In this document: positions 1 to 64,000 of the stretch, piece after piece
Position numbering within the stretch: position 1 is the stretch's first letter
Layout: each line of letters begins with the position of its first letter
Assembly: GCA_021802645.1 (NCBI GenBank)
Contig: JAJZRO010000002.1
Span: 4,257-68,256 of the forward strand
Length of the DNA: 64,000 bases
Source of the DNA: Deltaproteobacteria bacterium
Lineage (GTDB): Bacteria; Desulfobacterota; Desulfobulbia; Desulfobulbales; Desulfurivibrionaceae
Reading direction: 5' to 3'
The notes under the pieces: model-generated
The model's database searches: none
What the model saw: only the letters and a program-made list of their open reading frames with translations
What the model was told of the DNA's origin: nothing
Translations under genes and position numbers: made by a program

Positions 1-1342
1 CGCTGCTTTGGAATATGCCGGGATTGCTATAAGGGTAGGCAAGGTTCGTACTGAGCCCCGTTGCGAAGCCCTGCCAGGTTTCCGTCCCGGTGGGAGCAAC
101 CGCGGTCATGGCGCCTGTCACCTGTTGGCCGCCACCCGCAACCACCCAGGAGTCGTGCGGGAGCCCGGATGATATGCCGTATGTGCTGCCGGTGGCGGAA
201 AAGGCGAAAAAGTCATAGTTGGTCCCGGTAAAGACACCTGCACCGCTGCCGGAGATAAAGGAGGGTTCATTGTTGTAACTGAACTGATCGGCCCCAAAGA
301 TGGTGAGATTCGAGAGCGTGGCGCCACTGAGAGTACCGAAGAAAAAGACCGGGTTGCCATTGCTGGTGGTATCGTCATAGGCGATGCCGAACATCCGGCC
401 GTTGTGCCAGTTGACCCCAAAGGTCATGGCGTTGTTGATGGTGTTCGAAACGGTGGTCATCCCGTAAAGGGTGGAATAGCCGCCGACTCCGCCGTCAAAG
501 GCATAGATGCCATCGGAGGGCGGGGGCGGGGGCAAAGTGAAATTTGGTGCGGTCAGATATTCATTGACCGGCGGCAATTCCGGCGTGGGCGGCACGGTTG
601 GCTGCGCCGGGAGGAGGGCCGTGGTTGTCGAGCTTCCTGTCTCACCATTATTCGTGCCAGCGCTCGTGCCGGCAGCGCCCCCCCCGGTTCCGGAGGTCTG
701 GCCGTTGCCATTGAGTTGGCTGTTCAGGTTTTTGAGTTCCTGCTGCGTGAAGCGGTGCGGTGGTTCCGGCGCCGCATTGAGGGCAACCCGGCTGCCGAAG
801 CCCGGTACGGTGATGGTTATTTTGCCGCGCTCGTTATACACCTCGATGCCTTTGCCGCCCTGAAAGACTACCGAGAGGGTATTGGGGGTGGTGACGCCTG
901 CGTACATGGAGCCGCGGATGCCGATGGTGGCGGTGGGGGTTTCGGTCTTGAAGTTCTGGGGGGCATCCTTGGCCAGTGCGCCGCCCATCACCCGGAAGGT
1001 GCCCTCCTTGATCCGGGTCTTGAGGGCGCCATCCTTCTGACCGGGTTGCCAGCGGTATTCGGCGATCTTCATTTCGCTGCCGCCACCCAGGCTGATGATG
1101 CTGTTGTCGGTGAACATGATCTGCAGCCGGCCGTTGCTGCCGGTTTTCAGGATATCGCTCTGGTAAACGGGACTCTTAATGGCCAGCGGGCGTTCGGCGC
1201 TGGCGGCGCTCTGGGCCGTCACCGTGCCGCGGACCGCCACCACAGTGGCGACCGGGGCCGGGGCGGCGAAAGCAGCAAGGGGGGCAGCTACGCAAAGCAG
1301 TAGCAACAGGCGGATGAGTTTGAGCAGGGCAGGGTTTTTCAT
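1..1342 (-). CDS. FecR-domain surface or periplasmic protein (partial, C-terminus outside window)
   Basis: Reading from ATG at 1342 the frame stays open for 447 codons to the window edge. Residues 1-26 form a signal peptide ending AAFA. Residues about 30-190 look like a FecR domain: an SH3-like start (VATVVAVRGTVTA), then NGRLQIMFTDNSIISLG, GTFRVMGG and TATIGIRGSMY. A Gly/Thr/Pro-rich linker with a proline run follows (about 205-270). The rest is Gly/Ser/Asn-rich with beta-type repeats, suggesting an exported beta-rich domain. AAGGA lies 9 bases before the ATG. The gene follows the TPR/barrel gene by 17 bases, so the two are probably one operon. In such bacteria FecR proteins of this kind are not sigma-factor regulators but envelope proteins of unknown role. 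Confidence 0.8.
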   Translation of the reverse strand, partial: MKNPALLKLIRLLLLLCVAAPLAAFAAPAPVATVVAVRGTVTAQSAASAERPLAIKSPVYQSDILKTGSNGRLQIMFTDNSIISLGGGSEMKIAEYRWQPGQKDGALKTRIKEGTFRVMGGALAKDAPQNFKTETPTATIGIRGSMYAGVTTPNTLSVVFQGGKGIEVYNERGKITITVPGFGSRVALNAAPEPPHRFTQQELKNLNSQLNGNGQTSGTGGGAAGTSAGTNNGETGSSTTTALLPAQPTVPPTPELPPVNEYLTAPNFTLPPPPPSDGIYAFDGGVGGYSTLYGMTTVSNTINNAMTFGVNWHNGRMFGIAYDDTTSNGNPVFFFGTLSGATLSNLTIFGADQFSYNNEPSFISGSGAGVFTGTNYDFFAFSATGSTYGISSGLPHDSWVVAGGGQQVTGAMTAVAPTGTETWQGFATGLSTNLAYPYSNPGIFQSS

Positions 1343-1359
1343 GGTCTGGTCCTTGCGGC

Positions 1360-2685
1360 TCAGAAGCTGACGGTGAGGTTGAGTTCGGTCACATTCTTCC
1401 GGTAGGTGTACAGGTCGATGTTGGAGTCCGAGTTGGTATAGGTGTGGCTCAACTGCACGATGAGGGCCTGGCGTTTTGCCGCATCCTGCCAGAGCAGGCG
1501 GGAAAGACCCGCCGTCAGTTCCTGTACATCGTCGCTGCGGTAGACCCCGAAGAACGGATGTTTGGCATCGTAGTCGGTCATGGTGTAGCCCACTCCGGCA
1601 AAAGCGGCAAAGTCCAGGGGCAGGCTGCGGTCGTAGCGGAGTTTCCAGCCGAACCGGCTGTAGCTGTTGACCTCATCGTCGGCGTTTTCTTTCTCTTTGG
1701 TAAAGAGGAGGCTTACGCGATTTTCGTCGACCACCAGAATCGGGCCCGCGGTGAGCAGGAGATTGAGAGCGTCGCGCCCGGAATCGACGTAGTTCTTTTT
1801 TCCTTCGGCCTTGATGGAGAGTGAGCCGAGCAGGTTCTTGGAGAAGAAGGTGGTCACTGAGGAGGCCGCGCCAAAGGAACTCTGGTAGCGGTCGTGTTCG
1901 ACATCGATATAGGTGCCCAGCAGCTGGACATCCCAGCTATACCCGTCTTGTTGGAAGAGCGGCCCGGTGGTGAGGCCGAGGTAATTGATGTCCAGGTCGT
2001 GCAGGCTCTGGTAGAGGGCGTTGTAGGAGGTGGCCGAGGTCTTCCAGAGGAACGGATAGTTCTCGTTCTTGTAAATGTGATTCAGAACCAGAGTACCGGT
2101 GTTGATCTGGTCGTGCTGCGGGGTGGCGTTGGCACCGGTGAGTTGGAATTCGAACAGCCCGGCCGACACGCGGTCGCTGACCGGGGCAAGGCGGGCGTTG
2201 TCGTCCCAGGCGTGGCCATAGGTGAAGGTGCCGTTAATGAAGTGCTTCTGTTCCGATGCCTCGATGGCGGCGAGGAAGGTTTCGATGTTCTTCCATACCT
2301 GCTCCGGCGGATTGGTGGCCAGGACCTCCTTGAAGTATTGCTTGGCGACCTCCCGCGACCCCAACCGCAGGTAGGCGCGGGCCAGTTCCAGCTTCACCCG
2401 CTGGGCATTGGGGTCGATCATGAGGACGCGCTCGTAAGCCATGACCGCCTCTTCGGGACGGTCTGTTTCAAAGGCAGCCCGGCCGAGATAGAAATTGATG
2501 TCTGGGTTGGCGGGATCCTCTTGGAAGGCCTTGTAAAGTTCTTTATAGGCTTCCTCGAAATGTCCTTGGTCGAAAAGTTGTTTGCCCGTGGAAAAGAGGG
2601 TGTCGGCGGCTGTTGCCCAGGCTGGTGCGGCAAGAAAGGCAAGGAGAAGGGCGACTATGAAAAAGGAGTGATGGCATCGGCGCAT
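1360..2685 (-). CDS. TPR-containing outer-membrane beta-barrel protein (Slam/DUF560-like)
   Basis: 441 aa. A signal peptide (1-27, ending AWATA) is followed by about three TPR repeats (residues 30-135), with motifs such as LFDQGHFEEAYKELYKAF and INFYLGRAAFETDRPEEAV. Residues about 150-441 are alternating beta-strand sequence ending in a terminal aromatic (LNLTVSF), as expected for an outer-membrane barrel recognised by BamA. TPR plus C-terminal barrel is the architecture of surface lipoprotein assembly modifiers (DUF560), so export or assembly of the neighbouring FecR protein is a reasonable guess but not shown. GAGAGG sits 5 bases before the ATG. The region upstream (2700-2760) is AT-rich and likely holds the promoter. 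Confidence 0.7.
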   Translation of the reverse strand: MRRCHHSFFIVALLLAFLAAPAWATAADTLFSTGKQLFDQGHFEEAYKELYKAFQEDPANPDINFYLGRAAFETDRPEEAVMAYERVLMIDPNAQRVKLELARAYLRLGSREVAKQYFKEVLATNPPEQVWKNIETFLAAIEASEQKHFINGTFTYGHAWDDNARLAPVSDRVSAGLFEFQLTGANATPQHDQINTGTLVLNHIYKNENYPFLWKTSATSYNALYQSLHDLDINYLGLTTGPLFQQDGYSWDVQLLGTYIDVEHDRYQSSFGAASSVTTFFSKNLLGSLSIKAEGKKNYVDSGRDALNLLLTAGPILVVDENRVSLLFTKEKENADDEVNSYSRFGWKLRYDRSLPLDFAAFAGVGYTMTDYDAKHPFFGVYRSDDVQELTAGLSRLLWQDAAKRQALIVQLSHTYTNSDSNIDLYTYRKNVTELNLTVSF

Positions 2686-2914
2686 GGCGACCTCTCGTTG
2701 TTGTCGCGGGAGAAAATTTAGATTAATTAATTATCTTTAAGGTAATTTGAACAGAAAAGCGAGTTTTTTTGTGCACCAACCACCTGTTTGGTCACCGTTC
2801 CTGATGGCCGGGGAGACCCCGGTGTGAATCACATCAGGTCAGTTTGAACAGGAAACGCCATCGGGGCGTAGAGGCGTAAGGCGGCTGGAAATGGGAGATG
2901 GGGAGCGTTAGGCA

Positions 2915-3178
2915 ATGGCGGATGCGACAGGCGGCGGATTGGAGTTGGAGTACCCTTGCCCGTGGGTTTACAAAGTGATCGGCGCGGATGGCGAGCAACT
3001 TCGCGTTGCCATCGGGGAAATCCTGGGGGAGCGGGAGCGGCTCGTGACCCCGTCCCGCACCAGTCGGAGCGGCAAATACCAGAGCCTCGATGTCGAGGTG
3101 GTCGTGCGGGACGAGGCGGACCGCAATGCCTTCTATGCGGCCTTTAAAGGGCACGCGGCGGTGATCATGGTGTTATAG
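2915..3178 (+). CDS. DUF493 (YbeD) family protein
   Basis: 87 aa, the usual length of the family. It starts with a short variable tail and then shows the family core: YPCPWVYKVIG, followed by a central VTPSRTSRSGKYQSLDVEV and a final strand. This is an ACT-like ferredoxin fold whose E. coli member YbeD lies near the lipoate genes; its role is not settled. GGGGAG lies 9 bases before the ATG. It converges with the metal chaperone gene and has no operon partner here. The 229 bases between this gene and the TPR/barrel gene contain no other convincing gene. Confidence 0.75.
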   Translation: MADATGGGLELEYPCPWVYKVIGADGEQLRVAIGEILGERERLVTPSRTSRSGKYQSLDVEVVVRDEADRNAFYAAFKGHAAVIMVL

Positions 3179-3215
3179 AATTGGCTGCCGCGTCATGGCG
3201 GCATAGGGCGGTAAC

Positions 3216-3416
3216 TCAGTCGACCACCTCGAAGCCGATGGCGGCGATGGCCTTTTTGATGGTCTCCATGGCGACTTCCTTGGTCGGCGTGTAGGTGGCC
3301 TCGCCCTTGGCCAGATCGATCTGCACGTTGGTGATGCCATCGATATCGCTCAATGCCTTGGTGACCGAACCGGCGCAGTGGCCGCAGCGCATACCCTGGA
3401 TCTTTACCGTTGCCAT
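3216..3416 (-). CDS. heavy-metal-associated (HMA) copper chaperone, CopZ-like
   Basis: 66 aa, a single HMA domain. The metal site is MRCGHCAGSV (C10 and C13), followed by the usual beta-alpha-beta-beta-alpha-beta sequence (ITNVQIDLAKGEATYTP, then AIAAIGFEV). Proteins of this type bind Cu(I) in the cytoplasm and hand it to a P1B ATPase. I chose the ATG at 3416 because GGGAGAAGC precedes it and the domain begins at once; an upstream extension of the frame has no site and no homology. It is transcribed divergently from copA, a common pairing, so both probably respond to copper. No CueR or CsoR gene is visible nearby. Confidence 0.85.
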   Translation of the reverse strand: MATVKIQGMRCGHCAGSVTKALSDIDGITNVQIDLAKGEATYTPTKEVAMETIKKAIAAIGFEVVD

Positions 3417-3471
3417 GATGCTTCTCCCTAGTGGTTGGAGTTGCGGAGAGGAAGTAACTTTAGTAAAAGCT

Positions 3472-3500
3472 AAAATAGCATGGTGCGTTCGGTTCGTAAA
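3472..3500 (-). promoter_or_regulatory. sigma70-type promoter for the HMA chaperone gene
   Basis: On the minus strand, TTTACG (3495-3500) and TATTTT (3472-3477) are separated by 17 bases, each matching four of six consensus positions. It lies in the divergent 140-base region between the chaperone and copA. The predicted transcript would have a leader of about 50 bases. Confidence 0.4.
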
Positions 3501-3556
3501 CCATTTTATATCGCACCGGACGCGGACGGCGCAGGGAGCCACCAAAGGGGTATCGC

Positions 3557-6052
3557 ATGACGGGAACCAGCCAGAAGGAACACGTGGCCATCAGGGGCAT
3601 GCACTGCGCCGCCTGCTCGGCCCGTATCGAAAAGGTACTTGCCGCCACCGCCGGCATCCGCCACGTGGCGGTCAATCTGGCCGCCGAATCCATGGAGGTG
3701 GAGTGGGAGACGGATCGCCTCACCCTTGACGATATCGCCGCCATCGTCAAGGGCATGGGCTTCGAGCTGGTCAAGCCGGCCCGCGAGGTGACCCTGACCC
3801 TGGCATTGGGTGGCATGAGCTGTGCCTCGTGCGCGGCGCGCATCGAAAAGGTGGTGGGCGGTCTGCCCGGCGTGCGCTCCATGCAGGTGAATCTCGCCAC
3901 CGAATCGGGCACCGTGGTCTTTGACCCGGAGCAGGTGAGCCAACGGGCCATCCGCGAGGCCATCGCGCGCATCGGCTTTACGGCCACGGTGGCGCAGACC
4001 GGCCGCTCCGCGATGGAGCGGCAGCAGGAGGAGGCGGTGGCGCGCCTTACGGCCATGAAGCAGCGGCTCATCCCGGCCTTCGGTTTTGCCATGCTGCTTT
4101 TGCTGCTCTCCATGGGCGAAATGCTCGGCATGCCGCTGCCTGGCTGGCTGGCCCCGCATCAGGCGCCGTTTACCTTTGCCTTCACCCAGTTCTTGTTGGT
4201 ATTGCCGGTCATGTGGTCGGGCCGCAATTTTTATCTCGTCGGCTTTCCGGCCCTCTTCCGCCGGGCGCCCAACATGGATTCGCTCATCGCCATCGGCACC
4301 GGCGCCGCCTTTGTCTACAGCACCTGGAACCTCATCGAGATCGGCTTGGGGCTCGACGTCATGGCGCGAGTCATGGACCTCTATTTCGAGTCCGCTGCGG
4401 TGCTCATCGCCCTGGTCTCCCTGGGCAAATATCTGGAGAGCCGTTCCAAGATCCGGACCTCCGACGCCATCCGCCAACTGATGGAACTCTCGCCGGATCA
4501 GGCGACCCTGCTGCGTGACGGCGAGCAGGTGGCCATTCCGGTGGAGGAGATCGAGCCCGGCGATCTGCTGCTGGTGAAACCGGGCGAGCGGGTGCCGGTG
4601 GATGGCCTGGTGGTCAAAGGCCATTCCAGCGTGGACGAATCGATGCTCACCGGCGAGTCGTTGCCGGTTTCGAAGAAGGAAGGCGACCGAGTGGTGGGGG
4701 CGACGCTCAACAAGAATGGCGTTTTGCAGGTGCGGGCGGAGAAGGTCGGCCAGGACACCATGCTTGCCCGCATCATCCGCATGGTGCGCGAAGCCCAGGG
4801 CTCCAAGGCGCCCATTGCCAACCTGGCGGACCGCATCAGCCTCTACTTCGTGCCCACGGTCATCGTGCTGGCCGTGGTAGCCGGTCTGGCCTGGTATTTC
4901 ATCGGCCAGGCCGGGTTCCCCGTGGCCTTGCGCATCTTCATCGCGGTGCTGGTGATCGCCTGTCCCTGCGCCATGGGGCTGGCCACCCCGACCTCGATCA
5001 TGGTCGGTACCGGCCGCGGCGCCCAACTCGGGGTGCTGGTCAAAAGCGGCGAGGCCCTGGAGATGGCGCAGAAGGTGGAGGCGGTGGTCTTCGACAAGAC
5101 CGGCACCCTCACCTATGGCCGGCCGGAGCTGACGAACCTCAGGGTGGTGGCGGCCAACATGACCGAAGCGCAGGTCTTGCCCCTGGTGGCGGCGGCGGAA
5201 AACAGCTCGGAGCATCCCTTGGCCGAGGCGGTGGTAAACGCAGCCAAGGAAAAGGGGCTGATGCTGCCGGAAACCACGGCCTTCGAGGCGGTGACCGGCC
5301 GAGGCATCCGCGCCACGGTGGGCGGCCGGACGATCCTCATCGGCAACCGCGAGTTCATGGTCGAGTCCGGGGTGACCGGGCTCGATGCAAGCGCGGATGC
5401 CGTTGCCGCCGAGTTCGCCGCGAGCGGTAAGACCGCCCTCTACTGCGCGGCCGATGGAGGCTTGCTGGCGCTGCTGGCCATCGCCGACCGGTTGAAACCG
5501 GAGGTGCCGGCCACGGTCAAGGCCCTGGAACGCATGGGGGTCAAGGTCTTCATGCTCACCGGCGACCACGAGGCCACGGCCCGGGCCATTGCCAAACAGG
5601 CGGGGATCAGCGAGGTCATCGCCCAGGTTTTGCCGGACCACAAGGCCGCAAAGGTCGCCGCCTTGCAGTCCCAAGGGTTGCGGGTCGCCATGGTGGGCGA
5701 CGGCATCAACGACGCCCCGGCGCTGGCCAAGGCCGATGTCGGTATCGCCATGGGCACCGGCATCGACGTGGCCATCGAGTCGGGCGACATCGTGCTGATG
5801 AAGGGCCACCTCTCCGCCCTGCTGGCCGCTCTCGCCCTGAGCCGCGCCACCATGCGCAACATCAAGCAGAATCTTTTCTGGGCCTTTATCTACAACATCA
5901 TCGGCATCCCTGTTGCCGCGGGGCTCCTCCATCTCTTCGGCGGCCCGACCTTGAACCCCATGATCGCCGGCGGCGCCATGGCCATGAGTTCGGTCTCGGT
6001 GGTGACCAATGCCCTGCGCCTCCGTTTCTTTATTCCACCTGCTGCGGCATGA
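3557..6052 (+). CDS. copA: P1B-type Cu(I)-translocating ATPase
   Basis: 831 aa, full length. Two N-terminal HMA domains carry GMHCAAC (C17, C20) and GMSCASC (C89, C92). The P-type core shows TGES (365-368, actuator), the transmembrane metal site CPC (469-471), DKTGT with the phosphorylated D513, SEHP in the nucleotide domain, and GDGIND (714-719). The last membrane segments carry the asparagine and Met-Ser-Ser signatures (MAMSSVS) of the P1B-1 group. These features point to Cu(I) or Ag(I) export from the cytoplasm. The gene is divergent from the HMA chaperone. A weak site (AAAGGGG) precedes the ATG. A promoter for the next gene begins just after its stop. Confidence 0.95.
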
Positions 6053-6053
6053 G

Positions 6054-6082
6054 TTGACAAGGGGAGCGAAAATAGCGAGAAT
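6054..6082 (+). promoter_or_regulatory. sigma70-type promoter for the LysM gene
   Basis: A perfect TTGACA (6054-6059) is followed after 17 bases by GAGAAT (6077-6082, four of six matches). It starts one base after the copA stop codon, so the LysM gene has its own promoter with a leader of about 50 bases. Confidence 0.6.
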
Positions 6083-6140
6083 AACCAAGGCTGTTTTCCG
6101 GAAAAGTGCATTCGAGAGGCATCAAGGAGGGAGGATCGGA

Positions 6141-7178
6141 ATGCGGAAGAAGACATTGGGCCTGACGGCTCTGCTTTGTTGTGGGCTGCTTTGCCGGGCG
6201 GTTCCGGTGGCGGCGGGAGAGAGTGCCACGTACCGGGTGCACAAGGGGGATACCCTGTGGGAGATCAGCGGAACCTATCTCCAGGATCCCTATGCCTGGC
6301 CCAAAGTCTGGAAGCGGAATCCCAAGATCAAAAATCCGAACCTGATCAAGCCGGGAGAGGTGGTGCGGCTCCCGGGCAAGGCGAAGAAAAAAGTCAAGGC
6401 CAAGGCCAAGGCGAAACCATCGGTAACGGCGCAGAAAACTGCCCCGGTGGCGGCCATGCCGGCCGTCGACCGTTCCGGGCCGCCATTGGCCCTGACGGTG
6501 CTCCGGGAGGGACCGGTCGAGAAAAAAGCGGCGGCAGCGGTGCTGACGATCAGCGAGGCGCGTGGCATCGGCCAAGTCACCTCCGATCTGCCGGGCGACG
6601 GCACGGTGCTGACGACCCACGCTGGCTGGCGCAGTGACTCGATTGGCGGCACCATCTACGTCCAGGCCGTCGATGCCAAGGTGGGCACGAGGTACGGCGT
6701 GTACCGCGACCTGGGCAAGGTCAAACACCCCAGTTACTTCCGGTGGAGTCCAGGGCATCTGCTGGCCGAGATCGGCACGGTCGAGATCGTGACCCTCGAG
6801 GGCGAGCGGCAAGTGGCCAAAATCATCAAGTCGTATGATGCGGTGCGGGAGGGCGATTTGCTGGGACCGCTTACGCCCGCCCTGCCGCCGCTTACGCTGA
6901 AGGACCATACCGCACCCGTTGCCGCCACGGTGGTGGCGGTGGAGGCCGGCCGGCTCTTTGCGGCGCCGGAGAATATTGTGTATCTGGATGCCGGTGCCGA
7001 CCAGGGGCTTGCCCCCGGTGACCGACTCTGGGCCACTGGCACGGAAGAGAACAGTCGGCGGCTCTCCGGGGTGCTGGCGGTATTGCGCGTGACACCGACC
7101 ACGGCCGCCGCCCTGGTCCTGCCGGAAAGCGGCAACGATGTGCGCATTGGTGACGCCGTAGGGCCAGTGGCGCGATAG
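6141..7178 (+). CDS. secreted LysM-domain protein
   Basis: 345 aa. A signal peptide (1-25, ending VAAG) leads into one LysM domain (about 28-77) with the typical YRVHKGDTLWEIS start and an LIKPGEVVRLP end. A short Lys/Ala-rich linker follows (KKKVKAKAKAK). The C-terminal 240 residues have no family I can name but contain repeated beta-type units (GTRYGVYRDLGKV, GDRLWATG) seen in LysM proteins of related bacteria. LysM binds N-acetylglucosamine in peptidoglycan, so the protein probably sits on the periplasmic wall. The ATG at 6141 has AAGGAGG about ten bases upstream and starts the signal peptide. A strong terminator follows. Confidence 0.8.
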   Translation: MRKKTLGLTALLCCGLLCRAVPVAAGESATYRVHKGDTLWEISGTYLQDPYAWPKVWKRNPKIKNPNLIKPGEVVRLPGKAKKKVKAKAKAKPSVTAQKTAPVAAMPAVDRSGPPLALTVLREGPVEKKAAAAVLTISEARGIGQVTSDLPGDGTVLTTHAGWRSDSIGGTIYVQAVDAKVGTRYGVYRDLGKVKHPSYFRWSPGHLLAEIGTVEIVTLEGERQVAKIIKSYDAVREGDLLGPLTPALPPLTLKDHTAPVAATVVAVEAGRLFAAPENIVYLDAGADQGLAPGDRLWATGTEENSRRLSGVLAVLRVTPTTAAALVLPESGNDVRIGDAVGPVAR

Positions 7179-7211
7179 CTCAGGGCACAACCACAACGCA
7201 ATTGGGCAAAA

Positions 7212-7242
7212 GGGAGCGGGCAGCACGCCGCTCCCTTTTTTT
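7212..7242 (+). terminator. intrinsic terminator after the LysM gene
   Basis: A perfect 8-base stem (GGGAGCGG with CCGCTCCC) and 8-base loop are followed by seven T. It ends LysM transcription and faces the convergent coaBC gene. Confidence 0.9.
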
Positions 7243-7253
7243 ATGGTCGGAAA

Positions 7254-8471
7254 TCAGTGCGGCAGGGCAAGAGCCGCATCCCAGAGGCGATGCGCGGTCT
7301 CCTCCTTGCTGAGAAGCGGCAGCTCCTGTTCGTTGCCGTTGCGATCAATGAGGATGACGCGGTTGGTCGTGGCGGCAAAGCCCGCATCAGTGGCAGTGAT
7401 GTCGTTGGCCACGATGAGGTCGAGATTCTTGTCCCGCAGTTTGCGTTGCGCCTCGGCCGATAAATTTTCGCTCTCCGCGGCAAACCCCACCAGCAAGGGG
7501 AATCGGGGAGCCTTCTTTTTCATGGCGCCCAGTTCCTTGAGGATGTCCGGATTGGCGGCCAGGGCAAGCGTCAGGGCGGCCTTCTCTTTTTTGGTCTTGG
7601 AAGAGGCTGTGATCTTGGGGCGGAAATCGGCCACCGCCGCGGCCTTGACGATAACCGCCATCTTTTTGGCCCGCGCCATCACCTCCCGATGCATCTCCAT
7701 GGCGGTGGTGATGCGCACTACCTCCACGCCCCAGGGAGCGGCAAGTTCCGAAGGGCCGCTGATCAGGGTCACCTTCGCGCCGCGTTGTCTGGCGGCGGCT
7801 GCCACGGCATAACCCATCCGGCCGGTGGCGCGGTTGGTGAGTAGCCGGGCCGGGTCAAGCGGCTCCCAGGTGGGGCCGGCGGTGACCAGTACCTCAAGGC
7901 CGGCCAAGTCCTGGCGGCTGAGTGCCGCGAGCAAGGCCTGGTGCGCCTCTTCCCATTCCACCAGGCGACCGGGCCCCTCCTCGCCGCAGGCCATGGTGCC
8001 GCAGGCCGGTTCCACCACCGTGTAGCCGTATTCTCGGAGCTTGGCGAGATTGGCCTGGGTGGCGGGATGGCGGTACATCTGGCTGTTCATCGCCGGGCAG
8101 ATCACCACCTTGGCGGTGGTCGCCAGCACCAGGGTCGAGAGCAGGTCGTCGGCCAGGCCGTGCGCCAACCGGGCGATGGTCTGGGCGGTGGCCGGCGCGA
8201 TGAGGACCGCGTCCGCCTGGCGGGCCAGGCTGATGTGCGGGATCTGCTCGGCCTCCTCGGCCGCGAACATGGAGGTGCAAACCCTGCGGCCGGAAAGGGC
8301 GGCAAAGGTGAGCGGCGCCACAAAGCGGGTTGCCGCCTCCGTCATCACCACGGTGACTGCGGCTCCCTCCCGGCGCAAGGCCCGCGTCCAGTCGCAGGCC
8401 TTGTAGGCGGCGATGCCGCCGCAGACGCCGAGGAGAATCTCTTTGTCGGCGAGCGAGGTCACGGCAATCAA
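7254..8471 (-). CDS. coaBC: bifunctional phosphopantothenoylcysteine decarboxylase / phosphopantothenate-cysteine ligase
   Basis: 405 aa, normal length for the fused enzyme of coenzyme A synthesis. The N-terminal flavoprotein half (CoaC) has the GGIAAYKA start, PAMNSQMY, and the active-site loop ACGTMACGEEGPGR. The C-terminal half (CoaB) begins near VLVTAGPTWEPLDP, with TNRATGRMG, KAAAVADFRP and the substrate-binding segment around KTKKEKAALTLALAANPDIL. The first usable codon is TTG at 8471, overlapping the stop of the lipoprotein gene by four bases (TTGA); GTG at 8462 is the alternative. Neither has a clear ribosome binding site, so translation may be coupled to the upstream gene. Confidence 0.93.
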   Translation of the reverse strand: MIAVTSLADKEILLGVCGGIAAYKACDWTRALRREGAAVTVVMTEAATRFVAPLTFAALSGRRVCTSMFAAEEAEQIPHISLARQADAVLIAPATAQTIARLAHGLADDLLSTLVLATTAKVVICPAMNSQMYRHPATQANLAKLREYGYTVVEPACGTMACGEEGPGRLVEWEEAHQALLAALSRQDLAGLEVLVTAGPTWEPLDPARLLTNRATGRMGYAVAAAARQRGAKVTLISGPSELAAPWGVEVVRITTAMEMHREVMARAKKMAVIVKAAAVADFRPKITASSKTKKEKAALTLALAANPDILKELGAMKKKAPRFPLLVGFAAESENLSAEAQRKLRDKNLDLIVANDITATDAGFAATTNRVILIDRNGNEQELPLLSKEETAHRLWDAALALPH

Positions 8472-8986
8472 TAGCCGCTGGGCTTGGTGCTGCCGCCCGT
8501 GGCCGCCTGGTCGCGCTTGGTGATGTCTTCGGTGATATAGATGTTCACCTCGGTATTGAGTCCCAGATTGCCATCCGCGATGGTGATGGTGCAGGTCTTG
8601 GCCGGTTTGATAAAGGCGAGCAGCACCTGCTTGTACTTGATGGAGCCGGCCATTTTCCAGCCATTGCGTTCCATGTTCTGGACAAAGAACTCAGACAGCG
8701 AGGCGATCTCCACCCGGCCGGAGAAATTGAGCACGCCGCCGGCATAGGAGTCGGTTCTGATTATCATGCTCTTGTCGCGGTTCCATGCAAGTTCACCGGG
8801 GATGAGCAGATCACGGAAATCGGATGCATTGTAGGGCGGATTGGTGGCGGCCGTGTCGGCGGGCGCGGCGGCATCCTTGCCCGTTGAACTGCCGAGCCCC
8901 AGTTGGGCGCAACCGGTAAGAGCCAGGAGCAGCAGGGCGACAAGGGCGGAATGAAATGCGATGGGTGCTTGCGGACGATGCGGCAT
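8468..8986 (-). CDS. hypothetical lipoprotein
   Basis: 172 aa. The N-terminus is a lipoprotein signal with lipobox LTGC (lipidated Cys at 25). A Ser/Ala/Thr-rich linker follows, then a mixed alpha/beta domain from about residue 55. That domain holds a segment (VEIASLSEFFVQNMERNGWKM) resembling the short alpha/beta lipoprotein domains common in Deltaproteobacteria. No catalytic motif is visible. GGGAGG lies six bases before the ATG. It overlaps coaBC by four bases, so the two are probably co-transcribed although their functions are unrelated. I cannot name the family. Confidence 0.7.
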   Translation of the reverse strand: MPHRPQAPIAFHSALVALLLLALTGCAQLGLGSSTGKDAAAPADTAATNPPYNASDFRDLLIPGELAWNRDKSMIIRTDSYAGGVLNFSGRVEIASLSEFFVQNMERNGWKMAGSIKYKQVLLAFIKPAKTCTITIADGNLGLNTEVNIYITEDITKRDQAATGGSTKPSGY

Positions 8987-9021
8987 GGGGTACCTCCCTC
9001 TGGTTTTCGCCGAAAATGGCG

Positions 9022-9531
9022 TTACAATTCTTTGAGGATGAAGTGGTCAAGCGGTTCTCGGTGCGACTGCTGGTCTCGCCGGTCGGGGTGACCGATGGCA
9101 ATCACCGCCATCAGATCGAGCCCGTCCGGGAGGCCGAGAAGCCGCCGGACGTTCTCTTTGTTGTTGCGAATCTGACCGAGCCAGACCGCGCCCAGGTCCA
9201 ACGCCTCGGCCGCCAGCAGCATGTTCTCGATGCAGGCGCCGGCGGCTTGATGATCCTTGACCTCGTCGTACATGCTGTCCCGGTCGAGGTAGACGGCGAT
9301 CAGTGCCGGGGCGGCCAGCACGATGTGGCCGTACTTGGTCTCCCCGGCCAGGGCGGCACGAAGGCCCCGGTCGGTCACGATCACGAAGCGCCAGGGTTGG
9401 TTGTTGAGGCCGGAGGGCGCCCAGATGCCGGCCTTGATGATTTCGTGCAGCAGGTCACGCCCTACCGGGTCGCCGGTAAAGGTGCGGATGCTGCGTCGTT
9501 GGTAGATGGCCGCGAGAATCGGTGAATCCAT
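9022..9531 (-). CDS. nitroreductase-family FMN-dependent oxidoreductase
   Basis: 169 aa, on the short side for the family. The N-terminal FMN-binding signature RRSIRTFTGDPV is followed by AGIWAPSGLNNQPWRFVIV and, later, the GAVWLGQIRNN segment and GHPD near the C-terminus. Members use FMN and NAD(P)H to reduce nitroaromatics, quinones or flavins; the natural substrate cannot be told from the sequence. It has its own strong promoter and a leader of about 40 bases, with no recognised regulator next to it. It lies 35 bases upstream of the lipoprotein gene and may share its transcript. Confidence 0.85.
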   Translation of the reverse strand: MDSPILAAIYQRRSIRTFTGDPVGRDLLHEIIKAGIWAPSGLNNQPWRFVIVTDRGLRAALAGETKYGHIVLAAPALIAVYLDRDSMYDEVKDHQAAGACIENMLLAAEALDLGAVWLGQIRNNKENVRRLLGLPDGLDLMAVIAIGHPDRRDQQSHREPLDHFILKEL

Positions 9532-9577
9532 AGGGACGATAACGCTGTCGATCTCTTCCGTTCCTGATTTAGCCCCA

Positions 9578-9607
9578 AGGATAGCCGTTCTTCGTCGGCT
9601 TTGTCAA
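9578..9607 (-). promoter_or_regulatory. sigma70-type promoter for the nitroreductase gene
   Basis: On the minus strand, a perfect TTGACA (9602-9607) is followed after 18 bases by TATCCT (9578-9583). It could drive the nitroreductase, lipoprotein and coaBC genes. Confidence 0.6.
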
Positions 9608-9678
9608 ATTATTTACCGTCTTCATGACGGTTGCCGCACCCTGGCGAATCTGTTAGAACGGGGCCAGGAGGTGCGCCG

Positions 9679-10518
9679 GTGACCAAGAATGCCCAGAGTG
9701 CGCCGCTGCCCGCGCTTGCGCCGGGCACGGCCCTGATCGATACCCATTGCCATCTCGATTTCCCCGACTATCAGGCCGATCTGGCGCAGGTCCTCGACCG
9801 TGCCCGTGAGGCCGGGGTCGCCCGGATCGTCACGGTGGGGATCGACCTGCCCACCTCGCGGGCGGCGGTCGAGCTGGCAGCGCGCCACCCGACCCTCTTC
9901 GCCACCGTGGGCGTGCATCCCCACCATGTGAAGGAACTCGCCGCGACGGATTATGCGCGGCTGCGCGAACTGGCCCGCCACCCCCGGGTGGTCGCGTACG
10001 GCGAGATCGGCCTCGACTATGTGAAGGATTATTCGCCGCCCGCCATGCAGCGGGAGCATTTTTCCCGGCAGGTGCGGTTGGCCGCCGACCTGGCCTTGCC
10101 ACTCGTCATCCATGACCGCGAGGCGCATGCCGACACCATGGCCATTCTGCGCGAGGCCATGCCGTTGCCGGCGGGCGGGGTGATGCACTGTTTCTCCGGC
10201 GATGCCGCCTTTGCCGAAGAGGTGCTGGCCCTGGGTTTTTATATCTCTATCCCCGGGGTGGTCACCTTTCCCAAGGCCGAGGCCATGCAGGAGGCGGTGC
10301 GCCAGGTGCCGCTGGAGCGCCTGCTGCTCGAAACCGACGGCCCGTTTCTCGCCCCGGTGCCGCGGCGCGGCAAGCGCAACGAGCCGCAGCTTCTCCTCCA
10401 TACCGCCCAGAAGGTGGCGGAATTGAAAGGGATTCCCCTCGATGAGGTGGCCCGCGCCACCACGGCCAATGCCGAGCGTTTGTTCCGGCTCAAGGAGAAA
10501 GGCCATGTCGATCGCTGA
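9679..10518 (+). CDS. TatD-family metal-dependent hydrolase
   Basis: 279 aa. The TIM-barrel metal ligands of the TatD group are present in order: DTHCHLDF, HPHHV, GEIGLDY, the VIHDREAH histidine, MHCFSG and LLLETDGPF. TatD proteins are metal-dependent nucleases, some acting as 3'-5' exonucleases or D-aminoacyl-tRNA-related hydrolases. I chose the GTG at 9679: AGGAGG lies seven bases upstream and the conserved region starts about 20 residues in. An in-frame TTG at 9631 would add residues without homology. The gene overlaps yggS by 14 bases, so the two form an operon. Confidence 0.92.
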   Translation: MTKNAQSAPLPALAPGTALIDTHCHLDFPDYQADLAQVLDRAREAGVARIVTVGIDLPTSRAAVELAARHPTLFATVGVHPHHVKELAATDYARLRELARHPRVVAYGEIGLDYVKDYSPPAMQREHFSRQVRLAADLALPLVIHDREAHADTMAILREAMPLPAGGVMHCFSGDAAFAEEVLALGFYISIPGVVTFPKAEAMQEAVRQVPLERLLLETDGPFLAPVPRRGKRNEPQLLLHTAQKVAELKGIPLDEVARATTANAERLFRLKEKGHVDR

Positions 10519-11194
10519 AAACCTTGAGCGGATTCGGGCACGGATGGCCGCGGCGGCGATGCGTGCCGGCCGTGCTCCCGAGAGCGTGGACCTGGTGGCG
10601 GTGTCGAAACACGTGCCGGCGGCGCGGATCGCCGAGGCAATGGCGGCCGGCCAACTCCTTTTTGGCGAGAATTACCTTCAGGAGGCGGCGGGAAAAATCG
10701 GCCAGCTCCCTTCCTCGCTCACATGGCACTGCATCGGTCATCTCCAGTCCAACAAGGCGAAGCTGGCCGCGGAACTCTTCCAGATGGTGGAAACTGTGGA
10801 CCGGCTCAAACTCGGCCGGATGCTTGCTCAGCACGCGGCTGAACTGGGCAGGGTGTTGTCGGTGCTGGTGCAGGTCAACGTTGGCCGCGAGCCGCAGAAG
10901 GCAGGGGTGTTACCCGAAGACGCCGCAGCGTTGTTGCGCGAACTGGCCCTACTGCCCCACCTTCAGGTCCGGGGGTTGATGACCATGCCGCCCTTTTTTG
11001 ACCAACCCGAGGCGGCCCGCCCGTATTTCCGGCAGTTGCGGCAATTGTCCGAAGAATTGAGCGGGCAGGGCTTGCTCGGGATTCATGGCCCGGTCGAACT
11101 CTCCATGGGCATGTCCGGTGATTTTGAGGTGGCCATCGAAGAGGGCGCCACCCTGGTCCGGGTCGGCACCGCCTTGTTCGGCGTCCGGAGTTAG
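10505..11194 (+). CDS. yggS: PLP homeostasis protein, YggS/PROSC family
   Basis: 229 aa, a single alanine-racemase-like barrel. The PLP-binding lysine is K35 in LVAVSKHVP. Other family signatures are LFGENYLQE, WHCIGHLQSNK, the VQVNVGREPQKAG segment, LRGLMTMPP-like text (VRGLMTMPPF) and LSMGMSGDFEVAIEEG, with VRVGTALFG at the end. The protein binds and buffers pyridoxal phosphate and has no known catalysis. The ATG lies inside the 3' end of the tatD gene, with AAGGAGAA just upstream. It converges with the EIIA gene and overlaps it by four bases. Confidence 0.93.
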   Translation: MSIAENLERIRARMAAAAMRAGRAPESVDLVAVSKHVPAARIAEAMAAGQLLFGENYLQEAAGKIGQLPSSLTWHCIGHLQSNKAKLAAELFQMVETVDRLKLGRMLAQHAAELGRVLSVLVQVNVGREPQKAGVLPEDAAALLRELALLPHLQVRGLMTMPPFFDQPEAARPYFRQLRQLSEELSGQGLLGIHGPVELSMGMSGDFEVAIEEGATLVRVGTALFGVRS

Positions 11195-11646
11195 CCGGTT
11201 TTTCCCGGCAGGAGTTGGATGGCGTTGCGGCTGCGTTGCAGCAGCTCCTCGGCTGCGGCAGCAACCGGGACGCAGTCGAGGCTCGCGGCCTTGAGCAGCA
11301 TGGGCAGGTTCACCCCGGCGACAACGACTCCTTTCCGGCCGACCAGTACCTCCTGAGCCACATTGCTGCTGGTACCCCCTAGGAGATCGGTGAGAATCAA
11401 TACCCCGTCGCCACGATCCACCGCCATTACCGCCGTAAGCAGCGCGGCGCGGAGGCGCTCCCGGCGGTCGGCAAAAGGGCGCTCCCCAGTTGGCGCCGGT
11501 CGCATCTCGTCCATGAAGGGAATTGCCACCGCCCGGAACGTGTCGAGTTCTTTGCCGAGAATGTAACGCGTCACCCGCAGCAGTTCCTCGCCCAACTTTC
11601 CGTGGGTGGCGACGACAACGCCGATTCGACCAGGGTCTGCCGCCAT
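11191..11646 (-). CDS. PTS EIIA component, mannose (EIIA-Man) family
   Basis: 151 aa, one EIIA(Man) domain. The phosphorylated histidine is H15 in VVVATHGKLGEELL. LILTDLLGGTSSN and VVAGVNLPMLLKA are the other family motifs. No EIIB, EIIC or EIID gene lies nearby, so this is probably a regulatory rather than a transport PTS protein, as is usual in Deltaproteobacteria with few sugar transporters. It is the last gene of an apparent operon, 13 bases after the FHA-cyclase gene and in the same direction. That link suggests phosphorylation-dependent control of cyclic nucleotide synthesis, which is inference only. Confidence 0.85.
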   Translation of the reverse strand: MAADPGRIGVVVATHGKLGEELLRVTRYILGKELDTFRAVAIPFMDEMRPAPTGERPFADRRERLRAALLTAVMAVDRGDGVLILTDLLGGTSSNVAQEVLVGRKGVVVAGVNLPMLLKAASLDCVPVAAAAEELLQRSRNAIQLLPGKTG

Positions 11647-11659
11647 GACGTCCGTGAAA

Positions 11660-12649
11660 TCAGCCTGGGCCAGCGCTCAGGTGCTGAAGATAGGCGCCGA
11701 GATTTTTGAAGCTGCAACCGTAGCTCGGAACCGGCTCGCTTTTGCCCTTGACCGTAAAGCGGTAGGGGGTGAAGTAGGGAGGCAAGTCGGTAAGGTGGGC
11801 GGCGGCCTCCTCGCCCATGATGAGGTCGAGTCCCTCTTGGGCGCTGGTCTGGGCTTCGAGCCGGAAGGCAACGTTGACCACGTCACCGACCACGGTGAAG
11901 TCGCGTTTGCCGTTGACACCGATATTGCCGAGCATGGCCTTGCCGGTGTTGAGTGCCGCGCCGATCCGCAGTGGCCAGGGGAGTTCCGGCACGTTTTTTT
12001 TCAGGCCATAGGTGAAGGCGGCAATGGCGAGCGCGGTGCGGAGCGCCTGGTGGATCGCGTGGGTCGGCCCTCCCGCCCCGGCCCAGAGGGCCATGACCGC
12101 GTCGCCGATGAACTTGTCCACCATGCCTTCGTGGCGGGTGACGATCTGGCTCACCCCGGCGGTCCAGGACTGGAGCAGGGCGGAGACCTTGTGGTCGCCC
12201 AGGCGTTCGGAAAGCGTGGTATAGTCATGGATGTCGCAGATGAGGATGGTGACCGTCTCCTGCTCGACAAAGGCCACGGTGCGGTCTTCCGGTGCGCCAT
12301 AGACCGTGGCGCTGGCCGATTTTTCCTCGCCGACCTGGCGAAAGAGCAGCGCCGTCTTGCCGATGGTGATGCGGTCGTCGGGGTGGAGGTGGGTGGGGGT
12401 CAGGACACGGCGGCCATTGATCATGGTGCCGTTGGCGCTGCCGAGATCAATGAGGTTGTGGCGGCCGTTCATTTCCACCTGGATCATGGCGTGTTTGCGC
12501 GAGACCCAGGAAAAGGGAAGCAGGATGTCGTTGCCCTTTTCCCGGCCGATGGTGTAAGTGGCCTCGGCATTGAGTTGCCACTCCTGCTGGGGGGCAGCGG
12601 CGCTGTCCAGCAGGACGAGGGTGGCGGTGGAGCCGGCCGGTTGCGCCAT
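11660..12649 (-). CDS. FHA domain - class III adenylate/guanylate cyclase
   Basis: 329 aa, cytoplasmic, no membrane segment. An FHA domain covers about residues 25-110 (YTIGREKGNDI, WVSRKHAMI, LGSANGTMING), which binds phosphothreonine peptides. A class III cyclase domain covers about 130-315. The metal-binding aspartates lie in LICDIHDYTTLS and KFIGDAVMALW, and the transition-state Asn and Arg in VVNVAFRLEA, so it should be catalytically active. ATP versus GTP preference cannot be settled by eye. It starts two bases after the stop of the selenoprotein gene and is followed by the EIIA gene. AAGG lies about 11 bases upstream of the ATG. Confidence 0.88.
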   Translation of the reverse strand: MAQPAGSTATLVLLDSAAAPQQEWQLNAEATYTIGREKGNDILLPFSWVSRKHAMIQVEMNGRHNLIDLGSANGTMINGRRVLTPTHLHPDDRITIGKTALLFRQVGEEKSASATVYGAPEDRTVAFVEQETVTILICDIHDYTTLSERLGDHKVSALLQSWTAGVSQIVTRHEGMVDKFIGDAVMALWAGAGGPTHAIHQALRTALAIAAFTYGLKKNVPELPWPLRIGAALNTGKAMLGNIGVNGKRDFTVVGDVVNVAFRLEAQTSAQEGLDLIMGEEAAAHLTDLPPYFTPYRFTVKGKSEPVPSYGCSFKNLGAYLQHLSAGPG

Positions 12650-12651
12650 TG

Positions 12652-12873
12652 CTATCGCGCCTTGAGCAGCCCGATTATTTCATCGGGTTCCGGGAAGCGT
12701 TTTTCCTGGTGCTTGGAGAAAAGCAACCTGCCATCCACGCTGATGTCGTAGATGCCGCCACTGCCGGCGATCAGCTCTACGGCGGCCTTGAATTCCTTTT
12801 TGATCGCGTCCTCCAGCCTGGAGGCACGGGGCAGATAATTTCACTGGGTGCAGTAGGTAATAGTGACCTTCAT
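12652..12873 (-). CDS. SelW-like selenoprotein (Rdx family), in-frame UGA encodes selenocysteine
   Basis: 73 aa when the TGA at 12841-12843 is read as selenocysteine. The start is MKVTITYCTQ, then Sec11, then NYLPRASRLEDAI. This gives the C-x-x-U redox motif (C8, U11) at the end of the first beta strand, as in the thioredoxin-like Rdx family (SelW, SelT, SelH). The C-terminal half has the family pattern: GIYDISVDGRLLFSKHQEKR and FPEPDEII. AGGAG lies eight bases before the ATG, and the frame runs on after the TGA to TAG. A hairpin starts 12 bases after the UGA. The gene is two bases upstream of the cyclase gene. Selenoproteins of this family are thought to be thiol redox proteins; the partner is unknown. 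Confidence 0.9.
12805..12828 (-). promoter_or_regulatory. SECIS-like hairpin downstream of the UGA codon
   Basis: On the minus strand, CGTG plus CCTCCA pair with TGGAGG plus CGCG around a GGC loop, leaving one bulged A. It begins 12 bases after the UGA, inside the coding region, where bacterial SECIS elements recruit SelB. Confidence 0.65.
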
Positions 12874-13015
12874 GGAAATCTCCTTGCGCTTGTCGATCGT
12901 TCCGGGGACATTGCAGGCAGTGGCGGGCGCGCCCATCGCACTGTTCGTCTCACTATACCAGAAAGAGTCGAGCGGGCGCCAGCGGTTGGTGGCTGCTTTT
13001 TAAGGAAAGGATGGA

Positions 13016-14824
13016 ATGGCGGTGCGGATGGAGCGGACTGACGGGGAGCGGTTGTTGCCGGCGACTGCCGCCGAGATGGCGGAACAGGGCTGGGAGGCGG
13101 CGGATGTGGTGCTGGTCACCGGTGATGCGTATATCGATCATCCCTCCTTCGGCGTGGCCCTGATCGGCCGCTGGCTTACCGCCCACGGTTTTCGGGTGGC
13201 GATTCTGGCCCAGCCGCGTCACGACCGGCCGGACGATTTTCGTCGCTTCGGCCGGCCCCGCCTTTTTTTCGGGATCACCGCCGGCAACCTCGATTCCATT
13301 GTGGCCAACTACACCGGCAACGCCAAGGTCCGCGATCGCGACGACTACTCGCCGGCAGGCAACCCCTATTTCGGCGAGACGGCGGAGAAAAAGGCGCGGC
13401 GCCGACCGGATCGCGCCACCATTGTCTATGCCAACCTGGCCCGGGCCGCCTTTCCCGGAGCGCCGGTGATTCTCGGCGGCCTGGAGGCCTCGCTCCGGCG
13501 CTTTGCCCACTACGATTATCAGCAACAGAAGTTGCGCGCCTCGGTGCTGGCCGACGCCAAGGCCGATCTCCTCGTCTACGGCATGGGCGAACGGGCCGTG
13601 CTCGAAATCGCCCGGCGACTGGCGGCGGGGGAAGGGTTGGCCGGCATCGCCGGCACCTGCGAACGGCTGACCGACCGGGAACTGGCCAGCCGCCCGTGGT
13701 CCGAGCCGCCGCTGACCTTGCCCTCCTCCGCCGAGGTGGTGGCCGATGGGGCGCGGTTCCTGGCGGCGGAATTGGCCATCGACCGCCATGCCCGCTCCGG
13801 CAGCGACCAGATCGTACTGCAACGGCAGCAGGCGGTGTGGGTGGTGCAGTATCCTCCGGCCGCGCCGCTGTCGTCCGGCGAGCTTGACCGGCTATATGCC
13901 TTGCCCTTCACCAGGCGGCCGCATCCAACCAGCGGCGACGTCCCGGCCTTCCGGATGATCCGTGACTCGGTCACCATTGTCCGCGGCTGTTGCGGCAACT
14001 GCTCCTTCTGCGCCATCGCCCGCCACCAGGGGGCAACGATGGTGAGCCGCAGCAAGACCGCCATTCTCGCCGAGGTGCGCGCCCTGGCCGCGGCTCCGGA
14101 TTTCGGCGGCACCGTGAGCGACCTCGGCGGCCCAACCGCCAATCTCTTCGCGACCTCGTGCGTCAGCCCCGCGCCCTGCCGGCGCCACGATTGTCTTTAT
14201 CCCAAGGTCTGCCGCCATCTGGCCATCGACGAGCAGCTCTTCTGCGATCTGCTGGCCGAGGCCGCAGCCATTCCGGGGGTGCGCCACCTCTTTGTCTCTT
14301 CCGGCCTACGCATGGAACTCCTGCTGCGGACCCCGAAATTGTTGCAGGCCCTGGTGGCGCACCACACACCCGGCGCCCTCAAAATCGCGCCGGAACACAC
14401 CGACCCCGAGGTGTTGCGGCTCATGCACAAACCCGGTCCCGAGGTGTTGGAGCGGTTTCTGGCAATGGTGCGCGAGCTGGCGGCTGAAAGTGGCAAACGG
14501 ATGGCGGTGAACCCGTATCTGATCGCCGCCCATCCCGGTTGCACCCTCCGCCATATGGAGCAACTGGCCCGCGATCTCGCGCGTCTCGACCTGCCGGTCC
14601 GCCAGTTTCAGGATTTTACCCCGACGCCTGGCACCATTGCCACGGCCATGTACGTGAGCGGCCTTGATCGCGAAACAAACCAGCCTCTCTTCGTGGCAAA
14701 AGGGGCGCACGAACGCGCGGCCCAGCGGGCGCGGCTCGAAGCGGCCATGCCGGCATCCCGCCGATTCGCGGGGGGGAAAACCGGTTCCCGGCCAGCGGGG
14801 GCCGGCGGCAAGCGTCGGCGCTAA
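13016..14824 (+). CDS. YgiQ-family radical SAM protein
   Basis: 602 aa. The N-terminal part (about 25-300) is the YgiQ cobalamin-binding-like domain, with VLVTGDAYIDHPSFG, GITAGNLDSIV and LGGLEASLRRFAHYDY. The radical SAM domain starts at about 315 with the [4Fe-4S] cysteines C325, C329 and C332 in RGCCGNCSFC. Further on are APCRRHDCLYP, FVSSGLRMEL and KIAPEHTDPEVLRLMHKP. The C-terminus is a basic tail. The reaction of YgiQ proteins is not established. AAGGAAAGG lies five bases before the ATG. The gene stands alone, divergent from the selenoprotein operon. Confidence 0.9.
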   Translation: MAVRMERTDGERLLPATAAEMAEQGWEAADVVLVTGDAYIDHPSFGVALIGRWLTAHGFRVAILAQPRHDRPDDFRRFGRPRLFFGITAGNLDSIVANYTGNAKVRDRDDYSPAGNPYFGETAEKKARRRPDRATIVYANLARAAFPGAPVILGGLEASLRRFAHYDYQQQKLRASVLADAKADLLVYGMGERAVLEIARRLAAGEGLAGIAGTCERLTDRELASRPWSEPPLTLPSSAEVVADGARFLAAELAIDRHARSGSDQIVLQRQQAVWVVQYPPAAPLSSGELDRLYALPFTRRPHPTSGDVPAFRMIRDSVTIVRGCCGNCSFCAIARHQGATMVSRSKTAILAEVRALAAAPDFGGTVSDLGGPTANLFATSCVSPAPCRRHDCLYPKVCRHLAIDEQLFCDLLAEAAAIPGVRHLFVSSGLRMELLLRTPKLLQALVAHHTPGALKIAPEHTDPEVLRLMHKPGPEVLERFLAMVRELAAESGKRMAVNPYLIAAHPGCTLRHMEQLARDLARLDLPVRQFQDFTPTPGTIATAMYVSGLDRETNQPLFVAKGAHERAAQRARLEAAMPASRRFAGGKTGSRPAGAGGKRRR

Positions 14825-14847
14825 TGCATGTCGGGTGTGCTTTCTTC

Positions 14848-14877
14848 TTGACAGCGGGAGCCGCCATTAACGATACT
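14848..14877 (+). promoter_or_regulatory. sigma70-type promoter for the PII-like gene
   Basis: Perfect TTGACA (14848-14853), 18-base spacer, GATACT (14872-14877; four of six). It lies 68 bases before the PII-like start codon. Confidence 0.5.
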
Positions 14878-14944
14878 AAGCCTGTTTGCGATAACCATAG
14901 CGGTCGGGGTTGCGTCCAGGCGCCCCGTAAATGAGGGAGGGTGT

Positions 14945-15259
14945 ATGGGAGACGCGGCCAGTCCGAATCTGATTACCTGCATCGTGCAGCGCGGCGAAGC
15001 CACCAAGGTGGTAGATGCCGCCATCGCGGCCGGGGCCGAGGGCGCCACCATCTATTATGGCCGGGGTACCGGCGTGCGGCAGAAGCTTGGTTTTGCCGGT
15101 CACTTCATTCGTGGGCAAAAAGAGATCATCCTCATCGTGACCAAGGTGGAGCAGACCGACGCGGTCTTTGCCGCCGTGGTCAATGCCGCCAATCTGGAAA
15201 AAAGAGGGCAGGGTTTTGCCTTCCTGCACAAACTTGATCGCGCCATCGGCTTTCTGTAG
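14945..15259 (+). CDS. PII-type signalling protein with divergent T-loop
   Basis: 104 aa, one PII (GlnB-like) fold: LITCIVQRGEATKVVDAA, the IYYGRGTG loop base, then EIILIVTKVEQTDAVFAAV. Canonical PII proteins have a long T-loop with a uridylylated tyrosine and a KGHTELYRG-type motif. Here the loop is short and reads GVRQKLGFAG, with no such tyrosine, and it ends GFAFLHKLDRAIGFL. It resembles the PII variants found beside membrane transport proteins rather than beside glnA or amtB. A GAGGGAGGG site lies just before the ATG. The next gene, 43 bases on, codes for a small membrane protein that may be its partner. Confidence 0.75.
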   Translation: MGDAASPNLITCIVQRGEATKVVDAAIAAGAEGATIYYGRGTGVRQKLGFAGHFIRGQKEIILIVTKVEQTDAVFAAVVNAANLEKRGQGFAFLHKLDRAIGFL

Positions 15260-15302
15260 GATTGATGAGCCAATGCCTCGACAGGCGGTGGGATAAGGGA
15301 AG

Positions 15303-15779
15303 ATGTATAGCCTTGGGTTGATAGGGCTGCTTTGGTTGGCCGCCCATTTCGTCTACAGGGTGGATTTTGCCCCGTTGGCCGACGATTTGGCCGCGTTTGT
15401 GGCGGCCCATTCCACCACCGTGCTTATGTATGGCGGGTTCGGCGCCGTGGCGCTGCCGGTGATTTCCCTCCTGTGCCGGGCTCTCGGCGGCTACGCCATG
15501 ATGTACCTGCTGGACAAATGCAGCCTCTGGCTGACCCAACTGCTGGTGGCCCTCATCTCGTTTGCGGCGGTGGTTTTCTGGTTCGAGACGGGGGTGAACC
15601 TCTGGGCCATGTTCGGACCGCTGGGTCTGTTGCCTTTTTTGCTGTTGGTCAGCGCCGCCGCCAGTCTCAAGCTTTTCGACTTCAATTACCCCATCAAGGA
15701 AACGCTCACCACAAGTCTCTGTCTGGCCGGGCTTTCCTGGCTCATCATCTGGAGTTCCCACTTTTTCGTCAATGGTTGA
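15303..15779 (+). CDS. small integral membrane protein, unknown function
   Basis: 158 aa with about four to five hydrophobic segments (roughly 1-17, 38-55, 75-100, 103-122 and 136-155). Short loops contain single charged residues, for example FDFNYPIKET between the last two. No family motif is recognisable. AAGGGAAG lies close to the ATG. It follows the PII-like gene by 43 bases in the same direction, so co-transcription is likely, and the membrane protein may be a regulated target. This pairing is inference. Confidence 0.6.
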   Translation: MYSLGLIGLLWLAAHFVYRVDFAPLADDLAAFVAAHSTTVLMYGGFGAVALPVISLLCRALGGYAMMYLLDKCSLWLTQLLVALISFAAVVFWFETGVNLWAMFGPLGLLPFLLLVSAAASLKLFDFNYPIKETLTTSLCLAGLSWLIIWSSHFFVNG

Positions 15780-15876
15780 GCGGGTTGCCTCGCAAGTTCC
15801 GCCTTTTCCATCACGACTGACCAAGGGTGGCTTACTGCCTTTGAGATGGTGTTCCCTGTTGCCGGCACTTTAGTTG

Positions 15877-16137
15877 TTAGTTGCAGATGCAGCGTGCGGT
15901 CGTTTCATCACCATCGCAATAGGCGCTTTCCCCGGCTTTGCAGGAAACCGAACAGGATTTCTTCCCGTCTGAGCTTGTGGCGCTACAATGGGTTACGCCA
16001 GCGGATTTTGTGGTGCTTCTGTGTGTTCTGGCCTTTTTGGGCGAGCCATTGCGTATCCGCAGTGTTTGCGCCGAGGCAACGCCGCTGCTCAGGACGAGCA
16101 AGACCGTCAGGCATACCAGCATCAGGTTTTTTCGCAT
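15877..16137 (-). CDS. small secreted cysteine-rich protein, hypothetical
   Basis: 86 aa. Residues 1-23 are a signal peptide ending GVASA. The mature part begins with a basic stretch (RIRNGSPKKARTHRS) and then has six cysteines within the last 37 residues (pattern C-x11-C-x3-C-x7-C-x9-C-x-C, ending CICN). This suggests a disulfide-bonded periplasmic or secreted mini-protein. GGAG lies seven bases before the ATG at 16137. It is not linked to the neighbours by spacing. I do not recognise a family. Confidence 0.6.
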   Translation of the reverse strand: MRKNLMLVCLTVLLVLSSGVASAQTLRIRNGSPKKARTHRSTTKSAGVTHCSATSSDGKKSCSVSCKAGESAYCDGDETTARCICN

Positions 16138-16283
16138 GGTCAGTCTCCGTGGCAAGGATTTCCGGATACGATCATAGCCTTTGTATCCTGACCAATACTT
16201 TCCCGGCAAGCAAAAAAATGATCTAAACCTGGAGCCCTAACCATCCATGCGGGTGTGAATCTGGTGTTGCCGATGCGGCAGGC

Positions 16284-18955
<2,672 letters not shown>

Positions 18956-18959
<4 letters not shown>

Positions 18960-19996
18960 TTTACGCTCCACGGTTTGGGAAGAAAGATCTGCTCGTACAA
19001 TTCCAGGGCGTAGCGATCGGTCATGCCGGCGATGAAGTCGCACACCATGCGCTCGCGCGGGGTGTCGGCCTCGTAATCAATGACCCCTTCCCAGTAGTCA
19101 TCGTGGGTCATGAAGTAGCCGAAGAGTTCGCGCATCACCTTCTTGGCCTTGATGAAATCGGCGTGCACCTGGTAGTTTTCATAGACATGTTCGTAGAGAA
19201 AGGCGCGCAGTTCGGTGATGCCGGCCAGGACCTCCGGACTCATGGCGAGTTTCTCGCCGCCGTTGGCGAGGGTTGTGATCACCAGGTCGCGGACCATGGA
19301 GCCGATGCGTTCGGAGTGGTCGATGCCGAAGAGGCGGCGTAGGTGGCCGGGGATCTGCGTTTCGCTCAACACTCCGGCGCGCACCGCGTCGTCGAGATCG
19401 TGGTTCACATAGGCGATGATGTCTGCCACCCGCACCACTCGTCCCTCCATGGTGGCCGGGAGTTCGGAGAGGTCCTCGGGCAGGATTTCCTTGCGTCCCT
19501 TGGAGTGGCGGGCGATGCCGTCCCGCACCTCGTGGGTGAGATTGAGGCCGCTGCCTTTTTTTTCGAGGAGGTCCACCACCCGCAGGCTCTGGAGGTAGTG
19601 GTGGAATCCTTCGGGGTAGAGTTCGTTCAGCACCGCCTCGCCGGCATGGCCGAACGGGGTATGGCCGAGGTCATGGCCCAGGGCGATGGCCTCGGTGAGG
19701 TGGCCATTGAGCCGCAGGGCCACCGAGATGGTGCGCGCGATCTGGCTGACTTCGAGCACATGGGTGAGCCGGGTGCGGTAGTGGTCGCCGGTCGGCGCCA
19801 GAAAGACCTGGGTCTTGTGCTTCAAGCGCCGGAAGGCCTTGCAGTGGATGATGCGGTCGCGGTCGCGCTGGAAGGCGACCCGAATGGTGCATTCCTCTTC
19901 GGGCCGCAGGCGGCCCTTGCTGTTGCGGCTCAAAGCCGCATAGGGCGCCAGGCTGGCGGCCTCCCGTTCCTCGATCTGTTCGCGAATGGATATCAT
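18956..19996 (-). CDS. dgt: deoxyguanosinetriphosphate triphosphohydrolase-like protein (dNTPase)
   Basis: 346 aa, the length of the shorter dGTPase-like subfamily. The HD metal site is complete: [15 protein letters not shown], the [14 protein letters not shown] centre, and the later [16 protein letters not shown] aspartate. HD dNTPases cleave dNTPs to deoxynucleosides and triphosphate, controlling dNTP pools. The chosen ATG at 19996 begins the conserved [11 protein letters not shown] segment but has no good ribosome binding site. A short upstream frame with a strong site ends nine bases before it. dgt and valS overlap by four bases. A promoter 200 bases upstream gives a long leader. Confidence 0.93.
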
Positions 19997-20004
19997 GGTG
20001 TGCG

Positions 20005-20052
20005 TTACAGTGCCGGCGGCAGACCTCCGACGTGATTTGCGGCTTGGGCCAT
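20005..20052 (-). CDS. possible leader peptide upstream of dgt-valS
   Basis: A 15-codon frame encodes [15 protein letters not shown] and ends with TAA at 20005-20007, eight bases before the dgt ATG. AGAGGGG lies six bases before its ATG, a better site than dgt has. It is not in the dgt frame. The likely role is to deliver ribosomes to dgt by re-initiation. It could also be chance, and no regulatory codon run is visible except two Pro codons. Confidence 0.35.
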
Positions 20053-20203
20053 GCGTAGCCCCTCTTCGCCGGAAGGGCGCCGTCGCTTCAGGCGCGGCGC
20101 CGTCTGGCGCTTTCTGATTCCCAGGATTCCTCAATTCTTTGGCGGATGGAAAATGAGCGGCATGCTCTGCAACTCCCGCCTGATCCGCAAGAAACAAGTC
20201 GGC

Positions 20204-20232
20204 AAGATACCGGCAAAAACCGGGTTGGTCAA
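20204..20232 (-). promoter_or_regulatory. sigma70-type promoter for dgt-valS
   Basis: On the minus strand TTGACC (20227-20232), a 17-base spacer and TATCTT (20204-20209). It lies in the 274-base gap after the ABC-F gene and predicts a leader of about 200 bases before dgt. A second short frame ([10 protein letters not shown]) also lies in this leader. Confidence 0.55.
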
Positions 20233-20270
20233 GGGGGTTACGTCGGGGAGTCGAGGAAAAAGAGAGGACC

Positions 20271-22241
20271 TTACTCGGCGTCGAAGCGCTCTTCCAGCGC
20301 CTCGATCTCGCCTTCGAGCGCGGCCCACTCGTCATAGGCGCGGTTGAGCCGGCGTTCGGTGTCGCTGTACTCCTTGCTGCGCTCGGCGAACTCCTCCTGC
20401 CGGTTGTAGAGTTCCGGGTCGGCCAGCAGCTGTTCGAGTTCCTTCTTGCGCGCTTCCAGGGTATTCAGCTCCGCCTCCAGGGTGGCGAGCCGTTTCTTGA
20501 GGGGCGCGAGCTGTTCGTTCTTTTGCTGGCGGAGCTTGGCCTGCTCGCGCCGTGCCTCCTTGCCCCGTTTGCCGGTGTCGCCCTTGGCCGGTCCGCTGTC
20601 TGGTTTGGCCGCTGCCGCGGTCGGCGTACTCTGCTCGGCGTGGGTCTTGCGCAGGTAGTCGTCGATGTTGTCTTCATATAAGGTGGCGCGACCGTTTTTG
20701 ATCTCCAGCACCTTGTTGACAAAGGCGTTGACAAAGGCGCGGTTGTGGGAGACCACGATGATCGAGCCGTCGTACTGGCGCATTGCCTCCTGCAGCACCT
20801 CCTGGGAGCTGATGTCCAGGTGGTTGGTCGGCTCGTCCATGATGAGCAGGTTGGCCGGGGTGGCGATCATCTTGGCCAGGGCCAGCCGGCTCTTTTCACC
20901 GCCTGAGAGCACGGCCACCTTCTTGTCCACTGCCTCGCCGCGGAAGAGGAAGGCGCCCAGCAGCGACCGTGCCTGGGTGAGGCCGAGGTCGCTGGTTGCC
21001 TGGTAAACGGTGTCGAGCACCGTGTAGCGCTGGTCGAGTTCCTGGGCCTGGTGCTGGCCGAAGTAGGCCGGGATGACGTTGTGGCCGAAGCGCACGCTGC
21101 CGCTATCCGACTGGTAGAGGCCGGCGAGGATCTTGACCAGGGTCGATTTGCCGGCGCCGTTGACCCCCACCACGGCGAGTTTGTCGCCGCGCTGCATGGA
21201 GAAGCCCAGGTCGCGGAAGACCTGCTGGCTGCCGAAGGATTTGGCCAGGTGGTTCACTTCCACCATCTGGCGGCCCGAGGCCGGGGCGGGCGGGAAGCGG
21301 AAGGCGACCTCCTTTTCCGTCTCCTCCAGTTCGATCAGCTCCATCTTCTCCAGCTGCTTGACCCGGCTCTGCACCTGGCTTGCCTTGGTGGAGGTGGCGC
21401 GGAACCGCTCGACAAAGCGCTTGGTCTGCTGGATCATGGCCTGCTGGTTCTCGTAGGCCGCCCGCTGGATTTCGAGCCGCAGCGCCTTTTCTTTGAGGTA
21501 GTAGGCGTAGTTGCCCTTGTAGACCGTGAGGTTGCCGAGACTCAGCTCCCAGGTGATGGTGGTGAGGTTGTCAAGAAAGGCGCGGTCGTGGGAGATGATC
21601 ACCATGGCGCCGTGGTAGGACTTGAGAAACTCCTCCAGCCAGGTGAGGGACTCGATGTCCAGGTGGTTGGTAGGCTCGTCCAAGAGCAGCAGGGAGGGCT
21701 TGGCCAGCAGCAGCTTGGCCAGCATGAGGCGCATGAGCCAGCCGCCCGAAAAGGCGCGGCAATCCTTGGTGAAGTCGGCGGCGGCAAAGCCCAAGCCCAC
21801 GAGCACCTTCTCGATCTGGGCCCGCATCCGGAAGATATCGCTCTGTTCCAGGAGGTGTTGGAGTTCGCCCTGGCGGTCGAGCAGTTCGTCCATCCCTGGG
21901 TCGTCCGCTGCGATGCCGGCCAGTTGCTGGTTGATCGCCTCCAACTCCTCCTGGCAGCGCAGGGCATCGGCAAAGGCGGTCTCCGCCTCCTCATAGAGGG
22001 TGCGGCCGGCGGGAAAGTCGCTGATCTCCTGGGGGAGATATCCCACGGTGGCCCGCTTGGCGCGGTGAACCACGTTGTCGTCCGCCAGGGTGACGCCGGC
22101 CATGATTTTGAGGAGCGAGGTCTTGCCGGCGCCGTTCACCCCCACCAGCCCCACCCGCTCGTGGGGGTGGACCCGGACCGAGATGTTCTTGAAGAGCTGC
22201 TTGTCGCCGTAGACGATGGAGAGATTGGTGATTGCCAGCAT
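20271..22241 (-). CDS. ABC-F family ATPase (ribosome-associated type)
   Basis: 656 aa with two ABC domains and no membrane segment. Walker A motifs are GVNGAGKTS and GVNGAGKST. Each half has an [10 protein letters not shown] or MDEPTNHLD Walker B, with signature loops FSGGWLMR and LSGGEKSR. The linker between domains (about 240-310) is the helical arm that reaches into the ribosomal E/P site in this family. The C-terminus (about 530-656) is a charged coiled coil ([20 protein letters not shown]), as in YheS and Uup types. ABC-F proteins act on translation; some give antibiotic resistance, but the arm alone does not identify such a subtype. The ATG at 22241 starts directly with the first domain. 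Confidence 0.92.
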
Positions 22242-22283
22242 GATTGGTTTCCTTGTCGCAAAGCTCGCTACCATAGCATACTT

Positions 22284-22300
22284 CATGGCATGATGCCATG
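22284..22300. promoter_or_regulatory. 17-base palindrome upstream of the ABC-F gene
   Basis: CATGGCAT and ATGCCATG flank a single central base in the 106-base divergent gap between the ABC-F and DUF362 genes. It could be an operator for either gene. No bound regulator can be named. Confidence 0.3.
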
Positions 22301-22347
22301 GGGTTGAATGCGTTGTTTGGGCGGCGAATTTGCGGTAGAGTGGCAAC

Positions 22348-23184
22348 ATGGCCAAGGGCAAGACGCGGCAGGAGGGCAGGGTGTGGGTGCGCCACCACAC
22401 CGAATGGACCGAGGATGTGGCGGCACTCTGCAAGGCCGCCGGGCTGACCCGCCGTCTGCGAGGGAAACGGCGGGTGGTGCTCAAACCGAACCTGGTGGAG
22501 GCGGTGGCGCCGCCGATCACCACGCCGGTGGGGCTGGTGTGGGCGCTGGTGGAATATCTCGAGGCCGTTGCCCCCCACTGCGCCATCCTCGTTGCCGAAG
22601 GGTGCGGCGCCCAGGCCTACGACACCGTTCATTGCTTTCGCGAGCTTGGCTACACCGAACTGGCCAGCCAGAAGGGGGTAACGCTCCTCGACCTCAACGA
22701 GGCAACGCTTGTCCGGCTGGCGAATCCGGAATGCCGGCGCTGGCCGGAACTCTATCTGCCTGAACTGCTTTTCGATGCCTTTCTCATCTCGCTGCCGGTC
22801 TTGAAGGCCCATTCCCTGGCTGGGGTGACGCTCACCATGAAGAACATGATGGGGGCCGTGCCGCCGGCCCATTACCAACAGGGCGGCCATTGGAAGAAGG
22901 CCGCCTTCCACCGGGGCATGCAGGAGGCGGTCTTCGATCTCAATCGCTACCGCACCCCGGACTTCACCCTGCTCGACGCCACCGTGGGCATGCGGGTGGC
23001 CCACCTCTGGGGGCCGACCTGCGACCCGCCGCCCAACCGGCTGGCGGCCGGGTATGATCCAGTGGCAATCGATGCGTACGGTACCGGCCTTTTGGAGCGG
23101 GATTGGCGGCAGGTGGGGCACATTCGCGCGGCCCATGGGGTGCTTGGCTGTGCGGAACCTCTCGCCGTGACCGAGGTGGCGTGA
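22348..23184 (+). CDS. DUF362 family protein
   Basis: 278 aa. It shows the DUF362 pattern: RVVLKPNLVE near residue 50, an acidic segment after the second strand (VAEGCGAQAYD), LISLPVLKAHSLAGVTLTMKNMMG near 150, and DFTLLDATVG, with a closing LAAGYDPVAIDAYG. The family includes iron-sulfur-associated proteins, but this one lacks the extra ferredoxin domain some members have. Function is unknown. The ribosome binding site is weak. The stop codon shares one base with the start of the next gene (TGATG), so the pair is tightly coupled. Confidence 0.8.
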   Translation: MAKGKTRQEGRVWVRHHTEWTEDVAALCKAAGLTRRLRGKRRVVLKPNLVEAVAPPITTPVGLVWALVEYLEAVAPHCAILVAEGCGAQAYDTVHCFRELGYTELASQKGVTLLDLNEATLVRLANPECRRWPELYLPELLFDAFLISLPVLKAHSLAGVTLTMKNMMGAVPPAHYQQGGHWKKAAFHRGMQEAVFDLNRYRTPDFTLLDATVGMRVAHLWGPTCDPPPNRLAAGYDPVAIDAYGTGLLERDWRQVGHIRAAHGVLGCAEPLAVTEVA

Positions 23185-24098
23185 TGGTGCCCTACCCCGA
23201 GACCGCGGAATTCCTCGCCTGGCGGCGCTATGTCCAGGGCTATGTCGCGCTTTTCCTGGGCGAAAGCGCCAGCGCGCCTCCGCCCTTGGCCGAGGCCGTG
23301 CCGGCGGGAACGCCGCCGCGGGTGGTGCTCTGTTCGCCCCATCCGGACGACGAACTGCTCACCGGCCTTTTGCCCCTGCGGTTGCAGCAAGAGGCGGGGG
23401 CCGAGATCATCAACCTCGCCATCACCCTGGGCAGCAATCCGGCGCGGTGGCAGGAACGGCTGGCGGAACTCCGCCGCGCCTGCGCGGTGGTCGGCTTTGG
23501 CGTGCGCTTGGCCCAGGAACCGGCGGGTTTTGCCGGGGTCTCGGCCCTGGCAAGGGGGCTTGACCCAGCGGGCTGGCAGGCGAAGGTCGAGGCCCTGGCC
23601 GCATTGCTGGCCGAGATGTGTCCCAATCTGCTCCTCTTCCCCCATGCCGCCGACCACCATCCCACCCATATCGGCACCCACTTCCTGGCCCTGGCTGCCG
23701 CCCTCCGCTATTCCCGCGAGGGCGGCGCCGACCTGCTCGTGGTGGAAACCGGCTACTGGCAGCCGCATCCCGCTGCCAACCTCCTGGTGGGGGCGACGGT
23801 GGAACAGGTCGCCCTGCTGGTGAACGCCCTGGCCGAGCACCAAGGCGAGATGGCGCGTTATCCCTATCACCGGGCTCTGCCGCCGCGGATGATCGACACG
23901 GTGCGGCGCGCTGGCGAGTTGATGACAGGGTATGGTCGTCTGCCGCCGGCGCTGGTGTTCGGCGAGGCATACAGGATGGGGACGATTCGCGATGGAATCT
24001 GGCACCCGGGGAATGGCGCGCTGGTGGTGTCCGCGGCCGAGCCTCTCACCTGGGAGCGGCTGACGGCCGCGATCGCAGTTCCTACCCCTCGTTGTTGA
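23184..24098 (+). CDS. PIG-L family de-N-acetylase
   Basis: 304 aa. The zinc site of the LmbE/PIG-L fold is clear: CSPHPDDELLTG near residue 49, and HHPTHIGTHFLAL near 160. Members remove N-acetyl groups from amino-sugars such as GlcNAc-PI, GlcNAc-inositol or bacillithiol precursors. The substrate here cannot be told. The ATG at 23184 overlaps the DUF362 stop by one base. Its end overlaps the convergent ppsR gene by 17 bases. Pairing with DUF362 is the main context clue. Confidence 0.85.
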   Translation: MVPYPETAEFLAWRRYVQGYVALFLGESASAPPPLAEAVPAGTPPRVVLCSPHPDDELLTGLLPLRLQQEAGAEIINLAITLGSNPARWQERLAELRRACAVVGFGVRLAQEPAGFAGVSALARGLDPAGWQAKVEALAALLAEMCPNLLLFPHAADHHPTHIGTHFLALAAALRYSREGGADLLVVETGYWQPHPAANLLVGATVEQVALLVNALAEHQGEMARYPYHRALPPRMIDTVRRAGELMTGYGRLPPALVFGEAYRMGTIRDGIWHPGNGALVVSAAEPLTWERLTAAIAVPTPRC

Positions 24099-24915
24099 GC
24101 GCCGCCGGCTTTTTGGAAAGCCCCAACTCCTGGGTAACCTGGGTGGCGGCCTCTTCGATGGACTTGCCCGCGGTGGAGATGATGGGGATGCGGTTGTTGC
24201 GGAAGATCTGCTCGGCCTGATGGATCTCCTCGATGCAGGTGGCGAGCTTGGCGTAGGTGCTGTCGGGGTAGCGTTGTTCGCGCACGGTGTGGAGCATCTC
24301 CGGCGTGGTGGTGAGCCCGATGGTCCTTTTCACGTTGCGGCGCAGCTCCTCGGGCAGTTTGTACTGCTTGAGTATCTCCGAGGTGAGGGGATAGTTGGCC
24401 GCCTTGAGCCCCAACTGGGTGGCGAGATAGACGCTGACCGGGGTCTTGCCGGAGCGGGAGACGCCGAGCAGGATGACGTCCGCGCCGTCGATCTCGTTCG
24501 GCCGGATGCCGTCGTCGTGTTCCAGGCTGAAATGGATCGCCTCGACCCGTCTGGCCATGGTGATGTTGTCCACATGGCGGGAAAAGCCGGGCACCCGCAG
24601 GGCCTTGGCTTCGAGACAGCCTTCCAGCCGCTCCATGAAGGCCTCGAAGGCATCGAAGAGTTCCACCTCCGGATGGTCGAAGATGTTACGCACCGCATTG
24701 TTCATGATGGTGCTGAAGATGAGGGGCCGCCGGCCGCCCGACTCCTTGAGGATATAGGCCAGGGCCTTGCGTGCCTCCTCCTCGGTGAGCACGAAGGGGA
24801 ACCGCTCTTCATGGAAGCTGATCTCCGGAAACTGGCGGAGCAGGGAATGGCCGAGGTTGGTGGCCAGAATGCCGGTACTGTCGGAGACGAAGTAGACGTC
24901 CTTGGAATTCCACAT
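24082..24915 (-). CDS. ppsR: PEP synthetase regulatory protein (bifunctional kinase/pyrophosphorylase, DUF299)
   Basis: 277 aa, normal length. The N-terminal VYFVSDSTGILA motif and the P-loop GVSRSGKTP (about residues 150-158) with PVSVYLATQLG-type follow-up identify the family. It uses ADP to phosphorylate, and phosphate to dephosphorylate, a threonine of its target. In Proteobacteria the target is PEP synthetase; in others it is pyruvate phosphate dikinase. No such target gene is in the window. It lies 38 bases after glgP on the same strand, so gluconeogenic carbon flow and glycogen use may be controlled together. Confidence 0.9.
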   Translation of the reverse strand: MWNSKDVYFVSDSTGILATNLGHSLLRQFPEISFHEERFPFVLTEEEARKALAYILKESGGRRPLIFSTIMNNAVRNIFDHPEVELFDAFEAFMERLEGCLEAKALRVPGFSRHVDNITMARRVEAIHFSLEHDDGIRPNEIDGADVILLGVSRSGKTPVSVYLATQLGLKAANYPLTSEILKQYKLPEELRRNVKRTIGLTTTPEMLHTVREQRYPDSTYAKLATCIEEIHQAEQIFRNNRIPIISTAGKSIEEAATQVTQELGLSKKPAALNNEG

Positions 24916-24953
24916 GGGCGTTTTTCCTTAGCAGGGCGGCAAATCGAAAGAGG

Positions 24954-27257
24954 TTAGAAACATGCCTCCGGATCGCTGCAATAGAGGCGCCGGAATTTTT
25001 GCATCTGCCGTTCCTGCTGGTCGGGGAGGTTCAGTCGATAGCGCAGGAGATATTCGGCGATCATGCGGTGGGTGTTGAAGACCGGGCAGTTGAGCGCTAG
25101 GTTCATGATGCACTTGTCGAGGTAACGCTCCCGGCGGGCCGGATCGTAGAAGGTGCCGAGGATTTCGGGCAGCACCTCATAGAAGGAGGCAGAATCCTCG
25201 GCATAGAGCAGGGCCGACGGATGTTCGCTGAACTGCTCCTCCGCCACCGGTGCTTCGTAGCCGAATTTCCAGCCGGTCTGGCCCTCGTGGTAGCCCTCCA
25301 CCCACCAGCCGTCCATGATGCTCACATTGGGAACCCCGTTCATTGCCGCCTTCATGCCGCTGGTGCCGCTGGCTTCCAAGGGGCGCTTCGGGCTGTTGAG
25401 CCAGGCATGGCAGCCGGCCACCATCATCTTGGCAATCGCCATGTCGTAACCGGGGACGAAAACCAGCCGCGCCAGGCCGTTGCTCTTGTGATAGAGCTCG
25501 TCCTGCAGGTTGAGGATATTCTTGATCAGTCCCTTGCCTGGCTCGTCGGCCGGGTGCGCCTTGCCGGCAAAGACGAAGTTCACTGGCCACTGGTTGGCGA
25601 TGAGTAATCCGGCGAGGCGGTCGAGATCCTCGAAGATGAGGTCGGCCCGCTTGTAGGTGGAAAAGCGCCGGGCAAAGCCGAAGGTAAAGGCCGTCGGATC
25701 GAGCCGGCCCTCCTTCTCGCCCAGGTAGGAAAGATAGTTGGGCGGATCGATCCAGGTCTCCAGCCGCTGGTTGCGATGCTGGATCAGCATCCGGTTGATG
25801 TAGCCGATCAGCTGGGCAGTGTCCTGGGCGCTGGCCTCGGCGAAGCTGGTACGGAATCCGGCATCGACGAGGAGCGCTTTGGCATTGGCAAAGGCGCTGG
25901 GGTCATATCGCCAGCCGAAGAGCTCCGGCGCGGTGTCGTATGCCGTTGCCTTGGCGTCGCTGATCCAGGTCAGGTGGTGGACGCCGTTGGTCACGGCGGT
26001 GATTTTGTCGGCATATTGCGGGAACTGCTTGCGGGTAACCTCTTTGTGCAGCCGGCTGACGCTGTTGGTGGCGCGGTTCAGGCGCATGGCAAAGGCGGTG
26101 AAGTTGTAGACCGCCGGATTCTCTTCGTCGTGGGCCAGCAGGTCGAGCAGCCGGGTGAAGAAAGGGGAGCCGAGTTCCTGGTAAATGGTGCGGGAAAAAC
26201 GGTCATGGCCGGCTTTGACCGGGGTGTGGATGGTGTAGACAACGCGTTCCGCCGCCATGCGGGCGGCGGCCAGGATGTCCTGACTGGTGGCTTTTTCCTG
26301 GTAACGCTTGCCGAGGCGCTGGCGGAGCAGCTCGTCGATGAGGGCCAGGACGACGACGACCCCGTGCTGTTCATTGAGGTGGAGGGTGCGGGCGGTAAAG
26401 CCCACGGCCTGCATGGCCGGTTGCACGCCGGCGCCGAGCAGCCGCCGCTGGATCGCCTTGGTGGTCTCGGAACTGCTGTCGTAGAGGTGGTGGGATGCCT
26501 CGCGAATCCAGGCTGGGGTGGCCGGCAGGTCGTAGTCGAGGAGGAGTTCCGGTACGAAGGAGTCGAGCTGGCTGCTTACCTCCATTTTCATCCAGAGGTG
26601 GGCGTGGGCGGTAATTTTGCTCCCGGCGCGATCGAAGAGGGGCACTTCAATGACAAGCGGTCTGGATTGGTCTTGCGGGTCCTTGAGCAGGTAGAGGCCG
26701 GGGGTTTGTTCCGGCGCCCACTCCTTGGACCAGGCGACCTGGCCGATGTTCATATCGACCAGTTGCGAAAAATAGCCGTGGCGGTAAAGGAGAGACACCG
26801 CCGCCACCGGAATGCGGCAGTCGGCAAAGCTTTTCAGGGTGTCACCGGCCAGGATGCCGAGGCCGCCGCCATAAAGCGGGATTTTTTCCGGGCCGGCGAG
26901 AAAATCGGTCATGAACCCTCGGGTCGCCTCGTCCTGTTCGGCGTCCGGGGCGCGCCCTGCGAGCCAGCTTTTGATCGGGTGGTAGACGTCGCGATCCGCG
27001 CCGATCTCCATGGTAATGTAGACCACGGAGTTCCCGGCCGGGTCGGAGAGTTGATCAAAGACCCTGTCAAGCACCTGTTGCGTGACCCCGAAGAAGGTGC
27101 CAAAGCGGTTGGTGGCGACGAGGTCGCGGGTCGGGATTTCGGAAGATGGGGTCGTCATGGGCGAGTCGTGTCCGTAAGAGGCACGGGACATCTTCAGTTT
27201 ACCGGGAACCGTTTTCTTGTCAAAGGGTTTTGTCGGCAGACGTCCGCGGCGCGTCAT
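24954..27257 (-). CDS. glgP: glycogen/alpha-glucan phosphorylase (GT35)
   Basis: 767 aa from the ATG at 27257, or 734 aa from 27158. The PLP-binding lysine is in GTSGMKAAMNGVPN near the C-terminus, together with FAGKAHPAD and the NSPKRPLEASG loop. The N-terminal half has YGGGLGILAGDTLKSFAD, VSLLYRHGYFSQ and VHTPVKAGH-like text, typical of the bacterial/archaeal alpha-glucan phosphorylases. It releases glucose 1-phosphate from glycogen or maltodextrin using phosphate. AGGA nine bases before the ATG at 27257 supports the longer start, but the first 33 residues are basic and lack homology. ppsR follows 38 bases later. Confidence 0.9.
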   Translation of the reverse strand: MTRRGRLPTKPFDKKTVPGKLKMSRASYGHDSPMTTPSSEIPTRDLVATNRFGTFFGVTQQVLDRVFDQLSDPAGNSVVYITMEIGADRDVYHPIKSWLAGRAPDAEQDEATRGFMTDFLAGPEKIPLYGGGLGILAGDTLKSFADCRIPVAAVSLLYRHGYFSQLVDMNIGQVAWSKEWAPEQTPGLYLLKDPQDQSRPLVIEVPLFDRAGSKITAHAHLWMKMEVSSQLDSFVPELLLDYDLPATPAWIREASHHLYDSSSETTKAIQRRLLGAGVQPAMQAVGFTARTLHLNEQHGVVVVLALIDELLRQRLGKRYQEKATSQDILAAARMAAERVVYTIHTPVKAGHDRFSRTIYQELGSPFFTRLLDLLAHDEENPAVYNFTAFAMRLNRATNSVSRLHKEVTRKQFPQYADKITAVTNGVHHLTWISDAKATAYDTAPELFGWRYDPSAFANAKALLVDAGFRTSFAEASAQDTAQLIGYINRMLIQHRNQRLETWIDPPNYLSYLGEKEGRLDPTAFTFGFARRFSTYKRADLIFEDLDRLAGLLIANQWPVNFVFAGKAHPADEPGKGLIKNILNLQDELYHKSNGLARLVFVPGYDMAIAKMMVAGCHAWLNSPKRPLEASGTSGMKAAMNGVPNVSIMDGWWVEGYHEGQTGWKFGYEAPVAEEQFSEHPSALLYAEDSASFYEVLPEILGTFYDPARRERYLDKCIMNLALNCPVFNTHRMIAEYLLRYRLNLPDQQERQMQKFRRLYCSDPEACF

Positions 27258-27456
27258 GGCATTGATTCCTGGGCGGTATATCCTTCGCGATCCCCGATGG
27301 CACCTGGCATTCAGTCTTCGGGAAAACCAGATGAAATAAATTGAATTTCTGTAGCCTTTTATGTAAAAAGTGATATGTAGGGTTACAAATGGCCTTTGAG
27401 TTGTATGTGATGTATTCACTAAACCATATTTATGTATGTTCAGGAGGGATACGGCA

Positions 27457-27987
27457 ATGAAGAAGGAGATGGTTCGTGTACTGGCGGTTGTGTCGATCGT
27501 GGCTTCCATGTCGTTGATGGCGGTTGGTTGCGCCAAGCAGACCGCCTCATCGGACAAGGGCATGGCATCGACTGCTGGCAGCGGTGAAGAGTCGCTGGCA
27601 GCCAAGGGTGCGTCCGATAATGCTGGCGGGGGGAATTTCCTGGAGGGTCGCACCTCCGCCCCGATGGTGCCGGTGTATTTCGACTTTGACAAGTCGAACA
27701 TCCGTGCCGATCAGAAGGATCGCGTCAAGAAGAACGCCGAGTTCCTGAAGGGCGATGCCAAGGTGAACATCCGCATCGAGGGCAACTGCGACGAGCGTGG
27801 TACCGCCGAGTACAACATGGCTTTGGGTGAGCGGCGCGCGACCAGCGCCAAGAAGGCGCTGGCCAAGCTGGGCGTAGCTGATTCCCGTATGGAGACCATC
27901 AGCTTTGGCTCTGAAAAGCCGCTGGCCACCGGCAATGACGAGGCGGCCTGGGCGCAGAACCGTCGCGATGATTTCGTGATCAAATAA
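27457..27987 (+). CDS. pal: peptidoglycan-associated lipoprotein Pal
   Basis: 176 aa. A lipoprotein signal ends in the lipobox LMAVGC (about residues 21-26). After a Gly/Ala/Ser linker comes the OmpA-like domain from about residue 70: VYFDFDKSNIRADQKDRV, then the peptidoglycan-binding motif RIEGNCDERGTAEYNMALGERR, and TISFGSEKPLATG. Pal anchors the outer membrane to peptidoglycan and works with TolB in the Tol system; no tol gene is visible here, although tol genes often precede pal. AGGAGG lies about nine bases before the ATG. A strong terminator follows. The AT-rich 199-base gap upstream, shared with glgP, likely holds promoters for both. Confidence 0.93.
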   Translation: MKKEMVRVLAVVSIVASMSLMAVGCAKQTASSDKGMASTAGSGEESLAAKGASDNAGGGNFLEGRTSAPMVPVYFDFDKSNIRADQKDRVKKNAEFLKGDAKVNIRIEGNCDERGTAEYNMALGERRATSAKKALAKLGVADSRMETISFGSEKPLATGNDEAAWAQNRRDDFVIK

Positions 27988-28020
27988 TTTCTGGTCATCG
28001 ACGGGAGTTGAGGCAAGTGC

Positions 28021-28052
28021 CGGGACGGGAGAGATCCCGTCCCGTTTTTTTT
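28021..28052 (+). terminator. intrinsic terminator after pal
   Basis: A perfect 10-base stem (CGGGACGGGA with TCCCGTCCCG), GAGA loop and eight T. It separates pal from the next gene. Confidence 0.93.
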
Positions 28053-28145
28053 GACGGATGGTTGCCAAGAGGGCAAGGGGCGGACGGAAAAAGTGGGTGC
28101 CGGGGCATCTTGCGGAGCGCATGACTACAACAAGGAGTGGGTGGT

Positions 28146-28703
28146 ATGAAGGTGCGTATTTTAGCGGCGATGATGGTGTTGCTGTTTTTGGGATTGGCCT
28201 CCGGTGTAGGTGGCGCCTTGGCGGCGGAAAAACCGATTAAGATTGCAACCATCAGTATTCAGAACATTCTCGACAAGTCCAAGGCGGCCCAAGAGGCCAA
28301 GAAAGCCCTGGAGGCGGAGTTCGAGAAATACCGGGTCAAACTGGAAAAGGATCAGAACGCCCTGGAGGCGTTGCGCGCCGAGATCGAAAAGAAAAGCTCG
28401 GTTTGGAGTGACGACGTACGGGGCGAGAAGGAGCGCGAATACCAGCGGCTGGCGCGCGAGTTCGGCATCAAGAATGAAGATGCCAAGGTCGCCATGCAGC
28501 AGAAAGAGAAGCAGTTGATGGACCCGGTCCTCAAGGAATTGCACGGGGTGATCGAGGAGTTCGGCAAAAAGAACGGCTATACCCTGATCCTTGAATACTC
28601 CATGAAGGGGCTCAGGACCCGAACCGGCCTGCTGTACGCGGACGACGCGCTCGATGTCAGCGATGCGGTGCAGAAAGAACTGGATAAGCGGATGAAGAAG
28701 TAA
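28146..28703 (+). CDS. OmpH/Skp family periplasmic chaperone
   Basis: 185 aa. The signal peptide ends GGALA (about residue 26). The mature protein starts KIATISIQNILDKSKAAQ, the conserved first strand, followed by a long charged helical hairpin (residues about 45-140, many Lys, Glu and Ala) and the closing YTLILEYSMKG and DDALDVSDAV. This is the Skp/OmpH shape: a trimeric jellyfish that holds unfolded outer-membrane proteins in the periplasm. AAGGAG lies eight bases before the ATG. It has its own transcript between two strong terminators, unlike in E. coli where skp follows bamA. Confidence 0.9.
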   Translation: MKVRILAAMMVLLFLGLASGVGGALAAEKPIKIATISIQNILDKSKAAQEAKKALEAEFEKYRVKLEKDQNALEALRAEIEKKSSVWSDDVRGEKEREYQRLAREFGIKNEDAKVAMQQKEKQLMDPVLKELHGVIEEFGKKNGYTLILEYSMKGLRTRTGLLYADDALDVSDAVQKELDKRMKK

Positions 28704-28728
28704 TCGCTTCTGCCGCAACGGTTGTTGT

Positions 28729-28763
28729 AAAGGCATGGTGCCATTGGGCACCATGCCTTTTTT
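28729..28763 (+). terminator. intrinsic terminator after the OmpH/Skp gene
   Basis: A 14-base perfect stem (from AAAGGCATGGTGCC) with ATTG loop and a T run. It sits between the Skp gene and the convergent transporter gene and, being flanked by A and T, could work on both strands. Confidence 0.93.
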
Positions 28764-28779
28764 GTTGCCCTGCTGCCAC

Positions 28780-30270
28780 CTAGCGTTGGTCGAGGTGAGG
28801 CAGCCGGAAGACCATGGCCATGCCGGGGAGGGAGAGGAGGAAGCTCAGGCCGAAGAAGTTGGCATAGCCGAGCCAGGCGGCGAGGAAACCGCTCAGGATG
28901 CCGGCATAGAGGCCGCTCATGCTCATGAGCCCTGAGCCGATGGCGTAATGGGCGGCCTTGAATTCCTGGCGGCAGATGCGCATGAGGTAGGTCATCAATA
29001 CCGCGGTGCCAAGGCCGCCGGCAAACTGCTCAAAACCGTGCACGCCTGCCACCAGCAAGAGGCCGGACGAGGAAAGCGGCGCCGGCAGAGGTTTGCCGGT
29101 GTTGATGGCCAGCACTCCGCGCAGATGGTGGGCCATGGCCATGTAGAGCAGAAGGGTGCCATTCTGGGCGATGAGAAAGGGCCAGATCATCTTTTTGAGC
29201 CCATGGCGGGCGATGAGCGCGCCACCGGCCATGGCCCCGGCAATCGAAGCGGGCAGACCGATGCCGGCTGAAATCCAGCCGTAGTGGACTTTGAGCCCGA
29301 GATCGATCAGAAAGGGGGCGGCCATGCTGCTCAGCATGAATTCGCCGGTGCGGACCAGGACGATGAAGGCGAGGACGACGCCGGTCCGCTCCCGGTCCAT
29401 AAAGGAGATAAAGGCGCTGGCATAGAAGGATTCGGGTCGGGCCATGATCCAAGCATGCAGTCGGCGGCGCCAGAGCAGCACGAGGATGAGGCCGAGAAAG
29501 AGCAACAGGCCGATCCAGGCGGCAAAGTTCAGGCGGTTGAAGAGGGGAACCGTTTGACGCAGTTCGGCGTAAGCGGCGGATTCCAAGGCGGCGCGGAGAC
29601 CGAGCAGCGAGAGGGCGATAATGGTGGCGAGGCCCACGGTTTTCAGCTTGAGGAGGGCTGGAAGAAGGGCCGAGAGGGGTTGGCGTTCGGTTTCGCAGCG
29701 CGGCAGAAAGCGCAGGTGGAAGAGAAAAAAGCCCAGCAGCAGGAGGCCGGCGCCGGCAAAGGCCAGGGGCCAGCCGAGCGTGGTGCCGATGGTGACGATG
29801 ATGCCGGTGCCGGTCATCATGGCGATGCGGTAGGCCATCACCCGGTAGCCGAGGAATTTGGCCTGGCCGGCCACGTCGAGGGCCTCCATGTAATAGCCGT
29901 CGATGGCGATATCGTGGGTGGCGGCCAGGCAGCTGCCGATGAAAAAGAGGGTGACCACGGCGGGAATTGCCCAGGGCAGCGGCGTTACCAGGGCGGTGGC
30001 CAGAATGAGGGTCACGAGCACGCCCTGGGTGATGAGCAGCCATTGTCGCTTGGTGCCGAAGTGATCGATCTGAGGCGACCAGAGAAACTTGACGACCCAG
30101 GGCAGCCCGAAGAGGGAGGTGAGGCCGATGGCCTCCAGGCTCATGCCGCGGTCCCGGAAAAAAACCGAGGAGATGGTGCGGAAGATGGTGTAGGGAAAAC
30201 CCTCGGTGAAGTAGGTGGTGAATGCCCACAGCAGTGGGCTTGCCGCTCGGCGCGGTGCTTGCGTTTTCAT
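28780..30270 (-). CDS. MFS transporter, AmpG-like
   Basis: 496 aa with about 12 to 14 hydrophobic helices. The N-terminal part has FTEGFPYTIFRTISSVFFRD and SLFGLPWVVKFLWSPQID, the hallmark of the AmpG muropeptide permease group and its relatives. HDIAIDGYYMEAL in the fourth helix region is also typical. AmpG imports anhydro-muropeptides for wall recycling. Close relatives carry other substrates, so the role is provisional. The DUF1343 muramidase-like gene lies 9 kb away, which fits wall recycling but is not a linkage. It is divergent from the receiver-PilZ gene. Confidence 0.8.
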   Translation of the reverse strand: MKTQAPRRAASPLLWAFTTYFTEGFPYTIFRTISSVFFRDRGMSLEAIGLTSLFGLPWVVKFLWSPQIDHFGTKRQWLLITQGVLVTLILATALVTPLPWAIPAVVTLFFIGSCLAATHDIAIDGYYMEALDVAGQAKFLGYRVMAYRIAMMTGTGIIVTIGTTLGWPLAFAGAGLLLLGFFLFHLRFLPRCETERQPLSALLPALLKLKTVGLATIIALSLLGLRAALESAAYAELRQTVPLFNRLNFAAWIGLLLFLGLILVLLWRRRLHAWIMARPESFYASAFISFMDRERTGVVLAFIVLVRTGEFMLSSMAAPFLIDLGLKVHYGWISAGIGLPASIAGAMAGGALIARHGLKKMIWPFLIAQNGTLLLYMAMAHHLRGVLAINTGKPLPAPLSSSGLLLVAGVHGFEQFAGGLGTAVLMTYLMRICRQEFKAAHYAIGSGLMSMSGLYAGILSGFLAAWLGYANFFGLSFLLSLPGMAMVFRLPHLDQR

Positions 30271-30305
30271 GGAGTGCCGGCGCGCGGGCCGCGGGAAAAT
30301 TGTAT

Positions 30306-30336
30306 TTGATTTTTCATCCGTTGCTCATGCTATACT
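30306..30336 (+). promoter_or_regulatory. possible sigma70 promoter for the receiver-PilZ gene
   Basis: TTGATT (30306-30311), a 19-base spacer, TATACT (30331-30336; five of six). The predicted leader is about 130 bases. Confidence 0.35.
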
Positions 30337-30470
30337 GATTGCGGTATGGTACCGATGCACGCGTCGCCCGTCGGATTGACGATAGCATTGCCGGCCTGAA
30401 ACCGCAACCGGCAGCAGTGGTGGTAAGGAAGCCTTTCGCGACCCGGCTTCATCGCATAGAGGAGCAGGCC

Positions 30471-31220
30471 ATGGCCCGGCAGATACTCGTTGTTGACCAG
30501 TCGATCAGCATGCGGCGGATCATCAGAACCATGATCCTCGCGGAAGTGAATGATGCCGTGGTGACGGAGTCGCACGATGTCGTCGAGGCGATGGGCCGTC
30601 TCCAGGCCCGGAATTTTCATGTGGTGCTCTTTTCCCGGGAGTCCTCTACCCCCGAGTGGCTGGAGTTTGTCCGCCAGCGCGGCACCGTTGGCGCCGACCA
30701 TGAAAGGACCGCCTTTATCCTCTTTACGTCCAGCAAACAGAAAAAACTGGCCGAGGAATTCCGCACCCACGGCGTCAAGGAGCAGGTCACCGTGCCGTGC
30801 AGCCCCCACCAACTGGGGGAGACGATCAACCGGGTCTGCAGTATCTTTACTCTGCGCTCCGGCCGCCGTTACAGCCTGCCCGGCGCCGTCGCCATCCTGG
30901 AGCAGGGTGCCGGCAGCACCATCGCCGAACTGATCAACTTTAGCGACGGCGGCATGCTCTGCGAATTGAGAGAAGTCGGCGCTTACCTCTGGAGTGCCCC
31001 GGCGATGGTGACCCTCAACCTGCCCTTGGACAGCGAGGAGTTTGTGGCCACCGGCCTCTTTTCCGTTACCACCCGCCTTACCGTTTCGGAGTCCCATCCG
31101 GACCACACGCCGAAACGGGTGCGCATCGCCTTCCGTTTCCTCACCGTGCCGGCCGCCACCAAAAAGACCCTCGACAAGGTCTTTGCCTTCATCGAAAAAG
31201 AGGAAGGAATGATGGAGTAA
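30471..31220 (+). CDS. degenerate response-receiver plus PilZ domain protein
   Basis: 249 aa. The first 120 residues have a receiver-like fold (QILVVDQSISMRRIIRTMIL, LFTSSKQKK, then TVPCSPHQLGETINRV). The phosphoacceptor position reads VVLFSRES, so the key aspartate is missing, and the acidic pair at the start is reduced to one Asp. The second half (about 125-240) is PilZ-like: SGRRYSLPGAVA provides the arginines and INFSDGGMLCEL the D/N-x-S-x-x-G motif for c-di-GMP binding. It may act as a c-di-GMP effector with a non-phosphorylated receiver. GAGGAG lies five bases before the ATG. No partner gene is linked. Confidence 0.75.
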   Translation: MARQILVVDQSISMRRIIRTMILAEVNDAVVTESHDVVEAMGRLQARNFHVVLFSRESSTPEWLEFVRQRGTVGADHERTAFILFTSSKQKKLAEEFRTHGVKEQVTVPCSPHQLGETINRVCSIFTLRSGRRYSLPGAVAILEQGAGSTIAELINFSDGGMLCELREVGAYLWSAPAMVTLNLPLDSEEFVATGLFSVTTRLTVSESHPDHTPKRVRIAFRFLTVPAATKKTLDKVFAFIEKEEGMME

Positions 31221-31245
31221 TTCCACTTCGAACACAGAAGTGGAA
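31221..31245. repeat. inverted repeat after the receiver-PilZ gene
   Basis: TTCCACTTC and GAAGTGGAA form a perfect 9-base stem with a 7-base loop starting right after the stop codon. There is no T run. It may be an mRNA-stabilising or factor-dependent termination hairpin. The rest of the 101-base gap to dxs shows nothing else I can identify. Confidence 0.6.
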
Positions 31246-31321
31246 CGCGAACACCCCGCAAGGACGTACGGCGAGGAGCCACGCAGCGAAGCCGACAAAG
31301 TTGTCGAGAATGGGGTACGCT

Positions 31322-33232
31322 TCAGGCGCCCTTGCCCAGCAGGGCGAGGGCGGTGTCGATGATGGCCGGTGGGTCGATTTTGCCTTGGTGACGCAGCAGT
31401 TCCTGGGGGCCATGCTCCATGAAGCGGTCCGGCAACCCCAGGGTGCGTACCCGGGCATCAATGTCATGCTGGGCCAGGAGTTCCAGCACTGCACTGCCAA
31501 AACCGCCGCGTTTGACGTTGTCCTCCACGGTAATCACCGTGCCGGTCTTGGTTGCCCAGGTGGTGATCAGTTCGTTGTCGAGCGGGCGGATGAAGCGGGG
31601 ATTGATGACCGCCGCCTCGACTCCCAGCTTGGCCAGCCCCTCCGCCGCTTCGAGCGCCGGGTAGACCCGATTGCCCACCGGTAACAGCAGCAGGTCCTGA
31701 CCTTCGCGCAGCAATTCCCCCTTGCCGATCGCCAGCCGCATGAATGGTTCATCCATCGCCACACCCTGGCCCTGGCCGCGCGGATAGCGCACTGCCACCG
31801 GCGCTGGGGTGTGCACCGCGGTGTGGAGCATGTGCCGCAGCTCGTTTTCATCCTTGGGCGCCATCAGGATCAGGTTGGGGACGCAGCGCAGGAAGGAAAG
31901 GTCGAAGACACCATGGTGGGTCGGGCCGTCGTCGCCCACCACGCCGCCGCGGTCGATGGCAAAGACCACCGGCAGGTTCTGCAGGCAAACGTCGTGGATC
32001 ACCTGGTCGAGGGCCCGCTGCATGAAGGTGGAGTAGATCGCCACCACCGGGATCATCCCTTCCACCGCCAGGCCGGCCGCAAAGGTGACGGCATGCTGCT
32101 CCGCGATGCCGACATCGAAGAAGCGATCCGGAAAGCGCCCGGCAAAGCCGGTGAGTCCGGTGCCGGCCGGCATGGCCGCGGTAATCGCCGCAATCCGCGG
32201 GTCCTGCTCGGCGAGTTCGATGAGGGTGTCGCCGAAGACTTTGGTATAGCTCGCCGGGCCGGAAGAGGGTCGGGTCTTGCCGGTGGCGATGTCGAAGGGG
32301 CCCAAGCCGTGAAAGTCGCCGGGGTTCTTCTCCGCCGGACCATAGCCCTTGCCCTTGGTGGTGAGGACATGGACCAGCACCGGGCCATCGCTGAAGTCCC
32401 GGACGTTACGCAGGGTTTCGAGGAGCGAGTCGAACTGGTGGCCGGGAATCGGCCCCACATACTCGAATTTGAGCGCCTCAAAGAGCATGCCCGGTGTGAA
32501 GAAGCCCTTGAGGCTCTCCTCGCTGCGCTTGAGCACGTTGAGGATATTTTCGCCCACCTGGGAGAAGGATTTGAGGAAGTGCTCCATCTCTTTTTTCATG
32601 CGGACCGCGGTTTTGCTGGTCAGCTTGCGGCTCAGGAAACTCGAAAGCGCGCCGACGTTGGGCGAGATCGACATCTCGTTGTCGTTCAAGATGACGATGA
32701 GGTTCTTATCGAGGTCGCCCGCCTGATTCAGGGCCTCGAAGGCCATGCCGCCGGTCATGGAGCCGTCGCCGATCACGGCGATGGTCTTGGTCGGGTCGCC
32801 CTTGAGGTCCTTGGCCACGCTCATGCCGAGGCTGGCTGAGATCGAGGTGCTGCTGTGGCCGGTGTCGAAGGTGTCGTACGGGCTTTCCTCCCGCTTGGGG
32901 AAGCCGCTCAACCCCTCGTATTGGCGCAGGGTGTGGAAACGGTCGCGCCGGCCGGTGATCAGCTTGTGGGCATAGCATTGATGGCCGACATCCCAGACGA
33001 TTTTGTCGGCCGGGGTGTTGAAGACGTAATGGAGAGCCAGGGTGAGCTCGACCACGCCGAGGCAGGGCGCCAGATGACCGCCGTTGGTGGCAACCACCTC
33101 GATGATCCGCTGCCGGATCTCGGCGGCGAGCTGTGGCAGTTGCTCGACCGCGAGCCGGCGCAGGTCGGCGGGCGAGTCGATGGCATCGAGCAGCGGGGTC
33201 GGGCTTTGCGGGGCGGCAGGGGGAGTGGTCAT
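31322..33232 (-). CDS. dxs: 1-deoxy-D-xylulose-5-phosphate synthase
   Basis: 636 aa, standard length. The TPP-binding motif is [15 protein letters not shown] with [10 protein letters not shown] downstream. The N-terminal [32 protein letters not shown] and [12 protein letters not shown], and the later [19 protein letters not shown] and [13 protein letters not shown], are all conserved. It makes DXP from pyruvate and glyceraldehyde 3-phosphate, the first MEP pathway step. The ATG overlaps the ispA stop by four bases. xseB-ispA-dxs is one operon; ispH, the last MEP step, is at 48 kb. Confidence 0.97.
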
Positions 33233-34131
33233 GTGGTCCGGGTATAGATGTAGCGCGCCAGCTCCCGCAGGAAATCGGCCCGCTGATCGAAGTTCGTGAG
33301 GCTGGCGAGGGCGGCGTCCACCGCCTCCAAGGCCATGGCCCGGGTTTTTTCCACCCCGAAGTAGGCAGGGTAGGTGGCCTTGTTGCGGGCGGCGTCGGAG
33401 CCGGCCGCCTTGCCGAGTTCTTCCGTCGTGCCCACGACGTTGAGCAGATCGTCGACGATCTGGAAGGCGAGGCCGACATGCTCGCCGTAGCTGGTGAGGG
33501 CGACGAACTGTTGCGGGTCGGCGTGACCGCCGATGGCGCCGGCTTGAACCGAGGCGGTGATCAGCGCCCCGGTCTTGCAGCGGTGAATGCGCTGCAACTC
33601 CTCGAAGGAGATCGCCTGGCCCTCGGCGGCCAGATCAAGGGCCTGGCCGCCCACCATGCCCAGGGGGCCGATGGCCTTGGCCACCAGATGGATGAGCCGC
33701 ACCTGGTCGGCCGGTGAGAGGGTGGCCGCCAGTTCCGGCAGGGTGAGCAGTTCGAAGGCATAGCTCAGCAAGCCGTCGCCGGCGAGGATCGCCGCAGCCT
33801 CCCCGAATTTCTTGTGGTTGGTGGGCATGCCGCGCCGCAGATCGTCGTTGTCCATGGCCGGCAGGTCGTCATGGATCAGCGAATAGGTGTGGATGCACTC
33901 CAGGGCGCAGGCGAGCGGCAGCAGCGGCTTGGGGTTGGCGCCCAGGGCCTCGGCCGTGGCCAGGCAGAGGATGGGCCGCACCCGTTTGCCCCCGGCAAAG
34001 AGGCTGTACTGCATGGCCGCGATGTGATCGGCCAGCGGGCCTTCGGCCTTGAGCATGTAGCTCTTGAGCGCCTCTTCCACCACGGCGCGCTTGTCGGCGA
34101 GGATGGCCTTGACGTCCATGGCCGGGGTCAC
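33229..34131 (-). CDS. ispA: farnesyl diphosphate synthase / short-chain polyprenyl synthase
   Basis: 300 aa. The first Asp-rich motif is [17 protein letters not shown] and the second is [26 protein letters not shown] and [15 protein letters not shown] are also conserved. It condenses IPP with DMAPP and GPP to make farnesyl (or geranylgeranyl) diphosphate; the product length is not certain by eye. The start may be GTG at 34131, overlapping the xseB stop (GTGA) with GGAGAGG just upstream, or ATG at 34119. It lies between xseB and dxs with four-base overlaps at both ends. Confidence 0.95.
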
Positions 34132-34370
34132 TCAGCCTCTCCCGTCCCTTCGGTCGGGGTAAAGGGGGTAGGGACGAGTTCGCCGTTCTTCTTGAGCAGG
34201 AGATCCACCCTTTTCTGGGCCTCGTCGAGCTTCTTGGTGCAGAAATCCGCCAGTTTGATCCCTTCGTCGAAGATGCGCAACGAGGCCTCCAGGCTGAGTT
34301 CGCCATCCTCCAGTTGCCTGGTGATCTCCTCCAGCCGGGCCAGCGCCTCTTCAAAGTTTTGTTTCGCCAT
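34128..34370 (-). CDS. xseB: exodeoxyribonuclease VII small subunit
   Basis: 80 aa, one XseB helical hairpin: FEEALARLEEITRQLEDGEL followed by SLRIFDEGIKLADFCTKKLDEAQKRV. It binds the large subunit XseA to make ExoVII, which degrades single-stranded DNA. xseA is not in the window. The acidic Thr/Glu tail ([10 protein letters not shown]) is variable. It heads the xseB-ispA-dxs operon, an order common in Proteobacteria. It is divergent from xerC. Confidence 0.93.
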   Translation of the reverse strand: MAKQNFEEALARLEEITRQLEDGELSLEASLRIFDEGIKLADFCTKKLDEAQKRVDLLLKKNGELVPTPFTPTEGTGEAE

Positions 34371-34580
34371 GGCGGTCCAATCTCTACGTGGTGCAGCGAT
34401 GCGGTTTGGTTGCGTTGCGAAACATATACCATAAATGATGCCATGCCAAGGGGCAATGCCTTTTCCTCGGTGGCGGATTCCGTTTCGGCGGGGCTGACAA
34501 ATGGGAATCCCTGTGGTACGTTTTGCACACTTGGCGGCAGTCGTTGCCTGGAAGTCAGGAGGAGACGCGTTCGGGGTCCG

Positions 34581-35525
34581 ATGTCGGTGAGCCTTGCGGA
34601 GCATATCAGCGCCTTTCGCGAATGGCTGCGGGTGGAGAAGGGGTATTCGCCCCACACCGTGGCGAGCTACGGCCGCGACCTGGAGGAGTTCGTCGCCCAT
34701 CTGGGCGGCGAGGTGGCGCCGGAGGCCATCGACGCCAAGGCGGTGCGCGCCTTTGTCTATGCCCTGCATGGCCGCAACCAGGCCAGCTCGGTGGCGCGCA
34801 AACTTTCGGCCCTGCGCACCTTTTTTCGTTTTTTGATGCGGCAGGGCTTGATGCATCGCGACCCGGTGGCCGGGGTGGCGATGCCGAAAATCGGTCGCTC
34901 TATCCCGGTTTTTCTCACGGTGGACGAGGTCTTTACCCTGATGGAGATGCCGGGGGTGGCCGACCCCTTTGCCGCGCGCGACCGGGCTATGCTGGAGATG
35001 CTCTACTCCACCGGCATGCGGGTGGCGGAACTGGCGGCCCTGAACCTCGATCGCCTGGACTTGGACGAGGGCATGGTGCGCATCCGCGGCAAGGGCAACA
35101 AGGAACGGCTGGTGCCGGTGGGAGAGCCGGCCCTGGCCGCGTTGGAGCAGTATTGGCCGCAACGAACCAGGCTGGCCGTCGAACGGGTGGCGCGCGGGAA
35201 TCCGCCGGAGGCGCAAGCGGTCTTTCTGAATGGCCGCGGCAGCCGACTCACCACTCGCAGCATCGAACGGCTGGTGAGCATGTACGCCGAACGGGCCGGG
35301 ATCGCGGCGCGGGTCACGCCCCATGCCCTGCGCCATTCCTTCGCCACCCATCTGTTGGAGATGGGGGCGGATCTGCGCACGGTGCAGGAGTTGCTTGGCC
35401 ACGCGAGCCTCTCCACCACGCAAAAATACACGCACTTGAACCTCGACCATCTGACCGAGGTGTACGACAAGGCGCACCCCCTGGCCAGGAACCAGGCAGC
35501 GGCGCCCCGAGCCGGCAACGAATAA
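34581..35525 (+). CDS. xerC: tyrosine recombinase XerC/XerD
   Basis: 314 aa. The N-terminal SAM-like domain (1-100) is followed by the catalytic domain with all active residues: the first Arg in [14 protein letters not shown], the [12 protein letters not shown] lysine, [15 protein letters not shown] (His and Arg), [13 protein letters not shown] (His and nucleophile Tyr). It resolves chromosome dimers at dif. The ATG at 34581 is preceded by a weak site. It is followed by hslV and hslU at short spacing; the same order (codV-clpQ-clpY) is known in Bacillus. The 210-base gap upstream, shared with xseB, must hold promoters for both, but I cannot place them with confidence. Confidence 0.94.
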
Positions 35526-35539
35526 GAGGCAGGATAGTT

Positions 35540-36079
35540 ATGAATACGAAGCAGATCCGTTCGACCACCGTCATTGCCGTGCGCCACAAGGGTGAGGTGG
35601 CGGTGGCCGGCGACGGCCAGGTCACCATGGGCAACACGGTGGTGAAGCATGCGGCCAAGAAGGTGCGGCGCCTGTACCACGGCCGGGTGATTACCGGCTT
35701 TGCCGGCGCCACCGCCGATGCCTTCACCCTCTTCGACAAGCTGGAACAGAAGCTGGAGCAGTACAACGGCAACCTCATGCGCGCCGCGGTGGAATTGGCC
35801 AAGGAGTGGCGCACCGACAAGATGCTGCGTCGGCTGGAGGCGCTCTTGGTGGCGGTGGACCAGGAGCATTCCCTGCTGCTCTCCGGCACCGGCGACGTGA
35901 TCGAGCCGGACGACGGCATCCTCGCCATCGGCTCCGGCGGCCCCTATGCCCAGTCGGCGGCCAAGGCCCTGGTCGAGCACAGCGATCTTGGCGCCGAGGC
36001 CATCTGCCGGGCGGCCATGGAGATCGCCGGCTCCATCTGCATCTACACCAACCACGCCATCGTGGTGGAGACGTTATAG
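35540..36079 (+). CDS. hslV: HslV peptidase subunit of the HslUV protease
   Basis: 179 aa. The N-terminal threonine nucleophile is in [26 protein letters not shown], where removal of the first eight residues exposes the TTV start. [23 protein letters not shown] and [17 protein letters not shown] follow. It forms a dodecameric peptidase activated by HslU. The spacing from xerC is 14 bases and to hslU nine, so they form an operon. AGAGGCAGG precedes the ATG. Confidence 0.97.
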
Positions 36080-36088
36080 GTTTTGCTC

Positions 36089-37450
<1,362 letters not shown>

Positions 37451-37467
37451 CCGAGTGGAGTAAACCC

Positions 37468-37986
37468 ATGTACGAACCGGACTTGAAATACTGCCCGCAC
37501 TGCCGGGAGGAATACCGCGCCGAGATCGAGCGCTGCGCGGCCTGCGGGGTGGAACTCCTGCTGGGCAGCCAGATGATGCAAATGGAACAAGGAAAACAGG
37601 TGCAGCGCGAGCGCCAGGTGGACGAGCTGCGCCCGGACGACGACCTGGTCGCCATCCACAAGGCGCCGCTCACCGATATCCGCCACCTGGAGGATTTGCT
37701 GCGCCGCGAGCGGATTTCCTGCCTGGTGGCGGGCGACGAAAAGACCTGCGCCAAGGGGTGCTGCCCAACCACCTTTTATCTCTTGGTGCGGCGGGAGGAT
37801 GCCAGGGACGCCGTGGGGGTGATTCAGGCGGTGCATGCCCAGCACACCGCGCTTCATCACCACGATACCAGCCACAGCGAGGCGGTGTTCAACGCCGACG
37901 TGGGGGAGGCGACCTGCCCGGCCTGCGGCCACAAGTTTCCCACCGCCTTTACCACCTGCCCGGACTGCGGGCTCTGCTTCGGCTAA
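37468..37986 (+). CDS. zinc-ribbon protein with DUF2007-like core
   Basis: 172 aa. A zinc ribbon lies at each end: CPHC with CAAC (residues 9-28 region) and CPAC with CPDC near the C-terminus (GEATCPACGHKFPTAFTTC). The middle (about 58-125) reads DDLVAIHKAPLTDIRHLEDL, RRERISCLVAG and a final strand. This resembles the DUF2007 signal-transducing fold, which senses ligands or partners. A cysteine cluster (CAKGCC) interrupts it. It follows hslU by 17 bases and could be co-transcribed. Its function is unknown. Confidence 0.65.
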   Translation: MYEPDLKYCPHCREEYRAEIERCAACGVELLLGSQMMQMEQGKQVQRERQVDELRPDDDLVAIHKAPLTDIRHLEDLLRRERISCLVAGDEKTCAKGCCPTTFYLLVRREDARDAVGVIQAVHAQHTALHHHDTSHSEAVFNADVGEATCPACGHKFPTAFTTCPDCGLCFG

Positions 37987-38004
37987 GGTGGCGAGGGAAA
38001 AAAC

Positions 38005-38033
38005 TTGTCTTTCTATATCCAAATCAGTATAAT
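38005..38033 (+). promoter_or_regulatory. promoter of the toxin-antitoxin operon
   Basis: TTGTCT (38005-38010), 17-base spacer and a perfect TATAAT (38028-38033). Transcription would start near 38040, which is the first base of the ATA codon where the toxin homology begins. A TGAGTCA palindrome overlaps the predicted start site and could be an operator. Confidence 0.6.
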
Positions 38034-38039
38034 TGAGTC

Positions 38040-38369
38040 ATAAAAAAGCCGGTTTGCTTTCTCGGGGATTCGCTCAAGTGTCTGCGGGAGTTTCAGGCCG
38101 ATGCGAGACAGGACGCAGGGTATCAGCTCGATAAGGTGCAGCGGGGAGAGAAACCGGACGATTGTAAACCAATGCCTGCGATCGGCAAGGGCGTTGAGGA
38201 GATTCGAGTGCGGGATGCGTCGGGTGCATATCGGGTAATCTACACCGCTCGGTTTGCGAATGTGGTGTATGTGCTGCATGCCTTTCAGAAGAAAAGTCAG
38301 GCCACGGCGAAGCGCGATATCGACCTTGCCAGGGCACGGTTTTCCGAGTTGAGCCGGAGGGCGAAATGA
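38040..38369 (+). CDS. HigB/RelE-type toxin (Gp49-like), start codon uncertain
   Basis: Family homology spans the whole frame: KKPVCFLGDSLKCLREF, AGYQLDKVQRGEKPDDCKPM, IGKGVEEIRVRDASGAYRVIY, FANVVYVLHAFQKKSQ and AKRDIDLARARFSEL. These are the Gp49-like HigB toxins, mRNA interferases of the RelE fold. The homologous N-terminus begins at ATA (38040), not ATG, and the next upstream in-frame codons are GTC and a TGA stop. The first standard start is GTG at 38136, which would remove about 32 conserved residues. So the toxin either uses a rare start or has lost its ATG. It overlaps the antitoxin by four bases (ATGA). Confidence 0.65.
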   Translation: MKKPVCFLGDSLKCLREFQADARQDAGYQLDKVQRGEKPDDCKPMPAIGKGVEEIRVRDASGAYRVIYTARFANVVYVLHAFQKKSQATAKRDIDLARARFSELSRRAK

Positions 38370-38659
38370 CTAAAACAGAAAGTTACGAAAGTGTCTGGGA
38401 TGCCCTTGCCGACACCCCCGAAGAGGCCGCCAATCTGCGGACTAGGGTGGAGTTGATGCGGCAGATTGCGGGAATTATCAAGGAAAATAGCTGGAAGCAG
38501 GCCGAGGCCGCCAAGCGCTGCGGCGTGACCCAGCCACGAATCAACGACCTCCTGCGGGGCCGCATTTCGCGTTTTTCCATCGACGCGTTGGTCAACATCG
38601 CCACGGCCCTTGGCCGCCGCGTCCATCTGGAGCTGCAGCCTGATTTTTTTGTCGGCTAG
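38366..38659 (+). CDS. HigA-type XRE-family antitoxin
   Basis: 97 aa. An HTH of the XRE family covers about residues 35-88: IKENSWKQAEAAKRCGVTQP then RINDLLRGRISRFSIDALVNIA, the pattern of antitoxins that follow Gp49-like toxins. The N-terminal part (ADTPEEAANLRTRVELM) probably contacts the toxin. The gene begins inside the toxin stop codon (ATGA). The toxin-first order is the usual one for higBA. It converges with cooC, overlapping it by four bases. Confidence 0.85.
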   Translation: MTKTESYESVWDALADTPEEAANLRTRVELMRQIAGIIKENSWKQAEAAKRCGVTQPRINDLLRGRISRFSIDALVNIATALGRRVHLELQPDFFVG

Positions 38660-39411
38660 ATACCAGTCAGCTTGTCGATCAGCCCCTGGGTGATCTCCGT
38701 CACCGAGGGCAGGGCGGTGGTGATGGGCTGGCCGGCTCGTTCGGTCTTGCGGATCAGCGTCGAATCCGGGAAGCAGGCAATGGGCGTTTCACCCAGGCCG
38801 TCGATGAGGAATTTGCGGTCTTCCTCGTCCTGCACCAGGTTGCCGACAAAGGAGATCTTGCGGATGCGGGTGTCCTTGGCCAGATCCCTGATCTTGAGCG
38901 CGGTGCGGATGCCGGACTGCGAGGGGATCACCACCACCAGCAGGTGATCCACGGTGGCGATGGTGCCGCGCCCGAGGTGCTCCACCCCGGCCTCCATATC
39001 GAGGAGCACCACCTCGTCCGGCGAGAGCAGCAGCTTGGTGAGCATCCGTTTGAGCACATTGCTCTCCGGGCAGGCGCAGCCGCCTTCGGCGGTCTGGATG
39101 GCGCCCAGCACCATGAGCTTGATGCCGTTCTGCTCCACGATGAAGCGGGCCAAGAGATCATCGACCTGGGGGTTGATGTTGTAGAAGGGCGAGCCGGTGA
39201 CCTTGCCAGAGCGCTCGATGAGCAGCTCCTTCATCTCCGAGATCGGCACGATGCGCTCCACCCGTTCCACCCCGATGCTCTGGGCCATGTGCGGACTGGG
39301 GTCGGCGTCGATCACCAGCACCTTTTTGCCGTTGTTGTGGAACTGCTGGGCCAAGAGCGCCATGATGGTGGTCTTGCCCACCCCGCCCTTGCCGCTGATC
39401 GCGATCTTCAT
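38656..39411 (-). CDS. cooC: CooC-type nickel-insertion ATPase (MinD/ArsA superfamily)
   Basis: 251 aa. The deviant P-loop KGGVGKTT (residues 8-15) and switch motif VLVIDADPSPHMAQS identify the MinD/CooC group. GGCACPESNVLKRMLTKLLL carries the C-x-C that binds nickel or zinc between two subunits in CooC. VVLLDMEAGVEHLGRGT is also characteristic. CooC matures the nickel-iron cluster of CO dehydrogenase. No CODH or acetyl-CoA synthase gene is in the window, so the client must lie elsewhere. AGGAG lies about seven bases before the ATG. Confidence 0.88.
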   Translation of the reverse strand: MKIAISGKGGVGKTTIMALLAQQFHNNGKKVLVIDADPSPHMAQSIGVERVERIVPISEMKELLIERSGKVTGSPFYNINPQVDDLLARFIVEQNGIKLMVLGAIQTAEGGCACPESNVLKRMLTKLLLSPDEVVLLDMEAGVEHLGRGTIATVDHLLVVVIPSQSGIRTALKIRDLAKDTRIRKISFVGNLVQDEEDRKFLIDGLGETPIACFPDSTLIRKTERAGQPITTALPSVTEITQGLIDKLTGI

Positions 39412-39569
39412 GTCACTTCTCCTCGGAAGCGCCTGGCCGCGTAATTTGCGTGCAACCACGCGCGGTTTCCGGTTATTATCAGTTGGTATGTGTCACTCTA
39501 ACCATCAACCTCGAAACCGCAAGCAAAAAGCGCCCGCCGCGCCCGGCCGGCCAAGGTGAACGCCCCTCT

Positions 39570-40739
39570 ATGGTAACCCTCGGCATCGAACAGCTCTGCG
39601 TCACCCGCCCGGATTTCCTCAAGGGCAAGCGTCTGGCCCTGCTCTGCAACCAGGCCTCCACCGACCGCCACTTTACCCACAGCCGCGATCTGGTCAATGC
39701 CGCCTTCCCCGGCCAACTCACCTGCCTCTTCTCGCCGCAACACGGCTTTTTTGCCGAGAAGCAGGACAACATGATCGAGTCGGATCACATCACCGACCCG
39801 GTCACCGGCGTGCCGCTCTTCAGCCTCTACGGTGCGGTGCGGCGGCCAACCGCGGCCATGTACGAGCATTTCGACGTGCTCTTGGTCGACATCGTCGATG
39901 TCGGCACCCGGGTCTACACCTTCCTCTACACCCTGGCCTACTGCATGGAGGAGGCGGCGCGATTCGGCAAGCAGGTGGTGGTGCTCGACCGGCCCAACCC
40001 CATCGGCGGGACGCAGATCGAGGGCAACCTGCTGCGCGACGACTGCCGCTCCTTTGTCGGCCTCTACCCGATTCCCATGCGCCACGGCCTCACCTTTGGC
40101 GAGCTGGCCTTGCTGCTCAACCAGGAGTTCGGCATCGGCTGCGAGCTTACGGTCATCAAGGCCGAAGGCTGGCAGCGGCAGATGCTCTTTGCCGATACCG
40201 GGCTGCCCTGGGTCTTTCCCTCGCCCAACATGCCCACCCCGATCACTGCTCTGGTCTATCCCGGCCAGGTGCTGTGGGAGGGCACCAATATTTCCGAGGG
40301 ACGTGGCACCACCTTGCCCTTCGAACTCTGCGGCGCGCCGTTCGTGAACACCCAGGCGGTGTGCGACTTTCTCAAGGCCATCCCTCTGCCGGGCTGCGTG
40401 CTGCGGCCCCTGGTCTTCGAGCCCACCTCCAACAAATGGGCCGGCACACCCTGCCGCGGCTTTCATCTGCACGTCACCGACCCGGCCGCCTTTTTGCCCT
40501 ACCGCACCAGTCTGGCCCTGCTCCAGGCCATGATGCGCCTCTACCCGAACGACTTTGCCCTGAAACAGCCGCCCTACGAGTACGAATACGAGAAGGTGCC
40601 GCTCGACCTCATCCTGGGCGACAACACCCTGCGGCCCAATCTCGCCGCCGGTGATGCGCTGCTGGCCCTGGAGGCGGGCTGGCAGGATGAGCTTGCGGAT
40701 TTTGGCGCCAGGCGGGAGCGCTATTTTCTCTATTCCTGA
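39570..40739 (+). CDS. DUF1343 family protein (exo-N-acetylmuramidase NamZ-like)
   Basis: 389 aa. Family signatures include ALLCNQAST, CLFSPQHGFFAEKQDNM, DVGTRVYTFLYTLAY, VVVLDRPNPIGG, YPIPMRHGLTFGELALL, PSPNMPTP and EGTNISEGRGTTLPFE. Characterised members (NamZ, GH171) release MurNAc from the non-reducing end of wall fragments. No signal peptide is visible from the ATG at 39570 (AAGGTGA upstream), so it may act in the cytoplasm or a longer start may exist. The frame is open upstream to 39450. The next gene, bpt, starts 17 bases later. Confidence 0.85.
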   Translation: MVTLGIEQLCVTRPDFLKGKRLALLCNQASTDRHFTHSRDLVNAAFPGQLTCLFSPQHGFFAEKQDNMIESDHITDPVTGVPLFSLYGAVRRPTAAMYEHFDVLLVDIVDVGTRVYTFLYTLAYCMEEAARFGKQVVVLDRPNPIGGTQIEGNLLRDDCRSFVGLYPIPMRHGLTFGELALLLNQEFGIGCELTVIKAEGWQRQMLFADTGLPWVFPSPNMPTPITALVYPGQVLWEGTNISEGRGTTLPFELCGAPFVNTQAVCDFLKAIPLPGCVLRPLVFEPTSNKWAGTPCRGFHLHVTDPAAFLPYRTSLALLQAMMRLYPNDFALKQPPYEYEYEKVPLDLILGDNTLRPNLAAGDALLALEAGWQDELADFGARRERYFLYS

Positions 40740-40755
40740 GGGTTGGGCTAACGGC

Positions 40756-41487
40756 GTGGAATGGCAGACTCTTGAGCAGCAACTCGGCGACTGTTTCTTC
40801 GACATCGCGGCCGAGTGCCCCTACGGCCTGCCCCACAAGGCCATCTATCGCCAGGGTCTCTTCGGGCCGATCCCCGACCATACCATGGACGCCTTTCTCG
40901 CCGCCGGGTTCCGCCGCAACGGCAACACCATGTACACCATGGTCTGCCGGGAGTGCCAAGGCTGCGTGCCGATCCGGCTCGACCCCGAGGAGTTCGTGCC
41001 CAACCGCAGCCAGCGCCGCACCCTGGTCAAAAACCGCGACCTGACCCTTGCTACCGGCCCGCTCCAGATCACGCCGGACCGTCTGGCCCTTTGCGACGCC
41101 TTCCTGCGCACCCGCTACCCTGGGCGCCACAGTACGGCCATCGACTATTACAGCGGCTTTTTCGTCAATGCGGTCACCAACACCATGGAGGTCACCTATC
41201 GGCTGGAGGGTCGGCTGGTGGGGGTAGGCATCGTCGACATCACCCTGGCAAGCCTGAACGCCGTCTATTTTTATTTCGACCCGGCCCTGGCGAGGCGCGG
41301 CCTCGGTACTTACAATATCCTCCAACTGGTGGAGCTGTGCCGCCGCGAGGAGAAGGAATATCTCTACCTCGGCTACTGGATCGACAGGGTAGCGGCCATG
41401 CGCTACAAGGCGCAATTCAAACCCCATTCCCTCCTGCGCGGCCGCAGTTGGCAGCGGGTGGAGCGGGAAAAACACGGTATGGAGTGA
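40756..41487 (+). CDS. bpt: aspartate/glutamate leucyltransferase (or arginyltransferase), N-degron pathway
   Basis: 243 aa. It matches the Bpt/ATE family: CPYGLPHKAIYRQGLFG, then NTMYTMVCRECQGCVPIRL with a cysteine pair, FVPNRSQRRTLVKNRD, and YFYFDPALARRGLGTYN with LYLGYWID. Bacterial Bpt adds leucine to N-terminal Asp or Glu of proteins, marking them for ClpS/ClpAP. I take GTG at 40756 as the start because it fits the family length. Its ribosome binding site is weak. A longer frame upstream overlaps the DUF1343 gene and has no homology. Confidence 0.92.
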   Translation: MEWQTLEQQLGDCFFDIAAECPYGLPHKAIYRQGLFGPIPDHTMDAFLAAGFRRNGNTMYTMVCRECQGCVPIRLDPEEFVPNRSQRRTLVKNRDLTLATGPLQITPDRLALCDAFLRTRYPGRHSTAIDYYSGFFVNAVTNTMEVTYRLEGRLVGVGIVDITLASLNAVYFYFDPALARRGLGTYNILQLVELCRREEKEYLYLGYWIDRVAAMRYKAQFKPHSLLRGRSWQRVEREKHGME

Positions 41488-41489
41488 CC

Positions 41490-42266
41490 ATGGCGAAGAA
41501 AGGTTTCGGCTTCCGCTTTCCCTTTGGTCGTGGGCGTCACGGCCAGGCCACCTGCCGCGTCTCTTTTTCCGGGGAAGATCGTCATGATATGGAGCGGGAG
41601 CAGTTCGAGGAGGTGCTGCGCTCCTTCAACGCCAGCCGCATCGAGGAACGGTTGGCGATCCTCGACATCTTTCTCTCCATCGAACAGCACGTGACCCTCT
41701 CCGATCTGGTGGCGCTGGTGCGGGAGCGGCAGCCTGCCCTGGCCGATCTCGCCTTTGTCCGTGAGACGATGGAGATGTTTTGCCAGTGCGGTTTTGCCCA
41801 GCAGGTGACCTTCGAGAATCAGGAGGCGCGTTACGAGCATCATCACCTGGGCCAGCACCACGATCATTTCATCTGCACCCGTTGCGGCCAGATTCAGGAG
41901 TTTCACAATGAGGAACTGGAACGGCTTCAGCAGGTCATTGCCCGGCAGTTCCAGTTCCATCCCCTCCAGCATCGCATGGAGATATATGGCCTGTGCGCCG
42001 GCTGCATGGCCCTGCGGGATGCGGCCATTCCTCTCAGGATGGCGGCCAACGGCGAGCGGGTGCGGATCGTCCAACTCCTGGGCGACCGGGCGCTCCAAGC
42101 CCGGCTTGCCGACATGGGCCTTACCCTCGGCACCTGCCTTGAAATCATCAACAATCAGCCCGCCGGGCCGACCATCGTCGCGGTCAGTGCCTCGCGGCTG
42201 GCCATCGACGGCGACATCGCCCAGCATGTCGTGGTGGCGCACGCCTGCCGCCACGACGATATCTGA
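41490..42266 (+). CDS. Fur-family regulator fused to a FeoA domain
   Basis: 258 aa. Residues about 35-175 form a Fur-type repressor: a winged helix (RLAILDIFLSIEQHVTLSDL) and a dimerisation domain with HHH (117-119), H123, H124 and H126, plus two cysteine pairs, C129/C132 and C169/C172, for structural zinc. Residues about 185-250 form a FeoA (SH3-like) domain: GERVRIVQLLGDRALQARL, ADMGLTLGTCLEI and ASRLAIDGDIAQHV. Fur proteins are metal-dependent repressors; FeoA supports the ferrous iron permease FeoB. The N-terminal 30 residues are basic and unassigned. GGAG lies five bases before the ATG, three bases after the bpt stop. No feoB is visible. Confidence 0.85.
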   Translation: MAKKGFGFRFPFGRGRHGQATCRVSFSGEDRHDMEREQFEEVLRSFNASRIEERLAILDIFLSIEQHVTLSDLVALVRERQPALADLAFVRETMEMFCQCGFAQQVTFENQEARYEHHHLGQHHDHFICTRCGQIQEFHNEELERLQQVIARQFQFHPLQHRMEIYGLCAGCMALRDAAIPLRMAANGERVRIVQLLGDRALQARLADMGLTLGTCLEIINNQPAGPTIVAVSASRLAIDGDIAQHVVVAHACRHDDI

Positions 42267-42279
42267 TTTTCCTCGCCGC

Positions 42280-42306
42280 CTTGACAGCGGCCGCAAGTTG
42301 CCCCAT
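42280..42306 (+). promoter_or_regulatory. sigma32-type heat-shock promoter for the zinc protein-hsp20-lon operon
   Basis: CTTGAC (42280-42285) is followed after 15 bases by CCCCAT (42301-42306), close to the sigma32 consensus CTTGAA and CCCCAT. The same region also reads as TTGACA-17-CATAGT for sigma70. It sits 14 bases after the Fur-FeoA stop. Confidence 0.65.
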
Positions 42307-42379
42307 AGTTTGAACAGGAAACCTCCAGCGTGCAGGTCGTGGTGCCAGCGCGCCAACCTTACCGACAAGGAGTATGACC

Positions 42380-42592
42380 ATGGCGGAGAAGGCAAAGAAG
42401 GTATGTCCCCAGTGTTTGGGCAAAAAGGTGGTGCCGGGGGTCTGTAACTGTGCCAGTGAGTGGCGCGGTACCCAGCGCGGTGACGAATGGGAGGATTGTC
42501 AGTGCACGCCGGAACAGGAATGCCCGACCTGCCAGGGAACGGGATATCTGCCAACGACCAATACCAAATGCTCTGGATCGCACAAGGGCTAA
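42380..42592 (+). CDS. small zinc-finger protein with DnaJ-type CxxCxGxG motif
   Basis: 70 aa. Cysteines are arranged as CPQCLG (near residue 9), CNC, CQC and CPTCQGTG (about residues 49-56). The last is the C-x-x-C-x-G-x-G unit of the DnaJ zinc-binding region, but there is no J domain. AAGGAG lies seven bases before the ATG at 42380 (an in-frame ATG two codons earlier is too close to the site). It is the first gene behind the heat-shock promoter, ten bases before hsp20. It may bind misfolded or zinc-requiring proteins, which is inference. Confidence 0.7.
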   Translation: MAEKAKKVCPQCLGKKVVPGVCNCASEWRGTQRGDEWEDCQCTPEQECPTCQGTGYLPTTNTKCSGSHKG

Positions 42593-42602
42593 GGAACACG
42601 GC

Positions 42603-43022
42603 ATGGATCAGTTCAAGAAACGTTCGGTGATCGGCAGCCATCACGGCCGGACCATGCGCACCATGACGGTCCCGGGCCTGATCGCGTTCTCGTCCGGCGA
42701 TTGGAGCGCGGCCACCGACATTTATGAAACCGGTGAGGCATTGATCGTCTGCATCGACGTGAGCGGCGCCGATCCGGAGCGGATCAGCGTGGTGGCCGAG
42801 GAGCAGCGGCTCACCATCGCGGGCGAGCGGGAGGTGCCGACGCCCGACGACATGCGGGCCGTGCACCGGCTGGAGATCGAACGCGGCCGCTTTGAAAAGC
42901 GCATCACCCTGCCGATGCCGGTGGATGTGGCCGCTGCCACTTCCATCCACCAGCACGGCTTTCTGGTGATCACCCTGCCGAAGCTGAAAAGTCGGGGGAA
43001 GGTACGGATTACGGTCCGTTGA
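42603..43022 (+). CDS. Hsp20 family small heat-shock protein
   Basis: 139 aa. The alpha-crystallin domain covers about residues 35-130: WSAATDIYETGEALIVCIDV, VVAEEQRLTIAGERE, then the GRFEKRITLPMPVDVAAATS strand and GFLVITLPKLKS. It acts as a holdase that keeps unfolded proteins soluble. The C-terminal I-x-I motif appears as VRITVR. AAGGA lies seven bases before the ATG. It follows the zinc protein and precedes lon by 31 bases, making one stress operon. Confidence 0.92.
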   Translation: MDQFKKRSVIGSHHGRTMRTMTVPGLIAFSSGDWSAATDIYETGEALIVCIDVSGADPERISVVAEEQRLTIAGEREVPTPDDMRAVHRLEIERGRFEKRITLPMPVDVAAATSIHQHGFLVITLPKLKSRGKVRITVR

Positions 43023-43053
43023 ACCGGCCCCCTCAACATATCCGGGAACGAGT

Positions 43054-45456
43054 ATGAGCGGACACGAGAACGACCAGGAAAAACAGGCTGAGACCCAGGA
43101 GCCGAAGACGAATCCGGCTGGCAAGGTGAACCCGACGGAGCTGCCGGTGCCGGAGGAATTGCCGGTGCTGCCGGTGCATGGTTTTGTGTTCTTCCCCGGC
43201 ATGGGCTTTCCGTTGCAGATCAGTCACCCGACCTCCAAGCAACTGGTGGATGACGCCATCCTCCAGGACCGTCTGGTGGCGGTGCTGACCCACAAGAAGG
43301 CAGAAGAGGGCGAAGAGCACCAGGCGCCGGAGAGCGAGCACCTCTACCGGGTCGGCGTGGTAGGCTACCTCCACAAGCTGATCAAGTCGGAGGAAGGGGC
43401 CTATCAGGTGCTGATGAGCGCGGTGAAGAAGCTCCGCGTCCGCGAGTTCACCCAGCAGCAGCCCTATCTCAAGGCCCGGGTCGAGATCATCCCCATGACC
43501 GAGGCCAGCGACCAGGAGACCGAGGCGCTGGTGATGAATCTGCGCAACCAGTTCAAGAAGATGTCCGAACTGGGAGGGGCGCCGGCCGAGTTGGCCATGA
43601 CCGTGGCCTCGCTCGACAACCCTTTTTACATTGCCTATCTCATTACCTCTCAGCTCAACCTCAGCATGGAGGAGGAGCAGGAGGTGCTGGAGATCGAGGA
43701 GCTCAAGCTGCTGCTGCGCCGCACGGGCCGCGATCTCAACAAAAAGCTCGAAACCGTGGAGATGAGCCACGAGATCCAGAAATCCATGAAGGCGGACATG
43801 GACAAGAAGCAGAAGGAGTTCTTCCTGCGCGAGCAGTTGAAGGCGATCAGGAAGGAGTTGGGCGAGGAGGACGACAACCTCGATCTTACCGAGCTCAAGG
43901 CGCGGCTCGAAAAGGCGGAACTCACCGAGGAGGCGCGCAAGACCGCGGAAAAGGAGGTGGACCGCCTCGCCCGCATCTCGCCCTCGTCGCCGGAATACAC
44001 CGTAAGCCGTACCTATCTCGACTGGCTTCTCGACCTGCCGTGGACCAAGACCACGCCGGACAACCTGGACATCGACCGCGCCCAGCAGACCCTCGATCAG
44101 GACCACTACGGCCTCAAGGAGATCAAGAAGCGGATCATCGAATTCCTGGCGGTGCGCAAGCTCAAAAAGGACATGCACGGTCCCATCCTCTGCTTCGTCG
44201 GCCCGCCTGGTGTGGGCAAGACCTCGCTCGGGCAGTCCATTGCCCGCAGCATGGGCCGCAACTTCGTCCGCATCTCGTTGGGCGGCGTGCGGGACGAGGC
44301 TGAGATCCGCGGCCACCGCCGCACCTACATCGGCGCCTTGCCGGGCCGTATCATCCAGAGCCTGAAAAAGGCCGGTTCCGCCAACCCGCTCTTCATGCTG
44401 GACGAGATCGACAAGCTCGGCATGGATTTCCGCGGCGACCCCTCCTCGGCGCTCCTGGAGGTGCTGGACCCGGAGCAGAACTTCTCCTTCTCCGACCATT
44501 ACCTGGAGATTCCCTTCGATCTCTCCAAGGTGATGTTCATCACCACCGCCAACGTGCTGGACAGCATCCCCGGCCCGTTGCGGGACCGCATGGAGGTGAT
44601 CGAACTGGCCGGCTACACCGACGAGGAGAAGCTGATGATCGCCAAGCGCCACCTGCTGCCCAAGCAGATGGAGGCGAACGCCATCACCGGTGACGACGTG
44701 GCCTTCAGCGACGAGGCGATCCGCGCCATCATCCGCTCCTACACCCGGGAGGCCGGGGTGCGCAACCTGGAACGCCGCATCGGCGGGGTCTGCCGCGGCG
44801 TGGCCCGCGAGATCGTCGGCGGCAAGGCCGGGCTCTTTCAGATCGAGCCCGAAACCCTGGACCGCTATCTCGGCCCGGCCCAGTTCTTCTCCGAGACCAA
44901 GGCGCGCACCTGGGGACCGGGGTTGGCCACCGGCCTCGCCTGGACCCCGGTGGGCGGCGAATTGCTCTTTATCGAGGCGGCCAAGATGAAGGGCAAGGGC
45001 GGCCTGATGCTCACCGGCAAGCTGGGCGACGTGATGAAGGAGTCGGCCAATGCGGCGCTCACCTTCATCCGCTCCCATGCCGCCGACCTCAAGATCGACG
45101 ATGAGATTTTTGCCGAGCACGACCTCCACGTCCATGTGCCCGAGGGCGCCATTCCCAAGGACGGCCCGTCGGCCGGCGTGGCCATGACGGTGGCTCTGAC
45201 CTCGCTCCTCACCGGCAAGACCGTACGCCAGGACCTGGCCATGACCGGCGAGATCACCCTGCGGGGCGACGTGCTGCCGGTGGGCGGCATCAAGGAAAAG
45301 GTGCTGGCCGCGGTGCGGGCCGGGATCACCACCCTCATCCTGCCGAGCATCAACGAGAAGGATACCGTGGAACTGCCGGACAACGTGAAGGCAGGGCTCA
45401 CCTTCCACTACGTCCATGACATCAAGGAGGCCCTGGCCGTGGCGTTGGAAGGGTAA
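43054..45456 (+). CDS. lon: ATP-dependent protease La
   Basis: 800 aa, standard for LonA. The N-terminal substrate-binding domain (about 35-230) and coiled coil lead to the AAA module with Walker A GPPGVGKT (383-390), and sensor regions such as RTYIGALPGRIIQ and FMLDEIDKLG. The protease domain has the catalytic serine S706 in PKDGPSAGVAMT and lysine K749 in GGIKEKVLAA. Lon degrades misfolded and regulatory proteins. A long acidic, Gln-rich extension precedes residue 35. It is the third gene of the heat-shock operon. Confidence 0.97.
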   Translation: MSGHENDQEKQAETQEPKTNPAGKVNPTELPVPEELPVLPVHGFVFFPGMGFPLQISHPTSKQLVDDAILQDRLVAVLTHKKAEEGEEHQAPESEHLYRVGVVGYLHKLIKSEEGAYQVLMSAVKKLRVREFTQQQPYLKARVEIIPMTEASDQETEALVMNLRNQFKKMSELGGAPAELAMTVASLDNPFYIAYLITSQLNLSMEEEQEVLEIEELKLLLRRTGRDLNKKLETVEMSHEIQKSMKADMDKKQKEFFLREQLKAIRKELGEEDDNLDLTELKARLEKAELTEEARKTAEKEVDRLARISPSSPEYTVSRTYLDWLLDLPWTKTTPDNLDIDRAQQTLDQDHYGLKEIKKRIIEFLAVRKLKKDMHGPILCFVGPPGVGKTSLGQSIARSMGRNFVRISLGGVRDEAEIRGHRRTYIGALPGRIIQSLKKAGSANPLFMLDEIDKLGMDFRGDPSSALLEVLDPEQNFSFSDHYLEIPFDLSKVMFITTANVLDSIPGPLRDRMEVIELAGYTDEEKLMIAKRHLLPKQMEANAITGDDVAFSDEAIRAIIRSYTREAGVRNLERRIGGVCRGVAREIVGGKAGLFQIEPETLDRYLGPAQFFSETKARTWGPGLATGLAWTPVGGELLFIEAAKMKGKGGLMLTGKLGDVMKESANAALTFIRSHAADLKIDDEIFAEHDLHVHVPEGAIPKDGPSAGVAMTVALTSLLTGKTVRQDLAMTGEITLRGDVLPVGGIKEKVLAAVRAGITTLILPSINEKDTVELPDNVKAGLTFHYVHDIKEALAVALEG

Positions 45457-45556
45457 GAGATGTTCGAGCAGCAGGCCAGGCAAATAAGAGATCATCAGCT
45501 AGAGAAGGTACCCTTAAAAAAGATATCTAATGTTAGAGAATAGGGGGCAAATTTAT

Positions 45557-46006
45557 ATGCCACAGGACATTACCAGCCTACAAGTAATAACGTTAGCTAT
45601 CGCCTTCTTGGGCGCAGTGCTTGGCATTGTCAACACATGGCATGGTCTAGAAAAATCTCGTCTTAAACTTCGAGTTAGGCCAGCGCACGCGATTCCTGTC
45701 GGACCCATAAATCCTTCTTTAACATTTTGTATTGAGGTAACTAATTTGAGTTCTTTCGCAGTCACTGTTAGTGACGTGGGTGTTTTTTATAAGGGGACAA
45801 AACTACGTGGTAGTATTGTTCAGCCTGTGCTGATTGATGGCGGCTCTTGGCCTAGGCGCCTTGAGCCCAGATCATCTGTGACTGTTTATGGCCAGCGGCC
45901 AGACTCAACTTCTATAAAACGCATTAAAACAGCGTATGCAATAACCCAGTGTGGATATACTAAGACGGGTTCAAGTCCTGCGCTCAAACAGATAGCTCAA
46001 GGTTAG
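45557..46006 (+). CDS. hypothetical membrane-anchored protein, low GC (possible transfer)
   Basis: 149 aa. One N-terminal membrane segment (about residues 7-26: VITLAIAFLGAVLGIV) is followed by a soluble domain of mostly beta character (LTFCIEVTNLSSFAVTVSDVGVFY), like a small Ig-like or sensor fold. I do not recognise a family. The gene and its flanks, from 45460 to 46110, have far more A and T than the neighbours, and codons rarely end in C or G. AGGGGG lies eight bases before the chosen ATG; an ATG at 45530 has no site. It sits between lon and a frameshifted gene, so it may have arrived by transfer. Confidence 0.6.
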   Translation: MPQDITSLQVITLAIAFLGAVLGIVNTWHGLEKSRLKLRVRPAHAIPVGPINPSLTFCIEVTNLSSFAVTVSDVGVFYKGTKLRGSIVQPVLIDGGSWPRRLEPRSSVTVYGQRPDSTSIKRIKTAYAITQCGYTKTGSSPALKQIAQG

Positions 46007-46112
46007 CGATGAAAAGTTATTCAAAACTGGTCATCTGGCATTGAGAAATCTGGTAGCTTGGGGTTAGGCCGGCTTTAACAGTATCAATATGCTGGCGAAA
46101 GGAGGTTCTGCC

Positions 46113-46648
46113 ATGGCAAAGAAATCCTTTCCTCTCTCCAAGGTCTACACTCTGCTGGAACCAGGGCCGGTGGTCCTGGTCTCCACCTTCCACGACGGCC
46201 GCGCCAACATCATGGCCATGTCGTGGCAGACCATGCTCGAATTCGAGCCGCCGCTCATCGGCTGTGGATCAGCAACCGCAACCATTCCTTTGATATGCTG
46301 CAAGCCTCGGGCGAATGCGTCATCAACATCCCCACGGTGGAGATCGGCAAGCAGGTGGTGGGCTGCGGCAATTGCTCCGGCAAGAAGATCGACAAGTTCA
46401 AGAAGTTCGGCCTCAGCCCCAAGCCTGCCAAGCACGTCAAGGCGCCGCTCATCGGCGAATGCTACGCCAATCTGGAATGCCGGGTCTACGACTCCAGCAT
46501 GGTGGATGAGTACAGTCTTTTTGTGCTGGAGGTGATCAAGGCGTGGATCGACCCGGCAGTGAAAGAGCCGCGCACCCTCCACCACTGCGGCAGCGGCACC
46601 TTCATGGTGGCTGGCGAGCGGATCACTCTGCGCTCGAAGATGAAGTAG
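46113..46648 (+). pseudogene. flavin reductase-like protein (DIM6/NTAB family), frameshifted
   Basis: The two halves of one protein lie in different frames. The first starts at the ATG at 46113 (AGGAGG upstream) and reads to FEPPLIGC. The second resumes with ISNRNHSFDMLQASGECVIN and runs to the stop at 46648. The break is near 46266, where two bases stand in place of a codon, so one base is missing. Without it the protein would be a full FMN-binding split-barrel of about 178 aa. It may be a natural inactivation, a sequencing error, or a programmed event; no slippery site is obvious. Confidence 0.8.
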
Positions 46649-46655
46649 TCCCAGC

Positions 46656-47522
46656 CTACCCGGCCAGCCGTACGGTGTACTTCTCCACCAGGTGGTCGGG
46701 GTAATAGCTTTCCTTGGCTTGGCGGAGGCCGGGGATGCCGAGGTCCTGCTCCCGATTCACATACACAAAGCCGCTGAGGGCCTCCTTGGCGAACCAATGG
46801 GTGACGAGCTGGCCCAGGCCATTGATGTCCGGCATCGCCTTTTCAAAGTGCCACACCGCCGTCTCCGGGTCGAGCGGCTCGGCCACCGCATAGGCCGCGA
46901 TCTTGCCATCCACCCGGATGGCGCCGCCGAGGCAGCCGAACTCCTCGAAGTGATCCAGGGTTTCGCGGATGGCGGCATCCTCGCCGGCCAGTTCCAGATT
47001 GATCGCGCACTCCTTCATCTCGCACCACTGGCTTTGCATGGCCAGGCATTCGGCGATGATCGCGGCGGAAAAGGGCTCGTACTCGCAGCGGTATTGGGCG
47101 AGGCAGTTCTTCACATGGTTGCGTTTCTTGGCGTATTTGCGGCCAGCCAGATTGGCCAGGTCGCTGGTCCGGTAGACGTAGTCGGCATTGTCGCGGTCGG
47201 CCTCGACGGCATAGCCGGCCTGTTGCAGCCGCTCTGCCTCGGCAGCCGGAATCCGCACCATGCGGGAGACCGGGGAGAGCTTTGCCGCCTCCTCGATGGG
47301 CAGGGGGCCGACCGGCGGGCCGAAAAGCACCGTGGGCTCATTGCCTCCTTTCTCCGCGATCCAGAAGAGTAGGGTCTCCTCGATCACCGAGAACCACACC
47401 GGCCGGGTGCGGCGCCAGGCAAAGAGGTTGGTGAAGGTCAGCTCCGAGATGGCCGGTGGATGGCGTTGCAGCAGGCCGTGCACCAGGGGGCGGGTGGCCA
47501 GGGTGAGTTCGTGTTTGTCCAT
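46656..47522 (-). CDS. DUF2156 (phosphatidylglycerol lysyltransferase C-terminal-like) protein
   Basis: 288 aa from ATG at 47522. The sequence has the double GNAT fold of DUF2156: FTNLFAWRRTRPVWFSVIE in the first half, AGRKYAKKRNHVKNCLAQYR at the centre and FVYVNREQDLGIPGLRQAK then SYYPDHLVEKYTVRL at the end. In lysyl-PG synthases (MprF) this fold transfers aminoacyl groups to lipids, but stand-alone bacterial members without membrane segments have no proven role. No ribosome binding site is visible at the ATG; an in-frame TTG at 47561 is an alternative. It converges with the pseudogene. Confidence 0.75.
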   Translation of the reverse strand: MDKHELTLATRPLVHGLLQRHPPAISELTFTNLFAWRRTRPVWFSVIEETLLFWIAEKGGNEPTVLFGPPVGPLPIEEAAKLSPVSRMVRIPAAEAERLQQAGYAVEADRDNADYVYRTSDLANLAGRKYAKKRNHVKNCLAQYRCEYEPFSAAIIAECLAMQSQWCEMKECAINLELAGEDAAIRETLDHFEEFGCLGGAIRVDGKIAAYAVAEPLDPETAVWHFEKAMPDINGLGQLVTHWFAKEALSGFVYVNREQDLGIPGLRQAKESYYPDHLVEKYTVRLAG

Positions 47523-47567
47523 GGTAGGGGGAGGGAGACCAGGCAGCGTGGTCTCCGCCAATCTCGG

Positions 47568-47816
47568 TCACAGGGATTCGATGTTCTTCCTGAGCTGGGC
47601 GATCTGGAGGCCCAGCGAAACGCACTGCTTGCCGGCCATGCAGGTATCGGCCTCCGGCTCGTCGAGGAAGGTCTTCAGTTCATGGTCGCCCTTCTTGAGG
47701 TCCACCGCCCATGCCTGGTTGGCGGTGTCGTATTCCACCGATATGTTGATGCCGCAGGCGCCGATATCCGGAAAGACCTCGGTGATCTTCTTGCAGAGTT
47801 GTTCCTTGGTGTACAT
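47568..47816 (-). CDS. small conserved protein, unknown function
   Basis: 82 aa. A single domain starts YTKEQLCKKITEVFPDIGAC and continues INISVEYDTANQAWAVDLKK, with C-terminal cysteines in DTCMAGKQCVSLG. No signal peptide or membrane segment. AAAGGAGG lies close before the ATG and a good promoter stands about 50 bases upstream, so it is clearly expressed. It precedes the DUF2156 gene by 45 bases on the same strand. I cannot name a family. Confidence 0.7.
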   Translation of the reverse strand: MYTKEQLCKKITEVFPDIGACGINISVEYDTANQAWAVDLKKGDHELKTFLDEPEADTCMAGKQCVSLGLQIAQLRKNIESL

Positions 47817-47867
47817 GGATTCCTCCTTTGCCGAATGGTGGTGATGAAAGGCCCTCGCACAACATTT

Positions 47868-47896
47868 ATTATACGCAGAGGCGGCGCGGAAGTAAA
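47868..47896 (-). promoter_or_regulatory. sigma70-type promoter for the 82-aa protein gene
   Basis: On the minus strand TTTACT (47891-47896), 17-base spacer, perfect TATAAT (47868-47873). Confidence 0.6.
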
Positions 47897-47934
47897 CCGT
47901 GGCCAGGCGGCAAGGGCGGCTGGCGCGGTCCTGC

Positions 47935-47963
47935 TTGCAATGGCAGCCCATTCGGTTTAAAGT
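47935..47963 (+). promoter_or_regulatory. possible sigma70 promoter for ispH
   Basis: TTGCAA (47935-47940), 17-base spacer, TAAAGT (47958-47963), each four of six. It lies back to back with the minus-strand promoter. Confidence 0.35.
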
Positions 47964-48015
47964 GTCCAGCCTGTTTGAGAGGCTGATTGTTAACATCGTG
48001 TCCCTGTGTGATTCT

Positions 48016-48855
48016 ATGGAAATCGTGTTAGCCAAACATGCCGGCTTCTGCATGGGCGTGCGCCGGGCCGTGGAAACGACCATGGAACTGGTCGAGAAGG
48101 GCGAGGGGCCCATTGCCACCTTTGGCCCGTTGATCCACAACCCCCAGGTCTTGCAGCAACTGGAACGCCAGGGGGTGCGGGTGTTGCAGGATATTCCGGA
48201 CAAGGCCTCCGGCATCGTGGTGATCCGGGCGCACGGGGTGCCGCCGGAGCAGAAGGCGCGGTTGGAGGCATCCGGCGCCACGGTGGAGGACGCCACCTGT
48301 CCGCGGGTATTGAAAGTCCAGGCGATCATCGCCCGCTACCGCAAGGAGGGGCGTGCGACGGTCATTGTCGGCGACCGCGACCATGCCGAAGTCGTCGGCC
48401 TGATGGGCTATGCCGGGGAATCGGGACAGGTGGTGAGCACTCTCGCCGAGGCGGAGGCGCTTACGCTTGCCGGCCCCTACATCATCGTCAGCCAGACCAC
48501 CCAGGACGAAATGATGTTCGAGCAGATCACCGCTCGGATTCTCGACCGCTTTCCCCACGGCAAGGTTTTCAACACCATCTGCGATTCCACCCACAACCGG
48601 CAGGAAGAGGTGCGCGAGATGTGCGGCGAGGTGGAGGCGCTCATCGTGGTGGGCGGCAAAACCAGCGCCAACACCAAACGACTGGCCGAGATCGCCGAAG
48701 GGCTCGGGGTGCCGGTTTTTCTGGTGGAGACCGCGACGGAACTCGATACCGCGGTGTTGCGCCGCTTCGCCAAGGTCGGCATCACCGCCGGCGCCTCCAC
48801 TCCTACCTGGATCATTGAGCAGGTGATGGACCTGCTCGGCTCGCTGGCGCCCTAA
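48016..48855 (+). CDS. ispH: 4-hydroxy-3-methylbut-2-enyl diphosphate reductase
   Basis: 279 aa, the standard length. The three cysteines binding the [4Fe-4S] cluster are C12 (AGFCMGVRRAV), C95 (DATCPRVLKV) and C189 (FNTICDSTHNRQ). HNPQVLQQL, RAHGVPPE and SQTTQDEMMF are also conserved, as is the acid-base Glu near the second half. It makes IPP and DMAPP in the last MEP step. No clear ribosome binding site precedes the ATG at 48016; the conserved IVLAKHAGFC start fixes it. ftsY follows 40 bases later and may share the transcript. Confidence 0.96.
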   Translation: MEIVLAKHAGFCMGVRRAVETTMELVEKGEGPIATFGPLIHNPQVLQQLERQGVRVLQDIPDKASGIVVIRAHGVPPEQKARLEASGATVEDATCPRVLKVQAIIARYRKEGRATVIVGDRDHAEVVGLMGYAGESGQVVSTLAEAEALTLAGPYIIVSQTTQDEMMFEQITARILDRFPHGKVFNTICDSTHNRQEEVREMCGEVEALIVVGGKTSANTKRLAEIAEGLGVPVFLVETATELDTAVLRRFAKVGITAGASTPTWIIEQVMDLLGSLAP

Positions 48856-48895
48856 CCGCAAGGCCGGCGGCGCCCAACCAACCGTGTGACGGAAC

Positions 48896-49948
48896 ATGCT
48901 GAACTGGTTCAAGAAAAAACTGAGTGGCGAGACTCCGGCCCCGGCGGCAAGCACCGCCGTTGCGCCTGAAACGGCCAGTGCCGCCGCCAGCACCCCGGCG
49001 CCGCCGGAAAAGGGCTCCCTCTTCCAGCGCCTGCGCGAGCGGCTCGGCAAGACCAGGGACGCCCTGGTCAGCCGGGTGGATACCCTTTTCCTCGGCCGCA
49101 AGGTGATCGACGACGAATTACTCGACGAGCTGGAGGAGATCCTCATCACTGCCGATCTCGGCGCCGCCACGGTGCTTGATCTGCTCACAAAGACCCGCGA
49201 GCAGATCAAGCGCGATCAGCTGCGCGATCCGCAGGCCCTGAAGGCGGTGCTTAAGCAGCTCATCCAGGGCTACCTGGCGCAAGCCGAGCAGGGGGCGACC
49301 CTGGCCATGCCCGAGTCCGGCCCCTTTGTCATCATGGTGCTGGGGGTCAACGGGGTGGGCAAGACCACCACCATCGGCAAGCTCGCCTACAAGTTCAAGC
49401 AGGCCGGCCAGCGGGTGTTGCTGGTGGCGGCGGACACCTTTCGGGCCGCGGCCATCGAGCAGTTGCAGGTGTGGGGCGAGCGCATCGGAGTCGAGGTGGT
49501 GGCCCAGCAGCAGGGCGCCGACCCCTCCTCGGTGATTTACGACGCTCTCGACTATGCCCGGCCGCGCCAGTTCGACGTGATCATCATCGACACCGCCGGC
49601 CGCCTCCATACCAAGGTGAACCTCATGGAGGAGTTGAAGAAGATCAAGCGGGTGATGGCCAAGCAGTTGCCCGGCGCGCCCCACGAGACCATGCTGGTGC
49701 TCGACGCCACCACTGGCCAGAACGGCATCAGCCAGGCCCGTCAGTTCAACGAGGCGGTGGAGATCACCGGGCTCACGCTCACCAAGCTCGACGGCACCGC
49801 CAAGGGCGGCATCGTGGTGAACATTTGCCGGGAGTTCAAGATTCCCATCCGCTTCATCGGCATCGGCGAGCAGATGGAGGATCTGCGCGACTTCGACCCG
49901 GCCCAGTTCGTCGAGGCCCTGTTCGGCAACAACGGCGGCGCCGCATGA
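48896..49948 (+). CDS. ftsY: signal recognition particle receptor FtsY
   Basis: 350 aa. An amphipathic N-terminus ([11 protein letters not shown]) and an Ala/Pro-rich linker (about 18-40) precede the NG domain. The GTPase motifs are [15 protein letters not shown] (G1), [23 protein letters not shown] and [10 protein letters not shown]. The N-terminal acidic domain of E. coli FtsY is missing, as in many bacteria. It docks the SRP-ribosome complex at the membrane. It overlaps the next gene by four bases (ATGA). Confidence 0.96.
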
Positions 49949-50772
49949 TCGTCTATCGTCGCCAGGGGTCTTCGGGCTGTGGCGGTTGCCTCCTCATCGG
50001 GGCTCTGATTCTGCTCGCCATGGGCGGGGCGCCGCTGTTGCTCAATGTCATGGGCTTCCTGCTCGCCTCGGGTCTCTTCACCATCCTGGCGCTCATCGCC
50101 ATCTTCCGCTTTTTCATCTACTATGCCCGCCGCCAGGCAAAGCTCTATGAGCGGAGCCAGACCGAGAGCCACAACCTCTTCGTCTTCCTGCTGGTGCGGA
50201 TCCTGGTGCGCATCGCCCAGCTCGACGGCACCATCACCAAGGCGGAAATCGGGACCATCACCAATTTTTTCCGGAGCCATTTGCGCTACACCCAGAGTCA
50301 GCTCTACTGGGTGAAGGACCTCATCAACGAGGCCACCACCGCCACCGAACCCCTGGAAGGTCTGCTGGCCGAGTTCAAGAGCCGGTTTGCCTATGAGCCG
50401 CGGTTGATCCTGCTGGAACTCGTCTATCAGGTGCTGTTCACCAACGAACGGGTGCGTGACGAAGAACTGGCGGTGCTCCAGCGCATTGCCGACTATCTCG
50501 ACATCGCCCCCTACGACCACCAGACGATTCGCGCCAGGTACATGGCCCGTTCCCGTGAAGGGGCGGCCCGCGAAGAACGCTACTACGAAATCCTGGGGCT
50601 CTCTCCCGGCGCCACCTTTGAAGAGATCAAAGCGGCCTATCGCAAGCTCAGCATGCAATACCATCCGGACAAGGTGAACCACCTGGGCGAGGAGTTCCGA
50701 CGGGTGGCGGAGGAGAAGATGAAGGAACTGAACGAGGCGTACCAGTTCCTCAAGAAGAAGTTCGGCCAGTAG
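49945..50772 (+). CDS. membrane-anchored J-domain protein, DjlA-like
   Basis: 275 aa. Two hydrophobic segments lie at about residues 14-30 and 33-56. A TerB-like helical domain follows (about 80-185), with [20 protein letters not shown] and [20 protein letters not shown]. The C-terminal J domain (about 210-275) has the HPD motif in [17 protein letters not shown]. It would stimulate DnaK at the inner membrane. This is the domain order of DjlA. The four-base overlap with ftsY suggests linked synthesis of membrane targeting and chaperone functions. Confidence 0.9.
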
Positions 50773-50774
50773 CC

Positions 50775-50969
50775 TCAGCCGCTGACCGACTTGTCGAAAT
50801 TTTTTTCCAGAAAGGTGCATTCCGCCGGCGAGAGGTCGAAACGGATCTGCGCCTCCTCGATGATTTGCCGCCGCGATCTGTGCGGGTGCTGCTGCACCGT
50901 TTCGCTGAGCCAGCGGATAGCCCGTTTCATCTTGTCGCCCGGAGACTGGACCGGGTTGATATCGTCCAT
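50775..50969 (-). CDS. small conserved helical protein, unknown function
   Basis: 64 aa, probably all helical: MKRAIRWLSETVQQHPHRSR, then QIIEEAQIRFDLSPAECTFL. No cysteines, signal or membrane segment. AGGAGG stands six bases before the ATG, so it is translated. It converges with the J-domain gene with only two bases between the stops. I do not recognise a family; the helices look like those of small regulatory or ribosome-associated proteins. Confidence 0.7.
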   Translation of the reverse strand: MDDINPVQSPGDKMKRAIRWLSETVQQHPHRSRRQIIEEAQIRFDLSPAECTFLEKNFDKSVSG

Positions 50970-50985
50970 GCGTTCCTCCTGAAGG

Positions 50986-51185
50986 GTTTTCTTTGTTCAT
51001 TTTCTTTGCGTGCCCAAAGAAAACGAACCAAAAGAAAGGGCCCCGATCACTGGTCCGCCTGCGGCGGATGCCCTGCGCTCCTCGATCAGACCGGGCGCTG
51101 CGGAACTCGGGCTGACGCCCTCAGACAGTCCTCGCGCTTATCCAGCCTGCTCTCTGGTGCTCGGCTGCGTGAAACGGGACTCAAA
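50986..51185. repeat. interspersed intergenic repeat with long terminal hairpin
   Basis: The element begins with a nearly perfect hairpin (arms about 50986-51008 and 51015-51038, loop CGTGCC; the arms contain TTTTCTTTG and CAAAGAAAA). It continues with GC-rich text that resembles an interspersed repeat I recall from many proteobacterial genomes, with phrases such as CTCGGGCTGACGCCCTCA and AGTCCTCGCGC. The frames it contains look non-coding. Other copies are not seen in this window. Confidence 0.5.
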
Positions 51186-51220
51186 AAAATACACCGCTGA
51201 AAGAACCCCTCTAATGGCAC

Positions 51221-53416
51221 CTAAACCTTGCGGACGATGACGCCGCCCAACGGCGGCACGCAGATCCGGATGTGGCAGGGCGCCTCGCCAAAGGGTTCGG
51301 CCACCGCCTCTTTGATGTCCGGGTTGCTCACCCCGCTGCCGCCGAATTCCGTCGCATCGGTGCAGAAGAGCTGTTCGTAGCGTCCCGGTTCCGGCACCCC
51401 TAGGGGATAGTCATGGAGCACCTGCGGCGTGAAGTTCAGGAGGCAGACGACCATCTCGCCCTGTCTTTTGCCGATGCGGGCAAAGGCGATGACGCTGTTG
51501 TCCACATCCTTGAAATCCATCCACCGGAAGCCCTCGTGGGAAAAATCGATTTCCCACAGGGCCGGGGTTTGGCGATAGAGCTGGTTCAGGGCGCGGACGA
51601 AACGGTGCACTCCCTGATGGAAGGGACCCTGTTCCAGGAGGTGCCAGTCGAGGCTCACCTTGCAGTACCACTCGGAAAACTGGCCGAACTCGCCGCCCAT
51701 GAAGAGCAGCTTCTTGCCCGGATGGGTCCAGAGGAAGAAGAGCAACAGACGCAGGTTGGCGAACTTCTGCCAGGGGTCGCCCGGCATCTTCTCGAGCAGC
51801 GAACGCTTGCCGTGCACCACCTCGTCGTGCGAAAGGGGCAGGATGAAATTCTCGCTGAAGGCATAGAGCAGCGAGAAGGTGAGCGCGCTGTGGTGGTACT
51901 TGCGGAAGAGCGGCTCCTTGCTGAAGTAGCCCAGGGTGTCGTTCATCCAGCCCATGTTCCACTTGAAGCCGAAGCCCAGGCCTCCCCAGTTCGCCGGCTT
52001 CGATACCCCGAAGAAGCTGGTCGATTCCTCGGCCACCATGATGGCGCTTGGATACTGGCCATAGACTATGGTGTTGAGGTGGCGGAGGAAGTCGATGGCC
52101 TCGATGTTTTCCTTGCCGCCGTATGGGTTGGGGACCCACTCGCCTTCCCGCCGGGCATAGTCGAGGTAGAGCATGGAGGCGACCGCATCGACCCGCAGGC
52201 CGTCGATGTGGTACTTGTCGAGCCAGAAGAGCGCGTTGGCGAGGAGGAAGTTGCTTACCTCCTTGCGGCCGTAGTTGAAGATCAGGGTGCCCCACTCCGG
52301 GTGCGCGCCCTGGCGCGGGTCCTCATGCTCGTAAAGGGCGGTACCGTCAAAGCGGCAGAGGGCGTGACCGTCGGTGGGAAAATGGGAGGGCACCCAGTCG
52401 AGAATGACGCCGATGCCGTGCTGGTGGCAGGTATCGACCAGGGACATGAACTCCTGCGGGGTGCCGTAGCGGCTGGTCACCGCATAGTAGCCGGTGACCT
52501 GGTAACCCCAGGACTCGTCGAGCGGGTGTTCCATGACCGGCATGAGTTCGAGGTGGGTAAACCCCATCTCCTTGACGTAGGGCACCAGGGTATCGGCGAT
52601 TTCGCGGTAGGTGAGGAAGCGCGAAGGATCGCCGGGGTCGCGGCGCCAGGAGCCGAGGTGTACTTCGTAGATCGCCATGGGCTGTTCGTGCACCGGCCGG
52701 TTGCCCCGGTTGGCCAGCCAGTCGCCGTCATGCCAGTGGTAGGTGTCGATGTCGCAGATCAGCGAGGCGCTTTTGGGCCGCAATTCGGCATAGAACTGGA
52801 AGGGGTCGGCCTTCTCGATGATGGCGCCTTCCTGCGAGCGGATCTCGAACTTGTACGGTTCACCCGGACCAACGCCGGGAATGAAGAGTTCCCACACCCC
52901 GGAGGAACCGAGCACCCGCATCTGGTGGACGCGGCCGTCCCAATAATTGAAGTTGCCGAGCACGCTGACCCGCCGGGCGCTGGGCGCCCAGACCCGGAAG
53001 ATGGTGCCGTCGATGCCGTCGATTTTCGTGACGTGGGCGCCCAATTTCTCATAGAGCCGGTAGTGGGTGCCGTTGTTGAAGAGATACTGGTCATAGTCGG
53101 AGAGCTGCGGCAGAAAGCAGTAGGGGTCGCGAAAGCGGTGCGTGGTGCCGTCGTAGAAGGTGGCCTCGTATTCGTAGGCAAAAGGCTCGGTACGGTTGGG
53201 AAGGACGAGCTCGAAGAGTCCTTCCTCCCGGGTCCGGTACATCTCGCGGCGTTCGTCGTCGCTAATCAGGAACACCGCCGTAGCGTGGGGTTGGAAGGTG
53301 CGGATTACCGCGGCCGGCGGCTGATGATCCAAAAGGTGAAAGCCCAGGACCCCGAAGGGGTCATAGTGGTCCGAGTGGACGATCCGGTCGATTTCGCGCA
53401 GCAGTTCCAGGGACAT
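51221..53416 (-). CDS. glgB: 1,4-alpha-glucan branching enzyme
   Basis: 731 aa, the length of the two-module bacterial GlgB. N-terminal CBM48-type domains (about 1-225) include HSDHYDPFGVLG and RVWAPSARRVSVLGNFNYWDGR. The GH13 barrel has GVILDWVPSHFP, the nucleophile in GLRVDAVASMLYLDYAR, the acid/base Glu in IMVAEEST and LPLSHDEVVHG. It makes alpha-1,6 branches in glycogen. Only glgP of the other glycogen genes is in the window, 24 kb away. The start ATG has a weak GAGA site. The 152 bases to yqgE hold no other gene. Confidence 0.96.
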   Translation of the reverse strand: MSLELLREIDRIVHSDHYDPFGVLGFHLLDHQPPAAVIRTFQPHATAVFLISDDERREMYRTREEGLFELVLPNRTEPFAYEYEATFYDGTTHRFRDPYCFLPQLSDYDQYLFNNGTHYRLYEKLGAHVTKIDGIDGTIFRVWAPSARRVSVLGNFNYWDGRVHQMRVLGSSGVWELFIPGVGPGEPYKFEIRSQEGAIIEKADPFQFYAELRPKSASLICDIDTYHWHDGDWLANRGNRPVHEQPMAIYEVHLGSWRRDPGDPSRFLTYREIADTLVPYVKEMGFTHLELMPVMEHPLDESWGYQVTGYYAVTSRYGTPQEFMSLVDTCHQHGIGVILDWVPSHFPTDGHALCRFDGTALYEHEDPRQGAHPEWGTLIFNYGRKEVSNFLLANALFWLDKYHIDGLRVDAVASMLYLDYARREGEWVPNPYGGKENIEAIDFLRHLNTIVYGQYPSAIMVAEESTSFFGVSKPANWGGLGFGFKWNMGWMNDTLGYFSKEPLFRKYHHSALTFSLLYAFSENFILPLSHDEVVHGKRSLLEKMPGDPWQKFANLRLLLFFLWTHPGKKLLFMGGEFGQFSEWYCKVSLDWHLLEQGPFHQGVHRFVRALNQLYRQTPALWEIDFSHEGFRWMDFKDVDNSVIAFARIGKRQGEMVVCLLNFTPQVLHDYPLGVPEPGRYEQLFCTDATEFGGSGVSNPDIKEAVAEPFGEAPCHIRICVPPLGGVIVRKV

Positions 53417-53568
53417 GGTATCTCTCGCAGGGTGACGATTCGTTGTCGGGTTATTGTAGCACATCTTCGCGCGGGTGGTGGGCGTTTTTCCGGCCGCCCG
53501 TTTCCTGCCTCGTTGCCGGTGCGGGCCGTGGCTTGCGCGATCCGTCCCGCGGTGGTAGAGTGATCGCC

Positions 53569-54120
53569 ATGGAAAGCCTGCAAGGGTACTTTCTCCTCGC
53601 CACGCCCCACATGCCGGACCCGCGCTTTGCGGAAACCGTGGTCTATCTCTGTGCCCACAATGCGGAGGGGGCCATGGGGCTCATCGTCAACCAACCCCTG
53701 TCGGACCTCAGCCTGGCCGATCTCTTTCGGGAGGCCGGGGCGGCGCTGCCGAACCGGACGCTGCCGCCGCTCTATCTCGGTGGTCCGGTGGAGGAGGAGC
53801 ATGCCTTTTTCCTCTATTCGGCCGACTACCACCTCGATCCCAGCCTCACCATCGCCCCTTCCGTGTGTCTGACCCGCGATCCCCGCATCCTCCACGATCT
53901 GGCCGCCGGCCGCGGCCCGCGCCATTTTCTGCCCGCCCTCGGCTATGCCGGCTGGGGAGCGGGACAATTGGAGGCGGAGCTGGCGGTGGAGGGCTGGCTG
54001 GCCCTGCCCGGCTGCGAGCAGATCATCTTCCACACCCCGGACGAACACAAATGGCACCGGGCCGCCCAGGCCCACGGCATCGACATCACCCTCTTCGGCG
54101 ACGTGGTCGGTTCCGCCTGA
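53569..54120 (+). CDS. YqgE/AlgH family protein
   Basis: 183 aa. The family core is clear: GYFLLATPHMPDPRFAETVV, YLCAHNAEGAMGLIVNQPL, then LYLGGPVEEEHAFFLYS, and the ALGYAGWGAGQLEAEL signature at about 120-135. The fold is a cradle without a known enzymatic site. Roles in gene regulation were suggested in Pseudomonas (AlgH), but nothing in the sequence shows this. It is divergent from glgB and 76 bases upstream of speB. The ATG at 53569 has no strong site. Confidence 0.9.
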   Translation: MESLQGYFLLATPHMPDPRFAETVVYLCAHNAEGAMGLIVNQPLSDLSLADLFREAGAALPNRTLPPLYLGGPVEEEHAFFLYSADYHLDPSLTIAPSVCLTRDPRILHDLAAGRGPRHFLPALGYAGWGAGQLEAELAVEGWLALPGCEQIIFHTPDEHKWHRAAQAHGIDITLFGDVVGSA

Positions 54121-54156
54121 ATCATTTTTTTACCTCCTTCGGCAACCATTCTTTGC

Positions 54157-54185
54157 TTGGCCAACTGCCCGGAACAGGGTATAGA
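54157..54185 (+). promoter_or_regulatory. possible sigma70 promoter for speB-ykgJ-rlmH
   Basis: TTGGCC (54157-54162), 17-base spacer, TATAGA (54180-54185). It starts the transcript about five bases before the first speB ATG, so the second ATG at 54209 might be used. Confidence 0.35.
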
Positions 54186-54196
54186 ATGGCTCCATC

Positions 54197-55096
54197 ATGA
54201 AGGAAGCCATGCATGCGTATCCGTCTTTTCTTGCCGAGGAGGCCGAGGTCGGCGTCACCCCGCGGGTCTCGATTCTCTCGGCGCCGCTGGCCGCCACGGT
54301 AAGCTGGGGAGCCGGCACCGACCAGGGCCCCCGCGCCATCCTCGAGGCCTCGCCGGCCTTGGAGGTCTTCGACGACGAACTGCTTCAGGAAACGATATGG
54401 GCTGGGATTGAAACCCTGGCGCCGCTTGATTTTGCGGGCTGTTCGCTGGAGGCGGTGAGCGAGCGCATCTGCCAGGCGGTGGGCGAGGCCCTGGCCCGCG
54501 ACCGCTTCCCGGTGCTGCTCGGTGGCGAACACAGCGTCACCACCGGCGCGGTGGCAGCCCTGCTCCGCCACCATCCCGACCTCCATGTGGTGCAGATCGA
54601 CGCCCATCTCGACCTGCGCGACAGCTATGAAGACACCCTCCTGAGCCACGCCGCGGTCATGCGGCGGCTCGATGATCTGGCTGTTCCCTTCACCCAGGTC
54701 GGCATCCGTTCCTTTTCCCAGGAAGAGTGGCTGCTGGTGCGGGAGCGCGGTTGGCAGCCTTTTTTCATGCATCGCATCAAGGCGGAGGCGGATTGGATCG
54801 CGCAGATCGTGGCGGAAATCAAGGGCCCGGTCTATCTGACCGTGGACGTGGATGGTCTCGATCCGGCAATCATGCCGGCCACCGGCACCCCGGAGCCGGA
54901 CGGCATGGGCTGGACCATGGCCATCGACCTGATCCGCGCCATTGTGCGCGAAAAACAGCTGGTGGGCATGGATGTGGTGGAATTCGCTCCGCGGCCCGGC
55001 GCCGAGCATGCCGCTTTTCTCGCGGCCAAGCTCATCTACCGGACCCTCGGGTATCGCTTCGCGTCATTGCTTGCCGGTCAGGGAGGACGGCCATGA
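54197..55096 (+). CDS. speB: agmatinase/ureohydrolase family protein
   Basis: 299 aa. The binuclear manganese site is present: the His in LLGGEHSVTTG, DAHLDLR, and DVDGLDPAIMP. SWGAGTDQGPRAILEAS near the start and GMDVVEFAPRPG near the end also fit SpeB. Agmatinase makes putrescine and urea from agmatine; other ureohydrolases (arginase, formiminoglutamase) are possible but the pattern is closest to SpeB. The first ATG (54197) lacks a site; the in-frame ATG at 54209 follows AAGGAAG. The gene overlaps the YkgJ gene by four bases. No speA is visible. Confidence 0.88.
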   Translation: MKEAMHAYPSFLAEEAEVGVTPRVSILSAPLAATVSWGAGTDQGPRAILEASPALEVFDDELLQETIWAGIETLAPLDFAGCSLEAVSERICQAVGEALARDRFPVLLGGEHSVTTGAVAALLRHHPDLHVVQIDAHLDLRDSYEDTLLSHAAVMRRLDDLAVPFTQVGIRSFSQEEWLLVRERGWQPFFMHRIKAEADWIAQIVAEIKGPVYLTVDVDGLDPAIMPATGTPEPDGMGWTMAIDLIRAIVREKQLVGMDVVEFAPRPGAEHAAFLAAKLIYRTLGYRFASLLAGQGGRP

Positions 55097-55485
55097 AGAA
55101 GGAACTTGCCAAGATCTTTGCCTGCCGCCAGTGCGGCCACTGTTGCCACGGCGAAACCACGGTTTCGCTCACGCCTGACGATCTCGCCCGCATGGTCGCG
55201 TACCTGCGCCTGTCGGAGGCCGAGGTGCGGCAGCGCTATCTGCGGGAGACCGACGGCGTGATCCAGATGCGGATCGTGGAGGGCCACTGCATCTTTTACA
55301 AGGAGGGCTGCACCATCCATCCCGGCAAGCCCTGGCGCTGCACCGAATGGCCGCTTCACCCGAGCATTCTCACCGATCCCAACAATTTCACGGCGATCCG
55401 CGACTCCTGCCCTGGCATCAAGCGCGACGTGAGCTACGAAGAATTCTGCCGGGTGCTGCGCAAACTCATCGAGGCGCGCAAGTAG
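55093..55485 (+). CDS. YkgJ family zinc- or iron-chelating protein
   Basis: 130 aa. The eight-cysteine pattern of the YkgJ/CxxCxxCC family is present: FACRQCGHCCHGE near residue 10, then CIFYKEGCTIHPGKPWRCTEWP and a later cysteine (DSCPG). The cysteines probably bind a zinc or Fe-S centre. Function unknown. It starts within the speB stop codon (ATGA) and rlmH starts one base after its own stop, so the three genes are co-transcribed. Confidence 0.88.
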   Translation: MKKELAKIFACRQCGHCCHGETTVSLTPDDLARMVAYLRLSEAEVRQRYLRETDGVIQMRIVEGHCIFYKEGCTIHPGKPWRCTEWPLHPSILTDPNNFTAIRDSCPGIKRDVSYEEFCRVLRKLIEARK

Positions 55486-55486
55486 G

Positions 55487-55954
55487 GTGCGCTTCGAGTT
55501 CCTCTTCTTCGGCAAGCCCAAGGCGGCCTATCTGGCGACAGGCATCGACGACTTTGTCGGTCGGCTTGGTCACTACGCCGAAATCTCCATCAAAACACTC
55601 AAGGAACAGAAGGGCAACGACCGGGAGGGTGAGCGGGTACTCGCCAAGGAAGGGGAGGAACTGCTGCGCCACATTGCCAAGGGCAGTTACGTGGTGGCGC
55701 TCGATGTGGGGGGCCGGGAATACTCCTCCGAACAACTGGCGGAGGTGATCACCCGCTGGGAAGGGCAGGGGAGCAACCAGGTTACCTTCATCATCGGCGG
55801 GCCGCTGGGTCTCGCTGCCTCAGTCCGCGAGCGGGCCGACCTGCTGCTGTCGCTTTCCCGCCTCACCTTTACCCACGACCTGGCGCGGCTGCTGCTCGTG
55901 GAGCAACTCTATCGCGCCTACACCATCAAGGCCGGAACGGGGTATCACAAATAA
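55487..55954 (+). CDS. rlmH: 23S rRNA pseudouridine-1915 N3-methyltransferase
   Basis: 155 aa, standard. The SPOUT fold of RlmH ends with the SAM knot: VTFIIGGPLGLAASVRERAD followed by LLLSLSRLTFTHDLARLLLV and EQLYRAYTIKAGTGYHK. VVALDVGGREYSSEQLA is the middle strand. It methylates pseudouridine 1915 of 23S rRNA on the 70S ribosome. The start is GTG at 55487, one base after the previous stop, with no strong site. It converges with the NifU-like gene. Confidence 0.95.
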   Translation: MRFEFLFFGKPKAAYLATGIDDFVGRLGHYAEISIKTLKEQKGNDREGERVLAKEGEELLRHIAKGSYVVALDVGGREYSSEQLAEVITRWEGQGSNQVTFIIGGPLGLAASVRERADLLLSLSRLTFTHDLARLLLVEQLYRAYTIKAGTGYHK

Positions 55955-55978
55955 ACGAGTGGCGCGGATAATCGCCGA

Positions 55979-56200
55979 TCATACCGCCACTACGGCGGTC
56001 ACTTCCGGCACCTCGCTCTTGAGGAAACGCTCGATGCCGTTCTTGACCGTGGCATCGGACATGGGGCACCCTTTGCACGCCCCGGTGAGCTGCACCTTGA
56101 CCACGCCATCGGCAGAAACATCGACCAGCACCACGTCGCCGCCGTCCTGTCGCAATGTGGGCCGCACCTTTTCCAGCGCCGCCTGCACCCTGTCGCGCAT
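55979..56200 (-). CDS. NifU C-terminal domain protein (NfuA-like iron-sulfur carrier)
   Basis: 73 aa. It is a stand-alone NifU_C (Nfu) domain: ALEKVRPTLRQDGGDVVLVD then VQLTGACKGCPMSDATVKNG, where C-x-x-C (CKGC) binds a bridged [4Fe-4S] cluster between two subunits. It carries clusters to apo-proteins. Lacking the A-type domain of NfuA, it is a short form common in anaerobes. GAGGGG lies eight bases before the ATG. Confidence 0.93.
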   Translation of the reverse strand: MRDRVQAALEKVRPTLRQDGGDVVLVDVSADGVVKVQLTGACKGCPMSDATVKNGIERFLKSEVPEVTAVVAV

Positions 56201-56298
56201 CTGAAAACCCCTCGGTAAAGGAACCGTTTTTTCGTTTCGTTCGCCCACTGTAGCACAACGCCCAGGTTCCGGCAACCGTCGCCGTCCGCGGACTTTGC

Positions 56299-56328
56299 TT
56301 GACAAGCCGGTCGCGCCTCATCCACAAT
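56299..56328 (+). promoter_or_regulatory. possible sigma70 promoter for cheV
   Basis: TTGACA (56299-56304), an 18-base spacer and CACAAT (56323-56328). It lies 130 bases before cheV, in the 259-base gap after the Nfu gene. Confidence 0.5.
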
Positions 56329-56459
56329 GAAGTCCGGCCGCGGCCATCAGGTGTCTCGGCCCCACGCGCTTTTTCTGTGCCAATTGCCGCCGGAAGAAAG
56401 TAGAATACAAAAACGTCGGGCGTTCGCCCGGCGACACCCAACCCGAAGGGGGAGCCACC

Positions 56460-57428
56460 ATGGCCCGAGCGCACGGCTATCAGACCGGAATTCTGCTGGA
56501 ATCAGGGACCAACGAGCTGGAGATCATCACCCTCTATCTCCAGTGGCTTGATCCGGTGACCAAGGCGGTGAACCGCACCGCTTACGGGATCAACGCCGCC
56601 AAGATCCGCGAGCTGGTGGCCATGCCGACCAACCTCACCGAGGTGCCGGAGAGTCACCCTTCCATGCGGGGCGTCTTTTTGCTCCGCAACCGCACCATTC
56701 CCCTGATCGACCTCTGCCACTGGTTCCAGTACGAGCCGGACCTTTCGCCCGAGGCGCAGGCCAAGTGGGTGGTGGTGGTCACCGAGATCAACGGCAAACT
56801 CTTCAGCTTCATCACCCATGGCGTGGACAAGGTCTACCGCGTCTCCTGGGACCGCATCCTGCCCCCCCCCGACCTCATTTCCTACCACAGCAGCCTCACC
56901 GGCGTCTGCCTGGTGGACAACCAGATCATCCAGATGGTGGACTTCGAGAAGATCTGCGCCGACATTGATCCGGCCATGGCCATCGATGCCGAGGCCCATG
57001 CCATCAGCCAGCAAGCCACTGCCGCCCAGGCCGCCAAGTCGGTGGTGATCGCCGACGACTCCTCGGTGATCCGCGAACAGATCAGCCATACCCTGGAAAA
57101 AGCCGGCTACCAAGTGGTTGCCCATCACGATGGCCAGGCCGCCTGGGAGTATCTGGAGGAGCTGCGGCGGCGAGGCGAACTGGAGCGCAAGGTGCTGGCG
57201 GTGATCACCGACATCGAGATGCCGCGCATGGACGGCCACCATCTCTGCCTCAAGATCAAGGAAAACCCGGAGTACGAACGGATTCCGGTCATGCTTTTCT
57301 CCTCGCTCATCAACGACAGCGCCCGCCACAAGGGCGAAGCGGTGGGCGCCGACGACCAGATATCCAAGCCGGAACTGGGCGAGTTGGTGACCCGGCTGCA
57401 AGCGTGTCTGGTCAGAAAACAGGGATGA
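56460..57428 (+). CDS. cheV: CheV-type chemotaxis coupling protein (CheW plus receiver)
   Basis: 322 aa. A CheW domain covers about residues 15-170 (YGINAAKIRELVAM, MRGVFLLRNRTIPLIDL, VCLVDNQIIQMVDFEKI). A receiver follows (about 195-320) with the acidic pair in VVIADDSSVIREQ, the phosphoacceptor Asp in VITDIEMPRMDG, and the Lys in QISKPELGE. CheV couples receptors to CheA and adapts by phosphorylation. A run of nine C at 56862-56870 encodes the Pro triplet in [15 protein letters not shown] lies five bases before the ATG. No other che gene is linked. Confidence 0.94.
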   Translation: MARAHGYQTGILLESGTNELEIITLYLQWLDPVTKAVNRTAYGINAAKIRELVAMPTNLTEVPESHPSMRGVFLLRNRTIPLIDLCHWFQYEPDLSPEAQAKWVVVVTEINGKLFSFITHGVDKVYRVSWDRILPPPDLISYHSSLTGVCLVDNQIIQMVDFEKICADIDPAMAIDAEAHAISQQATAAQAAKSVVIADDSSVIREQISHTLEKAGYQVVAHHDGQAAWEYLEELRRRGELERKVLAVITDIEMPRMDGHHLCLKIKENPEYERIPVMLFSSLINDSARHKGEAVGADDQISKPELGELVTRLQACLVRKQG

Positions 57429-57457
57429 GCCGCGGGCCGGCCTCTTCCGGCGATTCC

Positions 57458-57485
57458 CCGGCAAAAGGGTTTGACCCTTTTCCGG
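57458..57485. repeat. hairpin between cheV and recC
   Basis: AAAAGGGT pairs with ACCCTTTT around a TTG loop, extended by CCGG on both sides with one bulged base. There is no T run outside the stem. It is probably a weak terminator or mRNA-stability hairpin for cheV. A smaller CCGG-based hairpin precedes it. Confidence 0.45.
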
Positions 57486-57542
57486 CTTTGGGGAACTCCC
57501 GCGGCATGAGCCACCCGTATCAGCGCAGCCGGTTGTCCTGAC

Positions 57543-60500
57543 ATGTACCTCTACCGCAGCAACCGGATCGAAACCCTCGCCGCCTGCCTCGGCGAACTCT
57601 GCGCCGAACCGCCCGCCTCGCCACTCGCCCGCGAGTGCATCGTGGTGCAGAGCAAGGGCATGGCCACCTGGCTTGCCATGCAGCTGGCCGACCGTTTCGG
57701 GGTGTGGGCCAATCCCGATTTTCCCCATCCGCGCCAGTTGATCGAACGGCTGCTTGTCGCCACCCTGGGTGAACGTGCCGCCCTGGCTGCCGACTGGAAC
57801 CGCGACCGCCTGACCCTCGCCATTCTGGAGGAGTTGCCGCCCCAACTCGATAAACCCGAGTTTGCCCCGATTGCCCGGTATTTTGCCAGTGGCCACGACG
57901 ACCTGAAGTGGCTGCAGTTGGCCGAACGCCTCGCTCAGGTCTTCGACCAATATGCGGTCTTCCGGCCGGAGTTGGTGCTGGGGTGGGAGGCCGGCGGCAA
58001 TGAGGTGCCCGAACCGCAGGAGAGTTGGCAGCCGGTGCTGTGGCGGGCGGTGGCCAGCCGGCTGGTTTCGCCGGCCACCCTCTACCACGAAGCATACGCG
58101 GCACTGCAGGCTGGCCGCCTTCTGGACCGCGCGGCCTTGCCCGATCGCCTTTTCCTCTTCGGCATCACCACCCTGCCGCCGGTTTACCTGAGCCTGCTGG
58201 CGGAACTGGCCAGCCAGCTGCCGGTGCATCTCTTGCTTTTCTCGCCGGCGGAGGAGTACTGGGGCGAGACCGCCTCGTCTGGCGCGGTGGCGCGCCTGCT
58301 GCGCGAAAGCGCGGCGTCGGCGGACCTCCATCTTGAAACCGGCCACCCGCTGCTCGCCTCCCTCGGTACCCTGGGGCGCGATTTTCAGGTCTTGCTCGAA
58401 GAACGGGTGGCCACGGCCATGGCCGACCATACTCTCTTCGTCGCCCATGCGGCGCCGCGCTCCCTGCTGCATCAGCTACAAAACGATATCCTCCGCCTGT
58501 GCCATCGTCATCCCCGCGCCGACGCCGCCGAGTGTCAGCCACTTCTGCTCGCTGCGGAAGACGATTCCCTGGTCATCCATTGCTGCCACAGCCCGTTGCG
58601 GGAGGTGGAGGTGCTCCAGGACCAGCTGCTCGCCCTGCTTGGCAGGCAGGAGGTGCAGCCGCGCGACATCGCGGTGATGGTGCCGGACATCGAGACCTAC
58701 GCGCCGTTCATCGAGGCGGTTTTCGACCGCGACCCGGCGGACCCCCGCTACATCCCGTTCCGCATCGCCGACCGCACCCTGAATCGCGAGGCGCCCCTGA
58801 TCGAGGCCTTTTTCTCGCTGCTTGCCCTGTTGCCCGGCCGGTTGACCGCCCCGCAGCTGCTCGATTTCCTCGCCGTCGTGGCGGTGCGGGAACACTTCGG
58901 CATTGCCGCGGAGGAGTTGCCGACCCTGGAGCGCTGGACCAACGAGTCCGGCATCCGTTGGGGCATCGACGAGGCCGACCGCGCCCGCCATGGTCAGCCG
59001 GCCGCACGCCAGAACACCTGGGGCTTCGGCTTCGACCGCCTGCTGCTCGGTTACGCCATGCCAGCCGGTGAGCGTTTCTGCTGGCAGGGGGTGCTGGCCT
59101 ACGACCAACTGGAAGGCCAGGACGCCGATCTGCTGGGCCGCTTCCTCACCTATGGCGAAGCCCTCTTCGACTGGGCTGCCCAAAGCGGCAGCGCCCGGAC
59201 CCTCCTGGAGTGGCAGGAGGCGGTCGCGGCACTGCTGGGCGCCATTTTCCGCAACGGACCCGAGGAGGGGTGGCAGCATCGCCAGCTCCTCGACGCTGCC
59301 GCCGCCCTGGCCGTTGACGCCGCCCGGATCGGCAACAACCGAACCCTGACCCTGCCGGCCTATGGGCGCTTGCTCAAAGCACGCCTTGAAGAGAATTATG
59401 GCAGCCACGGTTTTCTTCAGGGCGGGGTCACCTTCTGCGCCATGCTGCCCATGCGCACCATCCCCTTTGCGGTCATCTGCCTGCTGGGGCTCAACGACGG
59501 CGCCTTCCCGCGCCTGCATCATGCGGTGAGCTTCGATCTCGTCGCCCGTGAGCCCAGGCGGGGCGATCGGTCCCGTCGCAACGACGACCGCTATCTCTTT
59601 CTGGAGGCCTTGCTGGCGGCCAGGCAGCGGTTGTATCTGAGCTACGTCGGCCGCAGCAGCCGCGACAATGCGGTACTGCCGCCCTCGGTGGTGGTGGACG
59701 AACTGCTGGACTGTCTGGCCGAAGGGTGGCTGCTGCCGGACGGCGAGGCCGGCCAGTCAGCCGAGGCGCATCGCAAGGCCGTGGCGGCGCGGCTGGTGGT
59801 GTCCCATCCGTTGCAGCCCTTCAGCCCGCGCTATTTCATGGGCAAGGAACCGCGGCTGCTCAGTTTTGCCCCGGAGTATCATGGCGCCGCCCAGGCCGGG
59901 CTGGGCCAAGCCATACCGCTGCCCGCCTTTGCCGACCACCTGCCGCCGCCCGCCGTTGCCGATGGCAGGGTGACCCTGGCCGACCTGCGGCAATTGCTCC
60001 GCAATCCGGCCCGTTTCTTCTGCCGCCAGCGTCTCGGGCTGCTGCTGCACGACAGGGAAGAAACCGTCCCCGAGCGGGAGCCCCTGACCATGAGCGCCTT
60101 GGAGCGGCATGAACTCGGCAATCTGCTGCTGGCCCAATCGCTTGACCCGGCCCTGGCATCTTTGGTTGCCCTGTTGCAGGCCAAGGGGGTGTTGCCTGCG
60201 GGTGGGGCGGGGCCGGCGGTGCTCGACGACGTGTGGCGGCAGGTGGCGCCGATTCGGGCGGAGCAAGTTCGGCAGCAGCGCGGTGCCACCCCCGCCACCC
60301 TGACGGTCGACCTGCCGTTGGCCGCGGACCTGCGTCTGGTCGGCACCTTGCCCGAGGTCTACGACTGGGGCCTGTTGCGGCTTCGGCCGGGCAAATTGAA
60401 CCCGTTTTTTTATCTCGCCTGCTGGCTCGATCATCTCACGGCCTGCGCCTTCTCGCCTGACCGTGCCCTGCAGACCGTCCTCATTGGCCGGGGCAAGAAG

Positions 60501-60860
60501 GAGGAGGTGGCAATGGCGCGTTACCGCCCGGTGGCGGAGGCGGCCGCGCTGGTCGCGCAGCTGGCAGGGTGGCGGGTCGCAGGCGAGGCGAGGCCGTTGC
60601 CCTTTTTCCCGGTGGCGGCCCATGCCTATGCCGAGGCCGTGACCGCCGGCAAGGGCGAGGAGGCGGCGCGTCACGCGGCCTGGCGCGCCTTCACCCCATC
60701 GTCGTTCAACGGCGGCGTCCCGGCCGAGGGGGAGGACCCCTACATCCAGAAGGTCTTTGGCCGCGACTTCTTCGCCGACCGTGTCCTGACCGCGGAATTT
60801 GCCGCCCTGGCGGTGCAGGTTTTCGGCCCGCTCCTCGACCATCTGGAGCAGTCGCCATGA
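57543..60860 (+). CDS. recC: RecBCD subunit RecC
   Basis: 1105 aa, standard for RecC. It starts MYLYRSNRIETLAACLG and continues with the inactive helicase fold, IVVQSKGMATWLAMQLADRFG, PGRLTAPQLLDFLAV-type helices, and the RTIPFAVICLLGLNDGAFPR segment. RecC recognises the Chi sequence and splits the duplex. Its degenerate nuclease domain is at the end. The ATG begins the N-terminal conserved strand. It overlaps recB by four bases (ATGA). E. coli has ptr between the two; here they are adjacent. Confidence 0.95.
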   Translation: MYLYRSNRIETLAACLGELCAEPPASPLARECIVVQSKGMATWLAMQLADRFGVWANPDFPHPRQLIERLLVATLGERAALAADWNRDRLTLAILEELPPQLDKPEFAPIARYFASGHDDLKWLQLAERLAQVFDQYAVFRPELVLGWEAGGNEVPEPQESWQPVLWRAVASRLVSPATLYHEAYAALQAGRLLDRAALPDRLFLFGITTLPPVYLSLLAELASQLPVHLLLFSPAEEYWGETASSGAVARLLRESAASADLHLETGHPLLASLGTLGRDFQVLLEERVATAMADHTLFVAHAAPRSLLHQLQNDILRLCHRHPRADAAECQPLLLAAEDDSLVIHCCHSPLREVEVLQDQLLALLGRQEVQPRDIAVMVPDIETYAPFIEAVFDRDPADPRYIPFRIADRTLNREAPLIEAFFSLLALLPGRLTAPQLLDFLAVVAVREHFGIAAEELPTLERWTNESGIRWGIDEADRARHGQPAARQNTWGFGFDRLLLGYAMPAGERFCWQGVLAYDQLEGQDADLLGRFLTYGEALFDWAAQSGSARTLLEWQEAVAALLGAIFRNGPEEGWQHRQLLDAAAALAVDAARIGNNRTLTLPAYGRLLKARLEENYGSHGFLQGGVTFCAMLPMRTIPFAVICLLGLNDGAFPRLHHAVSFDLVAREPRRGDRSRRNDDRYLFLEALLAARQRLYLSYVGRSSRDNAVLPPSVVVDELLDCLAEGWLLPDGEAGQSAEAHRKAVAARLVVSHPLQPFSPRYFMGKEPRLLSFAPEYHGAAQAGLGQAIPLPAFADHLPPPAVADGRVTLADLRQLLRNPARFFCRQRLGLLLHDREETVPEREPLTMSALERHELGNLLLAQSLDPALASLVALLQAKGVLPAGGAGPAVLDDVWRQVAPIRAEQVRQQRGATPATLTVDLPLAADLRLVGTLPEVYDWGLLRLRPGKLNPFFYLACWLDHLTACAFSPDRALQTVLIGRGKKEEVAMARYRPVAEAAALVAQLAGWRVAGEARPLPFFPVAAHAYAEAVTAGKGEEAARHAAWRAFTPSSFNGGVPAEGEDPYIQKVFGRDFFADRVLTAEFAALAVQVFGPLLDHLEQSP

Positions 60861-63800
60861 ACCAGCCCTTTGAGCCCATGACCCTGCCGCTTGCCGGCGT
60901 GCAGCTCATCGAGGCCAGCGCCGGCACCGGCAAGACCTATTCCATCGCCTCCCTCTATCTTCGCCTGCTGCTCACGCGGCGGCTGGGGGTGGAGCAGATT
61001 CTGGTGGTCACCTTCACCGAGGCGGCCACCGCCGAGCTGCACGAACGGGTGCGCAGCCGGTTGCAGGCGGCGATCCAGGTCTTTGCAAGCGGCGAGCCCG
61101 GCCAGGACGACTTCCTGCGCGACCTCATGGCCTCCCGCCCTGATCGAACCACCGACCTGGCGCTGCTGCAAAAGGCGCTGGCCAGCATCGACGAGGCGGC
61201 GATCACCACCATCCACGGTTTCTGCCACCGCATGCTGCAACGGGGCGCCTTTGAAAGCGGCATGCTCTTTGATCTGGAACTGGTGAGTCAGGTCGAGCCG
61301 CTGGTGCAGGAGGTGGTGCATGATTTTTTGGCCACCCTGAGCCACGCCGAAGAGCCGCGGCTGGTGGCCCTCTTCCATGGGATGATGACCGAGCCCGAGT
61401 TGCTCGCCTGGGCGCGGGAGGCGGTGCGGCATCGGGAGTTTCCGCTCACCGGCCTACCGGATCTTGCCCCCGGGTACCTGCTGCGCCAAGCCCTGGCGGC
61501 CTTTGGCGAGGCGCAGGAGATGTGGCAGCGTGAGAGTGCCGCCATCCGTGCCAGCTGCGAGACCGCCGGCTTTATCAAGGAGTTTCGGGTCAAGCTGGCG
61601 GCTGGCCTGCTGGACCGCCTGGCGGCCTATCTCGACACCCCTGCGCCTGCCTCCTTCATCCTGCCTGCCGGTGCCGAGTCGTTGACCCCTGACGCCTTCA
61701 CCGGCGCCGCAGGCCGTAAAAAGGTATGCACGGCCCCGGCGATCAAGAAGGGCGATATCCCGCACCATCCCTTCTTCGAACAGTGGCAGCGGTATGTGGG
61801 GGCGGTGGCCAAATTGCGGCAAGGCTTTGTGGCCGCAACCCTGGCGCAGCTCGCGACCTTCGCGCGGCAGGAACTGCCGCGCCGGCTCTACCGCGATCAG
61901 GCCCAATCCTTCGACGACCTGCTCCACGGCCTTGACCGCGCCCTCTCTGGTCCGGGCGGCCCGGCTCTGGCCGCCTTCATCCGCGCCAGCTATCCGGTGG
62001 CGCTCATCGACGAGTTCCAGGACACCGATCCGGTCCAGTACCGGATCTTTCAGGCGATTTACGGCCAAGCGGCGGAACAGACCGGCCTGTTTCTGATCGG
62101 CGACCCCAAGCAGGCGATCTATGCGTTTCGCGGGGCCGACATCTTCGCCTATCTCAAGGCCGCGGCCGATGCCGGCGATTGCCATACCATGACCACCAAC
62201 TGGCGGGCCGACAACGGCTTGGTCAGCGCGGTGAACCGGCTCTTTGGCGGCGCGCTCGGCCCCTTCCTGGATGAGCGCATCGTCTTTACGCCGGTCTCCG
62301 GCGCCCACGCCGAGACACGCTGGCAGGGGCAGGGCGCCTGGCAGGCGCCGCTCCAGTTCCTGGCCCTGCCCGCCGAGTATCTGCCCGGTCGGGGCAACCG
62401 GATTGCCGCCACTACCCTTGAAGAGCTGATGCCGGAACTGGTGGCGCGCGACATCGTCCGGCTGCTGACCAGCGGCAGCCGCATTGAGGGGCGGGCAGTG
62501 CGGCCGGCCGACATCGCGGTGCTGGTGCACAAGAACAGGCAGGCCGACGCGATGCAGCAGGCCCTCCATCGTCACGGCGTGGCCTCGGTGTTGCAAAGCC
62601 GAGCCAGTGTCTTCGACAGCCACGAGGCGCGGGAACTGCTGCTGCTGCTATGGGCGGTGGCGGAACCGGTCGATTCGCTACGGCTGCGTTCCGCCCTGGT
62701 CACCGATTATCTCGGCCTCTCGGCTGGCGAGCTGTTACAGCTCGATCGCGATGAGCAGGCACTGCAGGTGTGGCTCGACCGTTTCGGCCGCTGGCATCAG
62801 CTGTGGCGCGATCATGGTTTCATGCGGTTCATGGGACAGTGCCGCGAGGAGGCCGGGATCACCGCGCGGCTGGTCCGTTACGCCGACGGCCTGCGGCGTC
62901 TCACCAACCTGCGTCACCTGAGCGAACTCCTCCACGCCCGCGAGCAGCAGACCCACTGCCGCCCCCTGGCCCTCTGTGCCTGGCTGGCCGAACAATGCCG
63001 CGACAGGGAGGGGGCGGAAGAGGCGGAACTGCGGTTGGAGAGCGATGCCGAGGCGGTGCAGCTCGTCACCATCCATCGCAGCAAGGGCTTGCAATATCCC
63101 GTGGTCTACTGCCCTTATCTGTGGCGCGGCCTGAGCGACCGCCGACCGCCGCCAAAATTCCTGACCTACCATGACCCGGCCGCCGAGTGGGCAGGCCGGC
63201 TCGCGGTTTTTCCCGATGCGACCCAGCGGGCGGAACAGGAGCGGGAGACTTTTGCCGAGAACCTGCGGCTCCTCTATGTGGCAGTCACCCGTGCCAAACA
63301 CTGCTGCCTCATCCCGTGGGCCGGCGCCTCTTCCTATTCTTCGTCGGCCCTGGCCTACCTTCTGCACCGGGCCACTTCGCCGTCGGCGGCGCTGGACGAG
63401 TGGTACAGCCAGCTGGACAGTCTTTCCCACGCCGAGCTTTTTGACCGGCTGGCCCGGCGGGTTGCAAGGGAAGAGGGGTGGGGGTTGCGGGTGCTCGATC
63501 CCGGCGAACAGGTGAAACCTCTGGCCGCGGCCACCGCCACCGCCACGCTGCCCCCCTGCCCAGTGCCGATGGTGCAGGTGGATCGCGGCTGGCGGGTTGG
63601 CAGCTTCTCGGGCCTTACCGCCAGCGCCACGGCAAGTACGCCGGAAGGGGAACGCGATTACGATGCGGTCGCCGCAGCCTCTGCGCCCGCTGCCGAGGCC
63701 CCGGCCGGCGAGGTGCTGCTGGCCGCGTTTCCCAAAGGCGCCACGGCGGGCAACTTTTTCCACCGGCTGCTGGAGGTGGCGGATTTTCAGGCCGCCGCCC

Positions 63801-64000
63801 CCGAGCTTCTGCCGCTGGTGACCGAGCAGCTCCGCGCCTTTGGTTTTGCAGGGGAGCCGTGGCAGGAGCCGGTCTGTCTGGCGATGCAGGAGATGCTGGC
63901 CACGCCTTTGGCGCCGGCGGCCTTTGCCCTGCGCGACCTTGCGCCGGCGCAGCGGCTGCACGAGCTGCCCTTCCTCTTTCCGGTGCGCTCGGCTGGCAGC
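60857..64000 (+). CDS. recB: RecBCD subunit RecB (partial, C-terminus outside window)
   Basis: 1048 codons are visible to the window edge. Walker A is EASAGTGKTYSIAS (about residues 19-32), with the Q-motif-like start VQLIEASAG. Motif II is VALIDEFQDTDPVQYRIF, and motif III is LIGDPKQAIYAFRGAD. TTNWRAD, LVTIHRSKGLQYPVVYC and LLYVAVTRAKHCC complete the UvrD-like helicase. The nuclease domain near the C-terminus is only beginning (AGNFFHRLLEVADF). recD probably follows. RecBCD repairs double-strand breaks and degrades foreign linear DNA. Confidence 0.95.
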   Translation, partial: MNQPFEPMTLPLAGVQLIEASAGTGKTYSIASLYLRLLLTRRLGVEQILVVTFTEAATAELHERVRSRLQAAIQVFASGEPGQDDFLRDLMASRPDRTTDLALLQKALASIDEAAITTIHGFCHRMLQRGAFESGMLFDLELVSQVEPLVQEVVHDFLATLSHAEEPRLVALFHGMMTEPELLAWAREAVRHREFPLTGLPDLAPGYLLRQALAAFGEAQEMWQRESAAIRASCETAGFIKEFRVKLAAGLLDRLAAYLDTPAPASFILPAGAESLTPDAFTGAAGRKKVCTAPAIKKGDIPHHPFFEQWQRYVGAVAKLRQGFVAATLAQLATFARQELPRRLYRDQAQSFDDLLHGLDRALSGPGGPALAAFIRASYPVALIDEFQDTDPVQYRIFQAIYGQAAEQTGLFLIGDPKQAIYAFRGADIFAYLKAAADAGDCHTMTTNWRADNGLVSAVNRLFGGALGPFLDERIVFTPVSGAHAETRWQGQGAWQAPLQFLALPAEYLPGRGNRIAATTLEELMPELVARDIVRLLTSGSRIEGRAVRPADIAVLVHKNRQADAMQQALHRHGVASVLQSRASVFDSHEARELLLLLWAVAEPVDSLRLRSALVTDYLGLSAGELLQLDRDEQALQVWLDRFGRWHQLWRDHGFMRFMGQCREEAGITARLVRYADGLRRLTNLRHLSELLHAREQQTHCRPLALCAWLAEQCRDREGAEEAELRLESDAEAVQLVTIHRSKGLQYPVVYCPYLWRGLSDRRPPPKFLTYHDPAAEWAGRLAVFPDATQRAEQERETFAENLRLLYVAVTRAKHCCLIPWAGASSYSSSALAYLLHRATSPSAALDEWYSQLDSLSHAELFDRLARRVAREEGWGLRVLDPGEQVKPLAAATATATLPPCPVPMVQVDRGWRVGSFSGLTASATASTPEGERDYDAVAAASAPAAEAPAGEVLLAAFPKGATAGNFFHRLLEVADFQAAAPELLPLVTEQLRAFGFAGEPWQEPVCLAMQEMLATPLAPAAFALRDLAPAQRLHELPFLFPVRSAGS

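What the first reader, a model, noticed from the sequence alone, without database searches (positions are those of the whole stretch)
12652..12873. SelW-like selenoprotein hidden by an in-frame UGA
Sequence: a ribosome binding site, an ATG and a 73-codon frame interrupted once by TGA at codon 11. Reading the TGA as Sec gives a C-x-x-U motif at the right place for the Rdx family (SelW, SelT, SelH), and the sequence on both sides of the TGA fits that family. A hairpin starts 12 bases after the TGA, as bacterial SECIS elements do. Standard gene callers would miss or truncate this gene. It implies that the organism encodes SelA, SelB, SelC and SelD.
Basis: partly seen in the sequence, partly recalled or inferred. 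Interest (0 to 1): 0.72.

Follow-up and report, generated by a model that had tools for sequence, protein, structure and literature searches.

The report
SelW-like bacterial selenoprotein gene
This is a real but ordinary bacterial gene for a small redox protein that contains selenocysteine (the 21st amino acid) at a codon normally read as stop; the same gene is widespread in related bacteria and its kind has been known since about 2005.

Summary
On the minus strand (12873→12652) a Shine-Dalgarno sequence, an ATG and 73 codons with one UGA at codon 11 encode a CxxU protein. It passes the curated cut-offs of Pfam Rdx and two NCBIfam SelT/W/H models, and folds (AlphaFold2, pLDDT 91.7) like solved SelW-related proteins (TM 0.92). 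The same genome (99.4% complete) holds selA, selB, tRNA-Sec with anticodon UCA, and selD; SelD and a formate dehydrogenase carry single in-frame UGAs themselves. In 119 homologous places the codon is UGA 112 times, Cys 7 times, nothing else. The hairpin begins exactly 12 nt after the UGA; its 6-bp core pairs in 96.7% of cells over 95 UGA homologues, with strong compensatory change, and the seven Cys homologues lack it. So it is a genuine SECIS-decoded selenoprotein of a family (SelW-like) already described in Deltaproteobacteria, including Desulfotalea. New only in detail: two amino acids change together as if dragged by a SECIS base pair, and in most of the family the gene sits 2-22 nt upstream of an FHA-nucleotide-cyclase gene. 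Interest is low: a new member of a known kind.

The parts
12652..12873 (-). SelW-like selenoprotein gene, 73 codons + TAG, read through one UGA
   Evidence: Translation; Pfam Rdx 4.6e-21; NF041051 96.4 bits over cut-off 88 and TIGR02174 60.4 over 34.2; AF2 model and Foldseek
12880..12885 (-). Shine-Dalgarno sequence AAGGAG, 6 nt before the ATG
   Evidence: Read directly; the same AAGGAGATTTCC-ATG stands in the sister genome (L112/L052)
12841..12843 (-). In-frame UGA, codon 11, read as selenocysteine (CTQU motif)
   Evidence: Aligned codon is UGA in 112 and Cys in 7 of 119 homologous places
12850..12852 (-). Cys codon (TGC, residue 8) of the CxxU redox motif
   Evidence: C8 and residue 11 are invariant in 62 aligned homologues
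12805..12828 (-). Bacterial SECIS hairpin: 10 bp with one bulged A, loop GGC; the 6-bp core (12824-12819 with 12815-12810) is the conserved part
   Evidence: Folds; covariation 0.420 against 0.177 in shuffles and at most 0.139 when slid; synonymous-codon shuffles; absent from Cys homologues
11660..12649 (-). Next gene, FHA domain + class III nucleotide cyclase, starting 2 nt after the selW stop; probably co-transcribed
   Evidence: Pfam FHA 1.7e-19 and Guanylate_cyc 2.4e-11; the pair is kept in relatives with gaps mostly 2-22 nt

Best explanation
A SelW-like (Rdx family) selenoprotein gene. Ribosomes translate from the ATG at 12873. At UGA codon 11, SelB carrying Sec-tRNA(UCA) binds the hairpin that begins 12 nt downstream and inserts selenocysteine in place of termination, giving a 73-residue thioredoxin-like protein with a C-x-x-U redox pair in the loop between the first strand and the first helix. 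Shown here by computation: frame, family, fold, SECIS covariation, machinery, other UGA genes. Inferred: actual Sec insertion, redox activity through a selenenylsulfide, and co-transcription with the FHA-cyclase gene. Substrate and physiological role are not known for bacterial SelW-like proteins; the most likely role is thiol or peroxide redox chemistry in the cytoplasm.
For: Rdx/SelTWH profiles over their curated cut-offs. AF2 pLDDT 91.7, with TM 0.92 and 1.0 A rmsd to the SelW-related structure 2fa8, and mouse SelW 2npb also matched. selB 346 bits over 242, selA 636 over 268, tRNA-Sec 72.7 bits over 47 with anticodon UCA, selD 379.5 over 125 with one in-frame UGA, FdhA 1548 bits with one in-frame UGA plus two partial FdhA-like matches with a UGA. 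UGA or Cys only at the codon in 119 places. SECIS core pairs in 96.7% of cells with 79 compensatory cells against 26.8 shuffled. The seven Cys homologues keep only 1-3 of the 6 pairs, UGA homologues 5-6. In the genus labelled g26 all five genomes lack both selA and Rdx.
Against: No expression, mass-spectrometry or selenium-labelling data. No Rfam family matches the hairpin even at a loose threshold. Some genomes with a UGA-type Rdx show no selA hit (e.g. G016, 93% complete), probably through incomplete assemblies.
Confidence: 0.97

Rival explanations
1. The UGA is a true stop: the frame beyond it is a pseudogene, or the product is a 10-residue peptide.
For: By table 11 the frame stops at codon 11, and a standard gene finder would see it so.
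Against: Sequence on both sides is conserved over many genera and phyla with the UGA itself kept; the RNA hairpin is conserved by compensatory change; complete Sec machinery is present.
Confidence: 0.01
2. The UGA is a sequencing error or recent mutation of a Cys codon (TGT/TGC).
For: Cys homologues exist (7 of 119 places).
Against: The same UGA is found in independently assembled genomes, including the sister genome at 89% identity, and only the UGA forms carry the hairpin.
Confidence: 0.005
3. UGA is reassigned genome-wide (for example to Trp or Gly) and no Sec is involved.
For: None.
Against: Seven of the SelW-like homologues have Cys, none Trp or Gly, at this codon; a UCA-anticodon tRNA of Sec type, selA, selB and selD are present. 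A scan of the window for other UGA-interrupted, motif-bearing frames lying largely outside other large frames gave no other convincing candidate (my reading of the list).
Confidence: 0.005
4. It is a selenoprotein of the Rdx family but orthologous to SelT or SelH rather than SelW.
For: The NCBIfam models that match cover SelT/SelW/SelH together.
Against: The short single-domain protein with no N-terminal extension matches SelW-named structures best.
Confidence: 0.05

Closest known systems
Bacterial SelW-like selenoprotein family (PMC1088965, 2005; PMC1794560, 2006)
   Same: CxxU motif, in-frame UGA, bacterial SECIS with a G in a small apical loop just downstream. PMC1794560 lists SelW-like among the selenoproteins of Desulfotalea psychrophila and Geobacter sulfurreducens, and states that SelW-like has few or no Cys homologues in Sec-containing organisms.
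   Different: A different species. In this lineage the gene is followed directly by an FHA-cyclase gene, which I found in no paper searched.
SelW of Epsilonproteobacteria (PMC4607533; NCBIfam NF041051 SelTWH_Campy)
   Same: Best NCBIfam equivalog, over its cut-off. The paper reports a common 5/6-bp apical hairpin and SelW genes missed entirely by annotation, just as here.
   Different: Different phylum.
SelW-related bacterial proteins of solved structure (2fa8, 2obk, 2oka, 2ojl, 3dex, 2p0g)
   Same: Fold (TM 0.91-0.94, about 1 A).
   Different: About 27-35% identity. That these proteins use CxxC rather than CxxU is from general knowledge; I did not read their sequences here.
Mouse selenoprotein W (2npb)
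   Same: Rdx fold; CxxU motif (general knowledge).
   Different: Only 22% identity; eukaryotic SECIS lies in the 3' UTR, not in the coding region (general knowledge).

Membership tests
Rdx (SelT/SelW/SelH) family | Match to the curated family profile above its cut-off | tested here: met
   PF10262 75.3 bits over 22.6; TIGR02174 60.4 over 34.2 and NF041051 96.4 over 88
Rdx (SelT/SelW/SelH) family | CxxU or CxxC between strand 1 and helix 1 | tested here: met
   C8-T-Q-U11; strand 2-8 and helix 14-28 in the model; C8 and residue 11 invariant in 62 homologues
Rdx (SelT/SelW/SelH) family | Thioredoxin-like Rdx fold | tested here: met
   Foldseek best matches are SelW-related structures, TM 0.91-0.94
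SelW subfamily proper | Orthology to SelW rather than SelT or SelH | tested here: inconclusive
   Nearest named structures are SelW-related, but no family-wide tree with eukaryotic members was built
Bacterial selenoproteins | In-frame UGA at a position that is Sec or Cys in homologues | tested here: met
   UGA 112, Cys 7, other 0
Bacterial selenoproteins | SECIS hairpin just downstream of the UGA with a G in a small apical loop | tested here: met
   Hairpin 12828-12805, loop GGC; core conserved by covariation. bSECISearch itself was not run; no Rfam match
Bacterial selenoproteins | selA, selB, selC and selD in the genome | tested here: met
Bacterial selenoproteins | Selenium present in the purified protein | not testable with these tools
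   Needs 75Se labelling or mass spectrometry

The most novel reading that the evidence does not exclude
The SelW-like selenoprotein and the FHA-cyclase encoded 2 nt downstream form a conserved redox-to-cyclic-nucleotide signalling module of this family, in which the selenoprotein senses the redox or selenium state and modulates the cyclase. In addition, the SECIS hairpin dictates two amino acids of the protein, since S18/E21 change together with the U-A to G-C base pair.
Probability: 0.12. Interest if true: 0.5.

Novelty: new member of a known kind. Interest (0 to 1): 0.2.

Why it matters
It confirms that raw-sequence reading can pick up a selenoprotein gene that table-11 gene callers truncate, and adds a carefully checked member of the SelW-like family in a Sec-using Desulfobulbales-like bacterium (the lineage is an inference). 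The 95-sequence SECIS alignment is a usable model of how an RNA signal inside a coding region constrains the protein: its base pair 22-32 is kept by paired non-synonymous changes. The selW-cyclase gene pair gives a testable lead on what SelW-like proteins do in bacteria, which is still unclear.

Tried and rejected
Translation of the plus strand at the stated coordinates: no meaningful frame; the gene is on the minus strand. Rfam at the gathering threshold over the window, and at a loose threshold over the hairpin: nothing, so the SECIS case rests on comparative evidence. phmmer against the PDB put pentatricopeptide repeats first, but each single repeat is not significant (about 4 bits each, summed over repeats); rejected as an artefact of repeat summation. 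Scan of the window for other UGA-interrupted frames with Sec-like motifs: only this gene was convincing by eye; I did not run the other candidates through profiles. A longer lower stem of the hairpin (10 bp with bulge) is seen in this genome but is not conserved (its four outer pairs are unpaired in 43-74 of 95 sequences). No paper was found that joins selenoprotein, adenylate cyclase and FHA domain.

Full report
What is there. On the minus strand of the window, 12873 to 12652, stand an AAGGAG Shine-Dalgarno sequence (12885-12880), an ATG 6 nt later, 73 codons with a single UGA at codon 11 (12843-12841), and a TAG. Read with UGA as selenocysteine it gives MKVTITYCTQUNYLPRASRLEDAIKKEFKAAVELIAGSGGIYDISVDGRLLFSKHQEKRFPEPDEIIGLLKAR.

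Family and fold. The protein scores 75.3 bits on Pfam Rdx (cut-off 22.6), 96.4 bits on NCBIfam NF041051 SelTWH_Campy (cut-off 88) and 60.4 on TIGR02174 CXXU_selWTH (cut-off 34.2). It is the only Rdx match in its genome, with exactly one TGA inside. An AlphaFold2 model on 62 homologues has pLDDT 91.7. Foldseek against the PDB returns SelW-related structures first (2fa8, TM 0.92, 1.0 A), then MIEN1 and mouse SelW, then thioredoxins at much weaker scores. C8 and position 11 are invariant in those 62.

Machinery. The same 2.55-Mb genome, 99.4% complete, carries selB, selA, one strong tRNA-Sec with anticodon UCA and selD. selD has one in-frame UGA of its own (the frame reads AKAAG-UGA-AAK). The best formate dehydrogenase alpha subunit (1548 bits) has one too, and two further partial FdhA-like matches also contain one. 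So the organism evidently uses UGA as Sec in several genes.

Comparative evidence at the codon. A search of the 258 genomes of the same order found Rdx in 199; every one of the listed matches has exactly one TGA. A phylum sample and a further class add more UGA forms and a few Cys forms. On the loci fetched, the aligned codon is UGA 112 times and TGT/TGC 7 times, never anything else. These 119 include a few near-identical sequences. In the order, selA is found in 215 of 258 genomes. The genus labelled g26 lacks both selA and Rdx in all five genomes; the genus labelled g21 has selA in most members but no Rdx in those listed.

The SECIS element. The 24-nt hairpin at 12828-12805 starts after 12 unpaired bases, has 10 bp with one bulged A, and a GGC loop (or AGGCU if the closing A-U is open). 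By dinucleotide shuffling of this one sequence it is unremarkable (z -1.35). The better tests are comparative. Synonymous-codon shuffles that keep the protein give p about 0.01 for this gene and mean z -1.34 over 79 homologues, against -0.04 for control stretches of the same genes. In an ungapped alignment of 95 distinct UGA homologues the 6-bp core pairs in 96.7% of cells against 82.8% in shuffles, and the covariation score is 0.420 against 0.177 in shuffles and at most 0.139 when the partner is slid. The outer stem is not conserved. The seven Cys homologues keep only 1-3 of the six pairs, the UGA homologues 5-6. Relatedness inflates the shuffle statistics somewhat; the slid controls and the Cys comparison do not share that weakness, though seven Cys sequences from two groups are few.

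An aside with some interest. Pair 22-32 of the alignment joins the first base of the Ser18 codon with the middle base of the Glu21 codon. In the UGA homologues Ser/Glu (U-A) is replaced by Ala/Ala, Val/Ala or Val/Thr (G-C), with rarer mismatched Thr/Ala and Ser/Ala forms. On a tree built without these residues the U-A label needs 5 changes (at least 2 forced by well-supported branches), and one double change separates the well-supported sisters L029 (Ser/Glu) and L026 (Ala/Ala). The tree is poorly resolved overall. The simplest reading is that the RNA signal drags two amino acids; a protein-level coupling between neighbouring helix residues is not excluded.

Neighbourhood. The gene ends 2 nt before the start of an FHA + class III nucleotide cyclase gene (11660-12649 minus). 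The pair, in the same order and orientation, recurs in the sister genome and in most loci of the same family with gaps mostly of 2-22 nt, and in two more distant bacteria (L057, gap 22; L053, gap 170), but not in the genus labelled g3. A divergent YgiQ-type radical SAM gene lies on the other side. Co-transcription is likely; a functional link is a guess.

What is known. SelW-like was the most abundant selenoprotein family in the Sargasso Sea data, with 48 genes, CxxU and bacterial SECIS (PMC1088965). PMC1794560 lists it among the selenoproteins of Desulfotalea psychrophila and Geobacter sulfurreducens and notes that Cys forms are few in Sec-containing organisms. PMC4607533 reports SelW genes missed by annotation and a common 5/6-bp apical hairpin in Epsilonproteobacteria. 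The finding is therefore a correct, well-supported new member of a known kind.

Noticed in passing
window 11660-12649 (-) with 12652-12873 (-): selW-like gene directly followed (2 nt) by an FHA + nucleotide-cyclase gene; the pair is conserved in most loci of the family (gaps mostly 2-22 nt) but not in the genus labelled g3.
   Followed up: partly
window 12811-12822 (-), SECIS pair 22-32 of alignment A2: Ser18/Glu21 change together to Ala/Ala, Val/Ala or Val/Thr, so that the SECIS pair goes from U-A to G-C: apparent RNA-driven amino-acid covariation.
   Followed up: partly
G521:C17:222572-222784 (-) and 227006-227227 (+) (L113); G454:C2:68991-69212 (-) (L116) and 73434-73646 (+): In another class of the phylum, a UGA-type and a Cys-type Rdx gene lie about 4.4 kb apart in the same genome, possibly a duplication with a Sec/Cys split or an insertion.
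   Followed up: no
L082 (G366:C32:38644-38853): A UGA-type SelW homologue with an extra in-frame TAG just after the SECIS: a decaying gene or an assembly error.
   Followed up: no
G000:C25:64338-65063 and G000:C22:173618-174346 (L142, L143): Two partial formate-dehydrogenase-like matches with an in-frame TGA besides the main Sec-type FdhA at C37: further probable selenoproteins of this genome.
   Followed up: no
genus labelled g21 (G034-G057): A whole genus keeps selA in most members but shows no Rdx gene in the genomes listed: a lineage-specific loss of SelW.
   Followed up: no
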